From contig NZ_CAGY01000002.1 of NCBI RefSeq assembly GCF_000308055.1, positions 1-64,000 of the forward strand: DNA of 64,000 nucleotides, written 5' to 3'. The position numbers and the translations under genes are program-made. How positions within the stretch are numbered: position 1 is the first letter of the stretch; each line of letters opens with the position of its first letter. The DNA comes from Actinomyces sp. ph3 (GTDB lineage: Bacteria; Actinomycetota; Actinomycetes; Actinomycetales; Actinomycetaceae). Below, one piece after another: positions 1-64,000 of this stretch. Under the pieces are notes generated by a model, which did no database searches, was not told the origin of the DNA, and saw only the letters and a program-made list of their open reading frames with translations.

Positions 1-29
1 GTGAGTCCAACCGGGGCACTTGCTTGTAC

Positions 30-2801
30 TCAGTGTCTTCTACGAATCAGCAGGGCGGCACCAGCACCCAACACAATCGCCAGTGCTGCTGCAGGGATCC
101 ACCACCAGCGTGGGATTCTCGACACGGTCGATTCGCCGGCCTCGTCATTGCTCAGCTGGGCTGCTTGAGCCGGAGAATCTGAATCAGCAGCCGGACTTTC
201 ACTGACGGTCGGAGTGCTGCTTGGCTCTGCTGAGGCGGCCAATGGGGCAGCCCCGCCGCCACCACTCACTCCCCCAAGAACGCGTCGGGAACCAGAAGAG
301 TTAGAGCGCGAACCAAGCAAGCGTTCACCCGCACTGACTTGCCCCAGAGTATTGCTCGGTGGGGGCGTAGTCGTTTGAGTGGCTGGCTGAGCCGATGGGT
401 TTTCCGAGGCCTTTGGATCTGCAGCCGAAGGACTCGCCGCGGGAGCGGGCGCAGATTCTGTCGAGGCGGGTGTCGGAGCAGTTGTCTGATCCGGCGTTGG
501 CACCGGCGCTACTGAGGGAGTATCCGCCGAGGGACTGGGCGAAGGAATCGGATGCTCAGAGGGTTGTTCACTTGAAGGGGTGGGCGCAGGAACCGCGGCC
601 TCGTGAACGGAAACGTTCCAGCTCATCGGAGCAGCGATCTCCTTGTCTCCATCGAGTGCACGGATCTGCAGTCGATAGTGACCAGGCTTCGAGAACACCC
701 AGTTTGCGTGCATATGAGTCGGAGAATCGGTGTGAATGCGCGACTTTGCGGGGTTTGCCGAGTCGACCATGATATTCGCCGGACCTCCGAAAGTTCCTCC
801 CTGGAAGAAGGCAACTCTCGAATCCTTCGGAGATTCCACAACCTTCAGCTCATAATCGATTCCCTTGGGGAATTGAGAATAGTCGATACCTTCCGTGCTG
901 ACCCCAGGCCAGACAATATCGGGATTTTGAGTCTCAGGAAGCACGTAGCTGGATTCGCCAATTGCGCCCAGAACGTCATAACTGGGATCGGATAGGCTCT
1001 GCGGACGGGTAAAGCGCGCGTTGACACCAACCTTCCACGTCACTGAGTCGATTGCACGCATCACTGAGGTCTTTTCTCCCGTCAAGGAATCATCCTTGAG
1101 CACCAGCGAGTAGTGCGTGGCTGCGCCAGAATCCTCGCGAAGACGCAGGTCCATATGTCCGCGCGCAAGTTCAACCGGATTCGTCTTCAGAGCATCATCC
1201 GCGTGATCGTTACTGGTATCAGGAATATTCGGCGCAGGAGAAGGAGTCGGCGACGGAGAAGGAAGCAAGGGTTCGGCCGTTGGTGCCGGAGCGGGTTCAA
1301 CAGGGTTTCCACCCGGCCACATCTTCAACTTCAGATCCATTCCGAATGAAGAGGACAGTTCCACATCTTCTTGCCCCTTCGTGGTCATGGATGCCAAAGA
1401 CTTGGGGTGCGGGCGAACACTAAATTTCATGTACATGGGCTGCCCCATGCAGGCACCCAAATCTTGCTGCTGAATATCAATCCCACCCTTTCCAAGAGTG
1501 CCTTCGATGGCACACCACGGGGAGAAGTCATATTCGCTTTCGAAAAGCTCAACTTTATAGGCCGCGCGCAATTCGGGATCGTCAGCCTGGACCTGAACTG
1601 TGTACTGGTCTTCGCTTCCCTCCTTGCGGGTATAAGAGACATGAACACCTGGGCGCGAAACCGAAATCTGGGCAGGATCCCAAACGGGGCTCGGATCCGG
1701 ATTAGAGGGCTCGATGATGACCGAGCTTGCCCGGGTGACACGTACTTCCGCGCGGTCTCGCTGAGAGAAGGCCTGAGGCGTTGATGCCCAGCGCGCACTA
1801 CCACTTCCGGCCTCGGGAATAAAGACCGCCTGAATCAGTGCATCATCGTCACCCAGAAGTTCACGAACCTGCGCTTTTCCGTCAACGACGGGTTCTTCGG
1901 TGAGGAAGTATCCGTTGACGGTCAACCAGAGGCGACCTTGATCCGTTGCGTGACCGCTATTGAAGGTGATCTCCGTTAGGTGCTGGTCTCCGGGGTGTTC
2001 ACGCTGCGGGTTGGGAGCAAGCGTCAACGAGGGCTGCGCCTGAACGCCATCACTGCGCTGTGCCTGTGCGGCGGCAAAAGCTTGGTGAATATCTGTGATA
2101 CTTCCGGAAGACGGGTTAGATCCACCGACCTGCCAGGTCAGCGACTGGATGGGCGAGGTGTAGATCGTTTTCCCGTCAATCGAACGCGCATTCACGCGGA
2201 AGCGTGCTTGGTAGCGCCCCGGTTGCGTGAAGGTCGTGAAGAGGTGCGTGTGACGCGGGTTGTAGACCGATCGATAGGCGATATCGTGGCTCGATAGGAA
2301 ACGCGACACCGAGTCTCCGTGATCGATGAACATCTCCATCCGTCCCGGACCATCAACGTTAATCAGGTCTAGGGTGTAGGTGCTTCCATCGAATTCATCA
2401 GGCGCTGCCCATTCGACAGAAGAGTCAGCGCCGAGGCCCGCCCAAATTGGCGTGTTGTTGGGACCGGGGTTTTGTGGGGCTGCGTTGAGGACCGAGTGCT
2501 CAGGGCCAAGGAAGGCAAGGTCAGGACGCTTTTCGGGAATCTCTAATTGATACTTCGCGTCTTGCGCTCCACTGCCTGCCCAGGCTTTGGGAAGCCACAG
2601 GACGGTCTTTTCCACTGGCATATTGATGGTGTTCATCGTGAAACTATGCGTATCCGCATGCCAGATAGGGATGGGCGCGTCAACGTGTTGACCGGTAACG
2701 ACCCATTCGGTATCGCGGTCAGGCCCAGCCCATGCGAGTTGGGGCATAAGGGCAATGGTCAGGGCTAGGGCTCCGGTAGAAATGATCCTCTTAACTCTCA
2801 T
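30..2801 (-). CDS. Surface-anchored protein, actinobacterial metal-transport-associated repeat family
   Basis: A 923-aa secreted protein. It has an N-terminal signal peptide (about residues 1-25, ending AWA|G), several beta-rich segments with the HxH...PGxYxLxxRA pattern, and a GHMDLRL-type repeat typical of actinobacterial surface proteins linked to Mn/Zn ABC transporters (choice-of-anchor M family). Long Pro/Ser/Ala linkers (two blocks, around 540-570 and 750-850) follow, then a C-terminal membrane helix with an RRRH stop-transfer tail. There is no LPxTG or LAxTG motif, so it is membrane-anchored. The reading frame is open from a GTG at 2819, but the ATG at 2801 gives the clean signal peptide and fits a leaderless transcript from the promoter at 2812-2841. 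A Zur-like box sits directly upstream. Known for the family: genes sit beside metal ABC transporters; any partner here would lie left of the window. The exact ligand is unknown. Confidence 0.75.
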   Translation of the reverse strand: MRVKRIISTGALALTIALMPQLAWAGPDRDTEWVVTGQHVDAPIPIWHADTHSFTMNTINMPVEKTVLWLPKAWAGSGAQDAKYQLEIPEKRPDLAFLGPEHSVLNAAPQNPGPNNTPIWAGLGADSSVEWAAPDEFDGSTYTLDLINVDGPGRMEMFIDHGDSVSRFLSSHDIAYRSVYNPRHTHLFTTFTQPGRYQARFRVNARSIDGKTIYTSPIQSLTWQVGGSNPSSGSITDIHQAFAAAQAQRSDGVQAQPSLTLAPNPQREHPGDQHLTEITFNSGHATDQGRLWLTVNGYFLTEEPVVDGKAQVRELLGDDDALIQAVFIPEAGSGSARWASTPQAFSQRDRAEVRVTRASSVIIEPSNPDPSPVWDPAQISVSRPGVHVSYTRKEGSEDQYTVQVQADDPELRAAYKVELFESEYDFSPWCAIEGTLGKGGIDIQQQDLGACMGQPMYMKFSVRPHPKSLASMTTKGQEDVELSSSFGMDLKLKMWPGGNPVEPAPAPTAEPLLPSPSPTPSPAPNIPDTSNDHADDALKTNPVELARGHMDLRLREDSGAATHYSLVLKDDSLTGEKTSVMRAIDSVTWKVGVNARFTRPQSLSDPSYDVLGAIGESSYVLPETQNPDIVWPGVSTEGIDYSQFPKGIDYELKVVESPKDSRVAFFQGGTFGGPANIMVDSANPAKSRIHTDSPTHMHANWVFSKPGHYRLQIRALDGDKEIAAPMSWNVSVHEAAVPAPTPSSEQPSEHPIPSPSPSADTPSVAPVPTPDQTTAPTPASTESAPAPAASPSAADPKASENPSAQPATQTTTPPPSNTLGQVSAGERLLGSRSNSSGSRRVLGGVSGGGGAAPLAASAEPSSTPTVSESPAADSDSPAQAAQLSNDEAGESTVSRIPRWWWIPAAALAIVLGAGAALLIRRRH

Positions 2802-2803
2802 AA

Positions 2804-2818
2804 TGAGAATCATTATCA
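2804..2818. promoter_or_regulatory. Zur/Fur-like operator
   Basis: The 15-bp near-palindrome TGAGAATCATTATCA matches the tGAaAATgATttTCa style of zinc- or iron-uptake-regulator boxes. It overlaps the -10 element (ATTATC on the + strand, 2812-2817) of the promoter for the surface protein and abuts its ATG, so a bound repressor would block transcription directly. Which Fur-family member binds is inferred from sequence; the metal-transport-linked family of the gene supports Zur. Confidence 0.65.
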
Positions 2819-2841
2819 CAGTAGAAGGGTGCTAGCGTCAA
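2812..2841 (-). promoter_or_regulatory. Promoter of the surface-protein gene
   Basis: Read on the minus strand: -35 TTGACG (2836-2841), an 18-nt spacer and -10 GATAAT (2812-2817). The predicted start of transcription is within a few bases of the ATG at 2801, which has no Shine-Dalgarno sequence, so the mRNA is probably leaderless. Confidence 0.6.
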
Positions 2842-2865
2842 TTCCGCCACCGACCACACAAAACG

Positions 2866-3633
2866 CTACATATGCGGAATCGAACGCATGACGCGGCGCG
2901 TGACCCAACGCGGAGCAACCCGCATTGCAGCCATTGCCACCTTGTAGACCGGCGTTGGAGTTACCAACACCTGCCCCCGTCGCATCGCAGCCAAAGCTTC
3001 GCTCACAACCTGTTCTGAAGTTGCCCACAACCACTGAGGCGCTGCGGACATGTCAACGCCAGCGGCCTCAAAAAAATTCGTATGCACCGGTCCGGGACAT
3101 ACCGCTGTCACGGTAATGCCACTACCCCGAAGCTCCTCTGACAGCCCCTCACTAAACGCACGAATCCACGCCTTGTGCGCGCTATACGTCCCCGCGCCGG
3201 TCTCTGATGCAACCGAGGAAACATTGATGATGGCTCCCCGTCCACGCGCACGCATGGCATTCAGCGCCGCATAGGAAAGAACCATAGGCGCACGAACCAT
3301 AACATCCAGAGCGTTTTCTTCGGCCTCGATGGTGTTATCAATAAATGAGCACCCCAGCGCAAAACCGGCGTTATTCACCAGCAAACCAACAGGCGATTGC
3401 TCATCCGACAGACGCTGAGCGACGCGATCCACATCGCCGGCTACGCCAAGATCAGCAACGATCACTTCCGCCTTCACTCCGGCGATCTGACGCAAATCCT
3501 CTGCGAGCTTACGAAGCTTCTCTTCACGCCGCGCCACGAGGACGAGATCATGATGAGCCGCTGCCAGCTGCCAGCAAAATTCTTCGCCAATACCCGAGGT
3601 TGCCCCGGTCACAAGTGCGATACCCATGGCCAT
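2866..3633 (-). CDS. Short-chain dehydrogenase/reductase (classical SDR)
   Basis: A 255-aa NAD(P)-dependent oxidoreductase of unknown substrate. It has the Rossmann TGATSGIG cofactor motif (residues 9-16), the NNAG motif, and the catalytic Ser/Tyr/Lys set (INVSS, then YSAHK). The C-terminus (about residues 195-255) is basic and rich in Ala/Met/Arg, as in the DltE/YdfG-like group that modifies acyl chains or small aldehydes. The ATG at 3633 is chosen because GGAGG lies 11 nt upstream; the frame stays open further but would overlap the divergent exonuclease gene. It is transcribed divergently from xth, 32 bp away. Confidence 0.8.
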   Translation of the reverse strand: MAMGIALVTGATSGIGEEFCWQLAAAHHDLVLVARREEKLRKLAEDLRQIAGVKAEVIVADLGVAGDVDRVAQRLSDEQSPVGLLVNNAGFALGCSFIDNTIEAEENALDVMVRAPMVLSYAALNAMRARGRGAIINVSSVASETGAGTYSAHKAWIRAFSEGLSEELRGSGITVTAVCPGPVHTNFFEAAGVDMSAAPQWLWATSEQVVSEALAAMRRGQVLVTPTPVYKVAMAAMRVAPRWVTRRVMRSIPHM

Positions 3634-3665
3634 TATCTTAACGACCTCCGCGTATGCTGGGTCCC

Positions 3666-4451
3666 ATGAGGCTTGCAACTTGGAACGTCAATTCAATCCG
3701 CACCCGCGTCGACCGCGTCATCGCTTTCCTTCAGCGCTCCGACGTCGACGTCCTTGCGATGCAAGAAATTAAATGCAAGCCTGAGCAATTCCCAGTTGAA
3801 GCCTTCGAGGCGGCCGGTTATCAGGTGATCATGCACGGCCTGAACCAGTGGAATGGCGTCGCCGTTGCCTCGCGTCTCCCGATCGTTTCACATGAGTTTA
3901 ATTTCCCAGGCCAGCCCGCCTTTGGAGATCCCGCAGTCGTCGAGGCCCGCGCTCTGGGCGTGACAGTACGCGATGGAGACCAGGAAGTGACGACGTGGAG
4001 CCTCTACGTTCCGAACGGACGCGAGCTCGACCATCCACACTATTCCTACAAGCTCGAATGGCTCAAAGCCCTGCTGTCAGTAGGCGATTCCTGGCTTGAA
4101 GAAAAACGCCAAATTGCACTGGTTGGCGATTGGAATATCGCACCCTACGATCATGATGTTTGGGATATGACGGCCTTCGAAGGCCAGACACATGTCTCCC
4201 CCGCTGAACGACAGGCCTTCTTCGCTTTCGCTCAGCACGGCTGGGAAGAGGTCACCCGCGAGCGCGTCGATCAATACACCTACTGGGACTACCAGAAACT
4301 TCGCTTCCCCAAGAATGAGGGAATGCGCATCGACTTCATCTACGCCTCGCCCGAGCTTGCGCAACGCGTCACGGCAGCAGAAATTGATCGTGATGAACGC
4401 AAGGGGAAGGGCGCTTCTGATCACGTTCCCGTGATCATTGACCTCGCATAG
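3666..4451 (+). CDS. xth: Exodeoxyribonuclease III
   Basis: A 261-aa AP endonuclease/3'-5' exonuclease of base-excision repair. All signature motifs of the exonuclease III/APE1 fold are visible: WNVNSIRTR at the start, the metal-ligand glutamate in QEIK, the YVPNG segment, GDWNIAP (usual GDFN; Phe to Trp), RIDFIYAS and the terminal SDHVPV catalytic Asp-His. The ATG at 3666 starts at MRLATWNVNS, exactly at the family start. TATGCT lies 7 nt before it and no Shine-Dalgarno is present, which suggests a leaderless mRNA. An ATG at 3654 is also in frame but less likely. The 3' end overlaps the convergent serine hydrolase by 17 bp. Confidence 0.9.
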   Translation: MRLATWNVNSIRTRVDRVIAFLQRSDVDVLAMQEIKCKPEQFPVEAFEAAGYQVIMHGLNQWNGVAVASRLPIVSHEFNFPGQPAFGDPAVVEARALGVTVRDGDQEVTTWSLYVPNGRELDHPHYSYKLEWLKALLSVGDSWLEEKRQIALVGDWNIAPYDHDVWDMTAFEGQTHVSPAERQAFFAFAQHGWEEVTRERVDQYTYWDYQKLRFPKNEGMRIDFIYASPELAQRVTAAEIDRDERKGKGASDHVPVIIDLA

Positions 4452-5241
4452 CCTGCACAATCTGACTATTCAGCGAGCCCCAATGATCGTGATGCCATTG
4501 GCCGAAGGGGCGTTCACCTACGAAGACCGCGCGCTCTGCGGAAAGCGGATCAACCCACAGGAATGAACCAGCCTGCCCAAAGTGGCCAAAAGTTGCCGCC
4601 GACGACTGGGGCGCAGTCCAATGGGGATTCTTTTCTCCCTTAATTTCGCAGCCCAATCCCCATGGACAGGGACGATAGTTCCCGTACCCAGGGACAATCC
4701 CAGCCAGTTCAGGGAAGTGAACACTCTGCGCACTGGATGCGAGCTGCGCTGAAATCAAGGTCGGATGGGCAAGTTCGCGAGCAAAAAGCATCAGGTCAGC
4801 CGCATTTGAGCGGCCCGAGTAGGCCGGCGAGCCTTCAATTTCCAGGCTGGCCAGCCCCAAAGGCTCGCTCACGCTTTCCTCAATCCACCGAGAAATCGGG
4901 CTTCCCGTCGCTTCTTCAAGCATCTGTCCGGCGACTTCAATTCCCGCATTTGAGTAGATTCGTCGCTCCCCTGGTGCGCGTTGCAGGTGCGTCTCGTTCA
5001 TCGCCATTCCCGAGGCATGCGAGAGCAGGTGCTCAAGCGTCACTCCCGGGAAGGGAGCGGGCGCGTCTAGGGTGATGAGGCCTCGAGAAATCGCAACCAG
5101 CGCGGACCATGCGGTGAAGAGTTTGGTGACCGAGGCCAGGGGGAAAACTTCCTGGGGATCCCCCCAGCTCAGCGAGCTACCGCCGTCATTTTCCGCACAG
5201 ATCGCCGCCTTGAAAGGAATCGAGGAGAAATCTGGAGACAT
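4435..5241 (-). CDS. Beta-lactamase/PBP-like serine hydrolase
   Basis: A 268-aa member of the class C beta-lactamase/penicillin-binding fold (Beta-lactamase family; esterases and D-aminopeptidases included). The nucleophile motif SxxK is seen as SVTK, the second motif as YSN, and a HxG-like third motif as HFGQAG. There is no signal peptide, so it is probably cytoplasmic and more likely an esterase or peptidase than a resistance enzyme. The ATG at 5241 lies 10 bp after the stop of the TetR gene on the same strand, so the two form a probable operon and the regulator may control it together with itself. The Shine-Dalgarno is weak. Substrate unknown. Confidence 0.75.
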   Translation of the reverse strand: MSPDFSSIPFKAAICAENDGGSSLSWGDPQEVFPLASVTKLFTAWSALVAISRGLITLDAPAPFPGVTLEHLLSHASGMAMNETHLQRAPGERRIYSNAGIEVAGQMLEEATGSPISRWIEESVSEPLGLASLEIEGSPAYSGRSNAADLMLFARELAHPTLISAQLASSAQSVHFPELAGIVPGYGNYRPCPWGLGCEIKGEKNPHWTAPQSSAATFGHFGQAGSFLWVDPLSAERAVFVGERPFGQWHHDHWGSLNSQIVQAMRGQ

Positions 5242-5251
5242 CAACTGCGGG

Positions 5252-6025
5252 TCAGTTCTGGGCGCTGGAGTACTCCACCAGGAGTTGCTGGAAGGGCGCT
5301 GCGGCCTTACGAGGAATCATCGATCCAAGTGCAAGAAGTTGCTCAGCGCTATAGCGCAGTTCGCGAACCGCAAAGGCCAGGTACTTAATGATGAGTTCAC
5401 GGCTATCAAAACGCTCGCCGTCCCAACCACCGAGGATCACCATTCCATACCAGCGCTCGACAAGCCTACGAGTATCCACCGGATTCTCGGGATCATAATC
5501 GGGCATCTCTTTGGCCAGTTTCTCAAGGAGCTGGAGCATCGCATCAACTCGATATGAGAAATGGTCATGGGCGGGATGACTGTCATTGACAGACTCAACG
5601 GTAAAAACGCGGTCTAGATCAGTCATCACCTGGTTGTCGGGGGCTGCAGCAAGACGCAGGTGTGCAGCGATCCACTCATTCATGGTCGTAACTTTTGCAC
5701 CGCGTTCTTCAAGGATCGGATCGCCGGGAGTACCCTCTTCGGTTTCGGCGGTCACAACCTCAACGTCGAAAATACCGAACGCCTCTTCGAAGGCTTCGAT
5801 AACATTCAGGACCAGGGCATCCTTCGTCGGGAAGTGATACATGACGGTCGGATGGGAAACACCGATTTCTTCGGCAAGATCTCGCAAAGAAAAACCGTAG
5901 TAGCCGCGCATTGACAACAACTGCGTTGCCCCGCGAATAATCGTTGTCCGGGTGGAACGTCCAACGGAGTAGCTACCTCGCTTCTTACGGGCGGGACCCG
6001 TCTGCGAATTTTCGTCTTCGCTCAC
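5252..6025 (-). CDS. TetR-family transcriptional regulator
   Basis: A 257-aa regulator. A basic N-terminal tail is followed by a TetR helix-turn-helix (about residues 25-70; SLRDLAEEIGVSHPTVMYHF is the recognition region) and an all-helical ligand domain. The start is GTG at 6025 because AAGGAGG ends 5 nt before it; the upstream in-frame ATG at 6040 places the Shine-Dalgarno inside the coding sequence and is rejected. It is the first gene of a two-gene unit with the serine hydrolase. Ligand and operator are not apparent. Confidence 0.85.
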   Translation of the reverse strand: MSEDENSQTGPARKKRGSYSVGRSTRTTIIRGATQLLSMRGYYGFSLRDLAEEIGVSHPTVMYHFPTKDALVLNVIEAFEEAFGIFDVEVVTAETEEGTPGDPILEERGAKVTTMNEWIAAHLRLAAAPDNQVMTDLDRVFTVESVNDSHPAHDHFSYRVDAMLQLLEKLAKEMPDYDPENPVDTRRLVERWYGMVILGGWDGERFDSRELIIKYLAFAVRELRYSAEQLLALGSMIPRKAAAPFQQLLVEYSSAQN

Positions 6026-6088
6026 GGCTACCTCCTTCATTCTTCAGTTCTGCTCTGTTGGGTGGGGATAACTCTTAAAGTCTAAGCG

Positions 6089-6126
6089 AAAATGCGGGTG
6101 GTGCGAAATTATTCGCACCACCCGCA
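6089..6126 (-). terminator. Terminator of clpB
   Basis: A perfect 15-bp stem (6093-6107 with 6112-6126) and a 4-nt loop, followed on the minus strand by TTTTCG. It lies 13 bp after the clpB stop codon and ends the clpB transcript before the TetR gene. Confidence 0.85.
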
Positions 6127-6138
6127 AGTCGCTACCGA

Positions 6139-8754
6139 TCAGTGATTGGATACCTCAACGCGGAGTCCTTCAAGATCGTCGCTGACATCGACGGTGACGG
6201 TGTCACCGTCTTCAACCTCGCCGCTCAGAAGCAGTTTGGCCAGTCGATCGCCGATCTCGCGCTGGATCAGCCTGCGCAGAGGACGAGCACCGTAGGCCGG
6301 GTCGTATCCTCGCCTGGTCAGCCAGCCTCGTGCACCTTCGGTGACATTCAGGCTGATACGGCGATCCTTCAGGCGATCCGCCATAGATTCGACCAAGAGA
6401 TCAACGATTCCAGACAGGTCCTCGAGGCTGAGCGGATCAAAGATCACGGTCTCATCCAGACGGTTGATGAACTCAGGCTTGAAGGAGGCACGCACGGCAT
6501 TCATCACACCTTCGCGCTTTTCTTCTTCACTGAGCTCAGGATCGGTCAGGAACATCGATCCCAAGTTCGAGGTCAGGATCAGGATTGTGTTCCTGAAGTC
6601 CACGGTGCGCCCCTGACCGTCGGTCAAACGTCCGTCATCCAAGACCTGCAAGAGGATGTTGAAGATCTCGGGGTCTGCCTTTTCAACCTCGTCCAGGAGG
6701 ACGACGCTGTAGGGGCGACGACGCACGGCCTCGGTCAGCTGACCGCCCTGTTCATAACCGACGTATCCCGGAGGGGCACCGACCAAACGGGCTACGGAGT
6801 GCTTCTCCGAGTATTCCGACATGTCGATTCGCACCATGGCGCGTTCATCATCGAAGAGGAACTCCGCCAAGGACTTGGCAAGTTCGGTCTTACCAACGCC
6901 CGTGGGGCCAAGGAAGAGGAAGGAACCTGTGGGTCGGTTCGGATCGGACAGGCCTGCACGCGAGCGGCGAACCGCATCGGAAACCGCGCGGACAGCATCC
7001 TTTTGGCCGATCAGTCGATGGGCAATGAAGTCCTCCATATGGACGAGCTTCTCGCTCTCGGTCTGGAGCAGCTTGCCCACGGGGATTCCAGTCCACGATT
7101 CGACAACCTCAGCGATCTCGGTCGGACCGACCTTCTCGGCGATCATCGGCTCATTGGCCTCGTTCGCCTTTTCTTCGGCCTCAACCTTTTCTTCCTCTTC
7201 GCGAATCTGACGTTCAATCTGAGGAATATCGCCGTTTTGCAAACGTCCCGCTTCTTCGAAGCGACCGGCACGAATCGCCAGCTCCAACTGGGTACGCAAC
7301 TCATCCAACTGGACGCGGAGCTCACCCACGCGGTTATGGCCAGCCTTTTCGGCTTCCCAACGGCTGGTGAGAGCAGCGAGCTCTTCATTCTTGTTTGCGA
7401 GGTCCTCGCGAAGCTTCTCGAGGCGCTCCGCCGTGGCCTCGTCCAGACCATCGGGGTCAGACTCGGTCAGGTAGGACTCTTCCATACGGAGACGATCCAC
7501 CTGGCGACGCAGAACGTCGATCTCCTCGGGCGAGGAGTCAAGTTCCATGCGCAGTCGGGAGGCGGCCTCGTCGATCAGGTCAATGGCCTTATCGGGAAGC
7601 TGACGCCCGGTGATGTAGCGGTCAGACAGCTGAGCTGCCGCAACCAAAGCACCGTCAGAAATGGTGATCTTGTGGTGTGCTTCGTACTTCGGTGCGATAC
7701 CGCGCAAGATTGCGACGGTGTCCTCAACCGAAGGCTCACCAACGAACACCTGCTGGAAACGACGCTCAAGAGCGGGGTCCTTTTCGATGTTCTCGCGGTA
7801 CTCATCCAGGGTTGTTGCGCCGACCATGCGGAGCTCGCCACGAGCCAGCATGGGCTTGAGCATATTGCCCGCGTCCATTGCGCCTTCGGAGCCGCCACCG
7901 GCACCGACGACCGTGTGAAGTTCGTCGATGAAGGTGATGATTTCGCCGTCAGATCGTTCGATTTCGTTAAGAACAGCCTTGAGGCGTTCCTCGAATTCAC
8001 CACGGTACTTCGCGCCCGCAACCATCCCGGTCAGATCAAGAGCGATCAGCTTCTTGTTCTTCAAAGATTCGGGGACGTCGCCAGCGACGATTCGCTGAGC
8101 GAGGCCTTCGACGACGGCGGTCTTACCGACGCCGGGCTCACCGATCAGAACAGGGTTGTTCTTGGTTCGACGAGACAACACCTGAATCACGCGGCGAATT
8201 TCGCTATCGCGACCAATCACCGGGTCCAGCTTGCCTTGGCGTGCAACCTCGGTCAGGTCGCGTCCGTACTTCTTGAGGGCCTCGAAGGAACCTTCGGGGT
8301 CAGCGCTGGTGATAGGTTCGGGGCGAAGCTCATCTAGAGCCTTCTGCAAGCGATCTGCGGTTGCGCCGTTTTCACGCAGGATCTCGCCAGCGCTATCGTC
8401 ATTTGCGGCCAACGCAATGAGCAGGTGCTCAGTGGAAACGTAGGCGTCTCCCTTAGCTTCTGCACGCTTGCGGGCATCGTTAATCACCTGGATCAGACCA
8501 CGTGAAGTCTGCGGTTGGGCAACGCTCGATCCGCTCGTCGACGGCAGAGCCACCAGTGCATTGCGCGTACGAGCGCCGATCTGCTGCGGATTTGCTCCAA
8601 TTGCTTGAAGCAGAGAGTAGGCAATGCCCTCACCCTGTTCAAGAAGTGCTTCCAAGAGATGCAGGGAATCCACCTGCGGGTTCCCAGCGGCCTGTGCCGA
8701 CTGGACCGCGCTGCTCACTGCCTCTTGGGCTTTGCTTGTAAATTGTTCAGTCAT
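6139..8754 (-). CDS. clpB: ClpB disaggregase
   Basis: An 871-aa Hsp100 ATP-dependent disaggregase that works with DnaK/GrpE/DnaJ to rescue aggregated proteins in the cytoplasm. Order: double Clp_N domain (1-145), AAA-1 with Walker A GEPGVGKT and sensor GATTLDEYR, a long coiled-coil middle domain (about 405-525, rich in Glu/Arg; typical of ClpB, absent from ClpA/ClpC), then AAA-2 with [13 protein letters not shown]-like SEYSEKH and the GARPLRR sensor-2. Full family length. Of two adjacent ATGs, the one at 8754 has the better spacing (4 nt) from AGGAGG. A HAIR operator lies about 65 bp upstream, so HspR control is expected, as for the dnaK operon. Confidence 0.97.
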
Positions 8755-8764
8755 CATTCCTCCT

Positions 8765-8789
8765 GCCGCTTATTACGGGCGGCTTTTTT
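8765..8789 (+). terminator. Terminator-like hairpin facing the clpB 5' UTR
   Basis: On the + strand GCCGC (8765-8769) pairs with GCGGC (8779-8783) and is followed by six T. No + strand gene reads into it, so it could stop antisense transcription out of clpB. On the minus strand the same sequence makes a hairpin directly before the clpB Shine-Dalgarno. Confidence 0.35.
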
Positions 8790-8816
8790 CGTTCTGACTT
8801 ACACAACGTCAACAAA

Positions 8817-8837
8817 CTTGAGTCTATTCCACTCAAC
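8817..8837. promoter_or_regulatory. HAIR operator (HspR binding site) of clpB
   Basis: CTTGAGT-N7-ACTCAAC matches the HspR-associated inverted repeat CTTGAGT-N7-ACTCAAG with one mismatch in the last base. It lies about 63-83 bp upstream of the clpB start. An hspR gene is present in the window. Confidence 0.9.
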
Positions 8838-8880
8838 TTTATTTTTCTGCACAAATCATGCATCCGAAAACACATTTCAC

Positions 8881-8932
8881 AGAAAAGAAAAAGAACGCCG
8901 AGCCGAACGCATTACACGTCAGCTCAGCGTTC
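8881..8932 (-). terminator. Terminator of the murT-gatD operon
   Basis: A ten-pair stem with one mismatch (GAACGCcGAGC at 8893-8903 with GCTCaGCGTTC at 8922-8932), followed on the minus strand by a run of TTTTTCTTTTCT. It lies 20 bp past the last gene of the operon. Confidence 0.75.
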
Positions 8933-8951
8933 CCCCACATCAGTGGATGTT

Positions 8952-9752
8952 TTAGCGCGAACGACGCAGGTAAATCCCCAGACCAATCACGCTTAAGCCC
9001 AGCATTCCCACAACGCTCGACCAGGTCATCGCATCGGGAGCCTTCGACAGGGCAACAGACTCGCTAAAGCCCGTCATTCCAACCATTTTCAGACCATCAG
9101 GAGAGCACACAAGCGTGTAGTCGCCAGCCTGCAGTCCCGAAACGGTCCACTGGTTCAAGGTGGACTGCATAGGATGCTCTCCCCCATCACTTCCACGAAG
9201 GAGGCACGAAGTTGCCTGTCCAGACGTCACCTGAACGACATAGCCGCCACTGGAATCCACACTCACGCTCTGGCCGCTGGAAACCTCACGAGCGCTGGCC
9301 TGCATCGCAGAAAAATCCGCACCAGACATTGCAATTCCAAAGAAAGTCGCGGGAGCAATGAGCACGGACATGACAATGCCCAGCACAATCACACCAATTC
9401 CACGCCGGCGCTTCTTTGCCGACTGACGAGCCTGCGCGGGAACGCCGATCTCCTCACCGCGCATCGGCTGGGCGGGTGGCGCATAGCCGAGTTTTCCGCC
9501 GGAAGTGCGCAGTTTGATACGTTGTTGTTCCCCTTCGCGAGGCAGCCTCCTGCCCGCCGGCGCCGACTCCCCTTCCCTCTCAGGTACAGCCTCGATCGAC
9601 GAGGCCTGCCGGGCCTGGGGTGCCCGCGCGGAGGTTACCGCGGGCTCGGCCTCGGAATAACGTTCAAAACGCGAGCCACGCGAGGGCAGAACCAGTTCAC
9701 CATACTGATCCCAGGGCACACCCCGCCCCGATCGCGATTCCTCAGCGCTCAT
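8952..9752 (-). CDS. Membrane protein of unknown function, third gene of the murT-gatD operon
   Basis: 266 aa. The N-terminal 110 residues are hydrophilic, charged and probably disordered, ending in a KKRRR cluster. A membrane helix follows (about 118-142), then a small extracellular domain of about 85 residues with two Cys (CLLRG and LVCSPDG, possibly a disulfide), and a second helix near the C-terminus (about 240-260) ending in RRSR. I do not recognise a family. It overlaps gatD by 11 bp (GGAG 4 nt before the ATG), so it is translationally coupled to the lipid II amidation genes. A role at the division or peptidoglycan site is inference from position only. Confidence 0.7.
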   Translation of the reverse strand: MSAEESRSGRGVPWDQYGELVLPSRGSRFERYSEAEPAVTSARAPQARQASSIEAVPEREGESAPAGRRLPREGEQQRIKLRTSGGKLGYAPPAQPMRGEEIGVPAQARQSAKKRRRGIGVIVLGIVMSVLIAPATFFGIAMSGADFSAMQASAREVSSGQSVSVDSSGGYVVQVTSGQATSCLLRGSDGGEHPMQSTLNQWTVSGLQAGDYTLVCSPDGLKMVGMTGFSESVALSKAPDAMTWSSVVGMLGLSVIGLGIYLRRSR

Positions 9753-10548
9753 GTCGCTCCAAACGCTCGCGGAGCTCTGGGCGCGAAATCGTTGCAGCTA
9801 GGCGTTCACGACGAAGTTCCGCAACGCCCGGGACCTCGAGAGGCTCAAGCTTGTGCCCCAAAGCACGCTCAAGCAAAAGGTCCGCAAGCTGGGGGTTGCG
9901 CGCAAGAACCGGCCCATGCAGGTAGGTCGCAATGATTGAGCCCTGAACAGCACCGTCGATACGCGGCACTTTGAGGGCGGCTTCATCTGGAGAAGAGCCC
10001 TGTTCATCAAAGCCTTCGGGAGGAAGAATCGAGTTCCCCTTTCCGAAAAGCACCTTCCCCAAAGGACGCGCATCGGGACCCAGCTGGCTTCCGCCACCGT
10101 GGTTTTCAAACCCTGTCAGCGGCTCAGAAAGTCCATCAATCTCGGGCTGAACAACAAGTTCGCCGATTGAACGCTTTCCCTGGGGGCGAGTCGTTAGATC
10201 CAAAAGACCCAGGCCCTCAACCTTACGATTGCGCGCATCCGTGTACCAGTGGCCCAAGATTTGAAGTGAAGCGCAGACGGCCAAAAGAGGCCTACCCGCT
10301 GCTACAGCATTCTTCAAACCGGGATCGGCAGTGAAAGTCTCGACCGCAAGTTCCTGGGCTGCGTCTTCACCGCCACCGAGTGTGTAGATATCGAGATCAT
10401 CGGGAATCGCATCACCAACACCGACATACTGAATCTGGGCATCAAAGCCACGCCGACGCGCGCGCTCCGCGAGCACCAGGGCGTTGCCACCGTCCGCGTA
10501 GGTCCCCAAGACCTCGGGGAGAAGAACGCCAATTCGCAGTGCACTCAT
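9742..10548 (-). CDS. gatD: Lipid II isoglutaminyl synthase, glutamine amidotransferase subunit GatD
   Basis: A 268-aa class I (CobB/CobQ-like) glutaminase. It releases ammonia from glutamine for MurT to amidate D-Glu at position 2 of the lipid II stem peptide. The nucleophile is Cys92 (LLAVCASLQILG) and the catalytic His is His211 (TYLHGPVLARNP); the third residue of the triad is supplied by MurT in this family. The start ATG overlaps the murT stop (ATGA), giving strict coupling. Confidence 0.93.
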   Translation of the reverse strand: MSALRIGVLLPEVLGTYADGGNALVLAERARRRGFDAQIQYVGVGDAIPDDLDIYTLGGGEDAAQELAVETFTADPGLKNAVAAGRPLLAVCASLQILGHWYTDARNRKVEGLGLLDLTTRPQGKRSIGELVVQPEIDGLSEPLTGFENHGGGSQLGPDARPLGKVLFGKGNSILPPEGFDEQGSSPDEAALKVPRIDGAVQGSIIATYLHGPVLARNPQLADLLLERALGHKLEPLEVPGVAELRRERLAATISRPELRERLERHER

Positions 10549-11858
10549 TCTGCTTCCTCCGCTTGACGATGAGAATCCAATACCCGCTTAAAATCACGCA
10601 AAGCCGTGTAGTTGAGAAGAATTTCAACCCTGCCCGGTACGCACGATTGCAGCGCATCCATTGGCAGCGGGAAAAGTTCACAGTGGACGCCCGCATATTC
10701 CAATCGAACCGCGAGGTCTGCACCGCGCTCACCACAGGCATAAACCTTGCGATGTGGGGCACCAAGCACTGAGAAATCCACATCCCACAGCCAGGACAGG
10801 TCTTGCCCGTCAGCAACCTGGCCGTTGATCGCGACAATCACCTGATCAACACCGGGGTCAATCATGTACATGGCTTCCTGCCAGCCAGCGGGGTTCTTTG
10901 CCAACATGAGTCGCGCCAGTCGGCCGTGGATTTCGTAAGTCGAATAGCGGCCTGCAACCTCAACGACTTCGGACATTGCGCGGCACGCGGCCTGCGGGTC
11001 CACGCCCATCGCAACGGCCGCAGCCAGTGCCTCGAGCGCATTGGACAAATTGGCGCGCCCCGGCAGTGAGAGCCGCAAAGGAATTCGCAAACCATCCTTA
11101 CGACAGGCAGTCGCACTGGGGTGGGAAGGATCGGAAAGGTCCTCGTCTTCCAGCCACCACAGAGGATCGGGGCGACGATACTGGTCCAAACCTTCGTCCG
11201 AAGAAGAGGCCGTCAAAGGAACGACTCGCCAAGAATCATCGGAGTGGATGACGCGCCCGCCGCGTGGGAAGGCAGTCGAATCCCCCATCCATGCGTGTCC
11301 GGCAGCAACCCACTGAACATTGGGGCTATCCCAGGCTGCCGAGGCAACCAGCGGATCATCACAGTTCGCAATCACAACGGCATTGGGATGTTCATTGACC
11401 GCCTTTCGCAGGCGACGCTCAACAGCTCCGATCTCGCCGACTCGGTCCAGCTGATCTCGTGAAAGGTTCAGCAAAACCATGGCCTGTGGATCCACAAAAC
11501 GCGACACCGTGGGCATGTGCATCTCGTCAACTTCGAGCGCGGCAAGCGGGGCATCCGAACGCATGAGTGCGGTGGTGATTCCCGGGGTCATATTGTCGCC
11601 ATTTGTATTGGAGGCAACGTGGCCAATCGAAAAGAGCGCAGCACGAAGCAGGCGGGTCGTTGTTGACTTTCCGTTGGTACCAGAAACGACAACACTTCGG
11701 CGATTCTTTGCCAATTCTGCGAGCAAATTCGGGTCAAGCTTCAGCGCTACTTTGCCGCCGATCATTCCACCCGAACCGCGTCCAAGACGGCGAGAGGCCC
11801 AGCTGGCCCCCTTCCCCGCTGCTACTGCTACGCGCGAACGTAAAGTCAATGAAGTCAT
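10545..11858 (-). CDS. murT: Lipid II isoglutaminyl synthase, Mur-ligase subunit MurT
   Basis: A 437-aa Mur-ligase-like ATPase that forms a complex with GatD. The P-loop is GTNGKST (residues 60-66), the central Mur domain includes NLSRDQLDR, and the C-terminal DUF1727 domain holds VIVAIN...ADGxDxSWxWDVDF with the Asp that completes the GatD triad. Oddity: the four-Cys zinc ribbon normally inserted in the middle domain (CPxCG...CPxCG) is absent. The corresponding stretch, residues 200-262, has a single Cys (252). TAGTGT lies 7 nt before the ATG and there is no Shine-Dalgarno: probably leaderless. It is the first gene of a three-gene operon. Confidence 0.93.
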   Translation of the reverse strand: MTSLTLRSRVAVAAGKGASWASRRLGRGSGGMIGGKVALKLDPNLLAELAKNRRSVVVSGTNGKSTTTRLLRAALFSIGHVASNTNGDNMTPGITTALMRSDAPLAALEVDEMHMPTVSRFVDPQAMVLLNLSRDQLDRVGEIGAVERRLRKAVNEHPNAVVIANCDDPLVASAAWDSPNVQWVAAGHAWMGDSTAFPRGGRVIHSDDSWRVVPLTASSSDEGLDQYRRPDPLWWLEDEDLSDPSHPSATACRKDGLRIPLRLSLPGRANLSNALEALAAAVAMGVDPQAACRAMSEVVEVAGRYSTYEIHGRLARLMLAKNPAGWQEAMYMIDPGVDQVIVAINGQVADGQDLSWLWDVDFSVLGAPHRKVYACGERGADLAVRLEYAGVHCELFPLPMDALQSCVPGRVEILLNYTALRDFKRVLDSHRQAEEAE

Positions 11859-11944
11859 GGAACCTACACTACATTGATTGCTTCATAGCTTCTCCATAGC
11901 TTGGACATAATTCGTACAGATCAGCTGTGGGCAAAGTTAGTGTC

Positions 11945-12523
11945 ATGAACACGAACGCAGCACTCCAGACGCAGGGTCAGACCGCCACGGCATTCGCTTC
12001 CGCCCTCAGCGCGAAGCTTGTCGACACGATCCGCACCAATGCGCGCGTCCTGCGCTACCTGGCCTCGTCGCTGTCCTCAACCGCGCTGGACTACACGATG
12101 CTGCTCATCCTGAACGCAACCATCGGCGGAGTCTTCCTGCCGGTCGCACTGGCCAGGGTCTCCTCGTGTTCTCTGAACTTCGCTCTGAACCGGAAGGTCT
12201 TCAACGCTCGCGGTGGAATTGTTGCGACAGCAATCCGCTACGCGATCATGGCTGCAAGCGTGATGACCATGTCCTACCTGATGATCCAGGCTCTGGTGTC
12301 AGCCGGCATGGCTCTGTGGATGGCCTCTTTAGCCGCGAACACTTCGCTCTTCATCGTCAACTACCTAGGCCAGAACTTCTTCGTCTTCGGCACCTTGGCC
12401 GACCTTCGCGCCTCAATTTCCGAGGCCGTGGCCGGGCTGCAGCAGGCAGCAACGCGGGCGACCGGTATCCTTTCGTCGATGCTTGCGCGGATCGCTGGAC
12501 GGGATCTGGTCTTAGCTGCCTGA
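11945..12523 (+). CDS. GtrA-like membrane protein
   Basis: A 192-aa protein with four membrane helices (about 40-145) of the GtrA family, thought to help move polyprenol-phosphate-linked sugars across the membrane. The conserved SxNFxLNRxxVF segment appears as SLNFALNRKVF, and NYLGQNFFVF is the last helix edge. It is closely similar to the GtrA half of the GT2-GtrA fusion at 21931-23157, and its opening residues (MNTN) match those of the gene before that fusion. The ATG at 11945 is preferred over the GTG at 11927; no Shine-Dalgarno, with CAAAGT 7 nt upstream. It stands alone, without a glycosyltransferase next to it. Confidence 0.85.
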   Translation: MNTNAALQTQGQTATAFASALSAKLVDTIRTNARVLRYLASSLSSTALDYTMLLILNATIGGVFLPVALARVSSCSLNFALNRKVFNARGGIVATAIRYAIMAASVMTMSYLMIQALVSAGMALWMASLAANTSLFIVNYLGQNFFVFGTLADLRASISEAVAGLQQAATRATGILSSMLARIAGRDLVLAA

Positions 12524-12538
12524 AAATTGGGAGCGAAA

Positions 12539-12564
12539 AGGGGAGGCATTTTCATGCCTCCCCT
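12539..12564 (-). terminator. Terminator between gtrA-like gene and hspR
   Basis: A perfect 11-bp stem (12539-12549 with 12554-12564), loop TTTC, followed on the minus strand by TTTTCG. It ends the dnaK-grpE-dnaJ-hspR transcript and can also serve the convergent gtrA-like gene. A second 7-bp inverted repeat (12576-12582 with 12590-12596) lies between it and the hspR stop. Confidence 0.8.
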
Positions 12565-12603
12565 CACTCACTCCACCTCGAGGACATCGCTCGAGGGGGT
12601 GTG

Positions 12604-13128
12604 TTATCCCGAAACCACAACGGTTCCTTCGATGACTCGAACTCCTTCGGGCGATGCTTCAATAAGCGCCCGAACGCGCTGGTTGCCAGCAGGCCGCCAC
12701 GTTACGAGGCCTCGGTCCCTGACGGGTACCATGCCGCCGCGTCGAGATTCTTCGCTGCGACGTGCATGCGCACGGCGCATGGGGCGAATCTGACCGTCTG
12801 GGCTTGCCACGAATACTCGGTCGAAGACGGGTTCGAATTCTTCGACCCGCTCAGCCAAGGCATCGCGCTGTTCTCGCAGGCGATCAACTTCGTCCTCCAG
12901 CTCCATGATTCGCTGGATACCGGCCAAGTTGATTCCCTCATCTTGGCTCAGGCGCTGAATCTCCTTCAAACGCTCGACATCGCGTCGGGTGTAACGCCGC
13001 CCGCGTCCCTTCGTACGAAGGGGTGTCACCAGGCCAATCCGATCGTATTGACGCAAGGTTTGCGGGTGCATTCCCGCGAGCTGTGCGGCAACGGAAATCA
13101 CGAAGGTTACTTCATCTTGATGTCCCAT
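12604..13128 (-). CDS. hspR: HspR, MerR-type heat-shock repressor
   Basis: A 174-aa MerR-family repressor of the heat-shock genes. The winged helix is diagnostic: FVISVAAQLAGMHPQTLRQYDRIGLV near the start, then RGRRYTRRDV. A coiled-coil dimer helix follows (about 85-105), then a basic tail. It binds HAIR sites, three of which are in this window (clpB and two at dnaK), and acts with DnaK as co-repressor in known actinobacteria, which gives autoregulation of this operon. The ATG at 13128 overlaps the dnaJ stop (TGATG); a GTG one codon earlier is equally possible. Confidence 0.95.
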   Translation of the reverse strand: MGHQDEVTFVISVAAQLAGMHPQTLRQYDRIGLVTPLRTKGRGRRYTRRDVERLKEIQRLSQDEGINLAGIQRIMELEDEVDRLREQRDALAERVEEFEPVFDRVFVASPDGQIRPMRRAHARRSEESRRGGMVPVRDRGLVTWRPAGNQRVRALIEASPEGVRVIEGTVVVSG

Positions 13129-14174
13129 CACGCACTCACCTTCTTCACGAGTTCTGCGCGCGGATCGCTCTGATCAAGCGAGTCCACTAGCGATTTGATC
13201 GAATCCAGCTGCTCAGGGGTGAGATCCTTGGGGACCACCACACTGATGGTTGCCAAGAGGTCGCCCGTCCCCTTCTTCGTGGCCACGCCGCGCCCCTTCA
13301 GGCGCAGGGTGCGACCGGAATCGGAGCCGGCAGGAACCTTGACGGTAACGGTCGAACCATCGATCAGGGGGAGCTCAACATTGGCACCCAGCGTGGCCTC
13401 GGCAAAGGTCACGGGAAGGGTCATACGAAGGTCATTTCCCTCGCGGCTGTAGACCGGATCCTCCTCGACGTGGATCGTGACGATCAGATCGCCAGCGCTC
13501 CCGCCATTGATCGAGGCCTTCCCCTTGCCGCGCAAACGCACGCTCTGGCCGTCCTTGATTCCCTTGGGAACCTTGACGGTCATAGGCTTGCCGGAGACAG
13601 CCAACTTGATGTTGACTCCGCTCAGGCTTTGCTTGAGCGTGATGCGCGTCGAGGCATGCAAGTCTTCACCCTTTTGGGGTGCTTGCTGGTAGGGCGAACC
13701 GTGTGCTCCGCCGAAGTCACCGAATTGAGAGGCACCAGCGAAGGGCGAGGACCCTCGCGAAGAGCCGCCACCGAAACCGCCGAATGCACCGAGGATGTCG
13801 TCGAGGTTGAAACCTGCGCCGCTACCACTGGTGGAGAAACGAACATTTCCGCCGTTTCCGCCGCCGAAAGCACCGAAGATATCTTCGAAGTTCACGCCGG
13901 ATGCTCCGCCGCCACCGGCACCTCCGCGGAAACCGCCGGCGCCCATCGCGCGAATCGCATCGTATTGCTGGCGCTGCTCAGGATTGGACAGGACCGTGTA
14001 GGCCTCGCCAATTTCCTTGAAGCGTTCTTCAGCTTCGGGGTTCCCCTTGTTCTGGTCGGGGTGCCAGGTGCGCGCAAGTTTGCGGTAGGCCTTCTTAATT
14101 GTGGCCTCATCAGCATCCTTGCTTACGCCAAGAACCTTGTAAAAATCCTTTTGGAGCCAATCTTCTCCACTCAC
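13128..14174 (-). CDS. dnaJ: DnaJ-type co-chaperone without zinc finger (CbpA-like)
   Basis: A 348-aa J-protein stimulating DnaK ATPase. J-domain 8-75 with HPD at 38-40; a long Gly/Phe-rich region (about 77-165); then two beta-sandwich substrate domains. The protein contains no cysteine, so the four CxxCxGxG zinc modules of classical DnaJ are missing: this is a type II (CbpA-like) protein although it sits in the dnaK operon. GTG start at 14174 with AAGGAGGTGA upstream; 45 bp after grpE. Confidence 0.93.
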
Positions 14175-14219
14175 TGCGCGTCACCTCCTTTTTTGACTCT
14201 GCAGTTCGTTGAATGTTCC

Positions 14220-14873
14220 TTATTCAGGGTTGTACACCAGGACTTTCGCCGCGCGGATAATGGTGTCTCCGCGACGATATCCAGATTGCAAGACCTGTCC
14301 CAAGACCGGATGGTCCACGTCGGGATTGGGCTGAGCCATGAGCGCTTCGTGGAGCATGGGGTCAAAATCGTCCCCTTCATCTCCGAAACGTTCCAGCTCG
14401 AAGCGCGTCCGAAGCGTGTCTTCAAGCTTGTTCGCGATCGAGGCAAAGGGACCGTCATTGAGATCCCCGTGCTTGCGCGCAGCCTCAATATCATCCAAGA
14501 CACCGATCATGGCTTCCAGCACCTGGTCGCGTCCGGACTGGACGTGGCCGGCGACGGATTCCTTGGAACGGCGAACAAAGTTCGAATATTCCTGGTTCAG
14601 GTTGTACAGGTCTGCGTGGGCGCGGGCGAGCTTTTCTTCTACCTGCGCCACTTGGTCGAGAGCCTTGGACAGCTCACTGTCTTCCAGCTGCTCTTCGAAG
14701 TCCGACATGTCGACCTCGCCCGTTTCCTTGCCCTGAGCGCTTGCCGAGGCCGCGGTTGCGTCTGCAGCTGCACCCTCTTGAGCGTGGGGCTGGGCGTCGC
14801 CCGGGGTGGCCGGCTGAGAGCCGACCACCGGATCCTGGGCGTCGTCGGAAGTGTTCGTGGGCTCGATGCTCAC
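14220..14873 (-). CDS. grpE: GrpE nucleotide exchange factor
   Basis: 217 aa. A disordered acidic/Ala-rich N-terminus (1-65) is followed by a long dimerising helix (about 65-125; [22 protein letters not shown]) and the beta domain ending in the family signature [20 protein letters not shown]. It releases ADP from DnaK and acts as a thermosensor. The start overlaps the dnaK stop by 4 bp (ATGA). Confidence 0.95.
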
Positions 14874-16726
14874 TTGTCGTCCTCATCCACAACTTCGGCG
14901 TCGATGACGTCGTCATCGGAGGAAGAGGAGGACTCCTGCGAAGCACCTGCCTCAGCGGCGGCCTGAGCTGCCTGAGCGTTCTGGTAGACCTCCTGGCCGA
15001 TCTTCATCGCGGACTGGTTGAGCTTCTCAACGGAGCTCTTCACAGCCTCGATGTCGCTGCCCTTGAGGGCTTCCTTCACGGCGTCAAGGTCACCCTGGAC
15101 TTCCTGGCGGGTCGCTTCGGAGACCTTGTCGGCGTCTTCCTTCAGGGTCTTCTCGATGGTGTAGACCAGCTGCTCTGCGGAGTTACGAATCTCAAGCTCC
15201 TCGCGGCGCTTCTTATCGTCCTCTTCGTGCTGAGCGGCCTCGTTGACCATGCGATCGATCTCTTCCTTGCTCAAGGCACTACCACCGGTGATGGTCACCG
15301 AGGTTTCCTTGCCGGTTCCAAGATCCTTCGCGGAGACGTGAACGATACCGTTCGCGTCGATGTCGAAGGTGACTTCGATCTGAGGAACGCCACGCGGTGC
15401 GGGAGCAATTCCGGAGAGTTCGAAGTTACCGAGCAGCTTGTTGTCAGCGGTGAACTGACGCTCGCCCTGGAAGACCTGGACCAGAACGGAGGTCTGGCCG
15501 TCGGCAGCGGTCGAGTAGACGCGCGATGCCTTGGTCGGGATTGCGGTGTTGCGCTCGATGACCTTGTCCATGACGCCGCCCATGGTCTCAATGCCCAGGG
15601 ACAGAGGGGTCACGTCGATCAGCAGAACGTCCTTACGGTCACCCTGGATGACGCCAGCCTGCAGGGCTGCGCCAACTGCGACGACCTCATCGGGGTTCAC
15701 GCCCTTGTTGGGCTCGCGGCCACCGGTGAGCTTCTTCACGAGCTCGGCAACGGCGGGCATACGAGTGGAGCCACCGACCAGGACGACGTGGTCGATCTCG
15801 CTGACGGAGATGCCGGCGTCCTTGATGACCTTCTCGAAGGGAGCCTTCGTGCGCTCAAGCAGATCCGAGGTCATTTCCTCGAACTTTGCGCGGGTGAGGG
15901 TCTCATCCAAGTGAACGGGGCCATCAGCAGTGACCGAGAGGTACTGCAGCGAAATGTTTGTGCTCATTGCGCTGGACAGTTCCTTCTTTGCCTGCTCGGC
16001 TGCTGCACGCAGACGCTGAAGTGCGACCGGATCCTTGGAGAGGTCAGCGCCGCTCTTAGCCTTCACCTGCTCAATCAGCCAGTCAACGATGCGCTGATCC
16101 CAGTCATCGCCACCCAGGCGGTTGTCGCCTGCGGTTGCGCGGACCTGAATGGTGGAGAAGCCGTCGTCATCCTTGCCGATTTCCAGCAGGGAGACGTCGA
16201 AGGTACCGCCACCGAGGTCGAAGACCAGAATGAGCTCATCTTCCTTGCCCTTTTCGAGGCCGTAGGCCAGTGCCGCAGCGGTCGGCTCGTTGATGATACG
16301 CAGGACGTTCAGGCCTGCGATCTGGCCGGCATCCTTGGTTGCCTGGCGCTCTGCATCGTTGAAGTACGCAGGAACGGTGATGACCGCGTCGGTAACGGGC
16401 TCACCGAGGTACTCTTCCGCATCCCTCTTGAGCTTGGAGAGGATGCGTGCGGAGATCTCCTGTGCGGTGTACTTCTTGTCGTCAATGTTGACAGTCCAGT
16501 CAGTGCCCATGTGGCGCTTGACCGAAGAGATGGTGCGATCAACATTCGTGACCGCCTGACGCTTGGCGATCTCGCCAACCAGGACCTCGCCGGTCTTGGA
16601 GAAAGCAACGACCGAGGGGGTCGTACGTGTACCTTCTGCGTTCGCAATGATTGTGGGTTCTCCGCCTTCAAGTACTGCGATTGCGGAGTTAGTGGTGCCG
16701 AGGTCAATACCTACTGCGCGTCCCAT
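14870..16726 (-). CDS. dnaK: DnaK (Hsp70) chaperone
   Basis: A 618-aa Hsp70. The actin-like ATPase domain carries IDLGTTNS near the start, [16 protein letters not shown] and [12 protein letters not shown]. The interdomain linker is [13 protein letters not shown], followed by the substrate-binding beta domain, helical lid and an acidic [15 protein letters not shown] end. First gene of dnaK-grpE-dnaJ-hspR. The start ATG is preceded by AAAGGAAAAACTT. Two HAIR operators lie 104-186 bp upstream, so expression should be HspR-repressed and heat-induced. Confidence 0.98.
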
Positions 16727-16829
16727 AAGTTTTTCCTTTCATCAAAGCGTGGTGGAAATTGTCGCCGAGGCGATGCCGCGCTTTGTACGTCTTCTGTTGT
16801 GGTGGCCGGGGTTTCGACCTTCAGACCAC

Positions 16830-16850
16830 CTTGAGTCTGTTGCACTCAAG
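16830..16850. promoter_or_regulatory. HAIR operator 1 of the dnaK operon
   Basis: CTTGAGT-N7-ACTCAAG, a perfect match to the HspR inverted repeat, 104-124 bp upstream of the dnaK ATG. Confidence 0.95.
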
Positions 16851-16891
16851 TTTACGGATCGACTACCAGGCCCGCAAGCCCTACATCAAAA

Positions 16892-16912
16892 CTTGAGTCT
16901 GACATACTCAAC
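16892..16912. promoter_or_regulatory. HAIR operator 2 of the dnaK operon
   Basis: CTTGAGT-N7-ACTCAAC, one mismatch to consensus, with centres 62 bp (about six helical turns) from operator 1. That spacing would place two HspR dimers on the same face of the helix. Confidence 0.9.
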
Positions 16913-16977
16913 TTATTTCGAGGGGTTTTATTCCCCAATTTCCAAAATAACTTTCTAAGAATTGACAGCCCCGCCAA

Positions 16978-17433
16978 TTACCATTGAAAATCCGCGGAAA
17001 AATCGGAATTCATTCCACGAAATTTCTCCATATCCCGACGCTCTTTCTTAGTCGGACGCCCACTACCGCGTTCTCGCTGGGCGAAGGCGACCCCCAGCCG
17101 AGGCCTCGGCTCACTGAGATCCTCGTAGCACAGTTTCGCGAAGGGATAACCCAGTCGTTTCGCAAGGAGCTTGCGAACGATAAGAACACGGTCAAAGCCC
17201 TCTACTCGCAGACGAACTTCATCGCCCACGCGCACTTTCTGCGCAGCCTTCACCGATTCACCGTTAATTTTCACGTGACCGGCACGAGCAGCTGAGGTTG
17301 CCTGCGAACGTGACTTCACGTGGCGGGTTGCCCACAGCCATGTATCGATACGCATGGTTTCGCCCGCCGCGAGCGCACCCACGGGAACCTCCGTCGGTTC
17401 GTTGGACACGCGATCAGTCGGGTTCTCAGTCAT
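16978..17433 (-). CDS. S4-domain RNA-binding protein (Hsp15-like)
   Basis: 151 aa. An S4 RNA-binding domain starts at MRIDTWLWATRHVKSRSQA (about residues 27-45) and continues through AGHVKINGE and VRVGDEVRL, as in heat-shock protein 15, which binds stalled 50S subunits carrying nascent peptide. The C-terminal half is basic (RGSGRPTKKERRDMEKF), as in the family. The ATG at 17433 adds about 26 unstructured residues; a start at the internal ATG (MRIDTW) is possible. It is transcribed away from the dnaK HAIR region, so heat control is not evident from sequence. Confidence 0.85.
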   Translation of the reverse strand: MTENPTDRVSNEPTEVPVGALAAGETMRIDTWLWATRHVKSRSQATSAARAGHVKINGESVKAAQKVRVGDEVRLRVEGFDRVLIVRKLLAKRLGYPFAKLCYEDLSEPRPRLGVAFAQRERGSGRPTKKERRDMEKFRGMNSDFSADFQW

Positions 17434-17535
17434 GGCGAAATCTTAACGCCACCAAGGCCGAACACATTCCCTCACTTACGCTCAACAGACCTATTCGTTG
17501 TGGCGAAGACACTTCCAAGATGCCAAGATGAAGCG

Positions 17536-18690
17536 ATGGAGTGCGTACATTTAACAAGCGGGGAATGCCATTCGTGCCCCCTCATGCCCACTCCCTATGA
17601 CATCCAGCTTGCTCAGCGCCAAAAAGAAGCCGGCGAACTACTGGCAACTCTGCCACAGGCCTCGCAAATGAAATGGCTACCCGCCGCTGCATCGGTGCCT
17701 GAGCACTACCGAAGCAAAGCGAAATTTGCGGTCGGCGGAAGTGCCGAGCACCCAACTTTGGGAATCACAGGAAGCGCGCCCAACTACGCAGGAGTAGACC
17801 TCCCCCACTGCATTGCGCACACCGAGGTCATCGCCTCGACGATCGAACCACTGAAAGCATTCATCCGCGAGCTCCACTTGGAGCCCTACGATATTGCGCG
17901 CAGGAGCGGCGAACTCAAGCACATCCTGGTCACGCAGGGAAGTGATGACGCACTGATGATCCGCTTCGTCATGCGCTCAAAGCGCGACCTAGCCCTACTG
18001 CGTTCAAAACTGTCGCTGCTGCACTCGCTCATTCCTGCGGCCCAGGTCATCACCGTTAATATCCTGCCCGCACACGCCGCGCTGGTTGAAGGCGATGAAG
18101 AAATCGTCATTTCTGAACAGCAAACACTGCCCATGCTTGTTGGCGATGTTGAACTTCACCTGGGACCGCGCTCGTTTTCGCAAACCAATACGACAGTAGC
18201 CTCGCAGCTCTATCGCCAGGTCGCTCAGTGGGCGCACGAAAGTGGCGCCACCTCACTGTGGGATCTCTACTGCGGAGTGGGTGGCTTCGCACTGCACGCG
18301 GCACTTGGCGGAGTTGAGCGCGTCAGCGGTGTTGAGATTTCGCCCGAGGCCATTGCCTCCGCTCGGGAAACCTCTGAAGAGCTCGGGGTGAGTGAGCGCG
18401 TGAGCCTGGTGGCCGCTGATGCACAGGAGTGGGCTTTCGCACAGGATCAGGATCATTATCCCGAGGCCATCGTCGTCAACCCACCACGGCGCGGAATTGG
18501 AACAGAGCTTGCTCAGTGGATTAATCAGAGCGACATTCCCACGGTGATTTACTCGTCCTGTTATCCAAATTCGCTGGTCAGCGATCTTCGGCTCATGAAT
18601 TCCTACAGGCTCCAAGAAGCGCGCCTCTTCGACATGTTCCCCCATACGAATCATATGGAATGCGCGGTTTTGCTCACGAAAGTCGCATAG
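17536..18690 (+). CDS. rlmC: 23S rRNA (uracil-5-)-methyltransferase, RlmC type
   Basis: A 384-aa SAM-dependent RNA m5U methyltransferase. The [4Fe-4S] ligands are Cys3, Cys11, Cys14 and Cys92, with the same spacing as RlmC (formerly RumB). The SAM motif is DLYCGVGGFALHAA, the Asn-Pro-Pro motif is NPPRRGIG, and the catalytic Cys is in YSSCYPNSL. The TRAM domain of RlmD is absent, which supports RlmC. The frame is open from 17320, but the ATG at 17536 puts the Cys cluster at the family position. Confidence 0.9.
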   Translation: MECVHLTSGECHSCPLMPTPYDIQLAQRQKEAGELLATLPQASQMKWLPAAASVPEHYRSKAKFAVGGSAEHPTLGITGSAPNYAGVDLPHCIAHTEVIASTIEPLKAFIRELHLEPYDIARRSGELKHILVTQGSDDALMIRFVMRSKRDLALLRSKLSLLHSLIPAAQVITVNILPAHAALVEGDEEIVISEQQTLPMLVGDVELHLGPRSFSQTNTTVASQLYRQVAQWAHESGATSLWDLYCGVGGFALHAALGGVERVSGVEISPEAIASARETSEELGVSERVSLVAADAQEWAFAQDQDHYPEAIVVNPPRRGIGTELAQWINQSDIPTVIYSSCYPNSLVSDLRLMNSYRLQEARLFDMFPHTNHMECAVLLTKVA

Positions 18691-18836
18691 TTCTTCACTT
18701 CTTCATCACCTTCACATACGCTGGATTCTTGTTTAAAGTTCACTGCGTAACTAGACTCAAAATAGATACGTTTTTGAATCCATTGAGACCCCATCTCACA
18801 CAAGAGCAGTTCCTGAGATAACGACAAGGTAGAAGG

Positions 18837-20696
18837 ATGATACGAACTCGAAATGCTGTGTTAGCCACGGCTGCTGTTGCGGCTTTAATAACCGGTGGTA
18901 CGGCGCTCGCGGGTCCACGCGACGCGCACGCCCAGGATCAAGCATTCTCGATCTCTCAAAACGTCACGGCTGACGCAGTCACTGTCTGCAACACCAACCC
19001 TGTCATTGCGACCTACCACGGAACCGTAAACCTGACGATTCCCGTTGTCACTCTCCTTGCCAATTTCCAGGACGAGATGCAGGCCGCAGCCGCAGCAGGA
19101 CAGAGCCCGCACGCAGCGGGGGCTCAGAACCCCGACATCACCTTCACGGTCTCTGTTCCTCAGGGGACACAGGTTGGTCCCGGAACCGTCACAAATTCTT
19201 CTTCTCTTATTTCGAACTGGTGGATGTCTCCCAATTCAGAGAAAACCGAAATGAAGGTCAATCTTCATTTGACGCAGACTGATTGGCAGGGACTGTACAC
19301 CACCTATACATCCGAGAAGAGCAATCCTCTTGGGCATACCATCACGATCAAGATCCCCTATGCAGTCGGTGCAAATAATGCAGCAGATGCAGCACGGATC
19401 GCTCAAGAGCAAGTCACCAGCGCAGCAACTGTGAAGTTCTATACGGGTGGCGATACCCCCAGCAAAGTCTTCACATCTGCAGTCGCATCAAATCCAATCG
19501 CATCCACACCCACAGACTGCTTCTCGAACGCGCCACAGCGGACGACACGTTGGGTGGACGCAGAGACCGGAGCTGACCTTAAGGCCCCTCAGACTGGTCC
19601 GAACTTCTTCCAGGCTGCCGGGATCCCCGACTACGAGTTTGTTTCCTCAGAGCTGTCGACAGACCGCATGACTGGCTACTACAAGTACAAGAAGGTTTTC
19701 GGCGACCTTCCGGTCAACGGCGATGATCCAACGGTCGACACCGACTTCAAGATCAGCGCTGATGACGCTGCACCAGCACAGAAGGAAACGATCCAGGCTG
19801 AGAATAAGCAGTCTCTTCTGACCATTGAAAACGTTATCCACCTGAACAATCTTCAGGGCGGGCGTATTGCAACCCTCCTGCAAAAGTACGAGGAATCTCC
19901 CGCGGCTTTCGATGAGATGGTGCTGAAGAACGCGCATCTGGGCTTCACCACGCAAATCACTCTTCCTGAGCAGCTGAAATTTGCTGATCCTTCTGCCATC
20001 TCCATCAGCGGCATTCCCGAAGGCTTCACGGCAAAGACCGTGGCCATTGACGGCCAGACAGCACGTGTGACAGTCGACGTCAATGATCCCGAGGCCATTA
20101 CAACCATCGAGGCTCTGAAGGCCGCGATGTCAAAGCTTCAAGGTGAGGCTGTCATCACGATCAAGAAGATTGCATTTGCCGATTCGGCGGAGCCTGACAC
20201 CGATTACACAATTGAGCATCAGACTCAAGGGCTGGTCTCAGTCGATATCGAAAAGCAGCTTGGGGTCATTGTCCGCCCAGGCACCCCCTCCCCTGCTTGC
20301 CCACCAACGATGGGCGATTACGACCAGCTCAAACCTGCAGAGCCGCTTCCCGTCCAAGGAACAGTGTTTGACCCGCCCGCACCGGAATGCCCTCCAACGA
20401 CTGCATATAGCGCCGCATGGACTTTCCCCATGACCGGTCCCTCGGCTGGTTGGGCTGAGGCACCGCTCATGGAGCATGCTTTGAAGTACACAAGCAGCGA
20501 GTCACACCCTTACGTCACGCGCTTCACCTTTAAGGCCGATCCACAACCCACCCCGCCGGCACCCACGCCAACTCCTTCAACCCCGACTTTTGGGCCTCAA
20601 TTGGCGAAGACCGGTGCCGCAGGCGCGCTCTTCCTTGTGGGCGCTGCAGCAGCAGGGGCGACCGGTATGATGCTCCGTCGCCGTTCGCGCGCATAG
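18837..20696 (+). CDS. LAxTG cell-wall-anchored surface protein
   Basis: 619 aa. Signal peptide (1-33), a long beta-rich extracellular region with scattered Asn/Thr and a few Cys, a short Pro/Thr stalk (QPTPPAPTPTPSTPT), and a C-terminal sorting signal: LAKTG at 589-593, hydrophobic helix, RRRSRA tail. I do not recognise a named adhesin domain. LAxTG, rather than LPxTG, is the known substrate pattern of class E sortases in high-GC Gram-positives; the same pattern occurs in two other proteins of this window. AAGGT lies about 8 nt before the ATG. A strong terminator follows. Confidence 0.8.
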   Translation: MIRTRNAVLATAAVAALITGGTALAGPRDAHAQDQAFSISQNVTADAVTVCNTNPVIATYHGTVNLTIPVVTLLANFQDEMQAAAAAGQSPHAAGAQNPDITFTVSVPQGTQVGPGTVTNSSSLISNWWMSPNSEKTEMKVNLHLTQTDWQGLYTTYTSEKSNPLGHTITIKIPYAVGANNAADAARIAQEQVTSAATVKFYTGGDTPSKVFTSAVASNPIASTPTDCFSNAPQRTTRWVDAETGADLKAPQTGPNFFQAAGIPDYEFVSSELSTDRMTGYYKYKKVFGDLPVNGDDPTVDTDFKISADDAAPAQKETIQAENKQSLLTIENVIHLNNLQGGRIATLLQKYEESPAAFDEMVLKNAHLGFTTQITLPEQLKFADPSAISISGIPEGFTAKTVAIDGQTARVTVDVNDPEAITTIEALKAAMSKLQGEAVITIKKIAFADSAEPDTDYTIEHQTQGLVSVDIEKQLGVIVRPGTPSPACPPTMGDYDQLKPAEPLPVQGTVFDPPAPECPPTTAYSAAWTFPMTGPSAGWAEAPLMEHALKYTSSESHPYVTRFTFKADPQPTPPAPTPTPSTPTFGPQLAKTGAAGALFLVGAAAAGATGMMLRRRSRA

Positions 20697-20715
20697 CATT
20701 GCTCATTAACTACTT

Positions 20716-20755
20716 TGATCCCGCGGAATGAACTTCCGCGGGATCACTGTTTTTA
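20716..20755 (+). terminator. Terminator after the LAxTG protein gene
   Basis: A perfect 13-bp stem (20716-20728 with 20734-20746), 5-nt loop, then CTGTTTTT. Confidence 0.9.
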
Positions 20756-20796
20756 CGCTCACGCTCCACAGGTCACACACAGCTTGTCCTTAATCC

Positions 20797-20824
20797 CTAC
20801 AGAATCCGCCAGTGGATTCTGTAG
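20797..20824. promoter_or_regulatory. Perfect 11-bp inverted repeat at the start of the glycosidase gene
   Basis: CTACAGAATCC (20797-20807) and its exact complement (20814-20824) flank 6 nt. The right arm ends 2 nt before the ATG at 20827 and contains GATTCT, which lies 6 nt before the ATG and could be the -10 of a leaderless promoter. It is either an operator covering the promoter or an RNA hairpin at the ribosome entry site. Confidence 0.6.
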
Positions 20825-20826
20825 CC

Positions 20827-21927
20827 ATGAACACGAACAACCTTCCCCAGCCGGCTACTCCTTCGGCCGATGATCTTGCACGCACCCTCGCTGCTCGCCA
20901 GCAGGCACAGGCAGCCACCGCCCAGACCCAGGCCTCCAGCACGGTAGGTTCCTCGGCCTCGGCGCACCGCACTAAGCCCACACGCACCCGCCCTGCGAAG
21001 CGCCGCCGCAAGGGACTGCGCAACGGAATCATCGCGGGCGCAACCGCAATCACGCTGGCATTGGGTGGAACCACTGCTTGGGCCCTCAACCGCTACGTGA
21101 TCGATCACGTTGAAGTTACCAGCGCCTCTTCTTACGAGGCCTCACAGGGCAACGCGCAGAGCACTTCCTTGAATACCGATACCGCGACCACAACCTCGGA
21201 CACCTACACGAACGGAAACACCAAGATTTCTGTCAAGCAGGTTCAAAACAACGGTGTCACATACTACGTAGCGGATGTTCAGCTCTCTGATGCGACCGCT
21301 CTTCGTTCCGCTTTCGCAAACGACCAGTTCGGCGCAAATATCACGGATCTGGTCTCCTCGATTGCAACCGACAATAACGCGGTCTTTGCCATCAACGGCG
21401 ACTACTACGGTTTCCGCTCAACTGGCATTGTGATCCGAAACGGCACAATCTACCGCGACAGCGGTGCACGTCAGGGCCTGGCCATCTACAAGGACGGCAC
21501 GATGAAGGTCTACGACGAAACTCAAACCAACGCTCAAACCCTGGTCAACGAGGGCGTGTGGCAAACACTCTCCTTCGGTCCGGCTCTTTTGCAGGACGGC
21601 CAGGTCATCAGCGGAATCGACAACCTGGAGATCGATACCAACTTCGGTAACCACTCCATCCAGGGCAAGCAGCCGCGAACCGCGATCGGCATCATCGACG
21701 ACAACCACTTTGTCTTCGTGGTTGTGGATGGACGCTCTCGCACGTCTAGCGGCGTAACGATGAGCGGACTTGCAGAAATCATGCAAAGCCTGGGAGCAAA
21801 GACCGCTTACAACCTCGACGGCGGTGGCTCCTCTGAAATGTGGTTCAACGGCCAGGTCGTCAATAACCCCTCTAACGGTGGCGAACGCGCTACCTCCGAC
21901 ATCATCTACATCACGAAGGGAGCATGA
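20827..21927 (+). CDS. Membrane-anchored phosphodiester glycosidase family protein (NAGPA domain)
   Basis: 366 aa. A cytoplasmic Ala/Gln-rich then basic N-terminus (RTRPAKRRRKGLR), one membrane helix (about 60-85), a Ser/Thr linker, then an extracellular NAGPA domain. Conserved pieces are INGDYYGFRSTGIVIRNG, GKQPRTAIG, VVVDGRS, NLDGGGSSEMW and the C-terminal ERATSDIIYI. Known members remove or process phosphodiester-linked sugars such as GlcNAc-1-phosphate caps; the target here is unknown. The GT2-GtrA gene starts 3 bp after its stop, so the two are an operon for envelope glycan metabolism. The ATG at 20827 is chosen over the GTG at 20812, which lies inside the palindrome. Confidence 0.85.
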   Translation: MNTNNLPQPATPSADDLARTLAARQQAQAATAQTQASSTVGSSASAHRTKPTRTRPAKRRRKGLRNGIIAGATAITLALGGTTAWALNRYVIDHVEVTSASSYEASQGNAQSTSLNTDTATTTSDTYTNGNTKISVKQVQNNGVTYYVADVQLSDATALRSAFANDQFGANITDLVSSIATDNNAVFAINGDYYGFRSTGIVIRNGTIYRDSGARQGLAIYKDGTMKVYDETQTNAQTLVNEGVWQTLSFGPALLQDGQVISGIDNLEIDTNFGNHSIQGKQPRTAIGIIDDNHFVFVVVDGRSRTSSGVTMSGLAEIMQSLGAKTAYNLDGGGSSEMWFNGQVVNNPSNGGERATSDIIYITKGA

Positions 21928-21930
21928 GCG

Positions 21931-23157
21931 ATGTACGTGTTAATCCCCGCTTACCAACCGGACGCACGATTGCCGCGTCTCATCCTTGAGCTGCATCGCG
22001 CAGATCCTTCAACGAAGATCGTCGTCGTTGACGACGGTTCAGGCCAGAAGTTCAGTGATATTTTCGAGGCCTCAGCCACCGCAGGTGCACACGTGATCTC
22101 TTATGAGCACAACCGCGGTAAGGGCTATGCGCTTCGGGAAGGTTTCACCTGGATCCGTGATGTTGCAGGTGACTCGCCAGAGTGCGTAGTGACCGCGGAT
22201 GCGGATGGGCAGCACACGCTCAACGACATTTTCCGCGTCGGTCGAACGTGCACAGATACCGGTAAAAGCGTTCTGGGCGTTCGCGAATTCGTTGGGCATG
22301 TCCCCGCTCGTTCCCGGATCGGCAACACCGCAACTTCAGCTTTGTTCTGGCTCGCAACGGGCTGGAAGCTCAAGGACACACAGACCGGGTTGCGCGCATT
22401 CCCGGTGGCCTTGCTTCCCGAGCTGCTCGAAGTTCAGGGGGATCGTTACGAGTACGAGCTCCGCGTCCTTTTGCACCTGGCGAAGTTCCGTCATCCGGTG
22501 ACCCAAATCCCGATTGAGACGATTTACGAGGCCGGGAATCCGACCTCCCACTTCCGTCCCTTGCAAGATTCGGCTCGGATTTGGGCACCGCTCCTGAAGT
22601 TCGCTGCTTCTTCTGGTGTTGCAACCGTCATTGACTACGTGCTGGTCCTTGTCTTGAATGCCCTCACTGGAGCTCTCTTCTTCCCGGTTGTTGCCGCTCG
22701 TATGGTGAGCGCTTCGGTGAATTTCGCAATGAACCGTCGCGTTTTCGAGGCCACGGGAGTTCCCTTGCGTCGCAGCGCCCTCCGTTATGCCGCGCTTGCC
22801 ATCGCCGTGGTCGCCGGGTCGTACACGATGCTTGCAGTACTGACTGGAATCGGAATGCCGCTGTGGATCGCGAAGATCATCGCTGACACGACCATGTACC
22901 TGGTTTCTTACTCGGCACAGAGCCGCTATGTCTTCGCACCCGCACAGGACCAGAGCGCCAAGGTCACCCGTCATGAGTCCCAGACTCAAGCACACTCTGC
23001 AGCTCAGTCGCCTGCTAAGGAACTCGAAGTTACTTTCGCGGGAGCAGCATCGGGGCAGCCGAGCAAGCAGGCGGGAAATACGCCGGTAAAACCGGTACTG
23101 CCCGCGCCCGCGACACCATCCATATCGACCATCCGTTCACTGAATCACGCGGCTTGA
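21931..23157 (+). CDS. Fused family-2 glycosyltransferase and GtrA membrane domain
   Basis: 408 aa. Residues 1-220 form a GT2 domain of the dolichol-phosphate-mannose-synthase/GtrB type: VVVDDGS (31-37), the DxD region TADADGQH (88-95), and DTQTGLRAF. Residues 223-335 form a four-helix GtrA domain with SVNFAMNRRVF. A Ser/Ala/Pro-rich tail (335-408) follows. The expected reaction is transfer of a hexose from a nucleotide sugar to polyprenyl phosphate, followed by movement of the lipid-linked sugar across the membrane. Fusion puts both steps in one chain. It is coupled to the upstream glycosidase gene (3-bp gap); the separate GtrA at 11945-12523 is its paralog. Confidence 0.88.
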   Translation: MYVLIPAYQPDARLPRLILELHRADPSTKIVVVDDGSGQKFSDIFEASATAGAHVISYEHNRGKGYALREGFTWIRDVAGDSPECVVTADADGQHTLNDIFRVGRTCTDTGKSVLGVREFVGHVPARSRIGNTATSALFWLATGWKLKDTQTGLRAFPVALLPELLEVQGDRYEYELRVLLHLAKFRHPVTQIPIETIYEAGNPTSHFRPLQDSARIWAPLLKFAASSGVATVIDYVLVLVLNALTGALFFPVVAARMVSASVNFAMNRRVFEATGVPLRRSALRYAALAIAVVAGSYTMLAVLTGIGMPLWIAKIIADTTMYLVSYSAQSRYVFAPAQDQSAKVTRHESQTQAHSAAQSPAKELEVTFAGAASGQPSKQAGNTPVKPVLPAPATPSISTIRSLNHAA

Positions 23158-23166
23158 TTGCTCAGC

Positions 23167-23186
23167 ACTCAAGTGTCACCTTGAGT
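23167..23186. repeat. Inverted repeat built from HAIR half-sites in reversed order
   Basis: ACTCAAG (23167-23173), 6 nt, CTTGAGT (23180-23186). The arms are the exact HspR half-sites, but in the opposite order to a real HAIR and with a 6-nt spacer. It lies 9 bp after the GT2-GtrA stop and 80 bp before the GNAT gene. No T-tract follows, so it is a weak terminator candidate. Confidence 0.5.
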
Positions 23187-23265
23187 CGGACCTCGTGAGC
23201 GTCGGATAATAACTATCCTCAGTGGCATACTTATGGCCTGTATAACGCATTGATAAGGAGCACCC

Positions 23266-23706
23266 ATGCGTATCGAGATCCTCGGCGAATGTAACTCATC
23301 GACGATCGAAAAGGTTCACGAGGCCTTTGACCGTCTGCTTCCGCAACTTTCCTCTTCCGCACGGCCTTTGTCGCGCGAAGAAATCCAGAAGCTTCTGGCT
23401 CAGGAGTGCCTGCACTTGGTGTGCGCACTGGATGAGAATGACCGGATTTTGGGAATGCTCTCGCTGGTCGTTTTCGATATTCCAACTGGCCGCCGAGCAT
23501 GGGTCGAAGATGTCGTTACCGATCAGGCCGCACGCGGTCAAGGCGTGGGACAGAGCCTTGTTGATGCCGCAGTTGAGCACGCTCGGGAGCTGGGTGCTAA
23601 GACAGTTGATCTCACATCTCGGCCGACGAGAGAGGCGGCGAACCGCCTCTACCGTCGGGTTGGTTTCCTTCAGCGCGAAACCAACGTCTACCGGAAGTCT
23701 TTCTGA
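23266..23706 (+). CDS. GNAT-family N-acetyltransferase
   Basis: A 146-aa single-domain acetyl-CoA-dependent acetyltransferase. Motif A is visible as VEDVVTDQAARGQGVGQSLVDAAVEHAR (acetyl-CoA pyrophosphate loop RGQGVG), and motif B as ANRLYRRVGFLQRETNVYRK. AAGGAG lies 5 nt before the ATG. The substrate cannot be told from sequence. Monocistronic, followed by a terminator. Confidence 0.88.
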   Translation: MRIEILGECNSSTIEKVHEAFDRLLPQLSSSARPLSREEIQKLLAQECLHLVCALDENDRILGMLSLVVFDIPTGRRAWVEDVVTDQAARGQGVGQSLVDAAVEHARELGAKTVDLTSRPTREAANRLYRRVGFLQRETNVYRKSF

Positions 23707-23728
23707 CCCCGTAAGACCCGTATGTGGG

Positions 23729-23760
23729 AGGTGGGACAGCACTCACTGTCCCACCTTTCC
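23729..23760 (+). terminator. Terminator after the GNAT gene
   Basis: A perfect 11-bp stem (23729-23739 with 23746-23756), 6-nt loop, then TTTCC and GTTT. It lies between convergent GNAT and MarR genes. Confidence 0.8.
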
Positions 23761-23763
23761 TGT

Positions 23764-24222
23764 TTAAAGAAGCGTATCTGAGATGACGTTGAGGATTCTG
23801 AGCAGGGTATCGCGATCATCGCCTTCTACCGCGCCAAGAAGCCCATTGCGCACTGCGCTTGCGAAGACGCCATTTGCGGCCTCATAGGCCTGACGCCCTT
23901 CAGGTGTAATGCACACAAGGACAGAACGCCGATCCGTCGACGATCCTTCTTTGATAATGAATCCCTTCGCCGCAAGGCGAGAGATTGCACGGCTAGTTCC
24001 CGAACGTGTCAACGAGACCAGCGCACCCAGCTCGCCAGAACGCATGGGCTGCTCACCGTTAGCAAGCTCGTCAAGCATCTCAAACTCAATCAGAGCAAGA
24101 GGTGCACTTTTACTAATTTCCGAACCTAACGTGCTTTGAACAGCACGTGTCACAGAACTCCACGCGTGCCAAAGCTCAGATTCGCTCTCATCGAGGAGAG
24201 TCTCATTGCTTTGTGTAATCAC
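23764..24222 (-). CDS. MarR-family transcriptional regulator
   Basis: 152 aa. Winged helix-turn-helix typical of MarR: EFEMLDELAN, then MRSGELGALVSLTRSGTSRAISRLAAKGFI and the wing SSTDRRSVLVCITPEGR, flanked by dimerisation helices. The start is GTG at 24222; TAAATT lies 6 nt upstream and the spacing from AAAAGG is too short for a Shine-Dalgarno, so initiation may be leaderless. No divergent partner is close (the aminopeptidase starts 260 bp away), so the target may be distant or that gene. Confidence 0.88.
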   Translation of the reverse strand: MITQSNETLLDESESELWHAWSSVTRAVQSTLGSEISKSAPLALIEFEMLDELANGEQPMRSGELGALVSLTRSGTSRAISRLAAKGFIIKEGSSTDRRSVLVCITPEGRQAYEAANGVFASAVRNGLLGAVEGDDRDTLLRILNVISDTLL

Positions 24223-24482
24223 CCTTTTAATTTATCACCCTCGCAACAATAAAACTAGCCTCTGACCTGCGCAAATGCCCAAATAAACCGGACAGATTTT
24301 CACCGAATTAATACGAAGTGATACGATCTGACAACAAGATCACCCACCATAATGATCAAAGTTGAATGACTGTCAGCTCACATTTCTCGCACTAGTGGGC
24401 AAAACGATCAAAATGGTCGTTTTTACGTTCTGCACAAATGAGCACACCTTCGTGAACGAAACGTGCAGCGTAGGATGGATGC

Positions 24483-25793
24483 ATGACACCACGACTTGAA
24501 TCGGATCATCCCGAACTCGACGCAAACACTTTGGACTACGTCCATTTCCTTGCAGATTCCCCAACCCCTTACCACGCTGCACATCTCGTTGCGCAGCGCT
24601 TGGAAAACCTCGGTTTCGCGCGCCAAGACGAAACAGCGGCATGGGATGCAACTCCCGGCGGACACGTGATGGTTCGCGGAGGTGCTGTCATGGCATGGGT
24701 AGTTCCCGAGAATATCAGCGACACTGCCGGTTTCAGGATCGTTGGAGCACACACAGATTCCCCCGCTTTCACCCTCAAGCCCTCACCTCAGACGACAACG
24801 GCTGATGGCTGGGGACAAATCGAGGTCGAGGTCTACGGCGGAATGATCATGAATTCCTGGCTGGACCGCGAACTTTGCGTTGCAGGCCGTCTGATTTTGG
24901 CCTCGGGAGAAGAAATCCTGGTTCGCACCGCTCCGCTAGCCCGCATTCCCCAGCTGGCAATCCACCTCAACCGCGGTGTTAACGAATCTCTACACCTCGA
25001 CCCCCAGAAGCACCTGCACCCGGTATGGACGGTCGACACTCCCGATACATCGCTTATGGATACCATCGCGCAGGCCGCAGGCTTGGATAATGCGAATGAC
25101 GTGGTCTCTTTCGATCTGATCTGTGTTCCTTCGCAGGGACCTGTCACCTTCGGCGCGGATTCGCAGTTCGTCGCTTCGGGACGCCAGGACAATCTCTCGT
25201 CGGTTCACCCCGGACTGTGTGCGCTTGAAGACCTTGCTCGCCAGGGACTCCCCTCAGACGGTGACATCCTTGTTTTCTCATGCTTTGACCACGAAGAGGT
25301 CGGTTCCGAGTCTCGCACGGGAGCAGCTGGTCCGATTCTTGAAGACGTTCTGCGTCGCACCGCCTTCGCCTTGGGTCGCGATGAAGATGGTTACGCGCGA
25401 ATGATCGCCTCCTCGACATGCGTGAGTGCCGATGCCGCGCACTCGATTCACCCGAACTACCCCGAGGTTCACGACCCTTCACATCACCCGGTCATGGGCC
25501 GAGGCCCCATCCTCAAGATCAATGCCAAGCAGCGCTATGCAACCAACGGGGTCGGAATGGCTCTGTGGAAGCGTGCTTGCGAGGCGGCAGGAGTTCCGAC
25601 ACAGAACTTCGTGTCGAATAACGCCTCTCCGTGCGGAACGACAATTGGCCCGATCACCGCAACCCGACTGGGTATTGAAACAGTGGATGTGGGCGTTGGC
25701 CTGCTCTCTATGCACTCGGCTCGCGAAATGAGCCATGTCGCAGACCTTCTGGGGCTGCGCAAGGTTCTGGCATCCTACTGGCTTGGCGCCTGA
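24483..25793 (+). CDS. apeB: M18-family aminopeptidase
   Basis: A 436-aa cytosolic zinc aminopeptidase (aspartyl aminopeptidase family), full length. The two-metal site is laid out as expected: His90 in VGAHTDSP, Asp in SGRQDN, Glu-Glu in DHEEVGS, Asp in SADAAH, and the final His in LSMHSAREM. TAGGAT lies 6 nt before the ATG with no Shine-Dalgarno, suggesting a leaderless transcript. The 260 bp upstream hold no gene. A very stable terminator follows. Confidence 0.92.
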   Translation: MTPRLESDHPELDANTLDYVHFLADSPTPYHAAHLVAQRLENLGFARQDETAAWDATPGGHVMVRGGAVMAWVVPENISDTAGFRIVGAHTDSPAFTLKPSPQTTTADGWGQIEVEVYGGMIMNSWLDRELCVAGRLILASGEEILVRTAPLARIPQLAIHLNRGVNESLHLDPQKHLHPVWTVDTPDTSLMDTIAQAAGLDNANDVVSFDLICVPSQGPVTFGADSQFVASGRQDNLSSVHPGLCALEDLARQGLPSDGDILVFSCFDHEEVGSESRTGAAGPILEDVLRRTAFALGRDEDGYARMIASSTCVSADAAHSIHPNYPEVHDPSHHPVMGRGPILKINAKQRYATNGVGMALWKRACEAAGVPTQNFVSNNASPCGTTIGPITATRLGIETVDVGVGLLSMHSAREMSHVADLLGLRKVLASYWLGA

Positions 25794-25836
25794 GCGGATA
25801 CGCTCTGGACAGAAAAGGCCATCCGTATTTACGGCC

Positions 25837-25880
25837 GTGGGGGGCCGGGGAGTTCACAAACTCCCCGGCCCCCCACTTTT
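25837..25880 (+). terminator. Terminator after the aminopeptidase gene
   Basis: A perfect 18-bp, almost all-GC stem (25837-25854 with 25859-25876), loop CACA, then TTTT. Convergent Nudix gene ends 35 bp further on. Confidence 0.92.
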
Positions 25881-25914
25881 GACTAAAGCCTGTCACAAGA
25901 CATGTGGCGAAGTA

Positions 25915-26430
25915 TTAGCGCCGGAAATCAGCCTCCTGCTCACCACTGAACGCCCGCGCAATAGTCCGAGTGAATCGGTCATTCATCTGCGGGACCTGAT
26001 CCCCCGGTACGAACATCGTCTGGGTGTTCTCACCATCTGCGGGGAAGGGATCCCCGCTGAGCCATTCACACGCAAAGGCTACGTCCAGGTAAGTCGTCTG
26101 ATCGCCATTTTCATAGGTAACCGGACCAACGACTTCAACGCTCAGCAAGCGCATGGCTCGTGCCTGACATGCAGTCTCTTCGAGGATTTCTCGGCACGCG
26201 GCCTGAGCCGGCTCTTCACCCGGATCGATAATTCCCGTCACCGGTGTCCACGCGTGATTATCGGCGCGCTGAACAACAAGTACCTCAACCGAGGAGGGGT
26301 CGATGGGAGAGCGCCAATTAATCGCAGCTCCATCACGGCCTCGTAAGACGACAGCGGTGCAACCTGAAAGCCACAGCATGGAGTGCCCCACGTGCCGACG
26401 TAATTCCAGAACAAAATCCGGTGTTGCCAT
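25915..26430 (-). CDS. Nudix hydrolase
   Basis: A 171-aa Nudix enzyme. The box is GIIDPGEEPAQAACREILEETACQ: all Glu ligands (REILEE) are present; the last conserved Gly is replaced by Ala/Cys. The substrate is unknown; the family hydrolyses nucleoside diphosphates linked to another moiety. AAGGAG lies 6 nt before the ATG. It starts 15 bp after the stop of the transporter gene on the same strand, so it is the second gene of that operon. Confidence 0.85.
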   Translation of the reverse strand: MATPDFVLELRRHVGHSMLWLSGCTAVVLRGRDGAAINWRSPIDPSSVEVLVVQRADNHAWTPVTGIIDPGEEPAQAACREILEETACQARAMRLLSVEVVGPVTYENGDQTTYLDVAFACEWLSGDPFPADGENTQTMFVPGDQVPQMNDRFTRTIARAFSGEQEADFRR

Positions 26431-26445
26431 GAGTTACTCCTTAGC

Positions 26446-28014
26446 TCACAGTGTCCAGATAAATGGCACCAAGAAAATTTTGACGATGATCGCGAAGGCG
26501 AACAATGTCGCGTAAGCGGCCTCGATACGCTCATCAGCAACACGCGCATCTGCCGCTTGCAAAACCGCCGGCTGCCCCAAGAAACCTGCAACAGCCCCCG
26601 CGGTTCGCGGCGCAGACAATCCCAGATATCGGCCGGCAATCGCCTGAGCGGCGCAGCACACCGCTACGATGATCGTCGCTAGTATCGCTGCCTTCCAGCC
26701 CTCCGGACGCAGCATAAGATCAACAAGTTCGGGCCCCGCATTTAAGCCCAAAGCAGCCAGGAACAGCATCAGTCCTACGGAGCGAATCGTGATATTCGCT
26801 GAGGCGGAAAGCGTCCATACCAGAGGTCCGGTTCGGCGGAGTGCCCCCAGTAGCATTCCGACAATCAGAGGTCCGGCCGCAGATCCCAGCTGGAAGGTTG
26901 CCCCACCAAACATCGGGAAGGGGATCGCCCCCAAGGCCATGCCCAGAACCATGCCGATACCGAAGGCCATTCCATCAACTTCACTGACGCGGCGTTCCGA
27001 GTCACCCAAGAAGCTCTGAACGTTATCAAGTTCTTCCTGCGGCACAACGACTGCCGCATGATCACCCAGATTGAGCTTGAGGTCGTCGCGCGCCAAGAGG
27101 TCGAGATCACCACGACGCACTCGGGTAATAGTTGCACCGAAACGGGTGGGCAGATTGAGCTCAACGATTGCTCGTCCCGCGACATCGGGACTCGACACAA
27201 CAATTCGTTCAAAGGCAACATCGGAGCGGTCATCAGCCAAGTGGTCGGAAACCTGCGTTCCCAGCTGCTCGACGACCTCGGCAATGGCGGAGGTCCCACC
27301 GACGAGAACAACAAGATCGCCGGTGCGAAGTTCTTCGCCGGGGATTAAGACGCGGGTGCGACCTTCGCGTTGGAGGTAGGACATACGTACGCGTCCCTCA
27401 CGCCAGGCCGTGATCTTTCGTGTCAAGATCGGGCGGTCCACCCGAACAGTAACGGCGTCGAGGCCAGCACCCGCGAGCGATGGAGTGTCCTTCTCCCCCA
27501 ACCACTTTCGCGTCACAGTCATGGTGACAACAACGATTCCGACAATCACGCCGATGGGGTAACCAAAGGCATAGCCAACTGCTGCCTGAGGATCGCCGCT
27601 GACTCGCGTCGCTGCATCCAGCGCCGGCGCAGCGGTCAGCGCACCTGTGTAGAGCCCGGTTACGAGGCCTTTGCCCAGTCCCAGGAAATGTCCTCCGATC
27701 GTGGCGACGACTGCGCCGACAACACAGATGATTGCGGCCGACCCCAAAAGTGAGGTCTGTTTGCGAAGGTCGGAAAAGAAAGTGGAACCGGCGGCGATAC
27801 CAACGGTGTAGACGAAGAATGCCAGGCCGATCTGTTGGATGATCGCGGTCCCCTGACCGGCTTGGGGTGAATAAGCAGAGACAAGTAGGCCCACAAACAG
27901 TGCACCGGCTGCACCGAAACGCAGCGGCCCAAAGCGGATCGCGCCTAGAAAAGCGCCCAGTCCGACAACCAGGAAAATCGTCAAAAGATGGTTCTGTGCG
28001 AGGAATTGGGCCAT
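26446..28014 (-). CDS. YidE/YbjL/AspT-type transporter with RCK domains
   Basis: A 522-aa membrane carrier of the aspartate:alanine exchanger (AAEx) type. Layout: about five N-terminal helices (GLGAFLGAIRFGPLRFGAAGAL is the first duplicated AspT-YidE unit), two soluble TrkA-C/RCK-like domains (about 195-370, with GDLVVLVGG and LGDHAAVVVPQEEL), then five or six C-terminal helices with the second unit (GLMLFLAALGLNAGPELV, GYLGQPAVL-like FLGQPAVLQ). The substrate is unknown; AspT itself exchanges Asp for Ala. The frame is open to 28620 but that part overlaps the divergent DUF2510 gene. The ATG at 28014 begins the family N-terminus and has TACCCT 7 nt upstream, so probably leaderless. Confidence 0.87.
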   Translation of the reverse strand: MAQFLAQNHLLTIFLVVGLGAFLGAIRFGPLRFGAAGALFVGLLVSAYSPQAGQGTAIIQQIGLAFFVYTVGIAAGSTFFSDLRKQTSLLGSAAIICVVGAVVATIGGHFLGLGKGLVTGLYTGALTAAPALDAATRVSGDPQAAVGYAFGYPIGVIVGIVVVTMTVTRKWLGEKDTPSLAGAGLDAVTVRVDRPILTRKITAWREGRVRMSYLQREGRTRVLIPGEELRTGDLVVLVGGTSAIAEVVEQLGTQVSDHLADDRSDVAFERIVVSSPDVAGRAIVELNLPTRFGATITRVRRGDLDLLARDDLKLNLGDHAAVVVPQEELDNVQSFLGDSERRVSEVDGMAFGIGMVLGMALGAIPFPMFGGATFQLGSAAGPLIVGMLLGALRRTGPLVWTLSASANITIRSVGLMLFLAALGLNAGPELVDLMLRPEGWKAAILATIIVAVCCAAQAIAGRYLGLSAPRTAGAVAGFLGQPAVLQAADARVADERIEAAYATLFAFAIIVKIFLVPFIWTL

Positions 28015-28172
28015 AGGTCTAAGGGTAGTGGTCAAATAGCTAAAAAGGGACGCAAGATGGGCGTGGAGTGTGAATACACCCACGCATCCAATCGCATTGC
28101 ACCCAGAATTCTTACAGATACCGTCCAGCATGTTACCGTTCAATAAAAGGACAAATACGGAAGGATCCCTCC

Positions 28173-28856
28173 ATGACAAATCCCCAAGCGGGTTGGTACA
28201 GCGATCCCTCAAATCCCTCACAATTGCGGTGGTGGGATGGGATGCAGTGGACGAATAACACCCAGGTAGCTCAGGGCGCCACACAGGCATCAGCGCCCCA
28301 GCGTCCAGTAACGACAACTTCATCCTCGTACAGCGCTGTTCCCCAAAGTCCTCTTGCAGCAAATAGCGGCTCTGCTCAGGCGTACTACCAAGCGCAACAG
28401 GGTGGCTATCCGCCCGTTCAGGGAGGAACACTAGGCACATATCCAAGCCAGCAACCCGCACAGAATGCACCTGCTGCCACGCCAGGATTCCCTCCGCGTC
28501 CTGCAAGTTACACGGGCGCTCCCACGACGGGAGGGTTCCCCCCACGTCCTGCCAGTTACACGGGCGCTCCGGCGACGGCATCAACCATCCCCGCTTCTCC
28601 AATGGCTCCCGCAAAGCCAAAGAAGCCTCAGGCTCCGAAGAAACCTCGCAATAAGCAAAAGACTTGGGCCATCATCTTCACTGTGCTGAGCGTTCTTTTC
28701 ATCGTTCTTGGCTTCCTTTTCCTTGGCGCATCATCACGTAATAATGCGCGAGCCAACACGGTCAATGTGGAGCTTGAACCAGCACGTCAGTCCGTCAACG
28801 AATTGCAAAAGCAAGTCGATACGTTGAATAAGCAGCTCGGGGAGGCAGGCAAGTGA
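28173..28856 (+). CDS. DUF2510 membrane protein with coiled coil
   Basis: 227 aa. An N-terminal DUF2510 motif (GWYSDPSNPSQLRWWDGMQW, residues 7-26), a Gln/Pro/Ser-rich low-complexity region with two copies of GFPPRPASYTGAP, a basic PKKPQAPKKPRNKQK stretch, one membrane helix (about 168-190), and a C-terminal extracellular heptad helix (LEPARQSVNELQKQVDTLNKQL). DUF2510 is actinobacteria-specific and of unknown function; it often marks small membrane proteins. Overlaps the next gene by 4 bp (GTGA), which has the same helix-then-coiled-coil plan, so the two may pair. Confidence 0.82.
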   Translation: MTNPQAGWYSDPSNPSQLRWWDGMQWTNNTQVAQGATQASAPQRPVTTTSSSYSAVPQSPLAANSGSAQAYYQAQQGGYPPVQGGTLGTYPSQQPAQNAPAATPGFPPRPASYTGAPTTGGFPPRPASYTGAPATASTIPASPMAPAKPKKPQAPKKPRNKQKTWAIIFTVLSVLFIVLGFLFLGASSRNNARANTVNVELEPARQSVNELQKQVDTLNKQLGEAGK

Positions 28857-29647
28857 GCATGAACGGACCCCAGATTCCGAATCAGGGACAGGTAGCAAGC
28901 ACCGCCCAAGCGCAGGCCTCGACAGAGGGAAGCCAGGCTGAAGCAGGACAGCAGAAGGCAGCTGCACCCAAGAGCGCTTCATCGAAGCGCTTATTCCTGA
29001 TCACTTCGATTATCTGCGCTGCATCATTGGTCTTTGCGCTGGTGACTTTCACGCAGAATATGGTCGCCTTGAACAGGTACCACTCATTGGAGAATGAATC
29101 TGCGCAGTTGGAACAGCAGGCGCAGACCCTCCAGGAACAGGTCGACGAGGCACAGACGAAGCTCGCAGAGAAGCAGGTGAAACCCTGGTGCGATTCCGTG
29201 AACGCTGACTCAACAGGCACTCGAGAGAAGATCGACCAGCTCCTCAAGCAGCTGAAGATGATCGACCCCAATGAAAAGAGCGTTCGAAACGTCTGCGGTG
29301 AGAAATACTCGGCGCTGACCGCCTCTCTGGATTACTCACGCGTGAGCGCACGCACCGAAAACGGGACGATCAAGTGTGAAGCGGATGGCAACCACGTTCG
29401 TCTCAGCGGCACGATCGATCAATTCAAGGGGCCTGAATTTGCTCAAAAGACAAAGACGAAGGCCGATCTGACTTTGACGATCACCTACACCCTCGAGGGC
29501 ACAACAGATACTGCAACCAGCATTGTCAAGGTCCCCGATGTCACTCCGGGTGGTTCGAAAGACTGGAAGAGTGAGGCAGACCTTCCCGGTCGGGCACTGA
29601 CCTGTCGAGTCACAAACCTGCAGTGGTGGCCAAGCGATCTGAAGTAG
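28853..29647 (+). CDS. Membrane protein with extracellular coiled coil, partner of the DUF2510 protein
   Basis: 264 aa. A disordered Gln/Ala-rich cytoplasmic N-terminus (1-45), a membrane helix (about 47-68), an extracellular coiled coil (about 75-105; SLENESAQLEQQAQTLQEQVDEAQTKL without the last residues in contact order), then a globular domain with four Cys (VKPWCDS, NVCGEK, IKCEAD, LTCRVT) that could form two disulfides. Unknown family. GTG start at 28853 overlapping the upstream stop; an ATG two codons later is the alternative. Translation coupling and matching topology suggest a heteromeric complex. Confidence 0.78.
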   Translation: MSMNGPQIPNQGQVASTAQAQASTEGSQAEAGQQKAAAPKSASSKRLFLITSIICAASLVFALVTFTQNMVALNRYHSLENESAQLEQQAQTLQEQVDEAQTKLAEKQVKPWCDSVNADSTGTREKIDQLLKQLKMIDPNEKSVRNVCGEKYSALTASLDYSRVSARTENGTIKCEADGNHVRLSGTIDQFKGPEFAQKTKTKADLTLTITYTLEGTTDTATSIVKVPDVTPGGSKDWKSEADLPGRALTCRVTNLQWWPSDLK

Positions 29648-29674
29648 AACGCTTGACACTTCGGCAGCTATAGC

Positions 29675-29708
29675 TTGAGGGGGTACGCACCGTGGCGTAC
29701 CCCCTCAA
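29675..29708 (+). terminator. Hairpin terminator between convergent genes
   Basis: A perfect 14-bp stem (29675-29688 with 29695-29708) with a 6-nt loop but no U-tract on either side. It lies between the convergent coiled-coil protein and TetR genes and probably acts in both directions. Confidence 0.6.
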
Positions 29709-29741
29709 CACGTATTACCTCAGCTTTTTCGAGCCGCTACC

Positions 29742-30476
29742 TCAGCTATGTGCAAGTGCCTGACGGACCAAGGGAATCAGCTTTTCACGCGAAGGATCCA
29801 CGGCCTCGGCAAGGAATTGCTCACGGTCGGTACCTTCGAGCCCCTGAACGACTGGTTCTTCGCTGTCCTTGGGAACTGAGAATCCAAAGACGATCACGTC
29901 GATGATCTTTCGGATCGGCATTTGATTGGCTTCGGCGGAGTCATTGACGCTACCCAGAGCCTCGAGGTAGAAGATCGAGAGGATCTCTCCCATGATGTTG
30001 GTGGGCAATAGTGCGCGGCGTCCCATACGATCCAAAGCGGATTCGAGCATCTGGGTCACGAAATCGGCAAGCTCGTTGCGCTGATTTCCAGGAATTCCAT
30101 CTGCATCAGGGTGACGCATTTGGTACAGGCGGTATTCCATCAGGAGGATATACGCCGTGCGCCCCTGCGCGGAAAGACTGTCGAGGGTATCAACAATGCG
30201 TTCGAGAGTGAGCGGCCCTTCGATTGAATCAAAGGCCTGCGTCATTTCTGTTAATAGCCGCGTTGAGTATGCAATAAATGCATCTTCCAACAGCTCATCC
30301 ATATTCGAATAATTCGAATAGAAAGCACCGCGGGTGAATCCGGCACGGGCCACGACCTCGTCGATCTTGGTCCCTGCGAAACCTCGCTCCACCAGAATTT
30401 CAATGGCGGCGTCAACCAGGCGTGAACGCGTATTCGCACGCGCCCTGCTTTCGCCTTCTGCACGCTTCTTAACCAC
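29742..30476 (-). CDS. TetR-family transcriptional regulator
   Basis: 244 aa. TetR helix-turn-helix at about 17-62 (IDEVVARAGFTRGAFYSNYSNMDELL), then a helical ligand-binding domain. GTG at 30476 is chosen because GGAGG is 5 nt upstream; the in-frame GTG at 30482 is too close. It is divergent from the aldo-keto reductase gene (199 bp between starts). That interval holds a GGTATACC palindrome near its own start and a 7-bp inverted repeat at 30583-30599, both possible operators. Control of the reductase is inference. Confidence 0.87.
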   Translation of the reverse strand: MVKKRAEGESRARANTRSRLVDAAIEILVERGFAGTKIDEVVARAGFTRGAFYSNYSNMDELLEDAFIAYSTRLLTEMTQAFDSIEGPLTLERIVDTLDSLSAQGRTAYILLMEYRLYQMRHPDADGIPGNQRNELADFVTQMLESALDRMGRRALLPTNIMGEILSIFYLEALGSVNDSAEANQMPIRKIIDVIVFGFSVPKDSEEPVVQGLEGTDREQFLAEAVDPSREKLIPLVRQALAHS

Positions 30477-30582
30477 AGCCACCTCCGCGGTATACCTAAC
30501 TACGTCAAAAAGTCTAACGAGGTTTTCCTGCTGTCACACGCGGAAAATAAGGGATTTTCACGCTTTAAGACCTGAATTTGAA

Positions 30583-30599
30583 GCTGCGAAAGTCGCAGC
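30583..30599. promoter_or_regulatory. Inverted repeat between tetR-type regulator and aldo-keto reductase genes
   Basis: GCTGCGA, AAG, TCGCAGC: a perfect 7-bp inverted repeat with a 3-nt centre in a divergent intergenic region. Candidate operator for the TetR protein encoded at 29742-30476. Confidence 0.4.
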
Positions 30600-30675
30600 G
30601 CCACCACGGGGGCATATCATGTGTTTCAGGGCATAATTTTTTGGCATTTTATTCATTTTTGTATCGGAGTTTTCT

Positions 30676-31521
30676 ATGGGTCAGTCAATTGCATTCCTGC
30701 CTTTGAATTCGGGAGCCTCTATTCCTCAATTTGGCTTTGGGACCTACAAACTGACCGGTCAAGACGCATATGACGGTGTCCGCGATGCACTCGAATTGGG
30801 ATACCGACATATCGATACTGCACAGATGTACGGGAACGAGGCCGAGGTTGGCCGTGCGCTGGCCGACACTTCTCTCGCTCGCGAGGAGATCTTCGTCACT
30901 TCTAAGCTCAATAATCCCAATCACGAGCCTGATGTTGCCCGTGAGAGCCTTCAGCGCTCATTGGAGGACTTGCAGCTGGACTACTTGGACCTGTTCTTGA
31001 TCCACTGGCCGCTTCCGATGTTCTACGGGGGCAACATCATGCCGACTTGGCGCGCAATGGAAAGCTTTGTGGATGAGGGCCTTGTGCGCTCTATCGGAGT
31101 CTCTAATTTCGAGGCCCATCACCTTGCCCCGATCCTTGAGCAGGGGCGCATCATGCCCGCTGTTAACCAAATCGAATCCCATCCCTACTTCGCAAACCGC
31201 GAGCTTCACCGTTTTAACGCTGAGCATGGAATTATTACCGAGGCCTGGGCTCCCCTTGCTCGAGGAACTGTCCTGAGCGAACCAAGCATCATCGAGATTG
31301 CCCGCGAAGTCGGCGCACGCGAATCTCAGGTAGTTTTGCGTTGGGCACTTCAACGGGGAGACATCGTCTTCCCCAAGGCCTCGTCACATGAACGCCGAGC
31401 AGAAAACCTTGATATTTCGGGCTTTGAGCTGACTGCGGAGCAGATAGCTCGAATCGACGCGCTGGACCGCGGAGAATCGGGGCGCACCGGTAAGCACCCC
31501 GATGTCATGGACCGGATGTAA
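30676..31521 (+). CDS. Aldo/keto reductase (2,5-diketogluconate reductase group)
   Basis: A 281-aa TIM-barrel NADPH-dependent carbonyl reductase. The catalytic tetrad is visible: Asp and Tyr in DTAQMYGNE, Lys in VTSKLNN, His in LIHWPLP. The signature IGVSNF and the C-terminal cofactor motif VFPKASSHERRAENL (usual IPKS...R..N; Lys-Ala instead of Lys-Ser) are present. CGGAG lies 6 nt before the ATG. It is divergent from a TetR gene that may control it. Natural substrate unknown. Confidence 0.9.
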   Translation: MGQSIAFLPLNSGASIPQFGFGTYKLTGQDAYDGVRDALELGYRHIDTAQMYGNEAEVGRALADTSLAREEIFVTSKLNNPNHEPDVARESLQRSLEDLQLDYLDLFLIHWPLPMFYGGNIMPTWRAMESFVDEGLVRSIGVSNFEAHHLAPILEQGRIMPAVNQIESHPYFANRELHRFNAEHGIITEAWAPLARGTVLSEPSIIEIAREVGARESQVVLRWALQRGDIVFPKASSHERRAENLDISGFELTAEQIARIDALDRGESGRTGKHPDVMDRM

Positions 31522-31607
31522 AACTTTCGCTTCAGGCGCAACTTATATCGTTTTTCGATGTGAGACAGGGCCGTATTTTGTGGGTACCTCTGGGCTATCG
31601 TGAAGCT

Positions 31608-32021
31608 ATGACACATGCATCTTCGACCGATCTTGATCGCGTTCTTGCTTCTCTTGATCCCACGCCCAGCGGTACTTACGTATTTTCCTTGGTTGACGAA
31701 ATCCCCCAGAACGTCGACATTTTTGCACTGATCCGCGACGAGGATTCCTACACCGTGGTTGTCGAGGAAGACGCCGCACGTGAAGCAGGAATCAACCCCG
31801 ATGAGCTGTACACGCGAATTGACTTGGGTTCTTCGACCGAGCTGGCTGCAATCGGAATCACGGCATCGATTGCTCAGATCCTTGCTGCGCGTTCAATTAC
31901 TGCGAATTTCATTGCCAGCCGCCGACACGATCACCTCTTTGTTCAGCCTGATCGCGCTCAGGAGGCAACGGCCCTCCTTGAAGATCTGGGAAGGCGCGCA
32001 AAGGGCTGGCTGCCCGCCTGA
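31608..32021 (+). CDS. ACT-domain protein
   Basis: A 137-aa small protein with an ACT_7-like fold: VFSLVDEIPQ, FALIRDEDSYTVVVEED, then the second ACT repeat ITASIAQILAARSITANFIASRRHDHLFVQ. Such proteins bind amino acids or act as stand-alone regulators; ligand unknown. The upstream frame is open to 31560 but the ATG at 31608, with TATCGT 6 nt before it, fits a leaderless start and the family length. Followed 50 bp later by the DUF4921 gene, which has its own leaderless-type promoter. Confidence 0.78.
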   Translation: MTHASSTDLDRVLASLDPTPSGTYVFSLVDEIPQNVDIFALIRDEDSYTVVVEEDAAREAGINPDELYTRIDLGSSTELAAIGITASIAQILAARSITANFIASRRHDHLFVQPDRAQEATALLEDLGRRAKGWLPA

Positions 32022-32071
32022 AATTTTCCTGTTCATCAGACGCGGAAGGGCGTTCGGAATAAAGTAGAAGC

Positions 32072-33388
32072 ATGGCTGTACTACCCACGGGAAGCGATGA
32101 GGCAATCCTCCGTCTAGCCGACGGCACGGTGAAACAGCGAAATCTTCTGACCGGAACTGAAGTGTGGACAGTTCCCGGTCGAGCTCATCGTCCCCTGACT
32201 CGTCCCGGTTCCACGCCACCCCTGATCGATCATGATGCCGATGGGCATCATTGCGCATTCTGCTCGGCGCGCTATCTTGAGACTCCGCCAGAGAAAGCCC
32301 GCGTGATCCGCACACACGCAGGGGAATGGGAAACTCTCCACGGCCTCGGCGCTGAGGAACTTAGAGATACCGTTGCGGAATTTCGGCGGATTCCCAACCT
32401 TTTCGAGATCGTTTCGTATAACTATTGGCACCTCAATCACGGCCACGTTCCTTCCGAGGCCGAGCGGCGCAGGATGGCGGAGTACCTTGCCTCGCCCCAG
32501 GGGTACGACCACGTGATGCACGTGGTGCGCGCACGCTTCATGGCCTCGGGCGGGAGCGCCGAGGAGTTTGAGGAACTGTCGGATTCCGAGAAGCTCAGCC
32601 AAGCGAATGGTTTCTTTTCGGGCGGGCACGATCTGATCGTTGGTCGACGTCACTACGTTGATGGAGCAAAGGACACGTCCCAGCTAGCTTCGGCTGGGAC
32701 GCTGACTCCCGAGGAACACTTCCAGTACATGTCAATGACCGTGCGGGCAATGCGGGACCTGTACGACTTGGATCCGGCTGTGAAGTACGTGGTGGCTTTC
32801 CAGAACTGGCTCAAGCCTGCGGGTGCGTCTTTTGATCACCTGCATAAGCAGCTTGTGGCGATTGATGAGTTCTCGACGCAGACGCATGACGAGATTGAGC
32901 GCGTGCGGACCTATCCGGGAATCTATGACGAGCTCTTGAAGATTGCGGCGACACGTGGGCTGATTTTGGCGCAAAACGATCATGCTGTGGCGATGGCTGG
33001 GTTCGGGCATCGCTATCCCTCCTTGGCGATTTGGCCACTTCACGCGCCGGCTGAACCCTGGGAGTACTCCCCTGAGCAATTACGAGGCATCAGCGACCTT
33101 GTGCACGCAATGCATGCGGCGACGGGTGCAGAGGTTCCGTGTAACGAGGAATGGTACTACCGGCCCCCGAGTTCGTCGATCCCCATGCGCATGAGGATTT
33201 TGATCAAGTGGAGGATCTCCACAATCGCCGGTTTTGAGGGCGGGACAAGGATTTACCTCAATACGATCGATCCATGGTCCGTGCACCAGCGGATGCTGGA
33301 ACGTCTGGTTGTTATGCGCGATGAGTGTTCGATCGCTCAGATGAAGCTGGGCGAGGAGTGCAAAGTCACGCCGCTGCTACTGAGATAG
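32072..33388 (+). CDS. DUF4921 family protein (GalT/HIT-like fold)
   Basis: 438 aa, actinobacterial DUF4921. The sequence has a GalT/HIT-like look: CAFCSARY near residue 61 (possible metal site with later His), and the HxHxQ-like ASFDHLHKQLVAID with the catalytic His region. EWYYRPPSSS and RIYLNTIDPW are conserved-looking C-terminal motifs. It is probably a nucleotidyl transferase or hydrolase acting on a nucleotide-sugar or dinucleotide, but no reaction is established. TAAAGT lies 6 nt before the ATG: leaderless. The stop is followed by the AT-rich island. Confidence 0.75.
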   Translation: MAVLPTGSDEAILRLADGTVKQRNLLTGTEVWTVPGRAHRPLTRPGSTPPLIDHDADGHHCAFCSARYLETPPEKARVIRTHAGEWETLHGLGAEELRDTVAEFRRIPNLFEIVSYNYWHLNHGHVPSEAERRRMAEYLASPQGYDHVMHVVRARFMASGGSAEEFEELSDSEKLSQANGFFSGGHDLIVGRRHYVDGAKDTSQLASAGTLTPEEHFQYMSMTVRAMRDLYDLDPAVKYVVAFQNWLKPAGASFDHLHKQLVAIDEFSTQTHDEIERVRTYPGIYDELLKIAATRGLILAQNDHAVAMAGFGHRYPSLAIWPLHAPAEPWEYSPEQLRGISDLVHAMHAATGAEVPCNEEWYYRPPSSSIPMRMRILIKWRISTIAGFEGGTRIYLNTIDPWSVHQRMLERLVVMRDECSIAQMKLGEECKVTPLLLR

Positions 33389-33515
33389 GTTTTATCTAAG
33401 GCCCCCTGGAGGAAATCTATAAAGTATTGGTGCGTAGTCCCTCCAAAGTACCGATTTCGTCTTTGCTCCCTTAGGAAAAGACCCCTCGAGCGCTAGCAGT
33501 TTTAGTAGAGTGAAC

Positions 33516-33560
33516 ATGAGCCTCGACACAGAGCCAGTTATCTCTAGAAATAACGAGTAG
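33516..33560 (+). CDS. 14-codon leader ORF before the IrrE-like/PIN pair
   Basis: ATG at 33516 to TAG at 33558 encodes MSLDTEPVISRNNE. TAGAGT lies 4 nt before the ATG, so the transcript may begin at this start codon. The stop falls directly before AGGAGG of the downstream GTG (33574), an arrangement suited to translational coupling or attenuation. It spans the inverted repeat at 33537-33554. Expression is not proven; the ORF is short enough to arise by chance. Confidence 0.35.
   Translation: MSLDTEPVISRNNE
33537..33554. promoter_or_regulatory. Small inverted repeat upstream of the IrrE-like gene
   Basis: GTTAT (33537-33541), 8 nt, ATAAC (33550-33554), 20 bp before the GTG start. Candidate autoregulatory operator, as is usual for toxin-antitoxin-type units; short and therefore weak. 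Confidence 0.3.
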
Positions 33561-33573
33561 CCCAGGAGGAACC

Positions 33574-34749
33574 GTGTACATAGATGTACACATCGGTGGT
33601 GAGACTGTTCAAATCTCTTACGAAGTGTTTCAACTTCTCACAGAAAATTCTGTGATTGCGGATTATTCAGAAATACGCAAGGCACTAGAAAAAAGCAAAA
33701 TAAACTTCAAGGTTCTCGAAAGACTTGCAGAGAAAGCCTGGATACCGCTTCCTTTATTCTTTTCGCCCCTTCCATTCGTCAAGTCACAAATCTTGCAAAA
33801 AGAGAAGAAGCTCATCCAACACATTCGCAAGGACACCTTGAACATAGGATCCCGACAAACTATCGAGTTATCCCAGATTGAACTTATCATCCGCGATTTG
33901 ATTCAAAAACAACACTATGTGCGCAAGTACGCAGACGACCTCTCGGAGAACAAGATTCGTGGCCTAATCAAAAAACCGTCGAAAAGACTCGAGCACGATG
34001 CAGCAAAATTATTAGATGCTCTCCACCTCACACACGATGAAATACGAAACTCAAGTAACAAGAGTAAAGCACTGGAACTAATTCTGAACCGCCTAGGAGA
34101 ACAACAGATATTAGTCTCACAGAGCGTTCAAAACTACATGCCACAGCAATTACGAAATATTCACTTCAGTGGCATGACGATTGATGACACGAAAGTTCCC
34201 TTTATTTTTCTTGCCGGCGGGAAAGAAAACAATTCCGAAGAACCCGTGGGAAGAAGAATCTTCACTCTAATTCTCATGACGGTACTGATCGCGCGAAAGG
34301 AGTTCCGACCTGTTGTCTGGGATGCATCGAGCCTAGGTGCTGATTTTGGTTATGTCTACAACCTTACTGGCACCATCCTTATGCCTAAATCAGAAATGAA
34401 AATTGATCCAGACACCGACCTAGACGGAATTAAACGTCTCGCTGACCAATTTAAAGTGACTCCCAGCGCTGTAACAGTCAGAGCACTTCATCTAAAAAAG
34501 CTAACCCGCGAACAAGCAAGTAGATATTTAGATGAACTGCAACAAGAATTTATAAGTCGGCCAGCAACGCACCCACGAATTCCACAGCCCGAAAAAGCCG
34601 TTTTGAAATACGCCGGGTTCGAAACAATTAGACGGCTACTACCCGCGCTTGACTCGAAACGTCTCTCGTTAAAAGAGTTTTTGCGCGTCGGATGTCTAAA
34701 CAAACTAAATAGACGGCAGATAGGAGACCTTAGGGGGATCATTGAGTAA
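33574..34749 (+). CDS. XRE/IrrE-like protein lacking the HExxH protease motif
   Basis: 391 aa. The N-terminal third resembles the helix-turn-helix of XRE-ImmA/IrrE proteins (INFKVLERLAEKAWIPLPLFF, residues 43-63). The C-terminal half follows the IrrE domain plan: HFSGMTIDDTKVPFIFLAGG (197-216), FTLILMTVLIA (230-240), and the late LADQFKVTPSAVTVRALHLKKLTREQ, the usual end of the domain. At the place of the FTLAHExxH metalloprotease motif there is LILMTVLIA, with no His or Glu, so a zinc protease is ruled out. GTG start with AGGAGG 4 nt upstream. AT-rich compared with neighbours and unusual Lys/Ile content: probably horizontally acquired. It overlaps the PIN gene by 8 bp, so it is probably antitoxin-like or the sensing half of the pair (inference). 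Confidence 0.7.
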   Translation: MYIDVHIGGETVQISYEVFQLLTENSVIADYSEIRKALEKSKINFKVLERLAEKAWIPLPLFFSPLPFVKSQILQKEKKLIQHIRKDTLNIGSRQTIELSQIELIIRDLIQKQHYVRKYADDLSENKIRGLIKKPSKRLEHDAAKLLDALHLTHDEIRNSSNKSKALELILNRLGEQQILVSQSVQNYMPQQLRNIHFSGMTIDDTKVPFIFLAGGKENNSEEPVGRRIFTLILMTVLIARKEFRPVVWDASSLGADFGYVYNLTGTILMPKSEMKIDPDTDLDGIKRLADQFKVTPSAVTVRALHLKKLTREQASRYLDELQQEFISRPATHPRIPQPEKAVLKYAGFETIRRLLPALDSKRLSLKEFLRVGCLNKLNRRQIGDLRGIIE

Positions 34750-35194
34750 CGTCACGACACCTTGCTTTTTTGTCGATACAAACGCTCTTTCAAAACTCGC
34801 GCCAAGATATAGGGCAACGAAGTTCTTTCGAAGTTACGCTCATTTACCTTCCGTTGTCATTAAAGAAGCTGGCAATCCTGAAGACATCAGCATTTTAAAG
34901 GAGCTTGAAAAGAGCATAACGCCACAGATCCTTCAGAATCTCATAAAAATAATGGAGCAAGTTCCCACACGTGACACGAGACTAGTAGATCTATATGGCA
35001 ATAAAGGAAAAGCAGACCCCATCATCGTTGCTTACGCACTTACCCAAGACTCCCTCGAGGCAGACGGTCTTTTCCCCCTCCATGAGGTCTACATTGTCAC
35101 CAACGACAAGGCTGTCCGCGAAATGGGAGAGCGTTTTTCGATCAAGGTTCTTTCATCCGACGACTTTATCCGCCAGATAGACGAAAACAGCTAG
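34742..35194 (+). CDS. PIN-domain ribonuclease-like protein
   Basis: 150 aa. PIN fold with all four acidic metal ligands visible: Asp12 in FFVDTNALSKL, Glu42 in VVIKEAGN, Asp92 in GKADPIIVAYAL, Asp122 in YIVTNDKAVREM. PIN proteins of toxin-antitoxin and DUF4411-type pairs cut RNA with Mg2+/Mn2+; DUF4411 proteins commonly sit with IrrE-like partners, as here. TTG start with AGGGGG about 4 nt upstream, overlapping the upstream stop by 8 bp: strict translational coupling. Same AT-rich composition as its partner. RNA target unknown. Confidence 0.8.
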   Translation: MSNVTTPCFFVDTNALSKLAPRYRATKFFRSYAHLPSVVIKEAGNPEDISILKELEKSITPQILQNLIKIMEQVPTRDTRLVDLYGNKGKADPIIVAYALTQDSLEADGLFPLHEVYIVTNDKAVREMGERFSIKVLSSDDFIRQIDENS

Positions 35195-35200
35195 CCTATA

Positions 35201-35237
35201 AAAAACTTGTGGCCCCAACATCAGTTGGGGCCACAAG
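35201..35237 (-). terminator. Terminator of tRNA-Ser (and of the convergent PIN gene)
   Basis: A perfect 14-bp stem (35206-35219 with 35224-35237), loop ATCA, followed on the minus strand by TTTTTATAGG. It lies 8 bp beyond the tRNA 3' end. Confidence 0.9.
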
Positions 35238-35245
35238 CCTAAACG

Positions 35246-35332
35246 CGGTAGCGCAGGGATTTGAACCCTGGGTGGCTGTTACACCACACAGCATTTCGAG
35301 TGCTGCACCTTCGGCCGCTCGGACACGCTACC
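35246..35332 (-). tRNA. tRNA-Ser (CGA)
   Basis: An 87-nt class II tRNA. Acceptor GGTAGCG/CGCTACC with discriminator G, anticodon stem CAGCA/TGCTG around loop CTCGAAA (anticodon CGA, reading UCG), a long variable arm, and T-arm AGGG-TTCAAAT-CCCT. CCA is not encoded. Its 3' end faces the AT-rich IrrE-like/PIN island. Confidence 0.95.
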
Positions 35333-35410
35333 TCGGCACCCCACAATAGCGGATCTGGCAGGATGGGGCAATTCCACGCCAACAACGACGAAGCGACCTA
35401 GACTGACGAC

Positions 35411-35788
35411 ATGGCAAAACGGCGTATTGATCCTGCAGAAGGCCACAGCGCACTCCTCACGTGGTACCGCGCCCCAGAAAGCGCTACACGACAGATACTC
35501 TTCACCGCAGTGCGCTACACGCTCGAAGAAATTGCCGAACTTCACCCCGGTCGCGCCGTCGAGCTCCGCGTCCCTCCGGCCGGTGCCACACAAATCCTTC
35601 CAGGTACAACTCACCGCCGAGGGACTCCCCCGGCGGTGATCGAAATGTCGCCACGCACATGGCTGGAACTTGCCTGCGGCCTACTCACGTGGGAGGAGGC
35701 CTCCAACGCCAACCAGCTTCAGGCCTCGGGACAACGCACCGACCTATCGGCTTACCTTCCACTGTTCCCAAACCTGCGTGCGGACTAA
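35411..35788 (+). CDS. SCP2-like (sterol carrier family) small protein
   Basis: A 125-aa protein of the actinobacterial sterol-carrier-like family: RRIDPAEGHSALLTWY at the N-terminus, a VELRVPPAGA strand, and VIEMSPRTWLELACGLLTWEEA near the C-terminus, where SCP2 folds bind lipid or acyl chains. No enzymatic role known. TAGACT lies 6 nt before the ATG; leaderless. Convergent with the DUF4235 gene, with 1 bp between stops. Confidence 0.7.
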   Translation: MAKRRIDPAEGHSALLTWYRAPESATRQILFTAVRYTLEEIAELHPGRAVELRVPPAGATQILPGTTHRRGTPPAVIEMSPRTWLELACGLLTWEEASNANQLQASGQRTDLSAYLPLFPNLRAD

Positions 35789-35789
35789 C

Positions 35790-36083
35790 TCAGGCCTCGA
35801 TAGCGGGATTCTGAATCTGGTCAAGGACCTGCACGGCCCCCTCAACCGGCGCAAACCACTTATTCGTCTTGTTCACTACGCCGCGCTGGGCGATCGCTGC
35901 GATAGCTGCAGAAACCGCGGCAAAAGCGACCACGGAAACCAAGGATGCCGTGCCATCATCATCTTGAGGTGCGGCCTGACCGGTCACAGCCTTCCACCCC
36001 AGCTCCGCGACCTTTCCGGCCACGAAACCGGCGGCCAGCGACAGCCCTGCGGTAATAAGTTTCTGACTGAGACTGCTTCCCAT
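35790..36083 (-). CDS. DUF4235 membrane protein
   Basis: 97 aa. Two hydrophobic segments (LITAGLSLAAGFVAGKVAELGWK and SVVAFAAVSAAIAAIAQR) separated by a short acidic loop match DUF4235, a small actinobacterial membrane family of unknown function. The ATG at 36083 is chosen for AAGGAG 5 nt upstream; the frame extends to 36128 without a ribosome site. Confidence 0.75.
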   Translation of the reverse strand: MGSSLSQKLITAGLSLAAGFVAGKVAELGWKAVTGQAAPQDDDGTASLVSVVAFAAVSAAIAAIAQRGVVNKTNKWFAPVEGAVQVLDQIQNPAIEA

Positions 36084-36187
36084 GATGACTCCTTGCGTCA
36101 GATAGCATCGAACACTCGATACTGACATTTTGCCCTATCACCGCGGGAATATCTCTCCTTCCATGCACTATTGCTTAGACTGGTACG

Positions 36188-37216
36188 GTGCGAAAGACCA
36201 AGACCGCCTCCCCGTCCACCCAACGCTCAGCGCATCTGCGCCGCCTCAGCATCACGCTCCTTGGCGCGCTAGCCCTCAGCGCGTGTTCTCCCTCCATCCC
36301 GCAGGGAGCGCAGTGGACGGATGACCCCTTCCGCACAGACTCAACGACTTCGGCTCAGGGGAGCACGGCCTCGGCAACGAAGAACCGCGCGACCACGGGC
36401 AATACCGACGGAATTCCACGAGGAAGCGGAACCCTACGCATCGCTTACGCGCCGGGCTGGCGGCTTCCCGCTGACTACGTCTCTGCTTTCGAGGCTGCCA
36501 GTGGCTACACCGTTGAGCAGAGTGAGTACGCCCCGAATTCTTCGCAAAATGCCGACGTCATCTTTGGCGTCGATTCAAAACAAGCTGCAGCTTTGGGCAC
36601 CGTAATCCCCGTCGGCAATGACCCGATATGCGCATGGGCTGATCGCTCATGGTTCTCCGCCAATAGCAAGGCACTCCCCTCTTCGCTCAAGGATCTTTCC
36701 TCGGCAAACTTCGCCCCCCTGACCGCGATCCCTTCCCAGGATTCCGAGGCCGGCGCTGCTTTTGCGGCAAAGGCCAGCTCAGTCCTCGGCGGGGACTACG
36801 AGGACTGGAAAGAAAACCTGAACGACGCGCATTCGATCTCTTCCTCCGCGGCGGAAGCCTTGGGACAGTGGACCGCTACCCTTGCGGATGATCGCCTTTC
36901 ACTCATCTCGGGTGCGACCAGCGCGCAGGGCTCCCACCAGCGTCCGATCCTGATCTGGGATGCGCGCTTGGCGGTTGCTGCAGCCTCCAATACCGGCACC
37001 GAAAGTCGCGCCGAGGCTATCCCCGGGACGTGCGTTGATTCAACCATCTCAGTGGCAGTCCCACAGTCTTCTTCAAATTCCGAGGCCGTTCGCTCCTTCC
37101 AAGCATTCCTCGAATCCCAGCTGGGGAAGAATGCCGCGGCCTATGCGGGACTTGCCTATAACGATGGAGTGCCCGAGGACTCGCAAGCGGCGTGGTTTAT
37201 GAAGCCGGTGAAGTAG
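36188..37216 (+). CDS. Lipoprotein resembling an ABC solute-binding protein
   Basis: 342 aa. A lipoprotein signal with lipobox LSAC (Cys at residue 33), a Ser/Thr linker, then a periplasmic-binding-like domain (TLRIAYAPGWRLPADYVSAFEAASGYTV opening; ADVIFGVDSKQAAAL), reminiscent of thiamine/iron-type binding proteins. No permease or ATPase gene is adjacent, so it may be an orphan binding protein. TAGACT lies 6 nt before the GTG start: leaderless. Its 3' end overlaps the convergent LssY_C gene by 20 bp. Confidence 0.75.
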   Translation: MRKTKTASPSTQRSAHLRRLSITLLGALALSACSPSIPQGAQWTDDPFRTDSTTSAQGSTASATKNRATTGNTDGIPRGSGTLRIAYAPGWRLPADYVSAFEAASGYTVEQSEYAPNSSQNADVIFGVDSKQAAALGTVIPVGNDPICAWADRSWFSANSKALPSSLKDLSSANFAPLTAIPSQDSEAGAAFAAKASSVLGGDYEDWKENLNDAHSISSSAAEALGQWTATLADDRLSLISGATSAQGSHQRPILIWDARLAVAAASNTGTESRAEAIPGTCVDSTISVAVPQSSSNSEAVRSFQAFLESQLGKNAAAYAGLAYNDGVPEDSQAAWFMKPVK

Positions 37217-38672
37217 GTAGGACGCCTGCAACCTTTGCTTTCGCCTGAAGCCGTTCTTTCTTGCGCTCTCTGACCCATTGGTGGCAGGCGCGCGCAGAAA
37301 GAGCCAAGAGGGCAAGCACTCCCAAAGACGAACGGATCAGCGTCATTAAGACGATGTGAGTCGCACCCGAACTGGCAATATCTGCAGCGCCGAAAATAAT
37401 GTCGGCGCTCAGGGCTGTCAAAAGGATAATTCGGGCACGAGGGTGTCCATTCCACGTCATAACAGCAGTAATGATTTCCATGACAAGAAGCATCAAAGTC
37501 ACAAGGGCGACAATCAGCCTCATCGTCAAAATGTAGATTTGCGCATCGGCAGCATCATCAATGCCGATGACATTAAGTGCAATGTACTTCCACGGATTTT
37601 GAAGGACGAGATAGGTCTGGAACAGCTCGGTTGCAAACATGAGGGCAACCAGGACCATACCGACGACCAGTTGGACTGGGCGCTGGCGATCCGCTTGAGA
37701 ATCGACATCGTGAGCATCTGCCATTTCATGCGCATCATCATCGTTGGGCTCAACGTCTTGAACGTCCAGTAGATACAGATCGCCATCGGTGATGACTCGG
37801 TCGCCACCGCCATTTTTGTCGTGGTAGGCACTGAAGAAATCGGGAAGAATCTCAAGCTCTGCCGCAGGGTTAGCAAAGAGGACGTCATCAACAATGAAGT
37901 TGCGCTCGATGTCGATATCAGCATCGATCTTATGGGTGATTTGGAAGGTCAAAAGACTCAATCCGACAGCACGATCAAAGGTTCCCGCTGCAAGCCATTC
38001 GACGCGACGACCACCCGGAAGAATCCAGCCATCAGGCGTCCGCCAAAAACGCACGTGATGGCGTTCTGAAGAACGTCCAGGAACCGCTTTTTGGTAGGCA
38101 AAGTCCTGCTTACGCCCAAAGAGTACAAGGTTTGAAACTGGCGCAGCATCGTAGCTTTTTCGGCTAAGGAAGGCTCGTATCACCCGAAGAACGGCGTGGG
38201 GAGTAATCGGGTCAGCACGCACCCATCCGGCCGCGGTCATTGCAGCGTGAATATCGATCTCACTGCCGACAAGAGCGAGGTTTACTGGGTCGCCAAGGAG
38301 ACCATCAGCAGTCCTCGTTCGACCGATGAAATAGTCGGGAACATAGAGCCACGTGAGCAACTGATGGATTCTGGGGAGTGCGAGGTATGCGGTAACGGCC
38401 CAGCAGATCAGGAACCAGGCGATAGCGGTGGGTTTGAGCTTGATTGACCCCGCCAAGAAAACGTAGGCGAGCCACAGTGTTGCCACACCGGAGAAGATAA
38501 AGAACAGGGCATCGACAACATCATCGAAACCCCAGTCACGATCCTGCGTAAACGAGAGTTTGTCAGATGCACGCTGGTAAACAGGGGCTTTCTGGGGACG
38601 CGGGCGCGAATGAATGGAGGCGTTTTCGCCGTCATAGTTCGGCTCAATGGCCGATACGTGATCCTCGCTCAT
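37197..38672 (-). CDS. LssY C-terminal-domain membrane protein
   Basis: 491 aa. Two helices near residues 52-100, then a soluble LssY_C domain (TADGLLGDPVNLALVGSE, AAGWVRADPITPHAVLRV, VRFWRTPDGWILPGGRRVEW, THKIDADIDIERNFIVDDV), then an acidic loop and four helices in the C-terminal 170 residues. LssY_C occurs with PAP2 phosphatases and DedA proteins, pointing to membrane-lipid metabolism, but its role is unknown; no phosphatase domain is seen here. Followed upstream by a 480-bp gap without a gene. Confidence 0.78.
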   Translation of the reverse strand: MSEDHVSAIEPNYDGENASIHSRPRPQKAPVYQRASDKLSFTQDRDWGFDDVVDALFFIFSGVATLWLAYVFLAGSIKLKPTAIAWFLICWAVTAYLALPRIHQLLTWLYVPDYFIGRTRTADGLLGDPVNLALVGSEIDIHAAMTAAGWVRADPITPHAVLRVIRAFLSRKSYDAAPVSNLVLFGRKQDFAYQKAVPGRSSERHHVRFWRTPDGWILPGGRRVEWLAAGTFDRAVGLSLLTFQITHKIDADIDIERNFIVDDVLFANPAAELEILPDFFSAYHDKNGGGDRVITDGDLYLLDVQDVEPNDDDAHEMADAHDVDSQADRQRPVQLVVGMVLVALMFATELFQTYLVLQNPWKYIALNVIGIDDAADAQIYILTMRLIVALVTLMLLVMEIITAVMTWNGHPRARIILLTALSADIIFGAADIASSGATHIVLMTLIRSSLGVLALLALSARACHQWVRERKKERLQAKAKVAGVLPTSPAS

Positions 38673-39154
38673 GTCCCTTCCTCATGCGTAGACGTGTAGC
38701 CACAAGCCTAGTCTGAGAAGGCTCATCCTTCCGCTTTTCTGAGAGTATCCATTTTCATCTTTTGCACCTCAATACCGCAGGCTTTTCGAGCTCACATCAT
38801 CGGCATAAGACTCGAAGAAAAGAGATTGAGGGCGCCCGGAAAGAGACTCAACAGGCGCCCTCGTGGAGACGCAGAATGTCAGGGGGTGTTTTACGTCTCC
38901 GTTCCTCACGTTAGCGCCGTTAAGAAACCATTCGGAGGTTTTTACTTCTGTGTTTTTCTGGGAAATTTCGTTTGAATGAGAAGGTTTTGAACGCAAATGA
39001 CAACCCTGTCTACCCCAATAAAACAGGGTGATGCGATTTACCTGAATCAGAAGCGCCAGCACCGGAGGCACACAAATAAAACACCCTCCAGCCTTAAAAA
39101 GGACTTTAGTCCCAGTTTTGGCTGGAGGGTTGTTTAACTCAGTAAACTCAATGC
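38673..39154. other. Intergenic stretch without a gene
   Basis: About 480 bp between two minus-strand genes. It has no ORF with coding character; the longest (38769-39071, minus) lacks a ribosome site and recognisable sequence. It holds a perfect 9-bp inverted repeat (38828-38836 with 38854-38862), followed on the minus strand by AATCTCTTTTCTTC, and the FMN reductase terminator at 39074-39129. A small RNA or a relic is possible. Confidence 0.6.
39074..39129 (-). terminator. Terminator of the FMN reductase gene
   Basis: A 10-bp stem (39084-39093 with 39120-39129) enclosing a nested small hairpin GGACT-TT-AGTCC, followed on the minus strand by TGTTTTATTTG. It lies 25 bp after the reductase stop. 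Confidence 0.8.
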
Positions 39155-39703
39155 TCAGGCGTGCGCACGAATGTAGTCTGCGAATGCCTCAATAGCCGAC
39201 TTCACAAATCCCTGAGTTGTCGCATCAATAAAGCGGCCATCTTCACCGATATCCTCATGCGACATCTTCACGAAAACCTCGGGCTGCGTCATCAACAAGG
39301 GGTTGAAGAACCCAAGAGTCTGACGGGTTGCGATCTGCCCAGCAGCAGCACCAACCGCTCCCCTGGATGCACCCACGACATAAACAGGCTTACCGCCGAT
39401 GGGGTTGGATCCCCACGGGCGACCAAACCAGTCGATAGCATTCTTCAGACCACCAGGAATCGAGCGATCATACTCAGGGGTTGCAATTAGAACCGCGTCG
39501 GCATCTTCAAGGATCTTCTTGAAGTCAGTGGCGATCTGCGGGTAGTTCGCATCGTAATCAGGGCTGTACAGTGGCAGCTTCGAGAAATCAGCCTCAACAA
39601 ATTCCAGATCAGCCGGAGCATCGGCAATCATCGCACCAACCAGCTTGCGGTTAATGGAGTTCGAGGACAGCGAACCAATGATGTAAGCGACCTTATACGT
39701 CAT
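39155..39703 (-). CDS. NADPH-dependent FMN reductase
   Basis: 182 aa, flavodoxin-like fold. FMN-binding motif GSLSSNSINRKL near the N-terminus, then LPLYSPDYD, TPEYDRSIPGGLKNAIDW (flavin-stacking segment) and VGASRGAVG. Members reduce FMN or quinones/azo compounds. AAAGG lies 8 nt before the ATG. Monocistronic between a terminator and the TPR protein gene. Confidence 0.9.
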   Translation of the reverse strand: MTYKVAYIIGSLSSNSINRKLVGAMIADAPADLEFVEADFSKLPLYSPDYDANYPQIATDFKKILEDADAVLIATPEYDRSIPGGLKNAIDWFGRPWGSNPIGGKPVYVVGASRGAVGAAAGQIATRQTLGFFNPLLMTQPEVFVKMSHEDIGEDGRFIDATTQGFVKSAIEAFADYIRAHA

Positions 39704-39806
39704 GGGATAAGCCTTTCATCTAGGAGCCGCTTTCAAGCAGCACTGCAGGTATAAACGCCACCTAGATTCCGGTTTATTCCGACCTAAGTCCTAGATCACA
39801 GAAGAT

Positions 39807-40832
39807 TTACCAGGCGCCAGTACCACCGGTTCCGCGTTTGCGATCTTTGTTTTGACGCTCCTCGCGATCGGTTTGCTCCTGACGCTTTTGCATCTCTTCA
39901 CGCTTCGCGCGTTGCTCTTTGGTTTCTCCCTGATAAGGATCCTTGGACTTGTCTTGGTTCTGTTTGTCCTTATCCTGATTCTGCTGATCCTGGTTTTGCT
40001 TGTCTTTATCCTTGTTGTCTTGGTTTTGCTTATCTTTGTCTTGGTTCTGCTTGTCCTTATCCTGATTCTGTTTGTCCTTGTCCTTGTCCTGATTATCCTG
40101 CTTCTGAGCCTGCTGCTGCTTTTGCTGAGCACGATCATGAGCCTTGTCAGCATCGGCGCCGCCACCGCCGCCCTGCTGATTCTGGTTCTGCTGATTCTGC
40201 GTCGAGGCCGCGGACTGACACGGGGCCACAACCTCTCCCATTTCTTTATAAATTTCAGCAGCACGCGCACGATCCGTACTCATCGCCGCATCACCCTGCT
40301 TTTCCAGAGCAAGCGCCAAATTCATTCTGACGGTGCATTCATAGGAGTAGGTCTCAATTCGACCATCCTCGATCTGCTTCGCCTTCGGAACCCGGTCCCA
40401 CGCAATGCGCAACTCAGCAACGGCCTCGTCGGGATGATCAAGCTTCACATGCTGCGTCCCCGCGTTGTAATGCGCAACCCAGCTGGCAGGGCCAAGATCT
40501 CCCCAATAAATCTGCCGTGAATAGGAGTTCAGAGCACCCTCGTTATTCCCCGCGCGCGCACTGCGACCCGTATTCCATGCCCACAGCGGCAGGACGGTCA
40601 TATAAATTCCGACAGCTAGCGCAACCACAACAATGGGGAGAGACCACCACAGAGGGCGCAATAGTTTCCCATTGCGTCGCGGTTTCTCCGCCCCGTTCCT
40701 CTTTGCCGAGGCCGGGGTCGCGCTGGGGCCACCATCTCCCGTTTGGGCGTCAGTGGCGGCCTCGCCGTCTACAGGAGGCTGATAGAAAGCAGTAGGACGC
40801 TGTTCCTTATCGCTGCGGCGCTTAAATCGCAC
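39807..40832 (-). CDS. TPR (BatC-like) membrane protein with charged QDKDKQN repeat tail
   Basis: 341 aa. A basic cytoplasmic N-terminus (1-58), a membrane helix (about 62-83), a TPR-like helical region (90-210; GALNSYSRQIYWGD, VAHYNAGTQHVKLDHPDEAVAELRIAW, CTVRMNLALALEKQGDA), a Gln/Gly segment, then about 90 residues of QNQDKDK-type repeats (240-315) and a KRGTGGTGAW end. It corresponds to BatC in Bat (Bacteroides aerotolerance-like) loci. GTG start with AGGAGG 4 nt upstream, overlapping the VWA gene by 11 bp. The antisense frame of the repeat looks like a hydrophobic protein but is an artefact. Confidence 0.75.
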   Translation of the reverse strand: MRFKRRSDKEQRPTAFYQPPVDGEAATDAQTGDGGPSATPASAKRNGAEKPRRNGKLLRPLWWSLPIVVVALAVGIYMTVLPLWAWNTGRSARAGNNEGALNSYSRQIYWGDLGPASWVAHYNAGTQHVKLDHPDEAVAELRIAWDRVPKAKQIEDGRIETYSYECTVRMNLALALEKQGDAAMSTDRARAAEIYKEMGEVVAPCQSAASTQNQQNQNQQGGGGGADADKAHDRAQQKQQQAQKQDNQDKDKDKQNQDKDKQNQDKDKQNQDNKDKDKQNQDQQNQDKDKQNQDKSKDPYQGETKEQRAKREEMQKRQEQTDREERQNKDRKRGTGGTGAW

Positions 40833-41856
40833 GGGTCCTCCTCAGCGCGTGGATACGACCCGCAAAAATAGCGGCTTCCCAAGCTAATAGCGCAGTCAAA
40901 ACAAGAGCCGATGGCCACAACACATAGCGCGAAGTTTGGATCGTATCGTTTGCATCGGCGATATTTCGAGCATTTTGAACCGAGGACGAAGCTGCGGAGC
41001 TAATGGCGGAATCATTGGGTGACCGAACCATATCGATACCAAGTTTTTGAGCGATCTCGCTGAGCTTCTTGACGTCAATCTTCGAAATTGCATCGGGGTT
41101 TCCGGGCTGGGAAAAATCCTTGATGTATTCGGGTTTCGAGCTGTCGTTCTGCTTCCCCAGAGCGGCAACCTTCATCTTCCCGCCTTCTTCGGTTCCATAG
41201 CCAATCACCAAGCCTCCCGTCAGGAGGGGCTTGATCTTGTCCCACTGCTGAGAGTCGCCTCCACCAGCGCTTCTCCAAGCAGAATTGTTCGAGGTCTCAC
41301 CGTCGGTGAATACGAAAAGCACGCGGGTATTTTCAGGGTGCTTGTTTGCGGCATCCTGCATTTCTTCCGCAATGTATTGTGCGGGGCGGTCCGGGGACGA
41401 ACCGCGCGAGGAAGAACTTACTTCCTGAGTCAGTGTCGAAACGAAGGAACGAACTGCTCCAAGGTCAGAGGTCAGGGGAAGCTCAGTATCTGCCTGGGAA
41501 TCCCAGGTAATAATGCGATAACGAGCCCCAGGAGCAGCTTGAAGAATCTGCTCAACATCGTGGCTCACACCTTGAAGGCGAGTTTTTCCGCCTTCCCAAT
41601 CCTCAGCGGCCATCGAACCCGTGCGGTCAATCGCAAGCCAGACCTCGACATTGGTCGTCACTTTCTGCGCTTCGCCAGGAACTGAGGGGCCAATCAGGAT
41701 CGAGAGCAAGGCGCAGGTGATAGCACCTCTGCGCACCAGATCCGATGTTCTAAAAGGGCGATGACGCCGGGCACTCCACCAGGAGAAGAAAGCGCACGCT
41801 GCAATGATCACAATGATGATTGCAACCGACATAAGGGGTCGGAAGGAGAGCGACAA
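40822..41856 (-). CDS. VWA-domain membrane protein (BatB-like)
   Basis: 344 aa. Membrane helix near the N-terminus, a second hydrophobic segment (about 48-63), a von Willebrand A domain with a MIDAS start of DRTGS (in WLAIDRTGSMAAED) and FVFTDGETSNN as the late metal motif, and a C-terminal helix ending in HALRRTRAI. TTG at 41856 is chosen because AGGAGG is 4 nt upstream; an ATG at 41832 is possible. First gene of the short TPR/VWA unit; the other Bat-like genes are 1.8 kb away beyond a convergent surface-protein gene. Confidence 0.8.
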   Translation of the reverse strand: MSLSFRPLMSVAIIIVIIAACAFFSWWSARRHRPFRTSDLVRRGAITCALLSILIGPSVPGEAQKVTTNVEVWLAIDRTGSMAAEDWEGGKTRLQGVSHDVEQILQAAPGARYRIITWDSQADTELPLTSDLGAVRSFVSTLTQEVSSSSRGSSPDRPAQYIAEEMQDAANKHPENTRVLFVFTDGETSNNSAWRSAGGGDSQQWDKIKPLLTGGLVIGYGTEEGGKMKVAALGKQNDSSKPEYIKDFSQPGNPDAISKIDVKKLSEIAQKLGIDMVRSPNDSAISSAASSSVQNARNIADANDTIQTSRYVLWPSALVLTALLAWEAAIFAGRIHALRRTRAI

Positions 41857-41931
41857 TATTCCTCCTGCGGATCGGATCAAACACTGGCAAGTATAGTGCC
41901 CATCTCAAATTCATCCTCTAGGGGGATCTAT

Positions 41932-41961
41932 TTGACATCTGAAGTGCCCCACGACTAAATT
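41932..41961 (+). promoter_or_regulatory. Promoter of the LAHTG surface-protein gene
   Basis: TTGACA (41932-41937), an 18-nt spacer, TAAATT (41956-41961). Transcription should start near 41968, giving a leader of about 47 nt. Confidence 0.7.
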
Positions 41962-41967
41962 CATTTC

Positions 41968-41989
41968 TGTATCATGGTGTCCTGATACA
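41968..41989. promoter_or_regulatory. Inverted repeat in the 5' leader of the LAHTG protein gene
   Basis: TGTATCA (41968-41974), 8 nt, TGATACA (41983-41989): a perfect 7-bp inverted repeat starting at the predicted transcription start. It could be a repressor site or a leader hairpin. Confidence 0.45.
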
Positions 41990-42014
41990 CACCACAAAAT
42001 TTAATTGAGGCAAG

Positions 42015-43454
42015 ATGAAAACCCTCCGAAACATCGCCGCCGGTTCACTCGGACTGGCGCTCGTTTTTTCCTCTCTCACCGCCATGGATGCTCAGGCCGT
42101 TGAACGCGTTCCCGGGCAAATCAATGGTGATCGCAGCTCCGGCTGCGTCGTTGACTGGACCGCACGCGCCATGCTCGACCAGAACATGGACAACATCCCG
42201 GTCGGACTCCGCAAGGGCCCTTACTCAACTTCTGGCTTCATGGAGACCGTCCACCCCGACTACGGCAGCAAGGCGATTCTTGAAAATCATCACTGGTTCA
42301 ACCCGGTGAGCGATGTCCAGTACTGGCGCATCCCGGTCGGCGCCGAGTTCGGGATCCTTCCCGGCGCAACCCTGACTGTGGATCTTCCCGACGACATGAC
42401 CAATGTCCGTCTGATTAGCGACCTGAGCACTGAGGTTAAGAACATCACAGTTGATCAGTTCATGGAGCGTCAGACCTTCGGCGCACTGGCACGCAAGCTC
42501 GATTGGGATATTGTCCCCAATGCAACCCAGACCGATGCAGCACGTAATATCTGGACGCTGACCTTCCCGAACGGTCTGCCGGAAGGCCACGCTGCGGTCG
42601 TTGAATTCGTCGGAACCGGTGACCGTACGGGGCACTACGAGGCAACCTCTCACTTCCGCGGCCTTCGCGAAACAGATGAGAATGGCAAAGCATGCCTCAC
42701 GACTCCCGAGCCTGAACTCACTGTCGGACAGTGCCAGGCCGGAGTCGTTGGACGCACCATTTTCTCGCCCTACTCGAAGGATATTGACCTTCGCGAAAAG
42801 TACTCCGATCGTTGGCAGGGAACCGGCGCACTCTGGGGCGAGGCCGGAGCCGACGGCTGGGATCCTTCACGCCAGTACTCTGATGCCGCCGGTGCGACGC
42901 GTCGTATGCGCTTCTACGCTGCAACCACGCGCGAGTTGACCAATGCGACGATGACCGTGAGCGCTCCCCAGGGTGCAACCTTCGACGAGTCCTCGATCGC
43001 CTCTGCATTGACCCCCGGTGGCGGCGCCCTAGTCGCCAATGGCTTCTCGCAGACGGTGAAGGGAATTTCCAACCCGACCGTGAGCGCGGACAAGAAGACT
43101 ATGACCTTCACGATCGCGCACATGCCGGAAAACTCCTCCCTGAGCGTTGAGGTTACCGCAGTGCTGACCGGTGAAAAGGCATTCGATACCCCGACCTCGA
43201 AGCCCATGGTCTTCTTCCACACTCTGGTTGGCTCTATCCCCGGATGCGAGGTCTCGCCGACTCCGACCATCCCGGCAACTGAGCCCACTCCCAATCAGCC
43301 TCAGGAGCCCAACAAGCCAGAAAATCCCAAGGCTGAAAACCCGAAGAAGGCAGGCCCTCTGGCACACACCGGTGCCACGAGCGGAATGGTTCTGGGCGCA
43401 GCAGGAATGACCCTGATTGCTGGTCTTCTTGCAGCTAAGCGTCGCAAGGCCTAA
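42015..43454 (+). CDS. LAxTG cell-wall-anchored surface protein
   Basis: 479 aa. Signal peptide (1-28, AQA end), a large beta-rich ectodomain with five Cys (CVVDW, CLTT, GQCQ, GCEV and related), a Pro/Asn/Lys-rich stalk, then the sorting signal LAHTG (449-453), hydrophobic helix and AKRRKA tail. No named domain recognised; the plan is that of the 619-aa protein at 18837-20696. It has its own strong promoter and terminator and points toward the VWA genes on its right, splitting the Bat-like locus. Confidence 0.8.
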   Translation: MKTLRNIAAGSLGLALVFSSLTAMDAQAVERVPGQINGDRSSGCVVDWTARAMLDQNMDNIPVGLRKGPYSTSGFMETVHPDYGSKAILENHHWFNPVSDVQYWRIPVGAEFGILPGATLTVDLPDDMTNVRLISDLSTEVKNITVDQFMERQTFGALARKLDWDIVPNATQTDAARNIWTLTFPNGLPEGHAAVVEFVGTGDRTGHYEATSHFRGLRETDENGKACLTTPEPELTVGQCQAGVVGRTIFSPYSKDIDLREKYSDRWQGTGALWGEAGADGWDPSRQYSDAAGATRRMRFYAATTRELTNATMTVSAPQGATFDESSIASALTPGGGALVANGFSQTVKGISNPTVSADKKTMTFTIAHMPENSSLSVEVTAVLTGEKAFDTPTSKPMVFFHTLVGSIPGCEVSPTPTIPATEPTPNQPQEPNKPENPKAENPKKAGPLAHTGATSGMVLGAAGMTLIAGLLAAKRRKA

Positions 43455-43474
43455 GCGCTTCAGGCAATAAATCA

Positions 43475-43508
43475 TTGTGGGGCCGCAGCTGATGCTGCGG
43501 CCCCACAA
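43475..43508 (+). terminator. Terminator after the LAHTG protein gene
   Basis: A perfect 15-bp stem (43475-43489 with 43494-43508), loop TGAT; only a weak T-rich tail. Probably bidirectional with the convergent VWA operon. Confidence 0.75.
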
Positions 43509-43549
43509 ATGTATTCACGAGCAATCGAGGCACAGGCTCAAAGAATGCC

Positions 43550-43600
43550 GTCTAGGCCCCTAGTACGTCTAGGCCTCTACTACCTCTAGGCCTCTACTAA
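43550..43600. repeat. Three tandem 17-bp repeats
   Basis: Three consecutive 17-bp units (43550-43566, 43567-43583, 43584-43600), each with core TCTAGGCC and ending CTAGTAC or CTACTAN. Unit 2 and 3 differ at two bases; unit 1 is more divergent. A further CTAGGCCT lies at 43622. They are located 29 bp beyond the VWA gene stop and between two convergent genes. Confidence 0.75.
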
Positions 43601-43628
43601 AGATCCCGCTCCGGCTCTTTCCTAGGCC

Positions 43629-44642
43629 TCAGAGCTTGGCGAAACCAACAAGCCCAAGGAAAGCCACAATCGCAACTGCCAGCCAAGCCACGGGCTTATT
43701 AACGCGGTCAGTAACCGTGACGCGAGCGTCGCCCTCAACCTCGCGCTTTTGCTGGGCCTCGATATTTTGAATAATCGAATCCACTGTGCCGGAGCTCGAC
43801 ATCGTATAGAACTCACCACCGGTGGACTCAACCTGGTTCTTCATATCTTCGCCCTCAGTGGTCAGCGTCGAACCCGGGTAGAGGCCAATGACCTCGACCT
43901 TCTGACGCTTCGCGAAGTCAATCGCTTCCTTGAGGGTATATAAGCCTTCACCATTGACTTCGTTATCCGAGGCCAAAATAATCGTCCGCGAGCGCTCTTG
44001 ATCCGTGTGATCAAAGCCAAGCACACAGGATGCCAGGCCATCGCCGATAAGGGACGCAGCCTGCTCATCGGGATCGTCAGTTCCCTCAAGATAACGGGCA
44101 AGATCGTTGGTAATACGATATCCGTTCGAGGTCTTCGAAATGACGCCATTCCTCAGTAGTGAACTCAAAGTGTCGAGATTGTCGTTCACTATCGTGTAGT
44201 CATCGGTCAGCGGGAACTTCCGAACCGAACGAGCGTTCCACAGGTACAAAGACACTCGCTCACCGTTGAAGTGCGCAACAAGACTCTTGAAGGCGTCACC
44301 GATTTCGCCGTCGTATTCCAACATCGAACCTGATGCATCCAGACATAGAACAATGTCTCGCGAGGCCAGGCGACGGTCATCAACGCGACGATCAACGGGG
44401 TTTGCGGCCACGACAGAAAGCGACACAGCAGCGGCACAAAATACAGCAAGCAAACCAGCAACCGCCATACGCGTGCGACGCATCAGCGCACGATAACGCG
44501 GTAAGTCACGTACATAACCGGTATTTGCAACCCAGCCTCGGCGTTCCCTCGCATGAAGCCGCAGACCGACACGCCACCAGCCAAAAGCTGCCGCGACGGC
44601 AATAACACCCAGGACGACGGCGATGAGGTACCCATACCTCAT
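43629..44642 (-). CDS. VWA-domain membrane protein (BatA-like)
   Basis: 337 aa. Helix at residues 5-25, second helix (about 62-80), a VWA domain with classic MIDAS DASGS (LCLDASGSMLEYD), an ILASDNEVNGEG late motif, and a C-terminal helix. Overlaps the upstream gene by 4 bp. Last gene of the moxR-DUF58-(160-aa)-VWA operon. In related loci the VWA proteins are membrane-bound partners of MoxR ATPase, probably for protein-complex assembly or stress tolerance at the envelope. Confidence 0.85.
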   Translation of the reverse strand: MRYGYLIAVVLGVIAVAAAFGWWRVGLRLHARERRGWVANTGYVRDLPRYRALMRRTRMAVAGLLAVFCAAAVSLSVVAANPVDRRVDDRRLASRDIVLCLDASGSMLEYDGEIGDAFKSLVAHFNGERVSLYLWNARSVRKFPLTDDYTIVNDNLDTLSSLLRNGVISKTSNGYRITNDLARYLEGTDDPDEQAASLIGDGLASCVLGFDHTDQERSRTIILASDNEVNGEGLYTLKEAIDFAKRQKVEVIGLYPGSTLTTEGEDMKNQVESTGGEFYTMSSSGTVDSIIQNIEAQQKREVEGDARVTVTDRVNKPVAWLAVAIVAFLGLVGFAKL

Positions 44643-45121
44643 TTCTTCACCACCTCCCGCGCGTAATCCATGACGAATGCGGGATCGAACTGAGTCTCTT
44701 CACCACTGGCCTCCGAGTCTGCTTTAAAGCTGTCCTCGCAGGCAGAAAGAGCATCCGCAAGATCAGGCCATGCGGGAATGAGCTTTCGAATCTCAGACAC
44801 GGTTGCAGTCTCAAGATCGCGACCGGTACGTTCAGTGCCCAGCGCGCGCAAGATACCCGCGACTGCCAAGTGCACCCCGCGGTCATCCAAGTCGCCGGTG
44901 TTCAAGCGTCCCTCGACCTCGTCAATGAAGCCCAGGTAGCGCTGACGACGCTTCTCATCCAGGGGAATAAGCGCGATCTGATTCTGTTCCTGCAAGCGGT
45001 TTGAACGCAGCCAGCGGATCAGCCACACTCCTACCCACACCAGGACAAGAGCCAGAAGCAAGACTCCAATAATCCACATCCAGTTCGGGTAGTTGAGAAC
45101 CTCGCGCAATTCACCGGACAC
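44639..45121 (-). CDS. Small membrane protein of the MoxR/VWA operon
   Basis: 160 aa. A membrane helix (about 17-38) followed by a cytoplasmic helical domain (RRQRYLGFIDEVEGRLNTGDLDDRGVHLAVAGILRALGTERTGRDLETATVSEIRKLIP), in the position and style of the DUF4381/BatD-tail proteins of Bat loci. GTG at 45121 is chosen because AAAGGG precedes it; the frame is open to 45181 but overlaps DUF58 too far. Overlaps DUF58 by 11 bp and the VWA gene by 4 bp. Confidence 0.75.
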   Translation of the reverse strand: MSGELREVLNYPNWMWIIGVLLLALVLVWVGVWLIRWLRSNRLQEQNQIALIPLDEKRRQRYLGFIDEVEGRLNTGDLDDRGVHLAVAGILRALGTERTGRDLETATVSEIRKLIPAWPDLADALSACEDSFKADSEASGEETQFDPAFVMDYAREVVKK

Positions 45122-46079
45122 GACTTTCCCTTTCCAATGCGGAGAGAAGAGTGCGGACGACCTGATCGCTGGACGAAACACTCACGCGGGTAATCCCCGG
45201 GATCTCGAGGAATTGACGCACAGCGGTGCGGCTCTGATCGGCGCGCGCGGCGGCCTCGGCAGCGATCTGGCTATCCCCCAAAAGGAAGTCGGGAAGCGGG
45301 CCTGCGTCGACATCCACGATCCGAGTACCCGCGGGGAGCTGCGTCGGATCCGCGTCTGCGACCTGCATGATGAGTAAGCGGTGGTGGACGCTGAGGCGCT
45401 TGAGCAGTTCCCGTGCACGAGGCGTGGGCTGGGGGTGCGTTTCATCCGTAACCAAAACAATCAGGGAGCGACGGTAGGTTGCCGCTTGCACGCGGGCAAG
45501 AAGGGTTTCAAGATCCGAAGAGGGCGAGCGCAGGTCGATATCTTCCTCGAGGCGTCGCAAAATGAGTTCGATATGCGCATTTCCCGATCGCGCGGGCATG
45601 TGTCGCATACGTCCTTGGCAGCCCGACACCAAACCCACCTGGTCACCGCGACTAGAGGCAAGCCATGCGACAACCTGGCAAATCGTCAGTGCGACCGCTT
45701 CTTTACTTTCGCCCGAAGGGGCAAGCGCACTCATTGAGCGTCCGGTATCAACAACCAGCATCACCTGAACATTCGCGCTGGCTTCAAAACGCTTAACGAT
45801 GGGCTTTCCGGCACGAGCGGTAGCCGCCCAGTCGATATCTTTGACATCATCACCGGGCTTATATTCGGCCATGTCCATAAATTCCCAGCCCTGTCCGGCA
45901 CGCGCAGAATAGTGCTGGCCCTCCATCAAGGAGAGCAGCTTACGCAAGACCGGGAGCTGAGTTCGACCGCCCAGCGCACGCAGCTGTGCGTTATTCGCGT
46001 GCGCTTTTTGGTGCTGGTCGACGTCGCCGAGGGTCTGAGACGCGCTCTCAACGACCCCCTTCTTCAGAATTGGACTCAC
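45111..46079 (-). CDS. DUF58 (MoxR-associated VWA-like) protein
   Basis: 322 aa without membrane helices. The DUF58 signature is clear: GQHYSARAGQGWEFMDMAEYKPGDDVKDIDWAATAR with key residues RAGxG, Y-PGDD and IDWxxTAR, followed by a VWA-like fold (VVDTGRSM, IVLVTDE). Always coupled to MoxR; thought to be its adaptor or substrate. GTG start overlaps the moxR stop by 4 bp. Confidence 0.92.
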   Translation of the reverse strand: MSPILKKGVVESASQTLGDVDQHQKAHANNAQLRALGGRTQLPVLRKLLSLMEGQHYSARAGQGWEFMDMAEYKPGDDVKDIDWAATARAGKPIVKRFEASANVQVMLVVDTGRSMSALAPSGESKEAVALTICQVVAWLASSRGDQVGLVSGCQGRMRHMPARSGNAHIELILRRLEEDIDLRSPSSDLETLLARVQAATYRRSLIVLVTDETHPQPTPRARELLKRLSVHHRLLIMQVADADPTQLPAGTRIVDVDAGPLPDFLLGDSQIAAEAAARADQSRTAVRQFLEIPGITRVSVSSSDQVVRTLLSALERESRVR

Positions 46080-47065
46080 GGCACAGCTACCGCGTTGAAG
46101 ACGGCATCGATCAAGCCATCAACTGAGATTTCATCGGCCATCGCATCGAAGGTACGAATGATGCGGTGGCGAAGAATCGCGTGACGAAGCTTCTTAATAT
46201 CGTCGGGCATCACGTAGTTGCGACCGGCCATCAGTGCGACAGCCTGGCTCACGCGCATGAGGGCGATACCGCCACGAGGCGAAGCGCCCACGCGCACATG
46301 CTGCGAGAACCCGGGAAGCGGGTTGGGGCCCATTCCTCGAGTGGTATTGATGATGTCGACGATGTAAGCCTTCAAAGTGTCGTGCAGGAAGACGCGCCTG
46401 GTCATCTGCTGGAGGAAAGTCAGATCTTCGAGGGAGATGGGCTCCGCATCAATGGGCTTCTCCATAGTCCCAGCTTCGATGCGGTTAAGAACCTCAAGCT
46501 CTTCCAGGGGCTTTGGGTAGGTGATGATTTCTTTCATCAAGAAGCGGTCCATCTGCGCTTCGGGAAGCACGTAGGTTCCTTCTTCTTCAATGGGGTTCTG
46601 AGTTGCCATCACCATGAAGGGCTTGGGCAGCGGATAGACAATTCCACCAATGGTCGTCTGGCCTTCCTGCATGGCCTCGAGCATGGCAGATTGGGTCTTT
46701 GCCGATGAACGGTTGATTTCGTCCAGAAGCACGATGTTGGCATGGACGGGGCCCAGTTCCGTTGTCATTTCGTTTTCGGCCTGGTTCCAGATTCGCGTAC
46801 CAACGATATCGTTGGGCATCAGGTCCGGAGTGCACTGGATGCGGTGGAATGAACCCGAAATTGCCTGTGCAATAGTTTGAGCGGCCGTCGTCTTTGCCAA
46901 ACCGGGGACAGACTCCATCAGGATGTGCCCCTGTGCCAACAGGCCGACGATCAGGGTTTCGCGAAGGTTTTCTTGGCCGACAACGCGCTCTGAGAAGATC
47001 TTCTGGATACGGTCCAGGAGCTCTTTGCTGCGCTTGAGCTCATCATCGGTGAGATAAGTGGACAT
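46076..47065 (-). CDS. moxR: MoxR-family AAA ATPase
   Basis: 329 aa. Walker A variant VPGLAKTT (usual GxPGxAKT), Walker B VLLDEINR, sensor ATQNPIEEEGTYVLPEAQMDRF and the lid GASPRGGIALMRVSQAVALM, all typical of MoxR. It is a chaperone-like ATPase working with DUF58 and VWA proteins. First gene of the four-gene operon ending at 43629, with near-complete overlaps between cistrons. Confidence 0.95.
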   Translation of the reverse strand: MSTYLTDDELKRSKELLDRIQKIFSERVVGQENLRETLIVGLLAQGHILMESVPGLAKTTAAQTIAQAISGSFHRIQCTPDLMPNDIVGTRIWNQAENEMTTELGPVHANIVLLDEINRSSAKTQSAMLEAMQEGQTTIGGIVYPLPKPFMVMATQNPIEEEGTYVLPEAQMDRFLMKEIITYPKPLEELEVLNRIEAGTMEKPIDAEPISLEDLTFLQQMTRRVFLHDTLKAYIVDIINTTRGMGPNPLPGFSQHVRVGASPRGGIALMRVSQAVALMAGRNYVMPDDIKKLRHAILRHRIIRTFDAMADEISVDGLIDAVFNAVAVP

Positions 47066-47156
47066 TCAGGAAACTCCCGGCTCATTGAATAATTACGAAT
47101 ATCTTACTGTTTTTTAGAGGCGCATTCAGGCCCGTTAGTCAGCGGCCTTTCCCCGA

Positions 47157-49112
47157 TCACTGAGTGCTACTGGGAGTGGGCAGGGTGATTGGAGGCACGG
47201 AGAAACTGGGCAGTGTGACCGAAATGGTTGGAATATGCGTCACCGTTGGGGTATTCGACCCCTTGATCGTTGTGTGTGCGCAGGCGCGAATAATTCCAAA
47301 AACCAATATGAAAATGACCGCAAGAATCCATCCCGTACGCTTCTTTTTTCGCGCGACAGCCTGTGACTCATACCCATAGGCCTCGTTGGAAAGACTATTG
47401 TCTGCGGGAGTTCCACCGGGATTACGCCAGGCCTCCTCCATCTCCGGAGCGTTTTTGCGCCACAGACTTACAGTGTCCAAGTGCGTGATGTAGTCGGGCA
47501 GCGGCTTTATAGCGCCCTGTTCAATCCCCCGGGGACCGTATTGGTTAAAGCTATCAACCAGTTCAATTTCCTGATCGAAAAGCGAATCAATAGTCAGGGT
47601 TGGAACGTTTTCTTGAAGATACCCAAGCAATGAGTCAAAGATGACCAGTGACTCCGGGCTGATAAAAGCTTTGGGGTAGAGCGGCAAGAAGGTCCCATCC
47701 TGATCAAGAAGGATGTAGGCCTTCCCCGTACGAAGAAGTACCGCAATGTTTGCAATGGTAATTTCAACGCGGCGGGTCACTAAGGTCGGATCACCCTCCC
47801 GTAATGGATCAAACCACTGCGCGACAAGCCTGTCACTGGAGACCATGAGGTGATGAGGCAGAATCATCGAGTATCCACTGAGGTTTTCAGGAACGCTCGA
47901 CAGAAGGTCTGTCCCCTCTGTTGAGGGATACGGAATCGATGGAGCCGGCTCGGGATATCCCTTATAGAGCGGGAAGTGGTCGTAGGTCGACTTCGCTGCG
48001 GTAAGAAGCGGATAACGCTGCAGCAGCTGAGGTGATGCCACATCGTATGCGATGTGGGCGCTCGCGATTGCTCGGTCGATAATGTCGCGGACCTCTGCTG
48101 GGGTCGGCACGCTGGTGTCATTGATCCGGTGCAAGTGCTGCGAAACCTCAAGATTCTCATCATCTGCAACGCGCTCAATAATTTTGGAAAGATCGACCGT
48201 TAGCTTGCGCCCTGGTTTAAAGAATTGATCAAGGAAACGGCGCGCATCCCAGTACATGTCCATCTCTTTGAAACGGACCATTCCAATGAGTTCTGGGGCA
48301 ATTGAGTAAGCAGCGCTTGATACTTTGATGTCCGAGTAACGCGAATTCATTCCTCGCAGAACATTCGTCGCGTCAATGGCTATTGCCCAACGCGCTGCAA
48401 GGCCTGCGCGCGTCATTGGGACGGCAAAAGAGAATAGATAATTTGTTCCCCCCTGCCACTGGCTACCCGGCTGATACTGGTCACGCGGCGTAGCGGTATT
48501 TACTGCTAGAAGATCATCCAGGTCCAAAGAATCTGGCGCACGATCAAAGCCCAGCCCCAAAAAGTCGGGCTCTGTCGTCACAAAAACACAGGGGTAGCGG
48601 GCTTCAAAAGGCGAGATCCGGCGCGCAAGTTCACAAGCCGCGGGAAAGTACTTTTCGGCCTCGAAAGTGGCGGTATCTGGACGGAAAATAGCGAGCAGGG
48701 CCTCGGAAATACCAGCGCGATTGGCCACTTCGGATGCCCACATATCAGAGGCATTTGCATGTCCCGCAGAAGGAAGCATCCCCTCGGGGTTCTCAAAGCA
48801 AGCCGGCAGGCGCAACCACGCTTGGCGGACGATTTCGCGCGGCCCGTGTACGCGGATATCGATTTCAGAAAGGTAGCTTGCTAGTTCAACCTGCGCGGAA
48901 GCAAACTGACCGGGCGCATATTCAACTGGACGTTTGAGTTCGGTACCGATTGACTCCATGAGCACATGAAGAGCACCGATCTCCTCGGGGGCAACGTTGA
49001 AGGTTCCATACGCCAGCGTCAAACACATCCACAGATCATCCGGATTTCCCGCTGACGGCTCGAGTACCGCCCACTCGTATCCGTTAACCGTCGTCCATCG
49101 TTTAACAGCCAA
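47157..49112 (-). CDS. Large tail-anchored protein of unknown function
   Basis: 651 aa, no signal peptide. A single helix sits at about 594-613, preceded by RKKKR, leaving a 38-residue Thr/Pro/Ser tail outside. The bulk is cytoplasmic. The N-terminal 90 residues resemble the M16 metallopeptidase fold opening (LAYGTFNVAPEEIGALHVLMESIGTEL), but HxxEH reads HVLMES, so it would be inactive; this likeness is tentative. TTG start with GGAGG 4 nt upstream. It lies upstream of moxR on the same strand, 91 bp away, so could be co-transcribed. Confidence 0.65.
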   Translation of the reverse strand: MAVKRWTTVNGYEWAVLEPSAGNPDDLWMCLTLAYGTFNVAPEEIGALHVLMESIGTELKRPVEYAPGQFASAQVELASYLSEIDIRVHGPREIVRQAWLRLPACFENPEGMLPSAGHANASDMWASEVANRAGISEALLAIFRPDTATFEAEKYFPAACELARRISPFEARYPCVFVTTEPDFLGLGFDRAPDSLDLDDLLAVNTATPRDQYQPGSQWQGGTNYLFSFAVPMTRAGLAARWAIAIDATNVLRGMNSRYSDIKVSSAAYSIAPELIGMVRFKEMDMYWDARRFLDQFFKPGRKLTVDLSKIIERVADDENLEVSQHLHRINDTSVPTPAEVRDIIDRAIASAHIAYDVASPQLLQRYPLLTAAKSTYDHFPLYKGYPEPAPSIPYPSTEGTDLLSSVPENLSGYSMILPHHLMVSSDRLVAQWFDPLREGDPTLVTRRVEITIANIAVLLRTGKAYILLDQDGTFLPLYPKAFISPESLVIFDSLLGYLQENVPTLTIDSLFDQEIELVDSFNQYGPRGIEQGAIKPLPDYITHLDTVSLWRKNAPEMEEAWRNPGGTPADNSLSNEAYGYESQAVARKKKRTGWILAVIFILVFGIIRACAHTTIKGSNTPTVTHIPTISVTLPSFSVPPITLPTPSSTQ

Positions 49113-49183
49113 TTCGCCTCCCCACGCGGGCGCCCAATATGCGCACGTATCTTCTACTCTAAAACATCACGGAAAGACAAACA

Positions 49184-49220
49184 TAGGCGGGCGGCCCCAC
49201 TGTGGGGAACCGCCCGCCTA
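49184..49220 (-). terminator. Terminator of pckG
   Basis: An outer 11-bp stem (49184-49194 with 49210-49220) and inner stem CCCCA/TGGGG with a small bulge, followed on the minus strand by TGTTTGTCTTTCC; 21 bp after the stop. Confidence 0.85.
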
Positions 49221-49241
49221 TTGAGTGCTAGCTAGAAGCTA

Positions 49242-51080
49242 TCAGGCCTGCTTTGCAGCAGCGATGCGTGCACGGAACTTCGCGAGCTGCTCGGTGATAG
49301 CTGCGGGGAGCTTGTCGCCGAACTGCGAGAAGTACTCTTCGGTGTCGTCCATCTCTGCCGCCCAAGCATCGGGGTCAATCTCGAAGAGCTTTGCCCACTT
49401 GGCTTCGTCGATGTCCAGGCCTTCAAGGTTGAAGTCCTCGAAGTGCGGGTAACGACCGGTGACGCCGTCGATTGCCTCGACCTCGCCAGCCGCGCGGCGA
49501 ACGATCCAGTCCAGAACGCGGGAGTTGTCGCCGAATCCGGGCCACATGAAGTTGCCGTCTTCGTCCTTGCGGAACCAGTTGACCTGGTAGACCTTCGGGA
49601 ACTTCTCGCCCAGCTTGTCCTGCATCTCCAGCCAGTGGCCCCAGTAGTCGGCCATGTTGTAGCCGCAGAAGGGCAGCATGGCGAAGGGGTCGTGGCGCAG
49701 CGAACCGGCCTTGACATCGGTTGCAGCAGCGGTGACCTCAGAGGCCACGGAAGCGCCGATGAACACGCCGTGTGCGGGCTCGTACTGCTCAGCAACCAGC
49801 GGAACGTTGGTTGCACGGCGACCACCGAAGAGGATGGCGTCGACCGGAACACCCTCGGGGGCTTCCCAGTCGGGGCAGATGATCGGGCACTGCGAGGCGG
49901 GGACGGTGAAGCGGCTGTTCGGGTGAGCAGCCTTCTCGCCGGACTCGGGGGTCCAGTCGTTACCGTGCCAGTCGATCAGGTGGGCGGGAACCTCACCGTC
50001 GATGCCTTCCCACCACACGTCACCATCGTCGGTCAGTGCAACGTTGGTGAAGATGGAGTTGGCCTTTGCGGTCTCCATTGCCATGGGGTTGGTCTTGTAG
50101 GAGGTTCCCGGTGCAACACCGAAGAAGCCTGCCTCGGGGTTGATGGCGCGCAGGCGGCCATCGGTTCCCGGACGCATCCATGCAATGTCGTCACCCACGG
50201 TCTCGACCTTGTAGCCGGGGATGGTGGGCTGGAGCATGGCCAGGTTGGTCTTGCCACATGCGCTGGGGAACGCTGCGGTCACGTGGTACTGCTTGCCGGT
50301 GGACTCGCGGGTCAGGCGCAGGACGAGCATGTGCTCTGCCATCCAGCCATCGCGCTTTGCCATGGTCGAAGCGATACGCAGCGCGAAGCACTTCTTGCCC
50401 AGCAGTGCGTTGCCGCCGTAACCGGAACCGAAGGACCAAATCTCGTTGGTCTCGGGGAAGTGGGTGATGTACTTCTCGTCGTTGCAGGGCCAGGTGGAAT
50501 CTTCCTGACCGGGCTCCAGAGGAGCACCGACGGAGTGAACGGCGGGAACCCACACGCGGCCCTCGTTGATGAGGTCCATTGCCTTTGCACCCATGCGGGT
50601 CATGATGCGCATGGAGACAACAACGTAAGGAGAGTCGGTGATCTCAACGCCGAGCTGGGAGATGGGGCCACCCAGGGGACCCATGGAGAAGGGAACCACG
50701 TACATGGTGCGGCCCTTCATGGCACCCGTGAACTTCTCGTGCAGGGTTGCCTTCATTTCCTTGGGGTCTGCCCAGTGGTTGGTCGGACCTGCGTCCTCTT
50801 CCTTCTCACAGCAGATGAAGGTACGTGATTCAACACGCGCAACATCGGAGGGCTTCGAGCGAGCGAGGAAGCAGTTCGGGCGCTTCTCTTCGTTCAGCTT
50901 GGTGAGCATGCCACTCTCGACCATTTCAGAGGTCAGGCGATCCCACTCTTCCTGGGAGCCATCAGCGAACTCCACGCGATCAGGGGTGGTCAGTGCTGCA
51001 ATCTCAGCAACCCACTTGATGACATCTTCGGGAGCGTTTGCCGGAGCGGCTGCGCGCACATCCTGTTCAGTCACGGACAT
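49242..51080 (-). CDS. pckG: Phosphoenolpyruvate carboxykinase (GTP)
   Basis: 612 aa, the usual length. It interconverts oxaloacetate + GTP with PEP + CO2 + GDP, at the start of gluconeogenesis or for anaplerotic CO2 fixation in fermenting actinobacteria. The hyper-reactive Cys sits in the P-loop [13 protein letters not shown]; other motifs are [28 protein letters not shown] and [15 protein letters not shown] with AGGAGG 4 nt upstream. Monocistronic; the 300 bp upstream carry its promoter and that of the divergent phosphate-uptake genes. Confidence 0.97.
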
Positions 51081-51382
51081 TTTGCCTCCTGAGGCACTCG
51101 GTGATTCTGGGACGTGGTTACGCCCCGATCTACGTTCTTAATCATCCTCTACCCCACCGGTATTTGCGCGGGCGCAAAGTCCCTCTTTCCATATGAATCA
51201 GACAATTCCGTCAACTGTGGCCACGTTTCCTTGCAGTTTCCCGCAATATCTCAACCATTCATGCAAGTGTGGCAATAGACACATTCTTCAACAGGAGATT
51301 CACCCTAAAGTGAACTTGAATATCCAGTGTGTAATGGATGACGATTGCCTTGAGGCAGTCTCAACACAATCGGAGGAACATT
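51081..51382. other. Divergent intergenic region pckG / phosphate uptake genes
   Basis: About 300 bp with no gene. It must hold two promoters. A short inverted repeat TTCAC-N6-GTGAA (51299-51314) lies 69 bp before the PhoU-like gene and recalls a half of the PhoP-box GTTCACC, but is too short to assign. Confidence 0.4.
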
Positions 51383-52015
51383 ATGGGGATCCGGAACAGA
51401 ACGCAGGGCCCAAACTTCTTCGAATTCTTCACCCAGCAAGCGAGCAAGCTTGTCGAGGGAGTCGAAATTCTTTCGCATATCTACGCCGCTTCCCCCGAAG
51501 AGCGAATCGCACTTCGTGACCAGCTTCATGGCGTCGAACACCAGGGCGACGAACTCAACCACGAAATCTTCCAACGGATTAACTCATCCTTCATCACTCC
51601 TTTCGACCGCGAAGACCTTCAGTCCCTTGCATCCCACTTGGATGACTGCATGGACTTCATTGACGAAGCCGGCGACATGCTGGTCGTCTACGGCATCGCA
51701 GGTATCCCCGAACAGATTGCACACCTGCTTGACGAGCAGATCGCAGTCATCGTTCATTGCGCAGAGCTGACGGCTAAGAACATCCCGGCGCTCAAGTCCC
51801 CCGTGGACCTGCGCGATTACTGGATCGAGATCAACCGCCTCGAAAATGAGGGTGACTTGGCGTACCGCCGCACTCTCACAACACTTTTCGACTCCGGTCT
51901 TGACCCCATCACGGTCATCAAGCTCAAGGATGTCATTCAGAGCCTTGAGTCATGTGCGGACGCTTTCGAAGATCTGGCCAATGTCATCGAAGCCCTTGCA
52001 CTGAAGGAATCCTGA
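51383..52015 (+). CDS. PhoU-like DUF47 phosphate-transport accessory protein
   Basis: A 210-aa all-helical DUF47 protein: FFEFFTQQASKLVEGVEIL, HxGDELNHEIFQRINSSFITPFDREDLQSLASHLDDCMDFIDEAGD (metal-binding helices), and the C-terminal IKLKDVIQSLESCADAFEDLANVIEALA. These proteins regulate the partner PiT transporter, encoded 3 bp downstream. ATG at 51383 with GGAGG 6 nt upstream; the frame is open further back without a ribosome site. Confidence 0.92.
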   Translation: MGIRNRTQGPNFFEFFTQQASKLVEGVEILSHIYAASPEERIALRDQLHGVEHQGDELNHEIFQRINSSFITPFDREDLQSLASHLDDCMDFIDEAGDMLVVYGIAGIPEQIAHLLDEQIAVIVHCAELTAKNIPALKSPVDLRDYWIEINRLENEGDLAYRRTLTTLFDSGLDPITVIKLKDVIQSLESCADAFEDLANVIEALALKES

Positions 52016-52018
52016 GCC

Positions 52019-53080
52019 GTGGATCTTAACCTGATCCTGGTATGCATCGTCATTGCCGTTGCACTGTTCTTCAGCTACACCAACGGCTTCCATGACGCTG
52101 CGAACGCGATTGCGACCTCTGTTTCCACTAAGGCATGGACTCCTCGTGCGGCGCTCTTGATGGCCGCAGGAATGAATGTCCTGGGCGCCATGATGGGAAC
52201 TGCGGTTGCAAAGACCATCGGCGAGGGGATCATTTCGATCTCCCCATATGCTGAATCTGCCCAGGTAGAAATGCAGCAAAAGGGTCTGGTCATCATCCTT
52301 GCAGCGCTCCTCGGTGCCTGCATATGGAACCTCATCACGTGGTGGTTTGGGCTTCCTTCATCTTCTTCGCACGCATTAATTGGCGGTATGGTCGGTGCAG
52401 GCTTGATGAGCGGCACCGCCGTCTATTGGTGGGGAATCGTCAAGTCGGTCATCATCCCGATGTTCGCCTCCCCCATCATCGGCTTCTTTGCCGGCTACAT
52501 CGTCATGCGCATTGTGCTTTTCCTGCTTCGCAACGCGCAATACCACCACACCATGCGTCGTTTCCGTGCTGCGCAGCGCTTCTCTTCAGCCGCGATGGCC
52601 CTTGGCCACGGCATCCAAGATGCACAGAAGACCATGGGCATCATTGTCATGGCCCTTCTGGCCGGTGGCTACGGCGAGACCCACCATATCTACGATCCCA
52701 TTACCGGCGATATGAACGTCCCGATGTGGGTGAAGATCTCAGGAGCTCTTGCAATCTCCCTGGGCACCATGGCTGGTGGTGGCCGAATCATGCGAACCAT
52801 CGGCCGTAAGATCATCGACCTTGATCCCGCCCGCGGTTTCGTTTCCGAGGCCGTGTCATCCTCGATCCTCTACCTGTGCTCCTACGTCGTCCACGCCCCG
52901 ATCTCGACAACACAGGTTGTTTCGACATCAATCATGGGCGTTGGGTGCACGAAACGTTTCTCAGCAGTGCGTTGGGGCGTTGCGGGATCGATCGTGACCG
53001 CCTGGTTCTTGACCCTACCCGCAGCTGCCGCAGTTTCTGCGGTTGTCTATTGGGTTTGCGCACTAATCGTTGGAGTCTGA
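52019..53080 (+). CDS. pit: Low-affinity inorganic phosphate transporter (PiT family)
   Basis: 353 aa, about ten membrane helices. The PiT signature is present twice: FSYTNGFHDAANAIATS at the N-terminus and MALGHGIQDAQKTMGII in the second half, each with the paired GxxxD/N region. GLPSSSSHALIGG is the conserved loop. It couples H+ to metal-phosphate uptake. GTG start 3 bp after the PhoU-like stop, so the two are coupled. Confidence 0.94.
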   Translation: MDLNLILVCIVIAVALFFSYTNGFHDAANAIATSVSTKAWTPRAALLMAAGMNVLGAMMGTAVAKTIGEGIISISPYAESAQVEMQQKGLVIILAALLGACIWNLITWWFGLPSSSSHALIGGMVGAGLMSGTAVYWWGIVKSVIIPMFASPIIGFFAGYIVMRIVLFLLRNAQYHHTMRRFRAAQRFSSAAMALGHGIQDAQKTMGIIVMALLAGGYGETHHIYDPITGDMNVPMWVKISGALAISLGTMAGGGRIMRTIGRKIIDLDPARGFVSEAVSSSILYLCSYVVHAPISTTQVVSTSIMGVGCTKRFSAVRWGVAGSIVTAWFLTLPAAAAVSAVVYWVCALIVGV

Positions 53081-53092
53081 GGCCCCAATTCA

Positions 53093-53530
53093 GTGAAAGC
53101 ATCATTCATTCGCACCTGCTGCGGTGTGCTTGCCCTTCTCTTTGGGGCAAGCACACTCAGCGGGTGCGGTTTTTCTTCTGTCATGCGACTTTCCGTCGGG
53201 ACCTGCGTTCAGATTCCAACCTCAACCAGCGCGTATTCTTTAGAAACTGTTTCCTGCTCGAGCCCTCACCAGGCTGAGGTTTTCGCCCTCCCCACTGTTG
53301 GGGGATCAGAGTTCCCCGAGGCCGCGCAACTTGAGTCGGAAGCGCGACGCGCGTGCGAAAAAGACTTCACGTCCTACGTTGGAAGCGGTGCCGAAGACTC
53401 GGCCCTTGACCTCATTTGGATGACGCCCAGCCGAGAGTCATGGAAGCGGGGCGACCGGCAGATTGTCTGTCTTGCCGCTGCGAACGGCGATCAAACCCTT
53501 CGCGGTTCTGTTCGCGATTCGGCGTACTAG
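53093..53530 (+). CDS. Septum_form-domain lipoprotein
   Basis: 145 aa. Lipoprotein signal with lipobox LSGC (Cys25), then a small domain with the septum-formation family pattern: a VGTCVQIPT start, VSCSSPHQAEVFAL, ACEKDFTSYVG, and IWMTPSRESWKRGDRQIVCLAA, giving two likely disulfides. Common in actinobacteria; precise role unknown. GTG start 12 bp after the PiT stop, so probably in the same transcript. Confidence 0.82.
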   Translation: MKASFIRTCCGVLALLFGASTLSGCGFSSVMRLSVGTCVQIPTSTSAYSLETVSCSSPHQAEVFALPTVGGSEFPEAAQLESEARRACEKDFTSYVGSGAEDSALDLIWMTPSRESWKRGDRQIVCLAAANGDQTLRGSVRDSAY

Positions 53531-53543
53531 CAGCAGCTAGCAG

Positions 53544-54572
53544 CTATTCTGCAACCCTGGGTGCGTGACGTTCAATGTCAACCACACGCACCCAGTCCCC
53601 TTCGGGAAGAGTATGCAGAATAACCATCTCAGATGCAGAAAGCTCCCTGGCGTCAAGCGGGAAATTCATCCGCACGCCGGAGGGCGTGAATTGACGGAAG
53701 ACATCAAAAAGCCCCGGAAGCATCGTGCGTGGCGCGCAGAGAACTCGCGGTTCACCATCTGCCAAAAGCGCACGCACAAAGGCCTCGTCAGAGGAAGAAT
53801 TCGCACCATCGCGTGAGGGAAGAGTATCGATTGATACTCCCGCGAGCGCAGCCCAGGGCCCCAGCGTCTGCCGGGTCCGCGCGGAAGAAGTCGCCATCGC
53901 TCGACGAACCCCGTATGCAGACAGCAGGTCTACCAGTTCAAGTGCCTCGCGAACCCCGGTACGCGACAGAGGACGCGCGTCGTCATCGCCCTCCCAATGC
54001 TGGGCTGGAAGTGCACGCGCATGGGGCAACATAGCCAAAGGAGTCGTCACAAGCTCGCCACTTCGGCCTCGCATGAGAAGTTCGTTGAGGAGACGACGAT
54101 CCCCGCGACGAGTAAGAAGATCATGAGCACGCGAAGGAGACATCCACCGCGCCTGGTCAATTTCTCGCGTAGGAGCGCGGTGGACCGGCTTACGTAGATG
54201 GACGAGGCCACGATCAGAATGGGGATCTTCTCCCATGAGGGTTCCCACCCAGTAGCGGACCTCCTTGGTCTGCCCTGAGCCAAGGCGGTAGCGCTGAGTC
54301 GTTAGAGGGGCGCCGAGGCTGATGACGTGACCGGTTTCTTCCTCGACCTCACGCACAGCCGCAACGGGAATGGTCTCTCGTCCCTCAATCTTGCCTTTCG
54401 GCCATGACCAATCGTGATACTGGGGGCGGTGGACTAGCAGAACTTCGATCTCAGCCTCGTCAAGCACATCTCCTGGGAGGACCTGACGGCCCGGGTGGCG
54501 TAAGCGCCACACAAGGGCGCCGCCTGCGCGAATAAGGCGCATCGGGGGCATGGGCTGAGGGCTGGGTGTCAC
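53544..54572 (-). CDS. MutT1-like Nudix hydrolase with degenerate histidine-phosphatase domain
   Basis: 342 aa. N-terminal Nudix domain with full box GKIEGRETIPVAAVREVEEETG without its last residues in doubt (60-81), then a histidine-phosphatase-like C-terminal half (175-340), the layout of mycobacterial MutT1 that cleans 8-oxo-GTP and diadenosine polyphosphates. In the C-terminal half the RHA motif reads LPHARA (Pro183 instead of Arg, His184 kept), and the CSHRPVLP motif reads CAPRTMLP (Pro281 instead of the second His), so phosphatase activity is doubtful while Nudix activity should remain. GTG start with TAGGGT 7 nt upstream: leaderless. Confidence 0.88.
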   Translation of the reverse strand: MTPSPQPMPPMRLIRAGGALVWRLRHPGRQVLPGDVLDEAEIEVLLVHRPQYHDWSWPKGKIEGRETIPVAAVREVEEETGHVISLGAPLTTQRYRLGSGQTKEVRYWVGTLMGEDPHSDRGLVHLRKPVHRAPTREIDQARWMSPSRAHDLLTRRGDRRLLNELLMRGRSGELVTTPLAMLPHARALPAQHWEGDDDARPLSRTGVREALELVDLLSAYGVRRAMATSSARTRQTLGPWAALAGVSIDTLPSRDGANSSSDEAFVRALLADGEPRVLCAPRTMLPGLFDVFRQFTPSGVRMNFPLDARELSASEMVILHTLPEGDWVRVVDIERHAPRVAE

Positions 54573-54595
54573 GTTATTAACCCTAACCTAGAGTG

Positions 54596-54630
54596 AGCGT
54601 GGGTGCGGGCTTGAAACCCACACCCACGCT
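54596..54630 (-). terminator. Hairpin upstream of the MutT1-like gene
   Basis: A 10-bp stem (54596-54605 with 54621-54630), extended by an inner CGGG/CCC pairing; no T-run on the minus strand. It lies 18 bp past the oxidoreductase remnant and probably ends transcription from the gene at 54840-55478. Confidence 0.6.
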
Positions 54631-54647
54631 CTTCTCAGATTTCTGTT

Positions 54648-54839
54648 TTAGTAGGCGACAGTGAAACGCTGTCCCGTATGAGTGGGCGTTTCGATCTCGT
54701 CGACAAAAGCCTGGGCAAAGTCTGCTCCAGAGATATCAGAAACCCCATTCTCGTCAGTGAGTAGAACATCACCACCGAGGCGGAAATGCCCGGTATGGGT
54801 TCCGGGATTGTATGAACCGAAATTACCCGCCGGAGAAAC
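54648..54839 (-). pseudogene. 3' remnant of an NAD(P)H-binding oxidoreductase gene
   Basis: 63 codons without a start codon, ending in TAA at 54648-54650. The translation contains THTGHFRLGGDVLLTDENG, then SDISGADFAQAFVDEIETP and the end GQRFTVAY, the typical C-terminus of NmrA/NAD(P)H-binding family proteins, which are about 210 aa. The first three-quarters are missing. It continues in the same frame directly after the TGA stop of the unrelated 212-aa gene, marking a deletion junction. Confidence 0.7.
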
Positions 54840-55478
54840 TCAGTCCAACTCCCCGATGCGCGCTCGGGAGGCGGCACGTTCGAGCTCTTGAGCGGTCATC
54901 ACCAGCGCCCGCGCACGCATCGTCACGCCGTACGCCAGTGCATCATGCGGGTCATCGATCCATTGTCTTCCCACTCTGGGATCTCCCGCAGCGACAATGC
55001 GCATCGCATGCGCAAGCTCCGTGAAGATGTCTTCCAGATCATCATCACGTTTTTCTCCGGACAGAAGTGCATCCGCGTCATGGATAACATCTTCCAAAGG
55101 ACGCGCATGAATGGGCTCTTCGAGTCCCGGGACCTGCTCCGCATGCAATCCCAAGATGTACAGATCAGTAACCGTGAGCGGGTCACGGTGGAACCACTCT
55201 CTGAACAAGTACACGCGCCACAGCGCACCTGGAAGAGTGAAATCGGGGCTTAGCGACCACAGCTCGGCAACTAGAGGAACTCCACCGGTGGAGAGCAGCT
55301 CGCGAAGGCGACGCAAGGCCTCGGCATCAAAATCTTCATCTCCCACACCCAACAGTGCCCAAGCAGTTGAGTGAGCAAGAACAGAAGAATCCGCAACATC
55401 TGGCGCACCAACAATTGCCTCTGTTTGCGCATAGTCCAAAATCGCCGGACGTCTTGGGATGCGTTGCGGTTCGCCCAT
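54840..55478 (-). CDS. Conserved hypothetical protein, probably actinobacteria-specific
   Basis: 212 aa, soluble, acidic, with helical repeats; conserved-looking segments include LWRVYLFREWFHRDP, VTDLYILGLHAEQVPG and YGVTMRARALVMTAQELERAASRARIGELD. I do not recognise a function. The ATG at 55478 has AGGAG 5 nt upstream; the frame runs on to 55559, which would overlap tRNA-Lys on the other strand. Its stop codon is followed in frame by an oxidoreductase remnant. Confidence 0.7.
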   Translation of the reverse strand: MGEPQRIPRRPAILDYAQTEAIVGAPDVADSSVLAHSTAWALLGVGDEDFDAEALRRLRELLSTGGVPLVAELWSLSPDFTLPGALWRVYLFREWFHRDPLTVTDLYILGLHAEQVPGLEEPIHARPLEDVIHDADALLSGEKRDDDLEDIFTELAHAMRIVAAGDPRVGRQWIDDPHDALAYGVTMRARALVMTAQELERAASRARIGELD

Positions 55479-55544
55479 TTGCTCTCCTACCAGTAAGATG
55501 GTGGGGTTGGTCCACCCGATGGGCCACACAGCGGGGTTACCCGC

Positions 55545-55616
55545 GGGCCTATAGCTCAATGGTAGAGCAGCGGACTTTTAATCCGTGGGTTGGGGGTTCG
55601 AGTCCCCCTGGGCCTA
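55545..55616 (+). tRNA. tRNA-Lys (TTT)
   Basis: 72 nt. Acceptor GGGCCTA/TGGGCCT (G-U at the ends), D-arm GCTC...GAGC, anticodon loop CTTTTAA (UUU), T-arm GGGGG-TTCGAGT-CCCCC, discriminator A. CCA not encoded. It stands alone between two minus-strand genes. Confidence 0.95.
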
Positions 55617-55632
55617 CTTCTTTCGCGCTTTT

Positions 55633-56544
55633 CTAGTTTTCTGTTTCTTCTGTACCCAGAACACCTTTGACATCGGGATGCGCACGCCCCGCCATCGAGG
55701 CAATCCCCACGGCAATTGAAATGCACACCAAACCGACCAATTGCCACAGGCTAGGAATCTGACGCAAAAGCACTGCACCGATCAGAGCCGAGGTCGCGGG
55801 AAGAAGCGCCGTAAACAACGCAAAAGTCGCCGCAGAAACCCGCTTCATCGCCATGGCTTCAAGGCTGTATGGGAAAACCGTCGATAAGAATGCCAAGGCA
55901 ATGACCGCAACTAAAACCTTTCGATCACTGAATGCGACCATCGCACCTGGGGCCAGAATTGGCGCAGAGATCAAGGCGCTGAACGCACAACCCAGCGAAA
56001 GGTTAGTCATCGCAGAGCTCGACGAGGCTGCTTTCTGCCCCAACACGATGTAAGTTGCCCACGATGCGCCGGCCGCCAGAATCCATACAACCCCACCTAA
56101 GGTTCTCGGAGCACTCAAATCCAACCCAAGTCCGCCGATCGCACACACCCCGGCCAAGGCAAAGAAGGCAGCGATTCTTGGCGCCCAACCACGGCCTCGT
56201 ACAACAGCAACCATCACAGGACCAAGGAACTCAAGCGAAACCGCAGCTCCAAGGGGAATGCGGGAAATTGCCTCGTAAAAGCAGGCGTTCATGCAGACCA
56301 AGGCAATGCCGAAGAAGAGAGCGCCCTTCAGTGTCGCGCGATCAAGGCCTCGCCGAGGACGAACCCACGCGCACAGGACCAAACCGCCAACAAATCCCCT
56401 CCACCAGGCGACCGAGGCCGGTTCAACGACAGAGAAGGCAAAAACTGCAACAGCAGCACCGCTGTACTGAATGAGAGCCGAGGTAACGATCAATACCTGT
56501 GCGGGAATGCGGTTTGCTATTCCTGCTAATGATCGGCTGCTCAC
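55633..56544 (-). CDS. EamA-family (DMT) transporter
   Basis: 303 aa with ten membrane helices in two EamA repeats. Key pieces: SRIPLGAAVSLEFLGPVMVAVVRGRGW and the second repeat ending LRQIPSLWQLVGLVCISIAVGIAS. The LGxAVxxEFxGP motif marks the RhtA/YdcZ-like group exporting amino acids or threonine-like metabolites. GTG start overlaps the upstream EamA stop by 4 bp. It is the last gene of mscS-msrB-eamA-eamA. Confidence 0.88.
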   Translation of the reverse strand: MSSRSLAGIANRIPAQVLIVTSALIQYSGAAVAVFAFSVVEPASVAWWRGFVGGLVLCAWVRPRRGLDRATLKGALFFGIALVCMNACFYEAISRIPLGAAVSLEFLGPVMVAVVRGRGWAPRIAAFFALAGVCAIGGLGLDLSAPRTLGGVVWILAAGASWATYIVLGQKAASSSSAMTNLSLGCAFSALISAPILAPGAMVAFSDRKVLVAVIALAFLSTVFPYSLEAMAMKRVSAATFALFTALLPATSALIGAVLLRQIPSLWQLVGLVCISIAVGIASMAGRAHPDVKGVLGTEETEN

Positions 56545-57458
56545 AATCCTCCCTCAACTAGCTCACGCACCTCTTCGGCAAGGATCTCATCTTCCTTCGA
56601 GGATTCCTTTGATGCAATTCCAACGGCGACCGAGATGAGAAGAAGCCCCAGAATCTGCCACAGGGTGGGGATCTGCCAGAGGATGATGACACCCATCAGC
56701 AGCGACGAGGCCGGAGAAAGTGCAGTAAAAAGCGAAAAATCTGCCGCAGAAATCCTGTGCATGGCAATGGCTTCAAAGGAACAGGGAATGATGGTGGATA
56801 GGACCGCAACAAGCACGACAATCCCAAGCAACCAAGGCTGAGTGAGTGCCGGTAACGCTGACTTTGCCATGAAGGGCGAAAGTATCAGCCCACTGAGCGC
56901 ACAACCGACAGCAAGATTGGTGACTCCCGAGCGCTTTGACGCCACGCGTTGGCCAAGAAGGATGTAGACCGCCCACGCGACAGCACACAAGGCCGCCCAT
57001 TTCAGCCCGGGAATAAAACCTGGATCATTGGTGTCGAGGCCAAGCCCACCAATAGCAATGACCCCCGCCAAGGCAAGGAATGCGGCAAGGCGCGGAAGCC
57101 AGCCTCGGCCACGAATCACTGCGACGGCAACAGGTCCGATGAACTCCATTGAGACGGCTGGACCTAGGGGCAAATACGCGATCGATTCAAAGAACGTGAT
57201 GTTCATGGTGATCAACGCCAAGCCGAAGCATGCGGACTCAACAAGATCCTTAACGCTCAGGCCCACACGCCAGGGGCGTCGCCAGGCACACAAGATCATC
57301 CCGGCGATGAAAACACGCATCCATGCCACAGCACCGGGCTGGACAGACCCAAAAATCAGGACTGCAACAGCCGCACCGCTATACGCACTAAGCGCAGCAC
57401 CAACAATCAGAAGGGGCGCGGGAACACGTGAAAGAAGCGCACGAAGATGGGAGAGCAC
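56541..57458 (-). CDS. EamA-family (DMT) transporter, tandem paralog
   Basis: 305 aa, ten helices, clearly paralogous to the next gene (AYLPLGPAVSMEFIGPVAVAVIRGRGW; IPTLWQILGLLLISVAVGIAS). An acidic C-terminal tail. GTG at 57458 is preferred: it falls 7 bp after the msrB stop with CATAGT 6 nt upstream; a TTG at 57488 would overlap msrB. Tandem duplicates may form a heterodimer, as small paired DMT pumps do; here each has the full ten helices, so this is only possible. Confidence 0.85.
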   Translation of the reverse strand: MLSHLRALLSRVPAPLLIVGAALSAYSGAAVAVLIFGSVQPGAVAWMRVFIAGMILCAWRRPWRVGLSVKDLVESACFGLALITMNITFFESIAYLPLGPAVSMEFIGPVAVAVIRGRGWLPRLAAFLALAGVIAIGGLGLDTNDPGFIPGLKWAALCAVAWAVYILLGQRVASKRSGVTNLAVGCALSGLILSPFMAKSALPALTQPWLLGIVVLVAVLSTIIPCSFEAIAMHRISAADFSLFTALSPASSLLMGVIILWQIPTLWQILGLLLISVAVGIASKESSKEDEILAEEVRELVEGGL

Positions 57459-57465
57459 TACCCCA

Positions 57466-57933
57466 CTATGCCACAGGGTCAGGGACAAATTGTAAGCACA
57501 CGGAATTCATGCAAAAACGATTTCCCGTTGGTTGATCCGGTGCATCATCAAAAATGTGCCCTAGGTGAGAATCACAGCTTGCACAGCGCACCTCAATGCG
57601 GCGCATTCCGTGGGAAATATCCTCGAAATAGTTCACCGCACCGGGCAGCGCTTCATAGAAACTCGGCCACCCGCAATGCGATTCAAACTTCGTTGACGAG
57701 GGGAAAAGCTGAGCGCCACACGCCGCACACAGATAGGTACCTGAGCGGTGTTCATCCAGCAGCTCACCTGTCCAAGGCGCCTCAGTCCCAGCTTGACGAA
57801 GAACCAAGTACTGCTGGGGAGTAAGCCGCTCACGCCACTCATCGTCGCTGTAATTCACGCTGGGAGCCAACTGCTGCGCCTGCGCAAGGTGTTCGAGCTG
57901 CGTTGCACGATCACGGGTTCGAATGATTTTCAT
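57466..57933 (-). CDS. msrB: Peptide methionine (R)-S-oxide reductase
   Basis: 155 aa. Zinc Cys pairs CAAC and CASC, the substrate loop SHCGWPSF, and the catalytic Cys in RFCMNSV (the resolving Cys is in CGWPSF) define MsrB. It repairs oxidised methionine in proteins. ATG with GAGGA 8 nt upstream. It follows mscS by 15 bp and precedes two EamA pumps. Confidence 0.95.
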   Translation of the reverse strand: MKIIRTRDRATQLEHLAQAQQLAPSVNYSDDEWRERLTPQQYLVLRQAGTEAPWTGELLDEHRSGTYLCAACGAQLFPSSTKFESHCGWPSFYEALPGAVNYFEDISHGMRRIEVRCASCDSHLGHIFDDAPDQPTGNRFCMNSVCLQFVPDPVA

Positions 57934-57948
57934 GTTGTTTTCCTCAAT

Positions 57949-59796
57949 TCAGTCCTGTTGAACATCGCTGCGCTGCGGACGCACTGCATCCTCGGGCACT
58001 CGCGGTCCACTGTTCAAACGAGTTGTTTCTTCTTCGTGACGTTTCGCCGTTGCTTCGCGTTCTGCTAGGACGTCGTCACCGGGGCCGGCGTAAATCTGAT
58101 TACGTTCGTCGGCGTCGGGTGACCCAGAGAAGAGGCGCTCCCCACGAACGACAGTCGCATCCAGATGGGCTTGACCGGCCTGTACTTGCGGGGCTGAGGC
58201 CTGCGCATTGTCACTGTCCACCTGGGCCTGAGGCAAAAGCGCGGTTGATCCCCCACCGAGGTGGTTCTTGCCTAGACGCGCATTGGCCTGGGCAACCTTT
58301 TCCGCTAGTTGCTCGGCGACCAAAGAATGCAGCATTGTCTGCGAAAAAACCTGGGTCTGCGCGTCACTGGCCGAGGCCACAGCAGTAACCTTCCCCGTAT
58401 CAGCGAGCTCACGCTGACGCTGAGCCATTGCCCTCCTTCGAGCGCGCTTCGCTTTTTGCCGAGCTGCGAGCAGGCGGACAGAATGGACTGCATCATCCAG
58501 GGGACCCGAATCGACATCTTCTGCCTTGCCCTGAGAAGAAACCGACGAGGCCTGAGCAGAGCCGCCTGCCGCTGCCCCAGGGTGTGAGTCGGGGGCACCC
58601 GTCGTGTCGGAGGCAATACCCGACAGTTCCTTCGCAAGACGAGCAACAGCCTCGCGAGAGGTATCCTGCGTGACCGTCTCAACCTCCAAGGGCTGAACAC
58701 GCGTATGCGGACGGATCGCAGGATCCTCATCAACAACCCACCGAATCATGTTTTCACGTAGATAGCAGCGCAGATCCCACAGCGCTCCGGAGTCCTTCGC
58801 AGAGACAACAATGCGAACAGTCATTGTCGTTTCATCCGAGTCAGCAACCTGAACGGCCCACGAACGGCCATCCCACAAATCAGTTGCAAGAAGGAGCTGT
58901 TGAACGTGACTACGGATCAGAGTTAAAGGCGCAGTCCAGTCGAGCTTGAGCTCGACATTACCCAGCTTGGTCGTAGCGCGACGCGTCCAATTTTCGAAGG
59001 TGTTGGACGTGAAGTAGGTCGAAGGAACGATGAGCCGGCGTTCGTCTGGAAGTCGAACAACAACGTAAGAAAGAGTGATTTCTTCAACCTTGCCCGAAAC
59101 ATTGTCCTTACCGACGACGACCACATCGCCGACGCGAATCGCATCCGTGAAGGCCAATTGGATACCGGCAAAAACATTTCCCAAGGTCTGCTGGGCTGCA
59201 AGACCGGCGATCACCGAAACGACACCTGCAGAGGCCAGAACGGTTGTCATTGCCTGACGCGCGGCATCAAAAGTGAAGAGGGCTGCGCAAACACCAAGAA
59301 GGATGACCAGAGCCTGTAGGAGACGACGGATAACCTGCGCTTGGGTTTCAAACTTACGGGAAACGCCTCCGTCTTTTTCCTGGCGGATTCGTGCCGCGTC
59401 TTCGAAGATCCAGACGCTGTTGTAGACCATCCAAGTCATCGTCAAAATGCCAATAATGAGCAGAACATGGGAGATGAAGCCCACCATTCCGCCATTGGAC
59501 CAATCTGACAGAGTGGTATTGACCAGCATGAATTGCAGGCCAGCCCACGCGCCCCAAGCCATCGCAGTGATGTAGTACGAGGTCCGGACACGTTTGGTAA
59601 TCGCCGCAAAATAGCGCGAGCGACGGGCAATTGGACGCGTTAAAAGGACGATCACCAGCGCCACAACGAAGGCGATAACCAAACCAACTGCGGCGCCGAA
59701 GATCAGTGATGCCAGGTCCAGCGCATTTTGAACAGCATCTTGTGCAACCCCCGTTGGCGAAGGCGAGGGTGTCGGATCATCGGCACTGAAAATCAT
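57949..59796 (-). CDS. MscS-family mechanosensitive channel with long C-terminal tail
   Basis: 615 aa. Three to four N-terminal helices (about 27-150), the pore helix and beta domain: VLASAGVVSVIAGLAAQQTLGNVFAGIQLAFTDAIRVGDVVVV, then EITLSYVVVRLPDERRLIVPSTYF. The family core ends near residue 375. The remaining 240 residues are disordered, Ala/Gln/Asp-rich with an Arg/Lys cluster (ARQKAKRARRRAMAQRQ), unlike E. coli MscS. It releases solutes on hypo-osmotic shock. ATG at 59796. First gene of the operon with msrB and two EamA genes. Confidence 0.9.
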   Translation of the reverse strand: MIFSADDPTPSPSPTGVAQDAVQNALDLASLIFGAAVGLVIAFVVALVIVLLTRPIARRSRYFAAITKRVRTSYYITAMAWGAWAGLQFMLVNTTLSDWSNGGMVGFISHVLLIIGILTMTWMVYNSVWIFEDAARIRQEKDGGVSRKFETQAQVIRRLLQALVILLGVCAALFTFDAARQAMTTVLASAGVVSVIAGLAAQQTLGNVFAGIQLAFTDAIRVGDVVVVGKDNVSGKVEEITLSYVVVRLPDERRLIVPSTYFTSNTFENWTRRATTKLGNVELKLDWTAPLTLIRSHVQQLLLATDLWDGRSWAVQVADSDETTMTVRIVVSAKDSGALWDLRCYLRENMIRWVVDEDPAIRPHTRVQPLEVETVTQDTSREAVARLAKELSGIASDTTGAPDSHPGAAAGGSAQASSVSSQGKAEDVDSGPLDDAVHSVRLLAARQKAKRARRRAMAQRQRELADTGKVTAVASASDAQTQVFSQTMLHSLVAEQLAEKVAQANARLGKNHLGGGSTALLPQAQVDSDNAQASAPQVQAGQAHLDATVVRGERLFSGSPDADERNQIYAGPGDDVLAEREATAKRHEEETTRLNSGPRVPEDAVRPQRSDVQQD

Positions 59797-60014
59797 AAAA
59801 CCGTCCTTGAATCACTCATTCGGTACTCACTCAAGCCTAGGCGCGATCATTGAGAATCGCCTGAGGCTTGAATCGATAGACACCATTGCAAATCCCAGAA
59901 TATCAAGGAAAAGTAGCTATGTGACGGTCATCACTGCTATTCTTTTTGCTTTAAGGCCCTGCTTCTGCCTAATATTCTCTTCGTCCTCGGACGCCAGACC
60001 GGTGGCCGACAGTG

Positions 60015-60087
<73 letters not shown>

Positions 60088-60148
60088 CTTCTTCGAAGTC
60101 GCTCGTGTCGACAGTGAAGAAAAATTCAATAGGCTTCACCTATTGTGA

Positions 60149-60222
60149 GGCCCCGTAGCGCAGTTGGTTAGCGCGCCGCCCTGTCACGGCGGAGGTCGCG
60201 GGTTCAAGTCCCGTCGGGGTCG
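60149..60222 (+). tRNA. tRNA-Asp (GTC)
   Basis: 74 nt. Acceptor GGCCCCG/CGGGGTC, anticodon stem CCGCC/GGCGG with loop CTGTCAC (GUC), T-loop TTCAAGT, discriminator G. Second of the cluster. Confidence 0.95.
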
Positions 60223-60250
60223 CAAGACCAGGCCAGTAGGTTTCGGTCCT

Positions 60251-60326
60251 GGCTCTGTAGCTCAGTTGGTAGAGCGTTCGACTGAAAATCGAAAGGTCAC
60301 CGGATCGACGCCGGTCGGAGCCACCA
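60251..60326 (+). tRNA. tRNA-Phe (GAA)
   Basis: 76 nt including an encoded CCA, unlike the other tRNAs here. Acceptor GGCTCTG/CGGAGCC, anticodon loop CTGAAAA (GAA). The T-loop reads ATCGACG between ACCGG and CCGGT, i.e. A at position 54 and G at 60 where T and a pyrimidine are usual. Confidence 0.95.
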
Positions 60327-60329
60327 GAT

Positions 60330-60356
60330 AAAACCCTCGCATCGCGAGGGTTTTGT
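60330..60356 (+). terminator. Terminator of the tRNA-Glu/Asp/Phe cluster
   Basis: An 11-bp stem (60330-60340 with 60344-60354), loop ATC, ending in TTTTG, 3 bp after tRNA-Phe. The three tRNAs are probably one transcript. Confidence 0.9.
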
Positions 60357-60593
60357 TATATCTACTGCGACCAGAATCACACTTCCTCCCCCACGCTCCA
60401 CAACTCTGAGCATAAACCTTTCTTGACCTGCAACAACACTTGCCAGAAAACACTTTTTGACAACTTGATCAACCACGGTGAGGCACCGAAAAAGCTGTTT
60501 TAGAACTTTTAGGCCATCCCAGATATTTGTGAATTCATCCCTGAACTGACTAGCATTTAGATATCCCCCACAAATCAATCAGGAGATTTTCAG

Positions 60594-62171
60594 GTGTCGA
60601 TACGCGTTCAAACTCTCACAAGATCAGCGATTTCGGGGCTTTCAATGCTCCTCGCATGTTTCCTTGCATTAGCCTATTTCGTCGTTTCCCAAGGTGCGTC
60701 ACAGGCCGCAACCGTCAACGACATCGTCAAGGATGTCAAGCTCTCTGGAGTCAGCTCCTCAACGAAGCTTGGCGTTGGCACCATGATGCAGGTTGACTTC
60801 ACCATCGACGGAACGGGGAAGGCAATCCGCCAGGGAGACACTTTCACCATCCAAGCACCCCCGGAGCTCAACACCTTCGCTTCGACCGGCACACAACTTC
60901 AATTCGACATGATCGCCCCTGATGGTCAGGTCGCTGTCAATTGCTCTGCTCCCGCACCTGAACCCGGAGCGGTCATCACCTGTACCTTTACAGACTACGC
61001 AAACTCCCACCAGAACATCACCGGTTCAGGTTGGGCAAAGATGAGCGCAGCTGCAAAGACCACTGCTGGCGCAGTGTCCTTCTTGATTGATGGCAAGGCT
61101 GTTTCTGTTCAGCTCCCCGGTGACGGAACCGGAATTGGCGACACCAATATCGGAAAAACCACCAAACACAACAAAGGCGGAACAGTCGACTCCGATGATC
61201 CTTCGTTGATTAACTGGTCGATTAACATCGTGGAGTCAGGAATCTCGGTCGAAACCATCACTGTTGACGATACCTTCACGAATGACAATGGTGGTTACAC
61301 CCTGGCCAACGAGCCCTCAATGTTAGTGTGGGCTAACGGAGACGACTTCCCCTTGGGAGATTCCACAACGGTATCGAATGGCGATGCACTGAACGGCGGC
61401 ACCTTCACCGTCACGAAGAAGGCAGACGGCAGCGGTTTCACCGCGACTTGGCCGAAGGGTAACGGAAACGCAATTTATTCGATCTCCTATAACACCAAGA
61501 TCAAGAATTCGGCAATGGTCGGTAAGTCTGCGACCTTCACAAACAACGCGTCTGTCAACGCTGTTGTATTGGTCGGAAAAGCGGTAATCACAGCCGATGG
61601 TGGTGGTTCCACCAACGACAACCCCTCATTGCCTCGCCCCACACCAACGACAACGACTCCGGAACCTACCCCGAGCACGACAACACCGGAGCCAACCCCA
61701 AGCACAACCACTCCCGAGCCAACACCTAGCACAACCACTCCCGAGCCAACACCTAGCACAACCACTCCCGAGCCGACTCCTACTACAACGACTCCGGAAC
61801 CAACCCCCAGTACAACCACTCCGGAACCCACCCCCAGTACAACCACTCCGGAACCAACCCCCAGTACAACCACTCCGGAACCAACACCAACACCGACGAC
61901 AACCGAGCCGACTCCTGAGGTATCAACAACAACTCCTCAGCCTTCGGCCTCGACAAGTAGCACGACTCCTCCGGTAACCCCCGAGACAAGCAATCCTCCG
62001 CTTCCTCCGGCACCACAGCAGGATGTGCCCCCCGCGGCGCCTTCTCCCAAGGAAGCGAATCGTTCCCTTGCTTCGACCGGCACCGATGCGACTCTTGCCG
62101 CAGCTGCTGCACTGAGCGCGGCAATTGCCGGAGGCTTGCTTGTAGCCCGTACTCGTCGCGAACAGGATTGA
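60594..62171 (+). CDS. LAxTG-anchored MSCRAMM-like adhesin with TTTPEPTPS stalk
   Basis: 525 aa. Signal peptide (1-38, AQA-type end), two beta-sandwich domains (about 40-180 and 185-330) with the Sdr/Cna adhesin look (VDFTIDG...GDTFTIQAPPEL; NWSINIVESGISVETITVDDTF), a stalk of about nine TTTPEPTPS repeats (about 355-435), a Pro/Ser-rich region, then the sorting signal LASTG (492-496), hydrophobic helix and RTRREQD tail. Probable ligand-binding surface adhesin; ligand unknown. GTG start with AGGAG about 9 nt upstream. Confidence 0.82.
   Translation: MSIRVQTLTRSAISGLSMLLACFLALAYFVVSQGASQAATVNDIVKDVKLSGVSSSTKLGVGTMMQVDFTIDGTGKAIRQGDTFTIQAPPELNTFASTGTQLQFDMIAPDGQVAVNCSAPAPEPGAVITCTFTDYANSHQNITGSGWAKMSAAAKTTAGAVSFLIDGKAVSVQLPGDGTGIGDTNIGKTTKHNKGGTVDSDDPSLINWSINIVESGISVETITVDDTFTNDNGGYTLANEPSMLVWANGDDFPLGDSTTVSNGDALNGGTFTVTKKADGSGFTATWPKGNGNAIYSISYNTKIKNSAMVGKSATFTNNASVNAVVLVGKAVITADGGGSTNDNPSLPRPTPTTTTPEPTPSTTTPEPTPSTTTPEPTPSTTTPEPTPSTTTPEPTPTTTTPEPTPSTTTPEPTPSTTTPEPTPSTTTPEPTPTPTTTEPTPEVSTTTPQPSASTSSTTPPVTPETSNPPLPPAPQQDVPPAAPSPKEANRSLASTGTDATLAAAAALSAAIAGGLLVARTRREQD
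61650..61890. repeat. 27-bp tandem repeats encoding TTTPEPTPS
   Basis: About nine near-identical in-frame 27-bp units within the adhesin gene, with synonymous differences (for example ACTCCCGAGCC and ACTCCGGAACC). Copy number is likely to vary between strains by slippage. Confidence 0.85.
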
Positions 62172-62265
62172 GACAAAGAGTCGATCAGGCTTGCGGCCTG
62201 CAGCCCACGCATAGGGGCACAAAGGCGTTAGCCTGATTGGCCGACACACAATCGACTCAATACAC

Positions 62266-62310
62266 AACAGGGTGGGGGCCAGACGCGCAGCGTCTGGCCC
62301 CCACCCTGTT
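62266..62310. terminator. Bidirectional terminator hairpin
   Basis: A perfect 21-bp, GC-rich stem (62266-62286 with 62290-62310) with loop GCA between the adhesin gene and the convergent 96-aa gene. No T-tract. Confidence 0.75.
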
Positions 62311-62333
62311 ATAACCGCATCTAGCGGTGGTGA

Positions 62334-62624
62334 TTAGTCTTCGCGGGTCGTAACCTCAATGATCTGAACTTCAGCGGAATCTGGGATATCAGCCGCGCGA
62401 GGAGCAGATTTTCCAGAAGCACTAGTCGAAGGCTCATCAACCACGGTGCTGTCAACAACACGCACACCCGGCCGCGGGGCCCCATAGCGCGAAGGAGCGT
62501 CTTGCCCCATGCCGCGACGTATCGCGCGACGGACAAAGAAAATGAAGGCAGCTGAAATCAGTGCAACACCGATGACAACGATCAGAATCAGGTTGCCCAG
62601 TAGCGTAAGAAGTCCACCAATCAT
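62334..62624 (-). CDS. Small single-helix membrane protein
   Basis: 96 aa. One long N-terminal membrane segment (about 4-31), then a basic RRAIRRGMG and a soluble polar tail ending VQIIEVTTRED. No family recognised. TAGGGT lies 6 nt before the ATG: leaderless. Divergent from the TetR gene (133 bp apart). Confidence 0.7.
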   Translation of the reverse strand: MIGGLLTLLGNLILIVVIGVALISAAFIFFVRRAIRRGMGQDAPSRYGAPRPGVRVVDSTVVDEPSTSASGKSAPRAADIPDSAEVQIIEVTTRED

Positions 62625-62757
62625 GCATTCACCCTACACTGGGCACAATGGTCGTGAGAGAATAGAGCCCTCAGCTCTAAACGAACATGTCACTGAAGAG
62701 GTATCGCCTTCGCCTGTGCATGTTCCACTCGGTGTCGGCAGGAAGAGGCGGTTATAT

Positions 62758-63498
62758 ATGGGAAAACGAGCCGAAACCCAGGACCGTCTCCTCGCAGCAA
62801 CTCGACACATCATCATCACCGAAGGCATTGAAGCTACATCACTTGAGCACATCTGCGCAGTTGCAGGTTTTACCCGCGGCGCCTTCTACTCAAATTTTTC
62901 CTCTAAAGACTCACTGCTGGGAATCTTGGCCGAAGGCGAATACGCCGACCTGATCCAACGCCTGCGTGAACGCGTCCTTTTGTGGGAGAACGCCCAAACC
63001 CCCGCTTCCCAGGGAGGTGAGGGGGATCGTCACCTCCTCATGGAAAACCTGCTCTACGAAGCCTTGGACGCAATCCATATTGACGAAGGGCTCTACATCC
63101 TCCACTCCGAGATGCTCATGCGCTCAATCCGCGACCCCGAGTGGGGTATGCGACTGCTGGACCTCAATCGTCAATTTGCAGATCAACTCGGTTCGGTTCT
63201 GCAGACAATCCTGACGGCCGCTGGCCGCGAACTTACGGTTCCCATTGGTGCGCTTGCCCAAAGTGTCATCGGTGTCGTCATGCGCGCTGCAGGCCTTGCG
63301 GGTTGGCGTCAATCCATTCGCGAGTACCGCAGTAAGCACAGTGCTGCCACAAACTCCGGCTACCCAGCGCCAGCGCCTCACGAAGATCACCCTCCGGTAC
63401 CACCTGCCCACACAGCCTCGCAGGCTAGCCCGGCAACCCGATCAATTCTCGAAGTCGTCCTGGTCCTGCTCTACGCTTGCTCGCGCGAAATCGCCTGA
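62758..63498 (+). CDS. TetR-family transcriptional regulator
   Basis: 246 aa. TetR helix-turn-helix (about 8-52; LEHICAVAGFTRGAFYSNFSSKDSLL), helical ligand domain, then a Pro-rich linker (200-225) before a final hydrophobic helix. Its DNA-binding helix is nearly the same as that of the TetR at 29742-30476. ATG at 62758 chosen (GGAAGAGG upstream); the frame extends to 62509 but that part overlaps the divergent gene. Confidence 0.85.
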   Translation: MGKRAETQDRLLAATRHIIITEGIEATSLEHICAVAGFTRGAFYSNFSSKDSLLGILAEGEYADLIQRLRERVLLWENAQTPASQGGEGDRHLLMENLLYEALDAIHIDEGLYILHSEMLMRSIRDPEWGMRLLDLNRQFADQLGSVLQTILTAAGRELTVPIGALAQSVIGVVMRAAGLAGWRQSIREYRSKHSAATNSGYPAPAPHEDHPPVPPAHTASQASPATRSILEVVLVLLYACSREIA

Positions 63499-63660
63499 AA
63501 ATACACATCGGTATCGCTCTCAAGCGTTTTCGAAGGAAACTTCAAGAGTCGCAGAATTACACCGAAAACTCATAGCACCTCATCGGCGTTCCGGGCGCAT
63601 CCCTCACAATATGCACCCCTGTATTTGTCCGCTCATGCGGCGAATTGAACGATGGGTGTA

Positions 63661-64000
63661 ATGCAGATTGATCAAGAAGCACCCGTCCTTCACTGCGACG
63701 AAGTTGACTCAACGAACACTCACCTTGCCCACATCGTGCTCGGCGAGGGGTCAACTGCGCCTTCGGGGATAGCGCTGTGGGCAAGCCGCCAGAACAAGGG
63801 TCGCGGACGCGATGGACGCGTCTGGCTCTCTTCCGATGAAGCACTGACTTTCTCTCTCATGGTTGAGGCCTCGGAAAGCGAATTGGAATGGCTGACCGCG
63901 CTGGCTGGGGTCGCACTCCTGCGCACGATCCGCAGCACAGGGCTCGACGCGGCAGTAGGCGGTGAGGACGCACTTTCACTCAAGTGGCCAAACGATCTGC
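63661..64000 (+). CDS. birA: Biotin-[acetyl-CoA-carboxylase] ligase, 5' part
   Basis: The first 113 codons; the gene continues past the window. Motifs: the substrate opening EVDSTNTHLA, the adenylate-binding GRGRDGRVW, and KWPNDL at the end. No N-terminal helix-turn-helix, so a monofunctional ligase without the repressor role of E. coli BirA. It attaches biotin to BCCP. An in-frame ATG at 63652 is an alternative start. Confidence 0.93.
   Translation, partial: MQIDQEAPVLHCDEVDSTNTHLAHIVLGEGSTAPSGIALWASRQNKGRGRDGRVWLSSDEALTFSLMVEASESELEWLTALAGVALLRTIRSTGLDAAVGGEDALSLKWPNDL

Follow-up and report, generated by a model that had tools for sequence, protein, structure and literature searches.

At the 3′ end of a tRNA-Ser gene of Actinomyces sp. 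ph3 lies a pair of overlapping genes that is best explained, in our judgment, as a two-gene toxin-antitoxin-like module of the VapBC52 and RosmerTA type. In this module, which we consider probable, a PIN RNase is paired with an antitoxin that carries a pseudoprotease IrrE domain and that would act without self-cleavage. Pairs of an ImmA-domain antitoxin and a PIN nuclease have already been published (PMC2701414, PMC10440598, PMC13273310), and the original prediction of an undescribed system was in this respect too strong. The new part is the protease-dead subfamily; in the literature searched, which covers few subscription papers and was seen for several queries through the top-ranked results, we found no account of ImmA/IrrE antitoxins of such a family. 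The features of the locus are listed in Table 1, in the coordinates of the window, i.e., the whole stretch of 64,000 nucleotides that was analyzed.

Table 1. Gene pair, insert and neighboring features in the window.
Feature	Position	Strand	Description or basis
Gene 1	33574..34749	+	GTG start, 391 aa, middle domain ImmA/IrrE-like but protease-dead; putative antitoxin and sensor
Gene 2	34742..35194	+	TTG start, 150-aa PIN-domain nuclease, D/E/D/D acids intact; proposed RNase toxin
Ribosome-binding site of gene 1, AGGAGG	33564..33569	+	Sequence
AT-rich insert, from the stop of the upstream gene (33386-33388) to the tRNA-Ser terminator	33389..35199	.	GC content and alignments of relatives' DNA
14-bp perfect inverted repeat, probable terminator	35206..35237	.	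In the block common to relatives
tRNA-Ser(cga)	35245..35332	-	3′ end toward the insert, 50 bp from the gene pair; same tRNA at this spot in 3 relatives
Arg227 codon	34252..34254	+	Invariant in 49/49 rows; precedes the lost first His by 7 residues
Slot of the lost HExxH, L234-M235-T236-V237-L238	34273..34287	+	Alignment to intact relatives

The coordinates agree with the original prediction of two genes that overlap by 8 bp and end 50 bp from the 3′ end of tRNA-Ser; this tRNA lies on the minus strand, and thus its 3′ end faces the gene pair. The pair is also, as had been predicted, poorer in GC than both flanks, with 0.443 for positions 33389-35199 against 0.554 and 0.552 for the adjoining 5 kb. 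Its 1.8 kb is the most AT-rich in the window, the lowest-GC 1.8-kb stretch starting outside 32000-35300 having a value of 0.508. DNA alignments with three genomes of the same genus stop at 33382-33393 and restart at 35195-35200, with other DNA in between (approximately 7.1 kb and 0.9 kb in two of them, and 1.4 kb in the other). Because these genomes carry different DNA between matching flanks, we conclude that the place beside tRNA-Ser(cga) is a variable spot in near relatives. The probable terminator hairpin falls inside the block that the relatives share, and it is therefore host flank rather than insert. No direct repeat was found at the insert ends, and neither an integrase nor another sizeable gene was seen within the insert; hence, an integrase-type insertion into the tRNA is not supported. 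A promoter scan found none. Across homologous loci, the GC content of the pair is below that of its surroundings in 43 of 47, and a tRNA gene is located within 1 kb in 6 of the 53 loci collected from named records.

Some other features of this region were noted in passing. When the loci at the same spot were compared (L104, L105, L106 and L121), the cargo of about 7.1 kb in one near relative was seen to include a C5 DNA methylase adjoining a HATPase_c_3 protein. Scattered repeats of the form TCATCCCCGCGTGTGCGGGGA are found in L105 (about 1640-1905) and in L106 (about 1950 and about 2630, minus strand), alongside a 93-aa reading frame common to the two genomes; we take these repeats to resemble solitary type I-E-like CRISPR repeats, and none of this type was found in the window at up to 3 mismatches. 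In the window itself, the minus strand at 39807-40832 encodes a protein of low complexity containing a long stretch rich in KDKQNQ.

Database searches say little about gene 1. For the window protein alone there was no convincing match in Pfam, NCBIfam or PADLOC, and PDB profile searches with gene 1 returned nothing useful. For the family, matches in Pfam, NCBIfam and PADLOC are marginal at best, and PHROGs offers only a general 'transcriptional regulator' family, PHROG 2439, which matches four of five gene-1 proteins tested (E 5.5e-9 for the window protein). The Peptidase_M78 profile matches 4 of 49 members, with a best E of 6e-4, versus all 10 intact reference proteins. PADLOC RmrA models match weakly, at most 14 of the 49 members for one model (best E 7e-6), and do not match the window protein at E<=0.01.

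Profile-profile comparison is far more informative. The 49-row gene-1 alignment matches 10 HExxH-bearing ImmA proteins at 99.2% (hhalign, E 2.6e-19, 327 columns). The middle domain alone matches intact ImmA at 99.1%, and the catalytic part around the motif slot alone at 97.7%; the C-terminal part alone gives 0.4% against the intact relatives, which is not significant. By sequence comparison, then, the middle of gene 1 is homologous to the ImmA/IrrE domain, in keeping with the IrrE relationship proposed at the outset. The helix-turn-helix that had been proposed with it is recovered only in part: positions 42-70 correspond to the final portion of the XRE domain in intact relatives (28-29 aligned residues, 75-84%), but residues 1-41 do not align, and no Pfam HTH match was obtained at E<=0.01 in any of the 49 members, a weak test because only 1-2 of the 10 intact references are matched (1 of 10 by the HTH model).

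Alignment to the intact relatives places the H, E and second H of the motif at L234, M235 and L238 of the window protein, whose slot reads IFTL-ILMTVLIA. The original observation that this slot (LILMTVLIA) has neither His nor Glu extends to the 49 aligned homologs, window included: HExxH is present in none of them, and the motif columns are free of both residues. The replacements in these 49 rows are Leu (48) and Ala (1) for the first His, Met (25) and Leu (24) for the Glu, and Leu (40), Met (4), Cys (3) and Phe (2) for the second His. This alignment omits five of the 53 named loci (L061, L063, L074, L075 and L076) because of a broken frame or a contig end. HExxH is kept, by comparison, in all 10 reference proteins of the alignment and in all 22 gene-1 counterparts found in the 25 reference loci examined. 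Eleven of these 22 proteins were found by similarity to gene 1 and 11 through DUF4411, and a DUF4411-type neighbor was detected for 20 of them. Because the three search patterns for the 53 loci lie outside the HExxH slot, they did not directly select for loss of the motif; a query built from dead proteins does, however, favor its own subfamily. In a quick tree that sampled 26 dead rows out of the 49 (about every second) together with the 10 intact proteins, the two sets are split by one branch with an SH-aLRT of 100, subject to a long-branch warning, and one change is needed.

The region of the lost site is also the more constrained part of the gene. Pooled over ten close pairs picked by hand, gene 1 as a whole has a dN/dS of 0.144, with 0.086 in the dead-site region (residues 222-272) and 0.153 elsewhere in the gene; the pooled value for the PIN gene, from nine pairs, is 0.178. 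Gly226, Arg227 and Thr231 are invariant in 49/49 rows, the position of F230 is Phe in 44/49, and Ala occupies the position of Arg227 in the 10 intact reference proteins. A compensating metal site is not apparent, as no His or Cys column reaches 90% in the 49-row alignment; the commonest Cys columns are two C-terminal ones (41/49 and 40/49), and a His found in 35/49 rows shortly before Gly226 is absent from the window protein. These sequence data support the interpretation of the IrrE-like domain of gene 1 as a fixed pseudoprotease across many genera, under purifying selection, and the loss of HExxH looks both old and maintained.

The four acidic residues of the PIN partner, in contrast to the lost motif of gene 1, are all present, as had been predicted. 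They are D12, E42, D92 and D122 of the window protein when the start residue is counted, equivalent to Asp11, Glu41, Asp91 and Asp121 in P0002 numbering, and they are kept in 47/47 aligned PINs; three of the 49 PIN matches (L038, L063 and L074) were left out of this alignment as short, fragmentary or a duplicate of an unnamed locus. A predicted model of the window PIN has a mean pLDDT of 90.4, with confidently alternating helices and strands; PDB profile searches gave marginal matches only, some of them to designed or unrelated proteins. At E<=0.01, Pfam PIN_4 matches 21 of the 47 PINs, the window PIN not being among them, and DUF4411 matches 2 of 47, with an E of 0.12 for the window PIN; profile comparison of the family PINs with nine DUF4411-type neighbors was weak (13.8%). 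A search of the window's own genome for DUF4411 gave no match, but it carries no weight by itself because its controls gave none either. A DUF4411 partner is thus not supported; judging from profile matches, gene 2 encodes a PIN_4-like nuclease that belongs to a different PIN branch from the DUF4411 toxins commonly found in this place. In two loci, L028 (7170-7811) and L027 (7170-7808), the PIN gene extends by about 60 more residues, and the extension in L028 holds CxxC-like pairs, a possible zinc ribbon.

The named records contain 53 loci with relatives of gene 1, 52 in Actinomycetota and one in Candidatus Saccharibacteria, from 13 named families. In addition, nine strong relatives besides the window were found among 396 genomes of the order; seven of the nine are probably the genomes of named loci, and the two sets are hence not independent. 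No gene-1 match was found in the 34 other genomes of the same genus. Consistent with the predicted pairing of the two genes, which is nearly general, gene 1 is accompanied by a PIN match detected by BLAST in 49 of the 53 named loci, although in L063 this match is a fragment. An in-frame start codon is found at a 4-nt overlap in 44 of these 49 loci; because the start nearest the overlap was picked, the count speaks for the presence of such a codon and not for its use.

The loci without a PIN match by BLAST are L077, L058, L075 and L076. In the first of these, from Candidatus Saccharibacteria, a PIN-like frame overlaps gene 1 by 4 nt and has no significant alignment to the family PINs; the second has an open gene-1 frame and only a PIN-like C-terminal fragment, where the sequence contains ambiguous bases. 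Broken gene-1 frames were seen in L061, L063, L075, L076 and probably L048; one of these loci, from a Sinomonas genome in which the first part of gene 1 is in a different frame, nevertheless has an undamaged PIN. As a separate observation, L077 at 5887-7526 combines a 27%-identical dead IrrE-like gene and the PIN-like frame beside a conjugation coupling protein.

In the reverse survey, the family PIN was detected in 13 of the 396 genomes at E<=1e-5. Ten of these PINs are undamaged, and they belong to the same 10 genomes that have a strong gene-1 match, which in one case is split over two contig ends. The remaining three are lone PINs, in G817 (L115), G630 (L118, L120) and G786 (L119), with no gene 1 within about 1.5 kb on each side; each is disrupted by stops or a frame break or is a 34-residue fragment. 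Few though they are, the damage in all three lone PINs agrees with what would be expected if a toxin is retained only together with its antitoxin.

The surroundings of the pair were sampled through eight neighbor proteins chosen by eye. Six match a transposase, a relaxase, an integrase (two), a GmrSD/HNH protein and a conjugation coupling protein; the other two match nothing. No relatives were found in phage records, or in viral contigs queried with the single protein, a two-row gene-1 alignment and a two-row PIN alignment. Plasmid records gave three distant gene-1 matches, of which the two examined consist of an HExxH-bearing ImmA gene followed by a DUF4411 gene, and no match to the PIN protein.

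Among the known systems closest to the module is VapBC52 of Mycobacterium tuberculosis, in which a long antitoxin with an IrrE-like middle domain is likewise partnered with a PIN protein. As reported in a 2026 study (PMC13273310), VapB52 uses both its N- and its C-terminal domain to bind a PIN tRNase; single-stranded DNA activates the IrrE peptidase, and the N-terminal domain is cut off. A double mutant of the Zn site is reported there to keep toxin binding and to lose self-cleavage. PDB entry 9vzy, which is matched by a reference protein and its DUF4411 partner, is probably the VapBC52 complex, judging from the chain names and from its 3 and 6 chains. The [FML]RT motif of the reference proteins aligns with DFR of the solved chain. 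This motif is present in 10/10 intact references versus 2/49 dead proteins; a stricter cleavage pattern, P..[FML]RT, was found in 1/49 dead and 0/10 intact proteins and was thus uninformative, which is why the relaxed form was used. In VapB52, HEXXH is accompanied by a cysteine switch and an FR cleavage motif, whereas the window family has HExxH in 0/49 and an FR-type motif in 2/49 members, and the toxin of VapBC52 is a DUF4411 PIN tRNase, whereas the window PIN is not DUF4411 by Pfam.

Among the other close systems, RosmerTA, i.e., NetFlax node D25, combines the ImmA-domain antitoxin RmrA with varied RmrT toxins (PMC10440598). It resembles the window pair in having an ImmA-domain antitoxin beside a toxin, with PIN-like partners reported for this node, but RmrA is described with a protease domain, and the accessible text mentions no dead subfamily. 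Fusions of COG2856 and Xre in operons with PIN toxins were reported by Makarova in 2009 (PMC2701414); there, however, COG2856 is described by its HEXXH motif and as a proposed protease. In Deinococcus PprI, Arg85 and Phe88, which precede the first catalytic His by 7 and 4 residues, are reported to take part in ssDNA binding (PMC10904395); R227 and F230 stand at the same distances from the lost His of the window protein. PprI, unlike the window protein, is an active metalloprotease that cleaves a repressor (DdrO), and its other reported ssDNA contacts are in a GAF-like domain (PMC10904395). The spacing of R227 and F230 is for us a lead only, in position, to a retained or altered sensing of nucleic acid.

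By analogy with these systems, gene 1 would be a long antitoxin of the VapB52/RmrA kind, with an IrrE-like middle domain between N- and C-terminal parts. The IrrE domain lacks the zinc and catalytic residues, and the FR cleavage motif, which in VapB52-type proteins lies between the N-terminal and middle domains, cannot be recognized. Gene 2, when free, would cut RNA, by analogy tRNA. With HExxH and the FR motif gone, ssDNA-triggered self-cleavage could not release this RNase, and gene 1 would not free it by cutting itself. Two main routes of release are then conceivable: the dead domain might bind a signal, possibly single-stranded DNA, and change shape, or host proteases might degrade gene 1. 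Because the family corresponds to a natural state of the VapB52 Zn mutant, with the FR motif lost as well, neutralization by gene 1 without self-cleavage is the simplest reading by this analogy. The toxin-binding mode of VapB52 may not carry over to the window family, since the C-terminal part is not matched (0.4%), residues 1-41 are unaligned and the similarity of the PINs to DUF4411 is weak (13.8%). Of the original proposal that the IrrE domain works without proteolysis and restrains an RNase, the element that stands is a fixed pseudoprotease (HExxH in 0/49, dN/dS 0.086) beside a PIN that keeps its acids; that gene 1 neutralizes a toxic RNase and no longer cleaves itself, and what would trigger release, we infer from the systems above and propose for the gene pair. 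More tentatively, the IrrE domain, once an ssDNA-activated self-cleaving protease, might now be a purely allosteric, reversible sensor of nucleic acid, from which the RNase is released without proteolysis.

How much the dead domain does is the point on which a classical type II toxin-antitoxin system differs from the proposed module. In that case the dead IrrE domain would be a scaffold only, with no sensing, and destruction of gene 1 by Lon or Clp would free the RNase. We regard this as a serious contender, with odds somewhat against it. The two-gene unit is conserved, all three lone PINs are damaged, and the Zn site of VapB52 is reported to be dispensable for toxin binding (PMC13273310). A scaffold, however, need not hold the dead-site dN/dS at 0.086 versus 0.153, nor an invariant G226-R227 (49/49), although this constraint could possibly reflect packing of the protein core. 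About equally probable is phage defense of the RosmerTA kind, a reading compatible with the module we favor, in which gene 1 would sense a phage signal and the PIN nuclease would shut down the cell. Phage protection is reported for RosmerTA (PMC10440598) and for VapC52 (PMC13273310); the weak RmrA matches (up to 14/49 for one PADLOC model), the mobile-element or restriction proteins among the neighbors (6 of 8, chosen by eye), and the pair of DNA methylase and HATPase at the same spot in a near relative all point in this direction. Yet the RmrA matches are marginal, with none for the window protein at E<=0.01, and phage records and viral contigs contain no relative at the sensitivities used.

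It is improbable that gene 1 is a transcription regulator, or an RNA-binding partner, of a housekeeping PIN nuclease rather than an antitoxin. PHROG 2439 would agree with such a role in 4/5 gene-1 proteins, but this 'transcriptional regulator' model may itself include XRE-ImmA proteins, and a housekeeping function fits poorly with a sporadic distribution (0/34 other genomes of the genus), a variable spot, and a GC content below the surroundings in 43/47 loci. That the pair is a functionless, degenerate remnant, as the lost protease motif and the broken gene-1 frames in at least 4 of 53 named loci (L061, L063, L075 and L076) could suggest, is very improbable given the closely similar replacements in the slot over 49 rows, dN/dS values far below 1, PIN acids kept in 47/47, and loci that span 13 named families.

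ImmA/IrrE-type antitoxins have been proposed to act by proteolysis, and the dead subfamily constitutes a natural separation-of-function experiment on this idea. It has discarded the catalytic site and has kept the domain, the partner and a strong constraint, and it thus poses the question of whether sensing and neutralization can work without cutting. If the tentative proposal of a reversible pseudoprotease sensor is true, the gene pair would represent a resettable defense or stress switch across actinobacteria.
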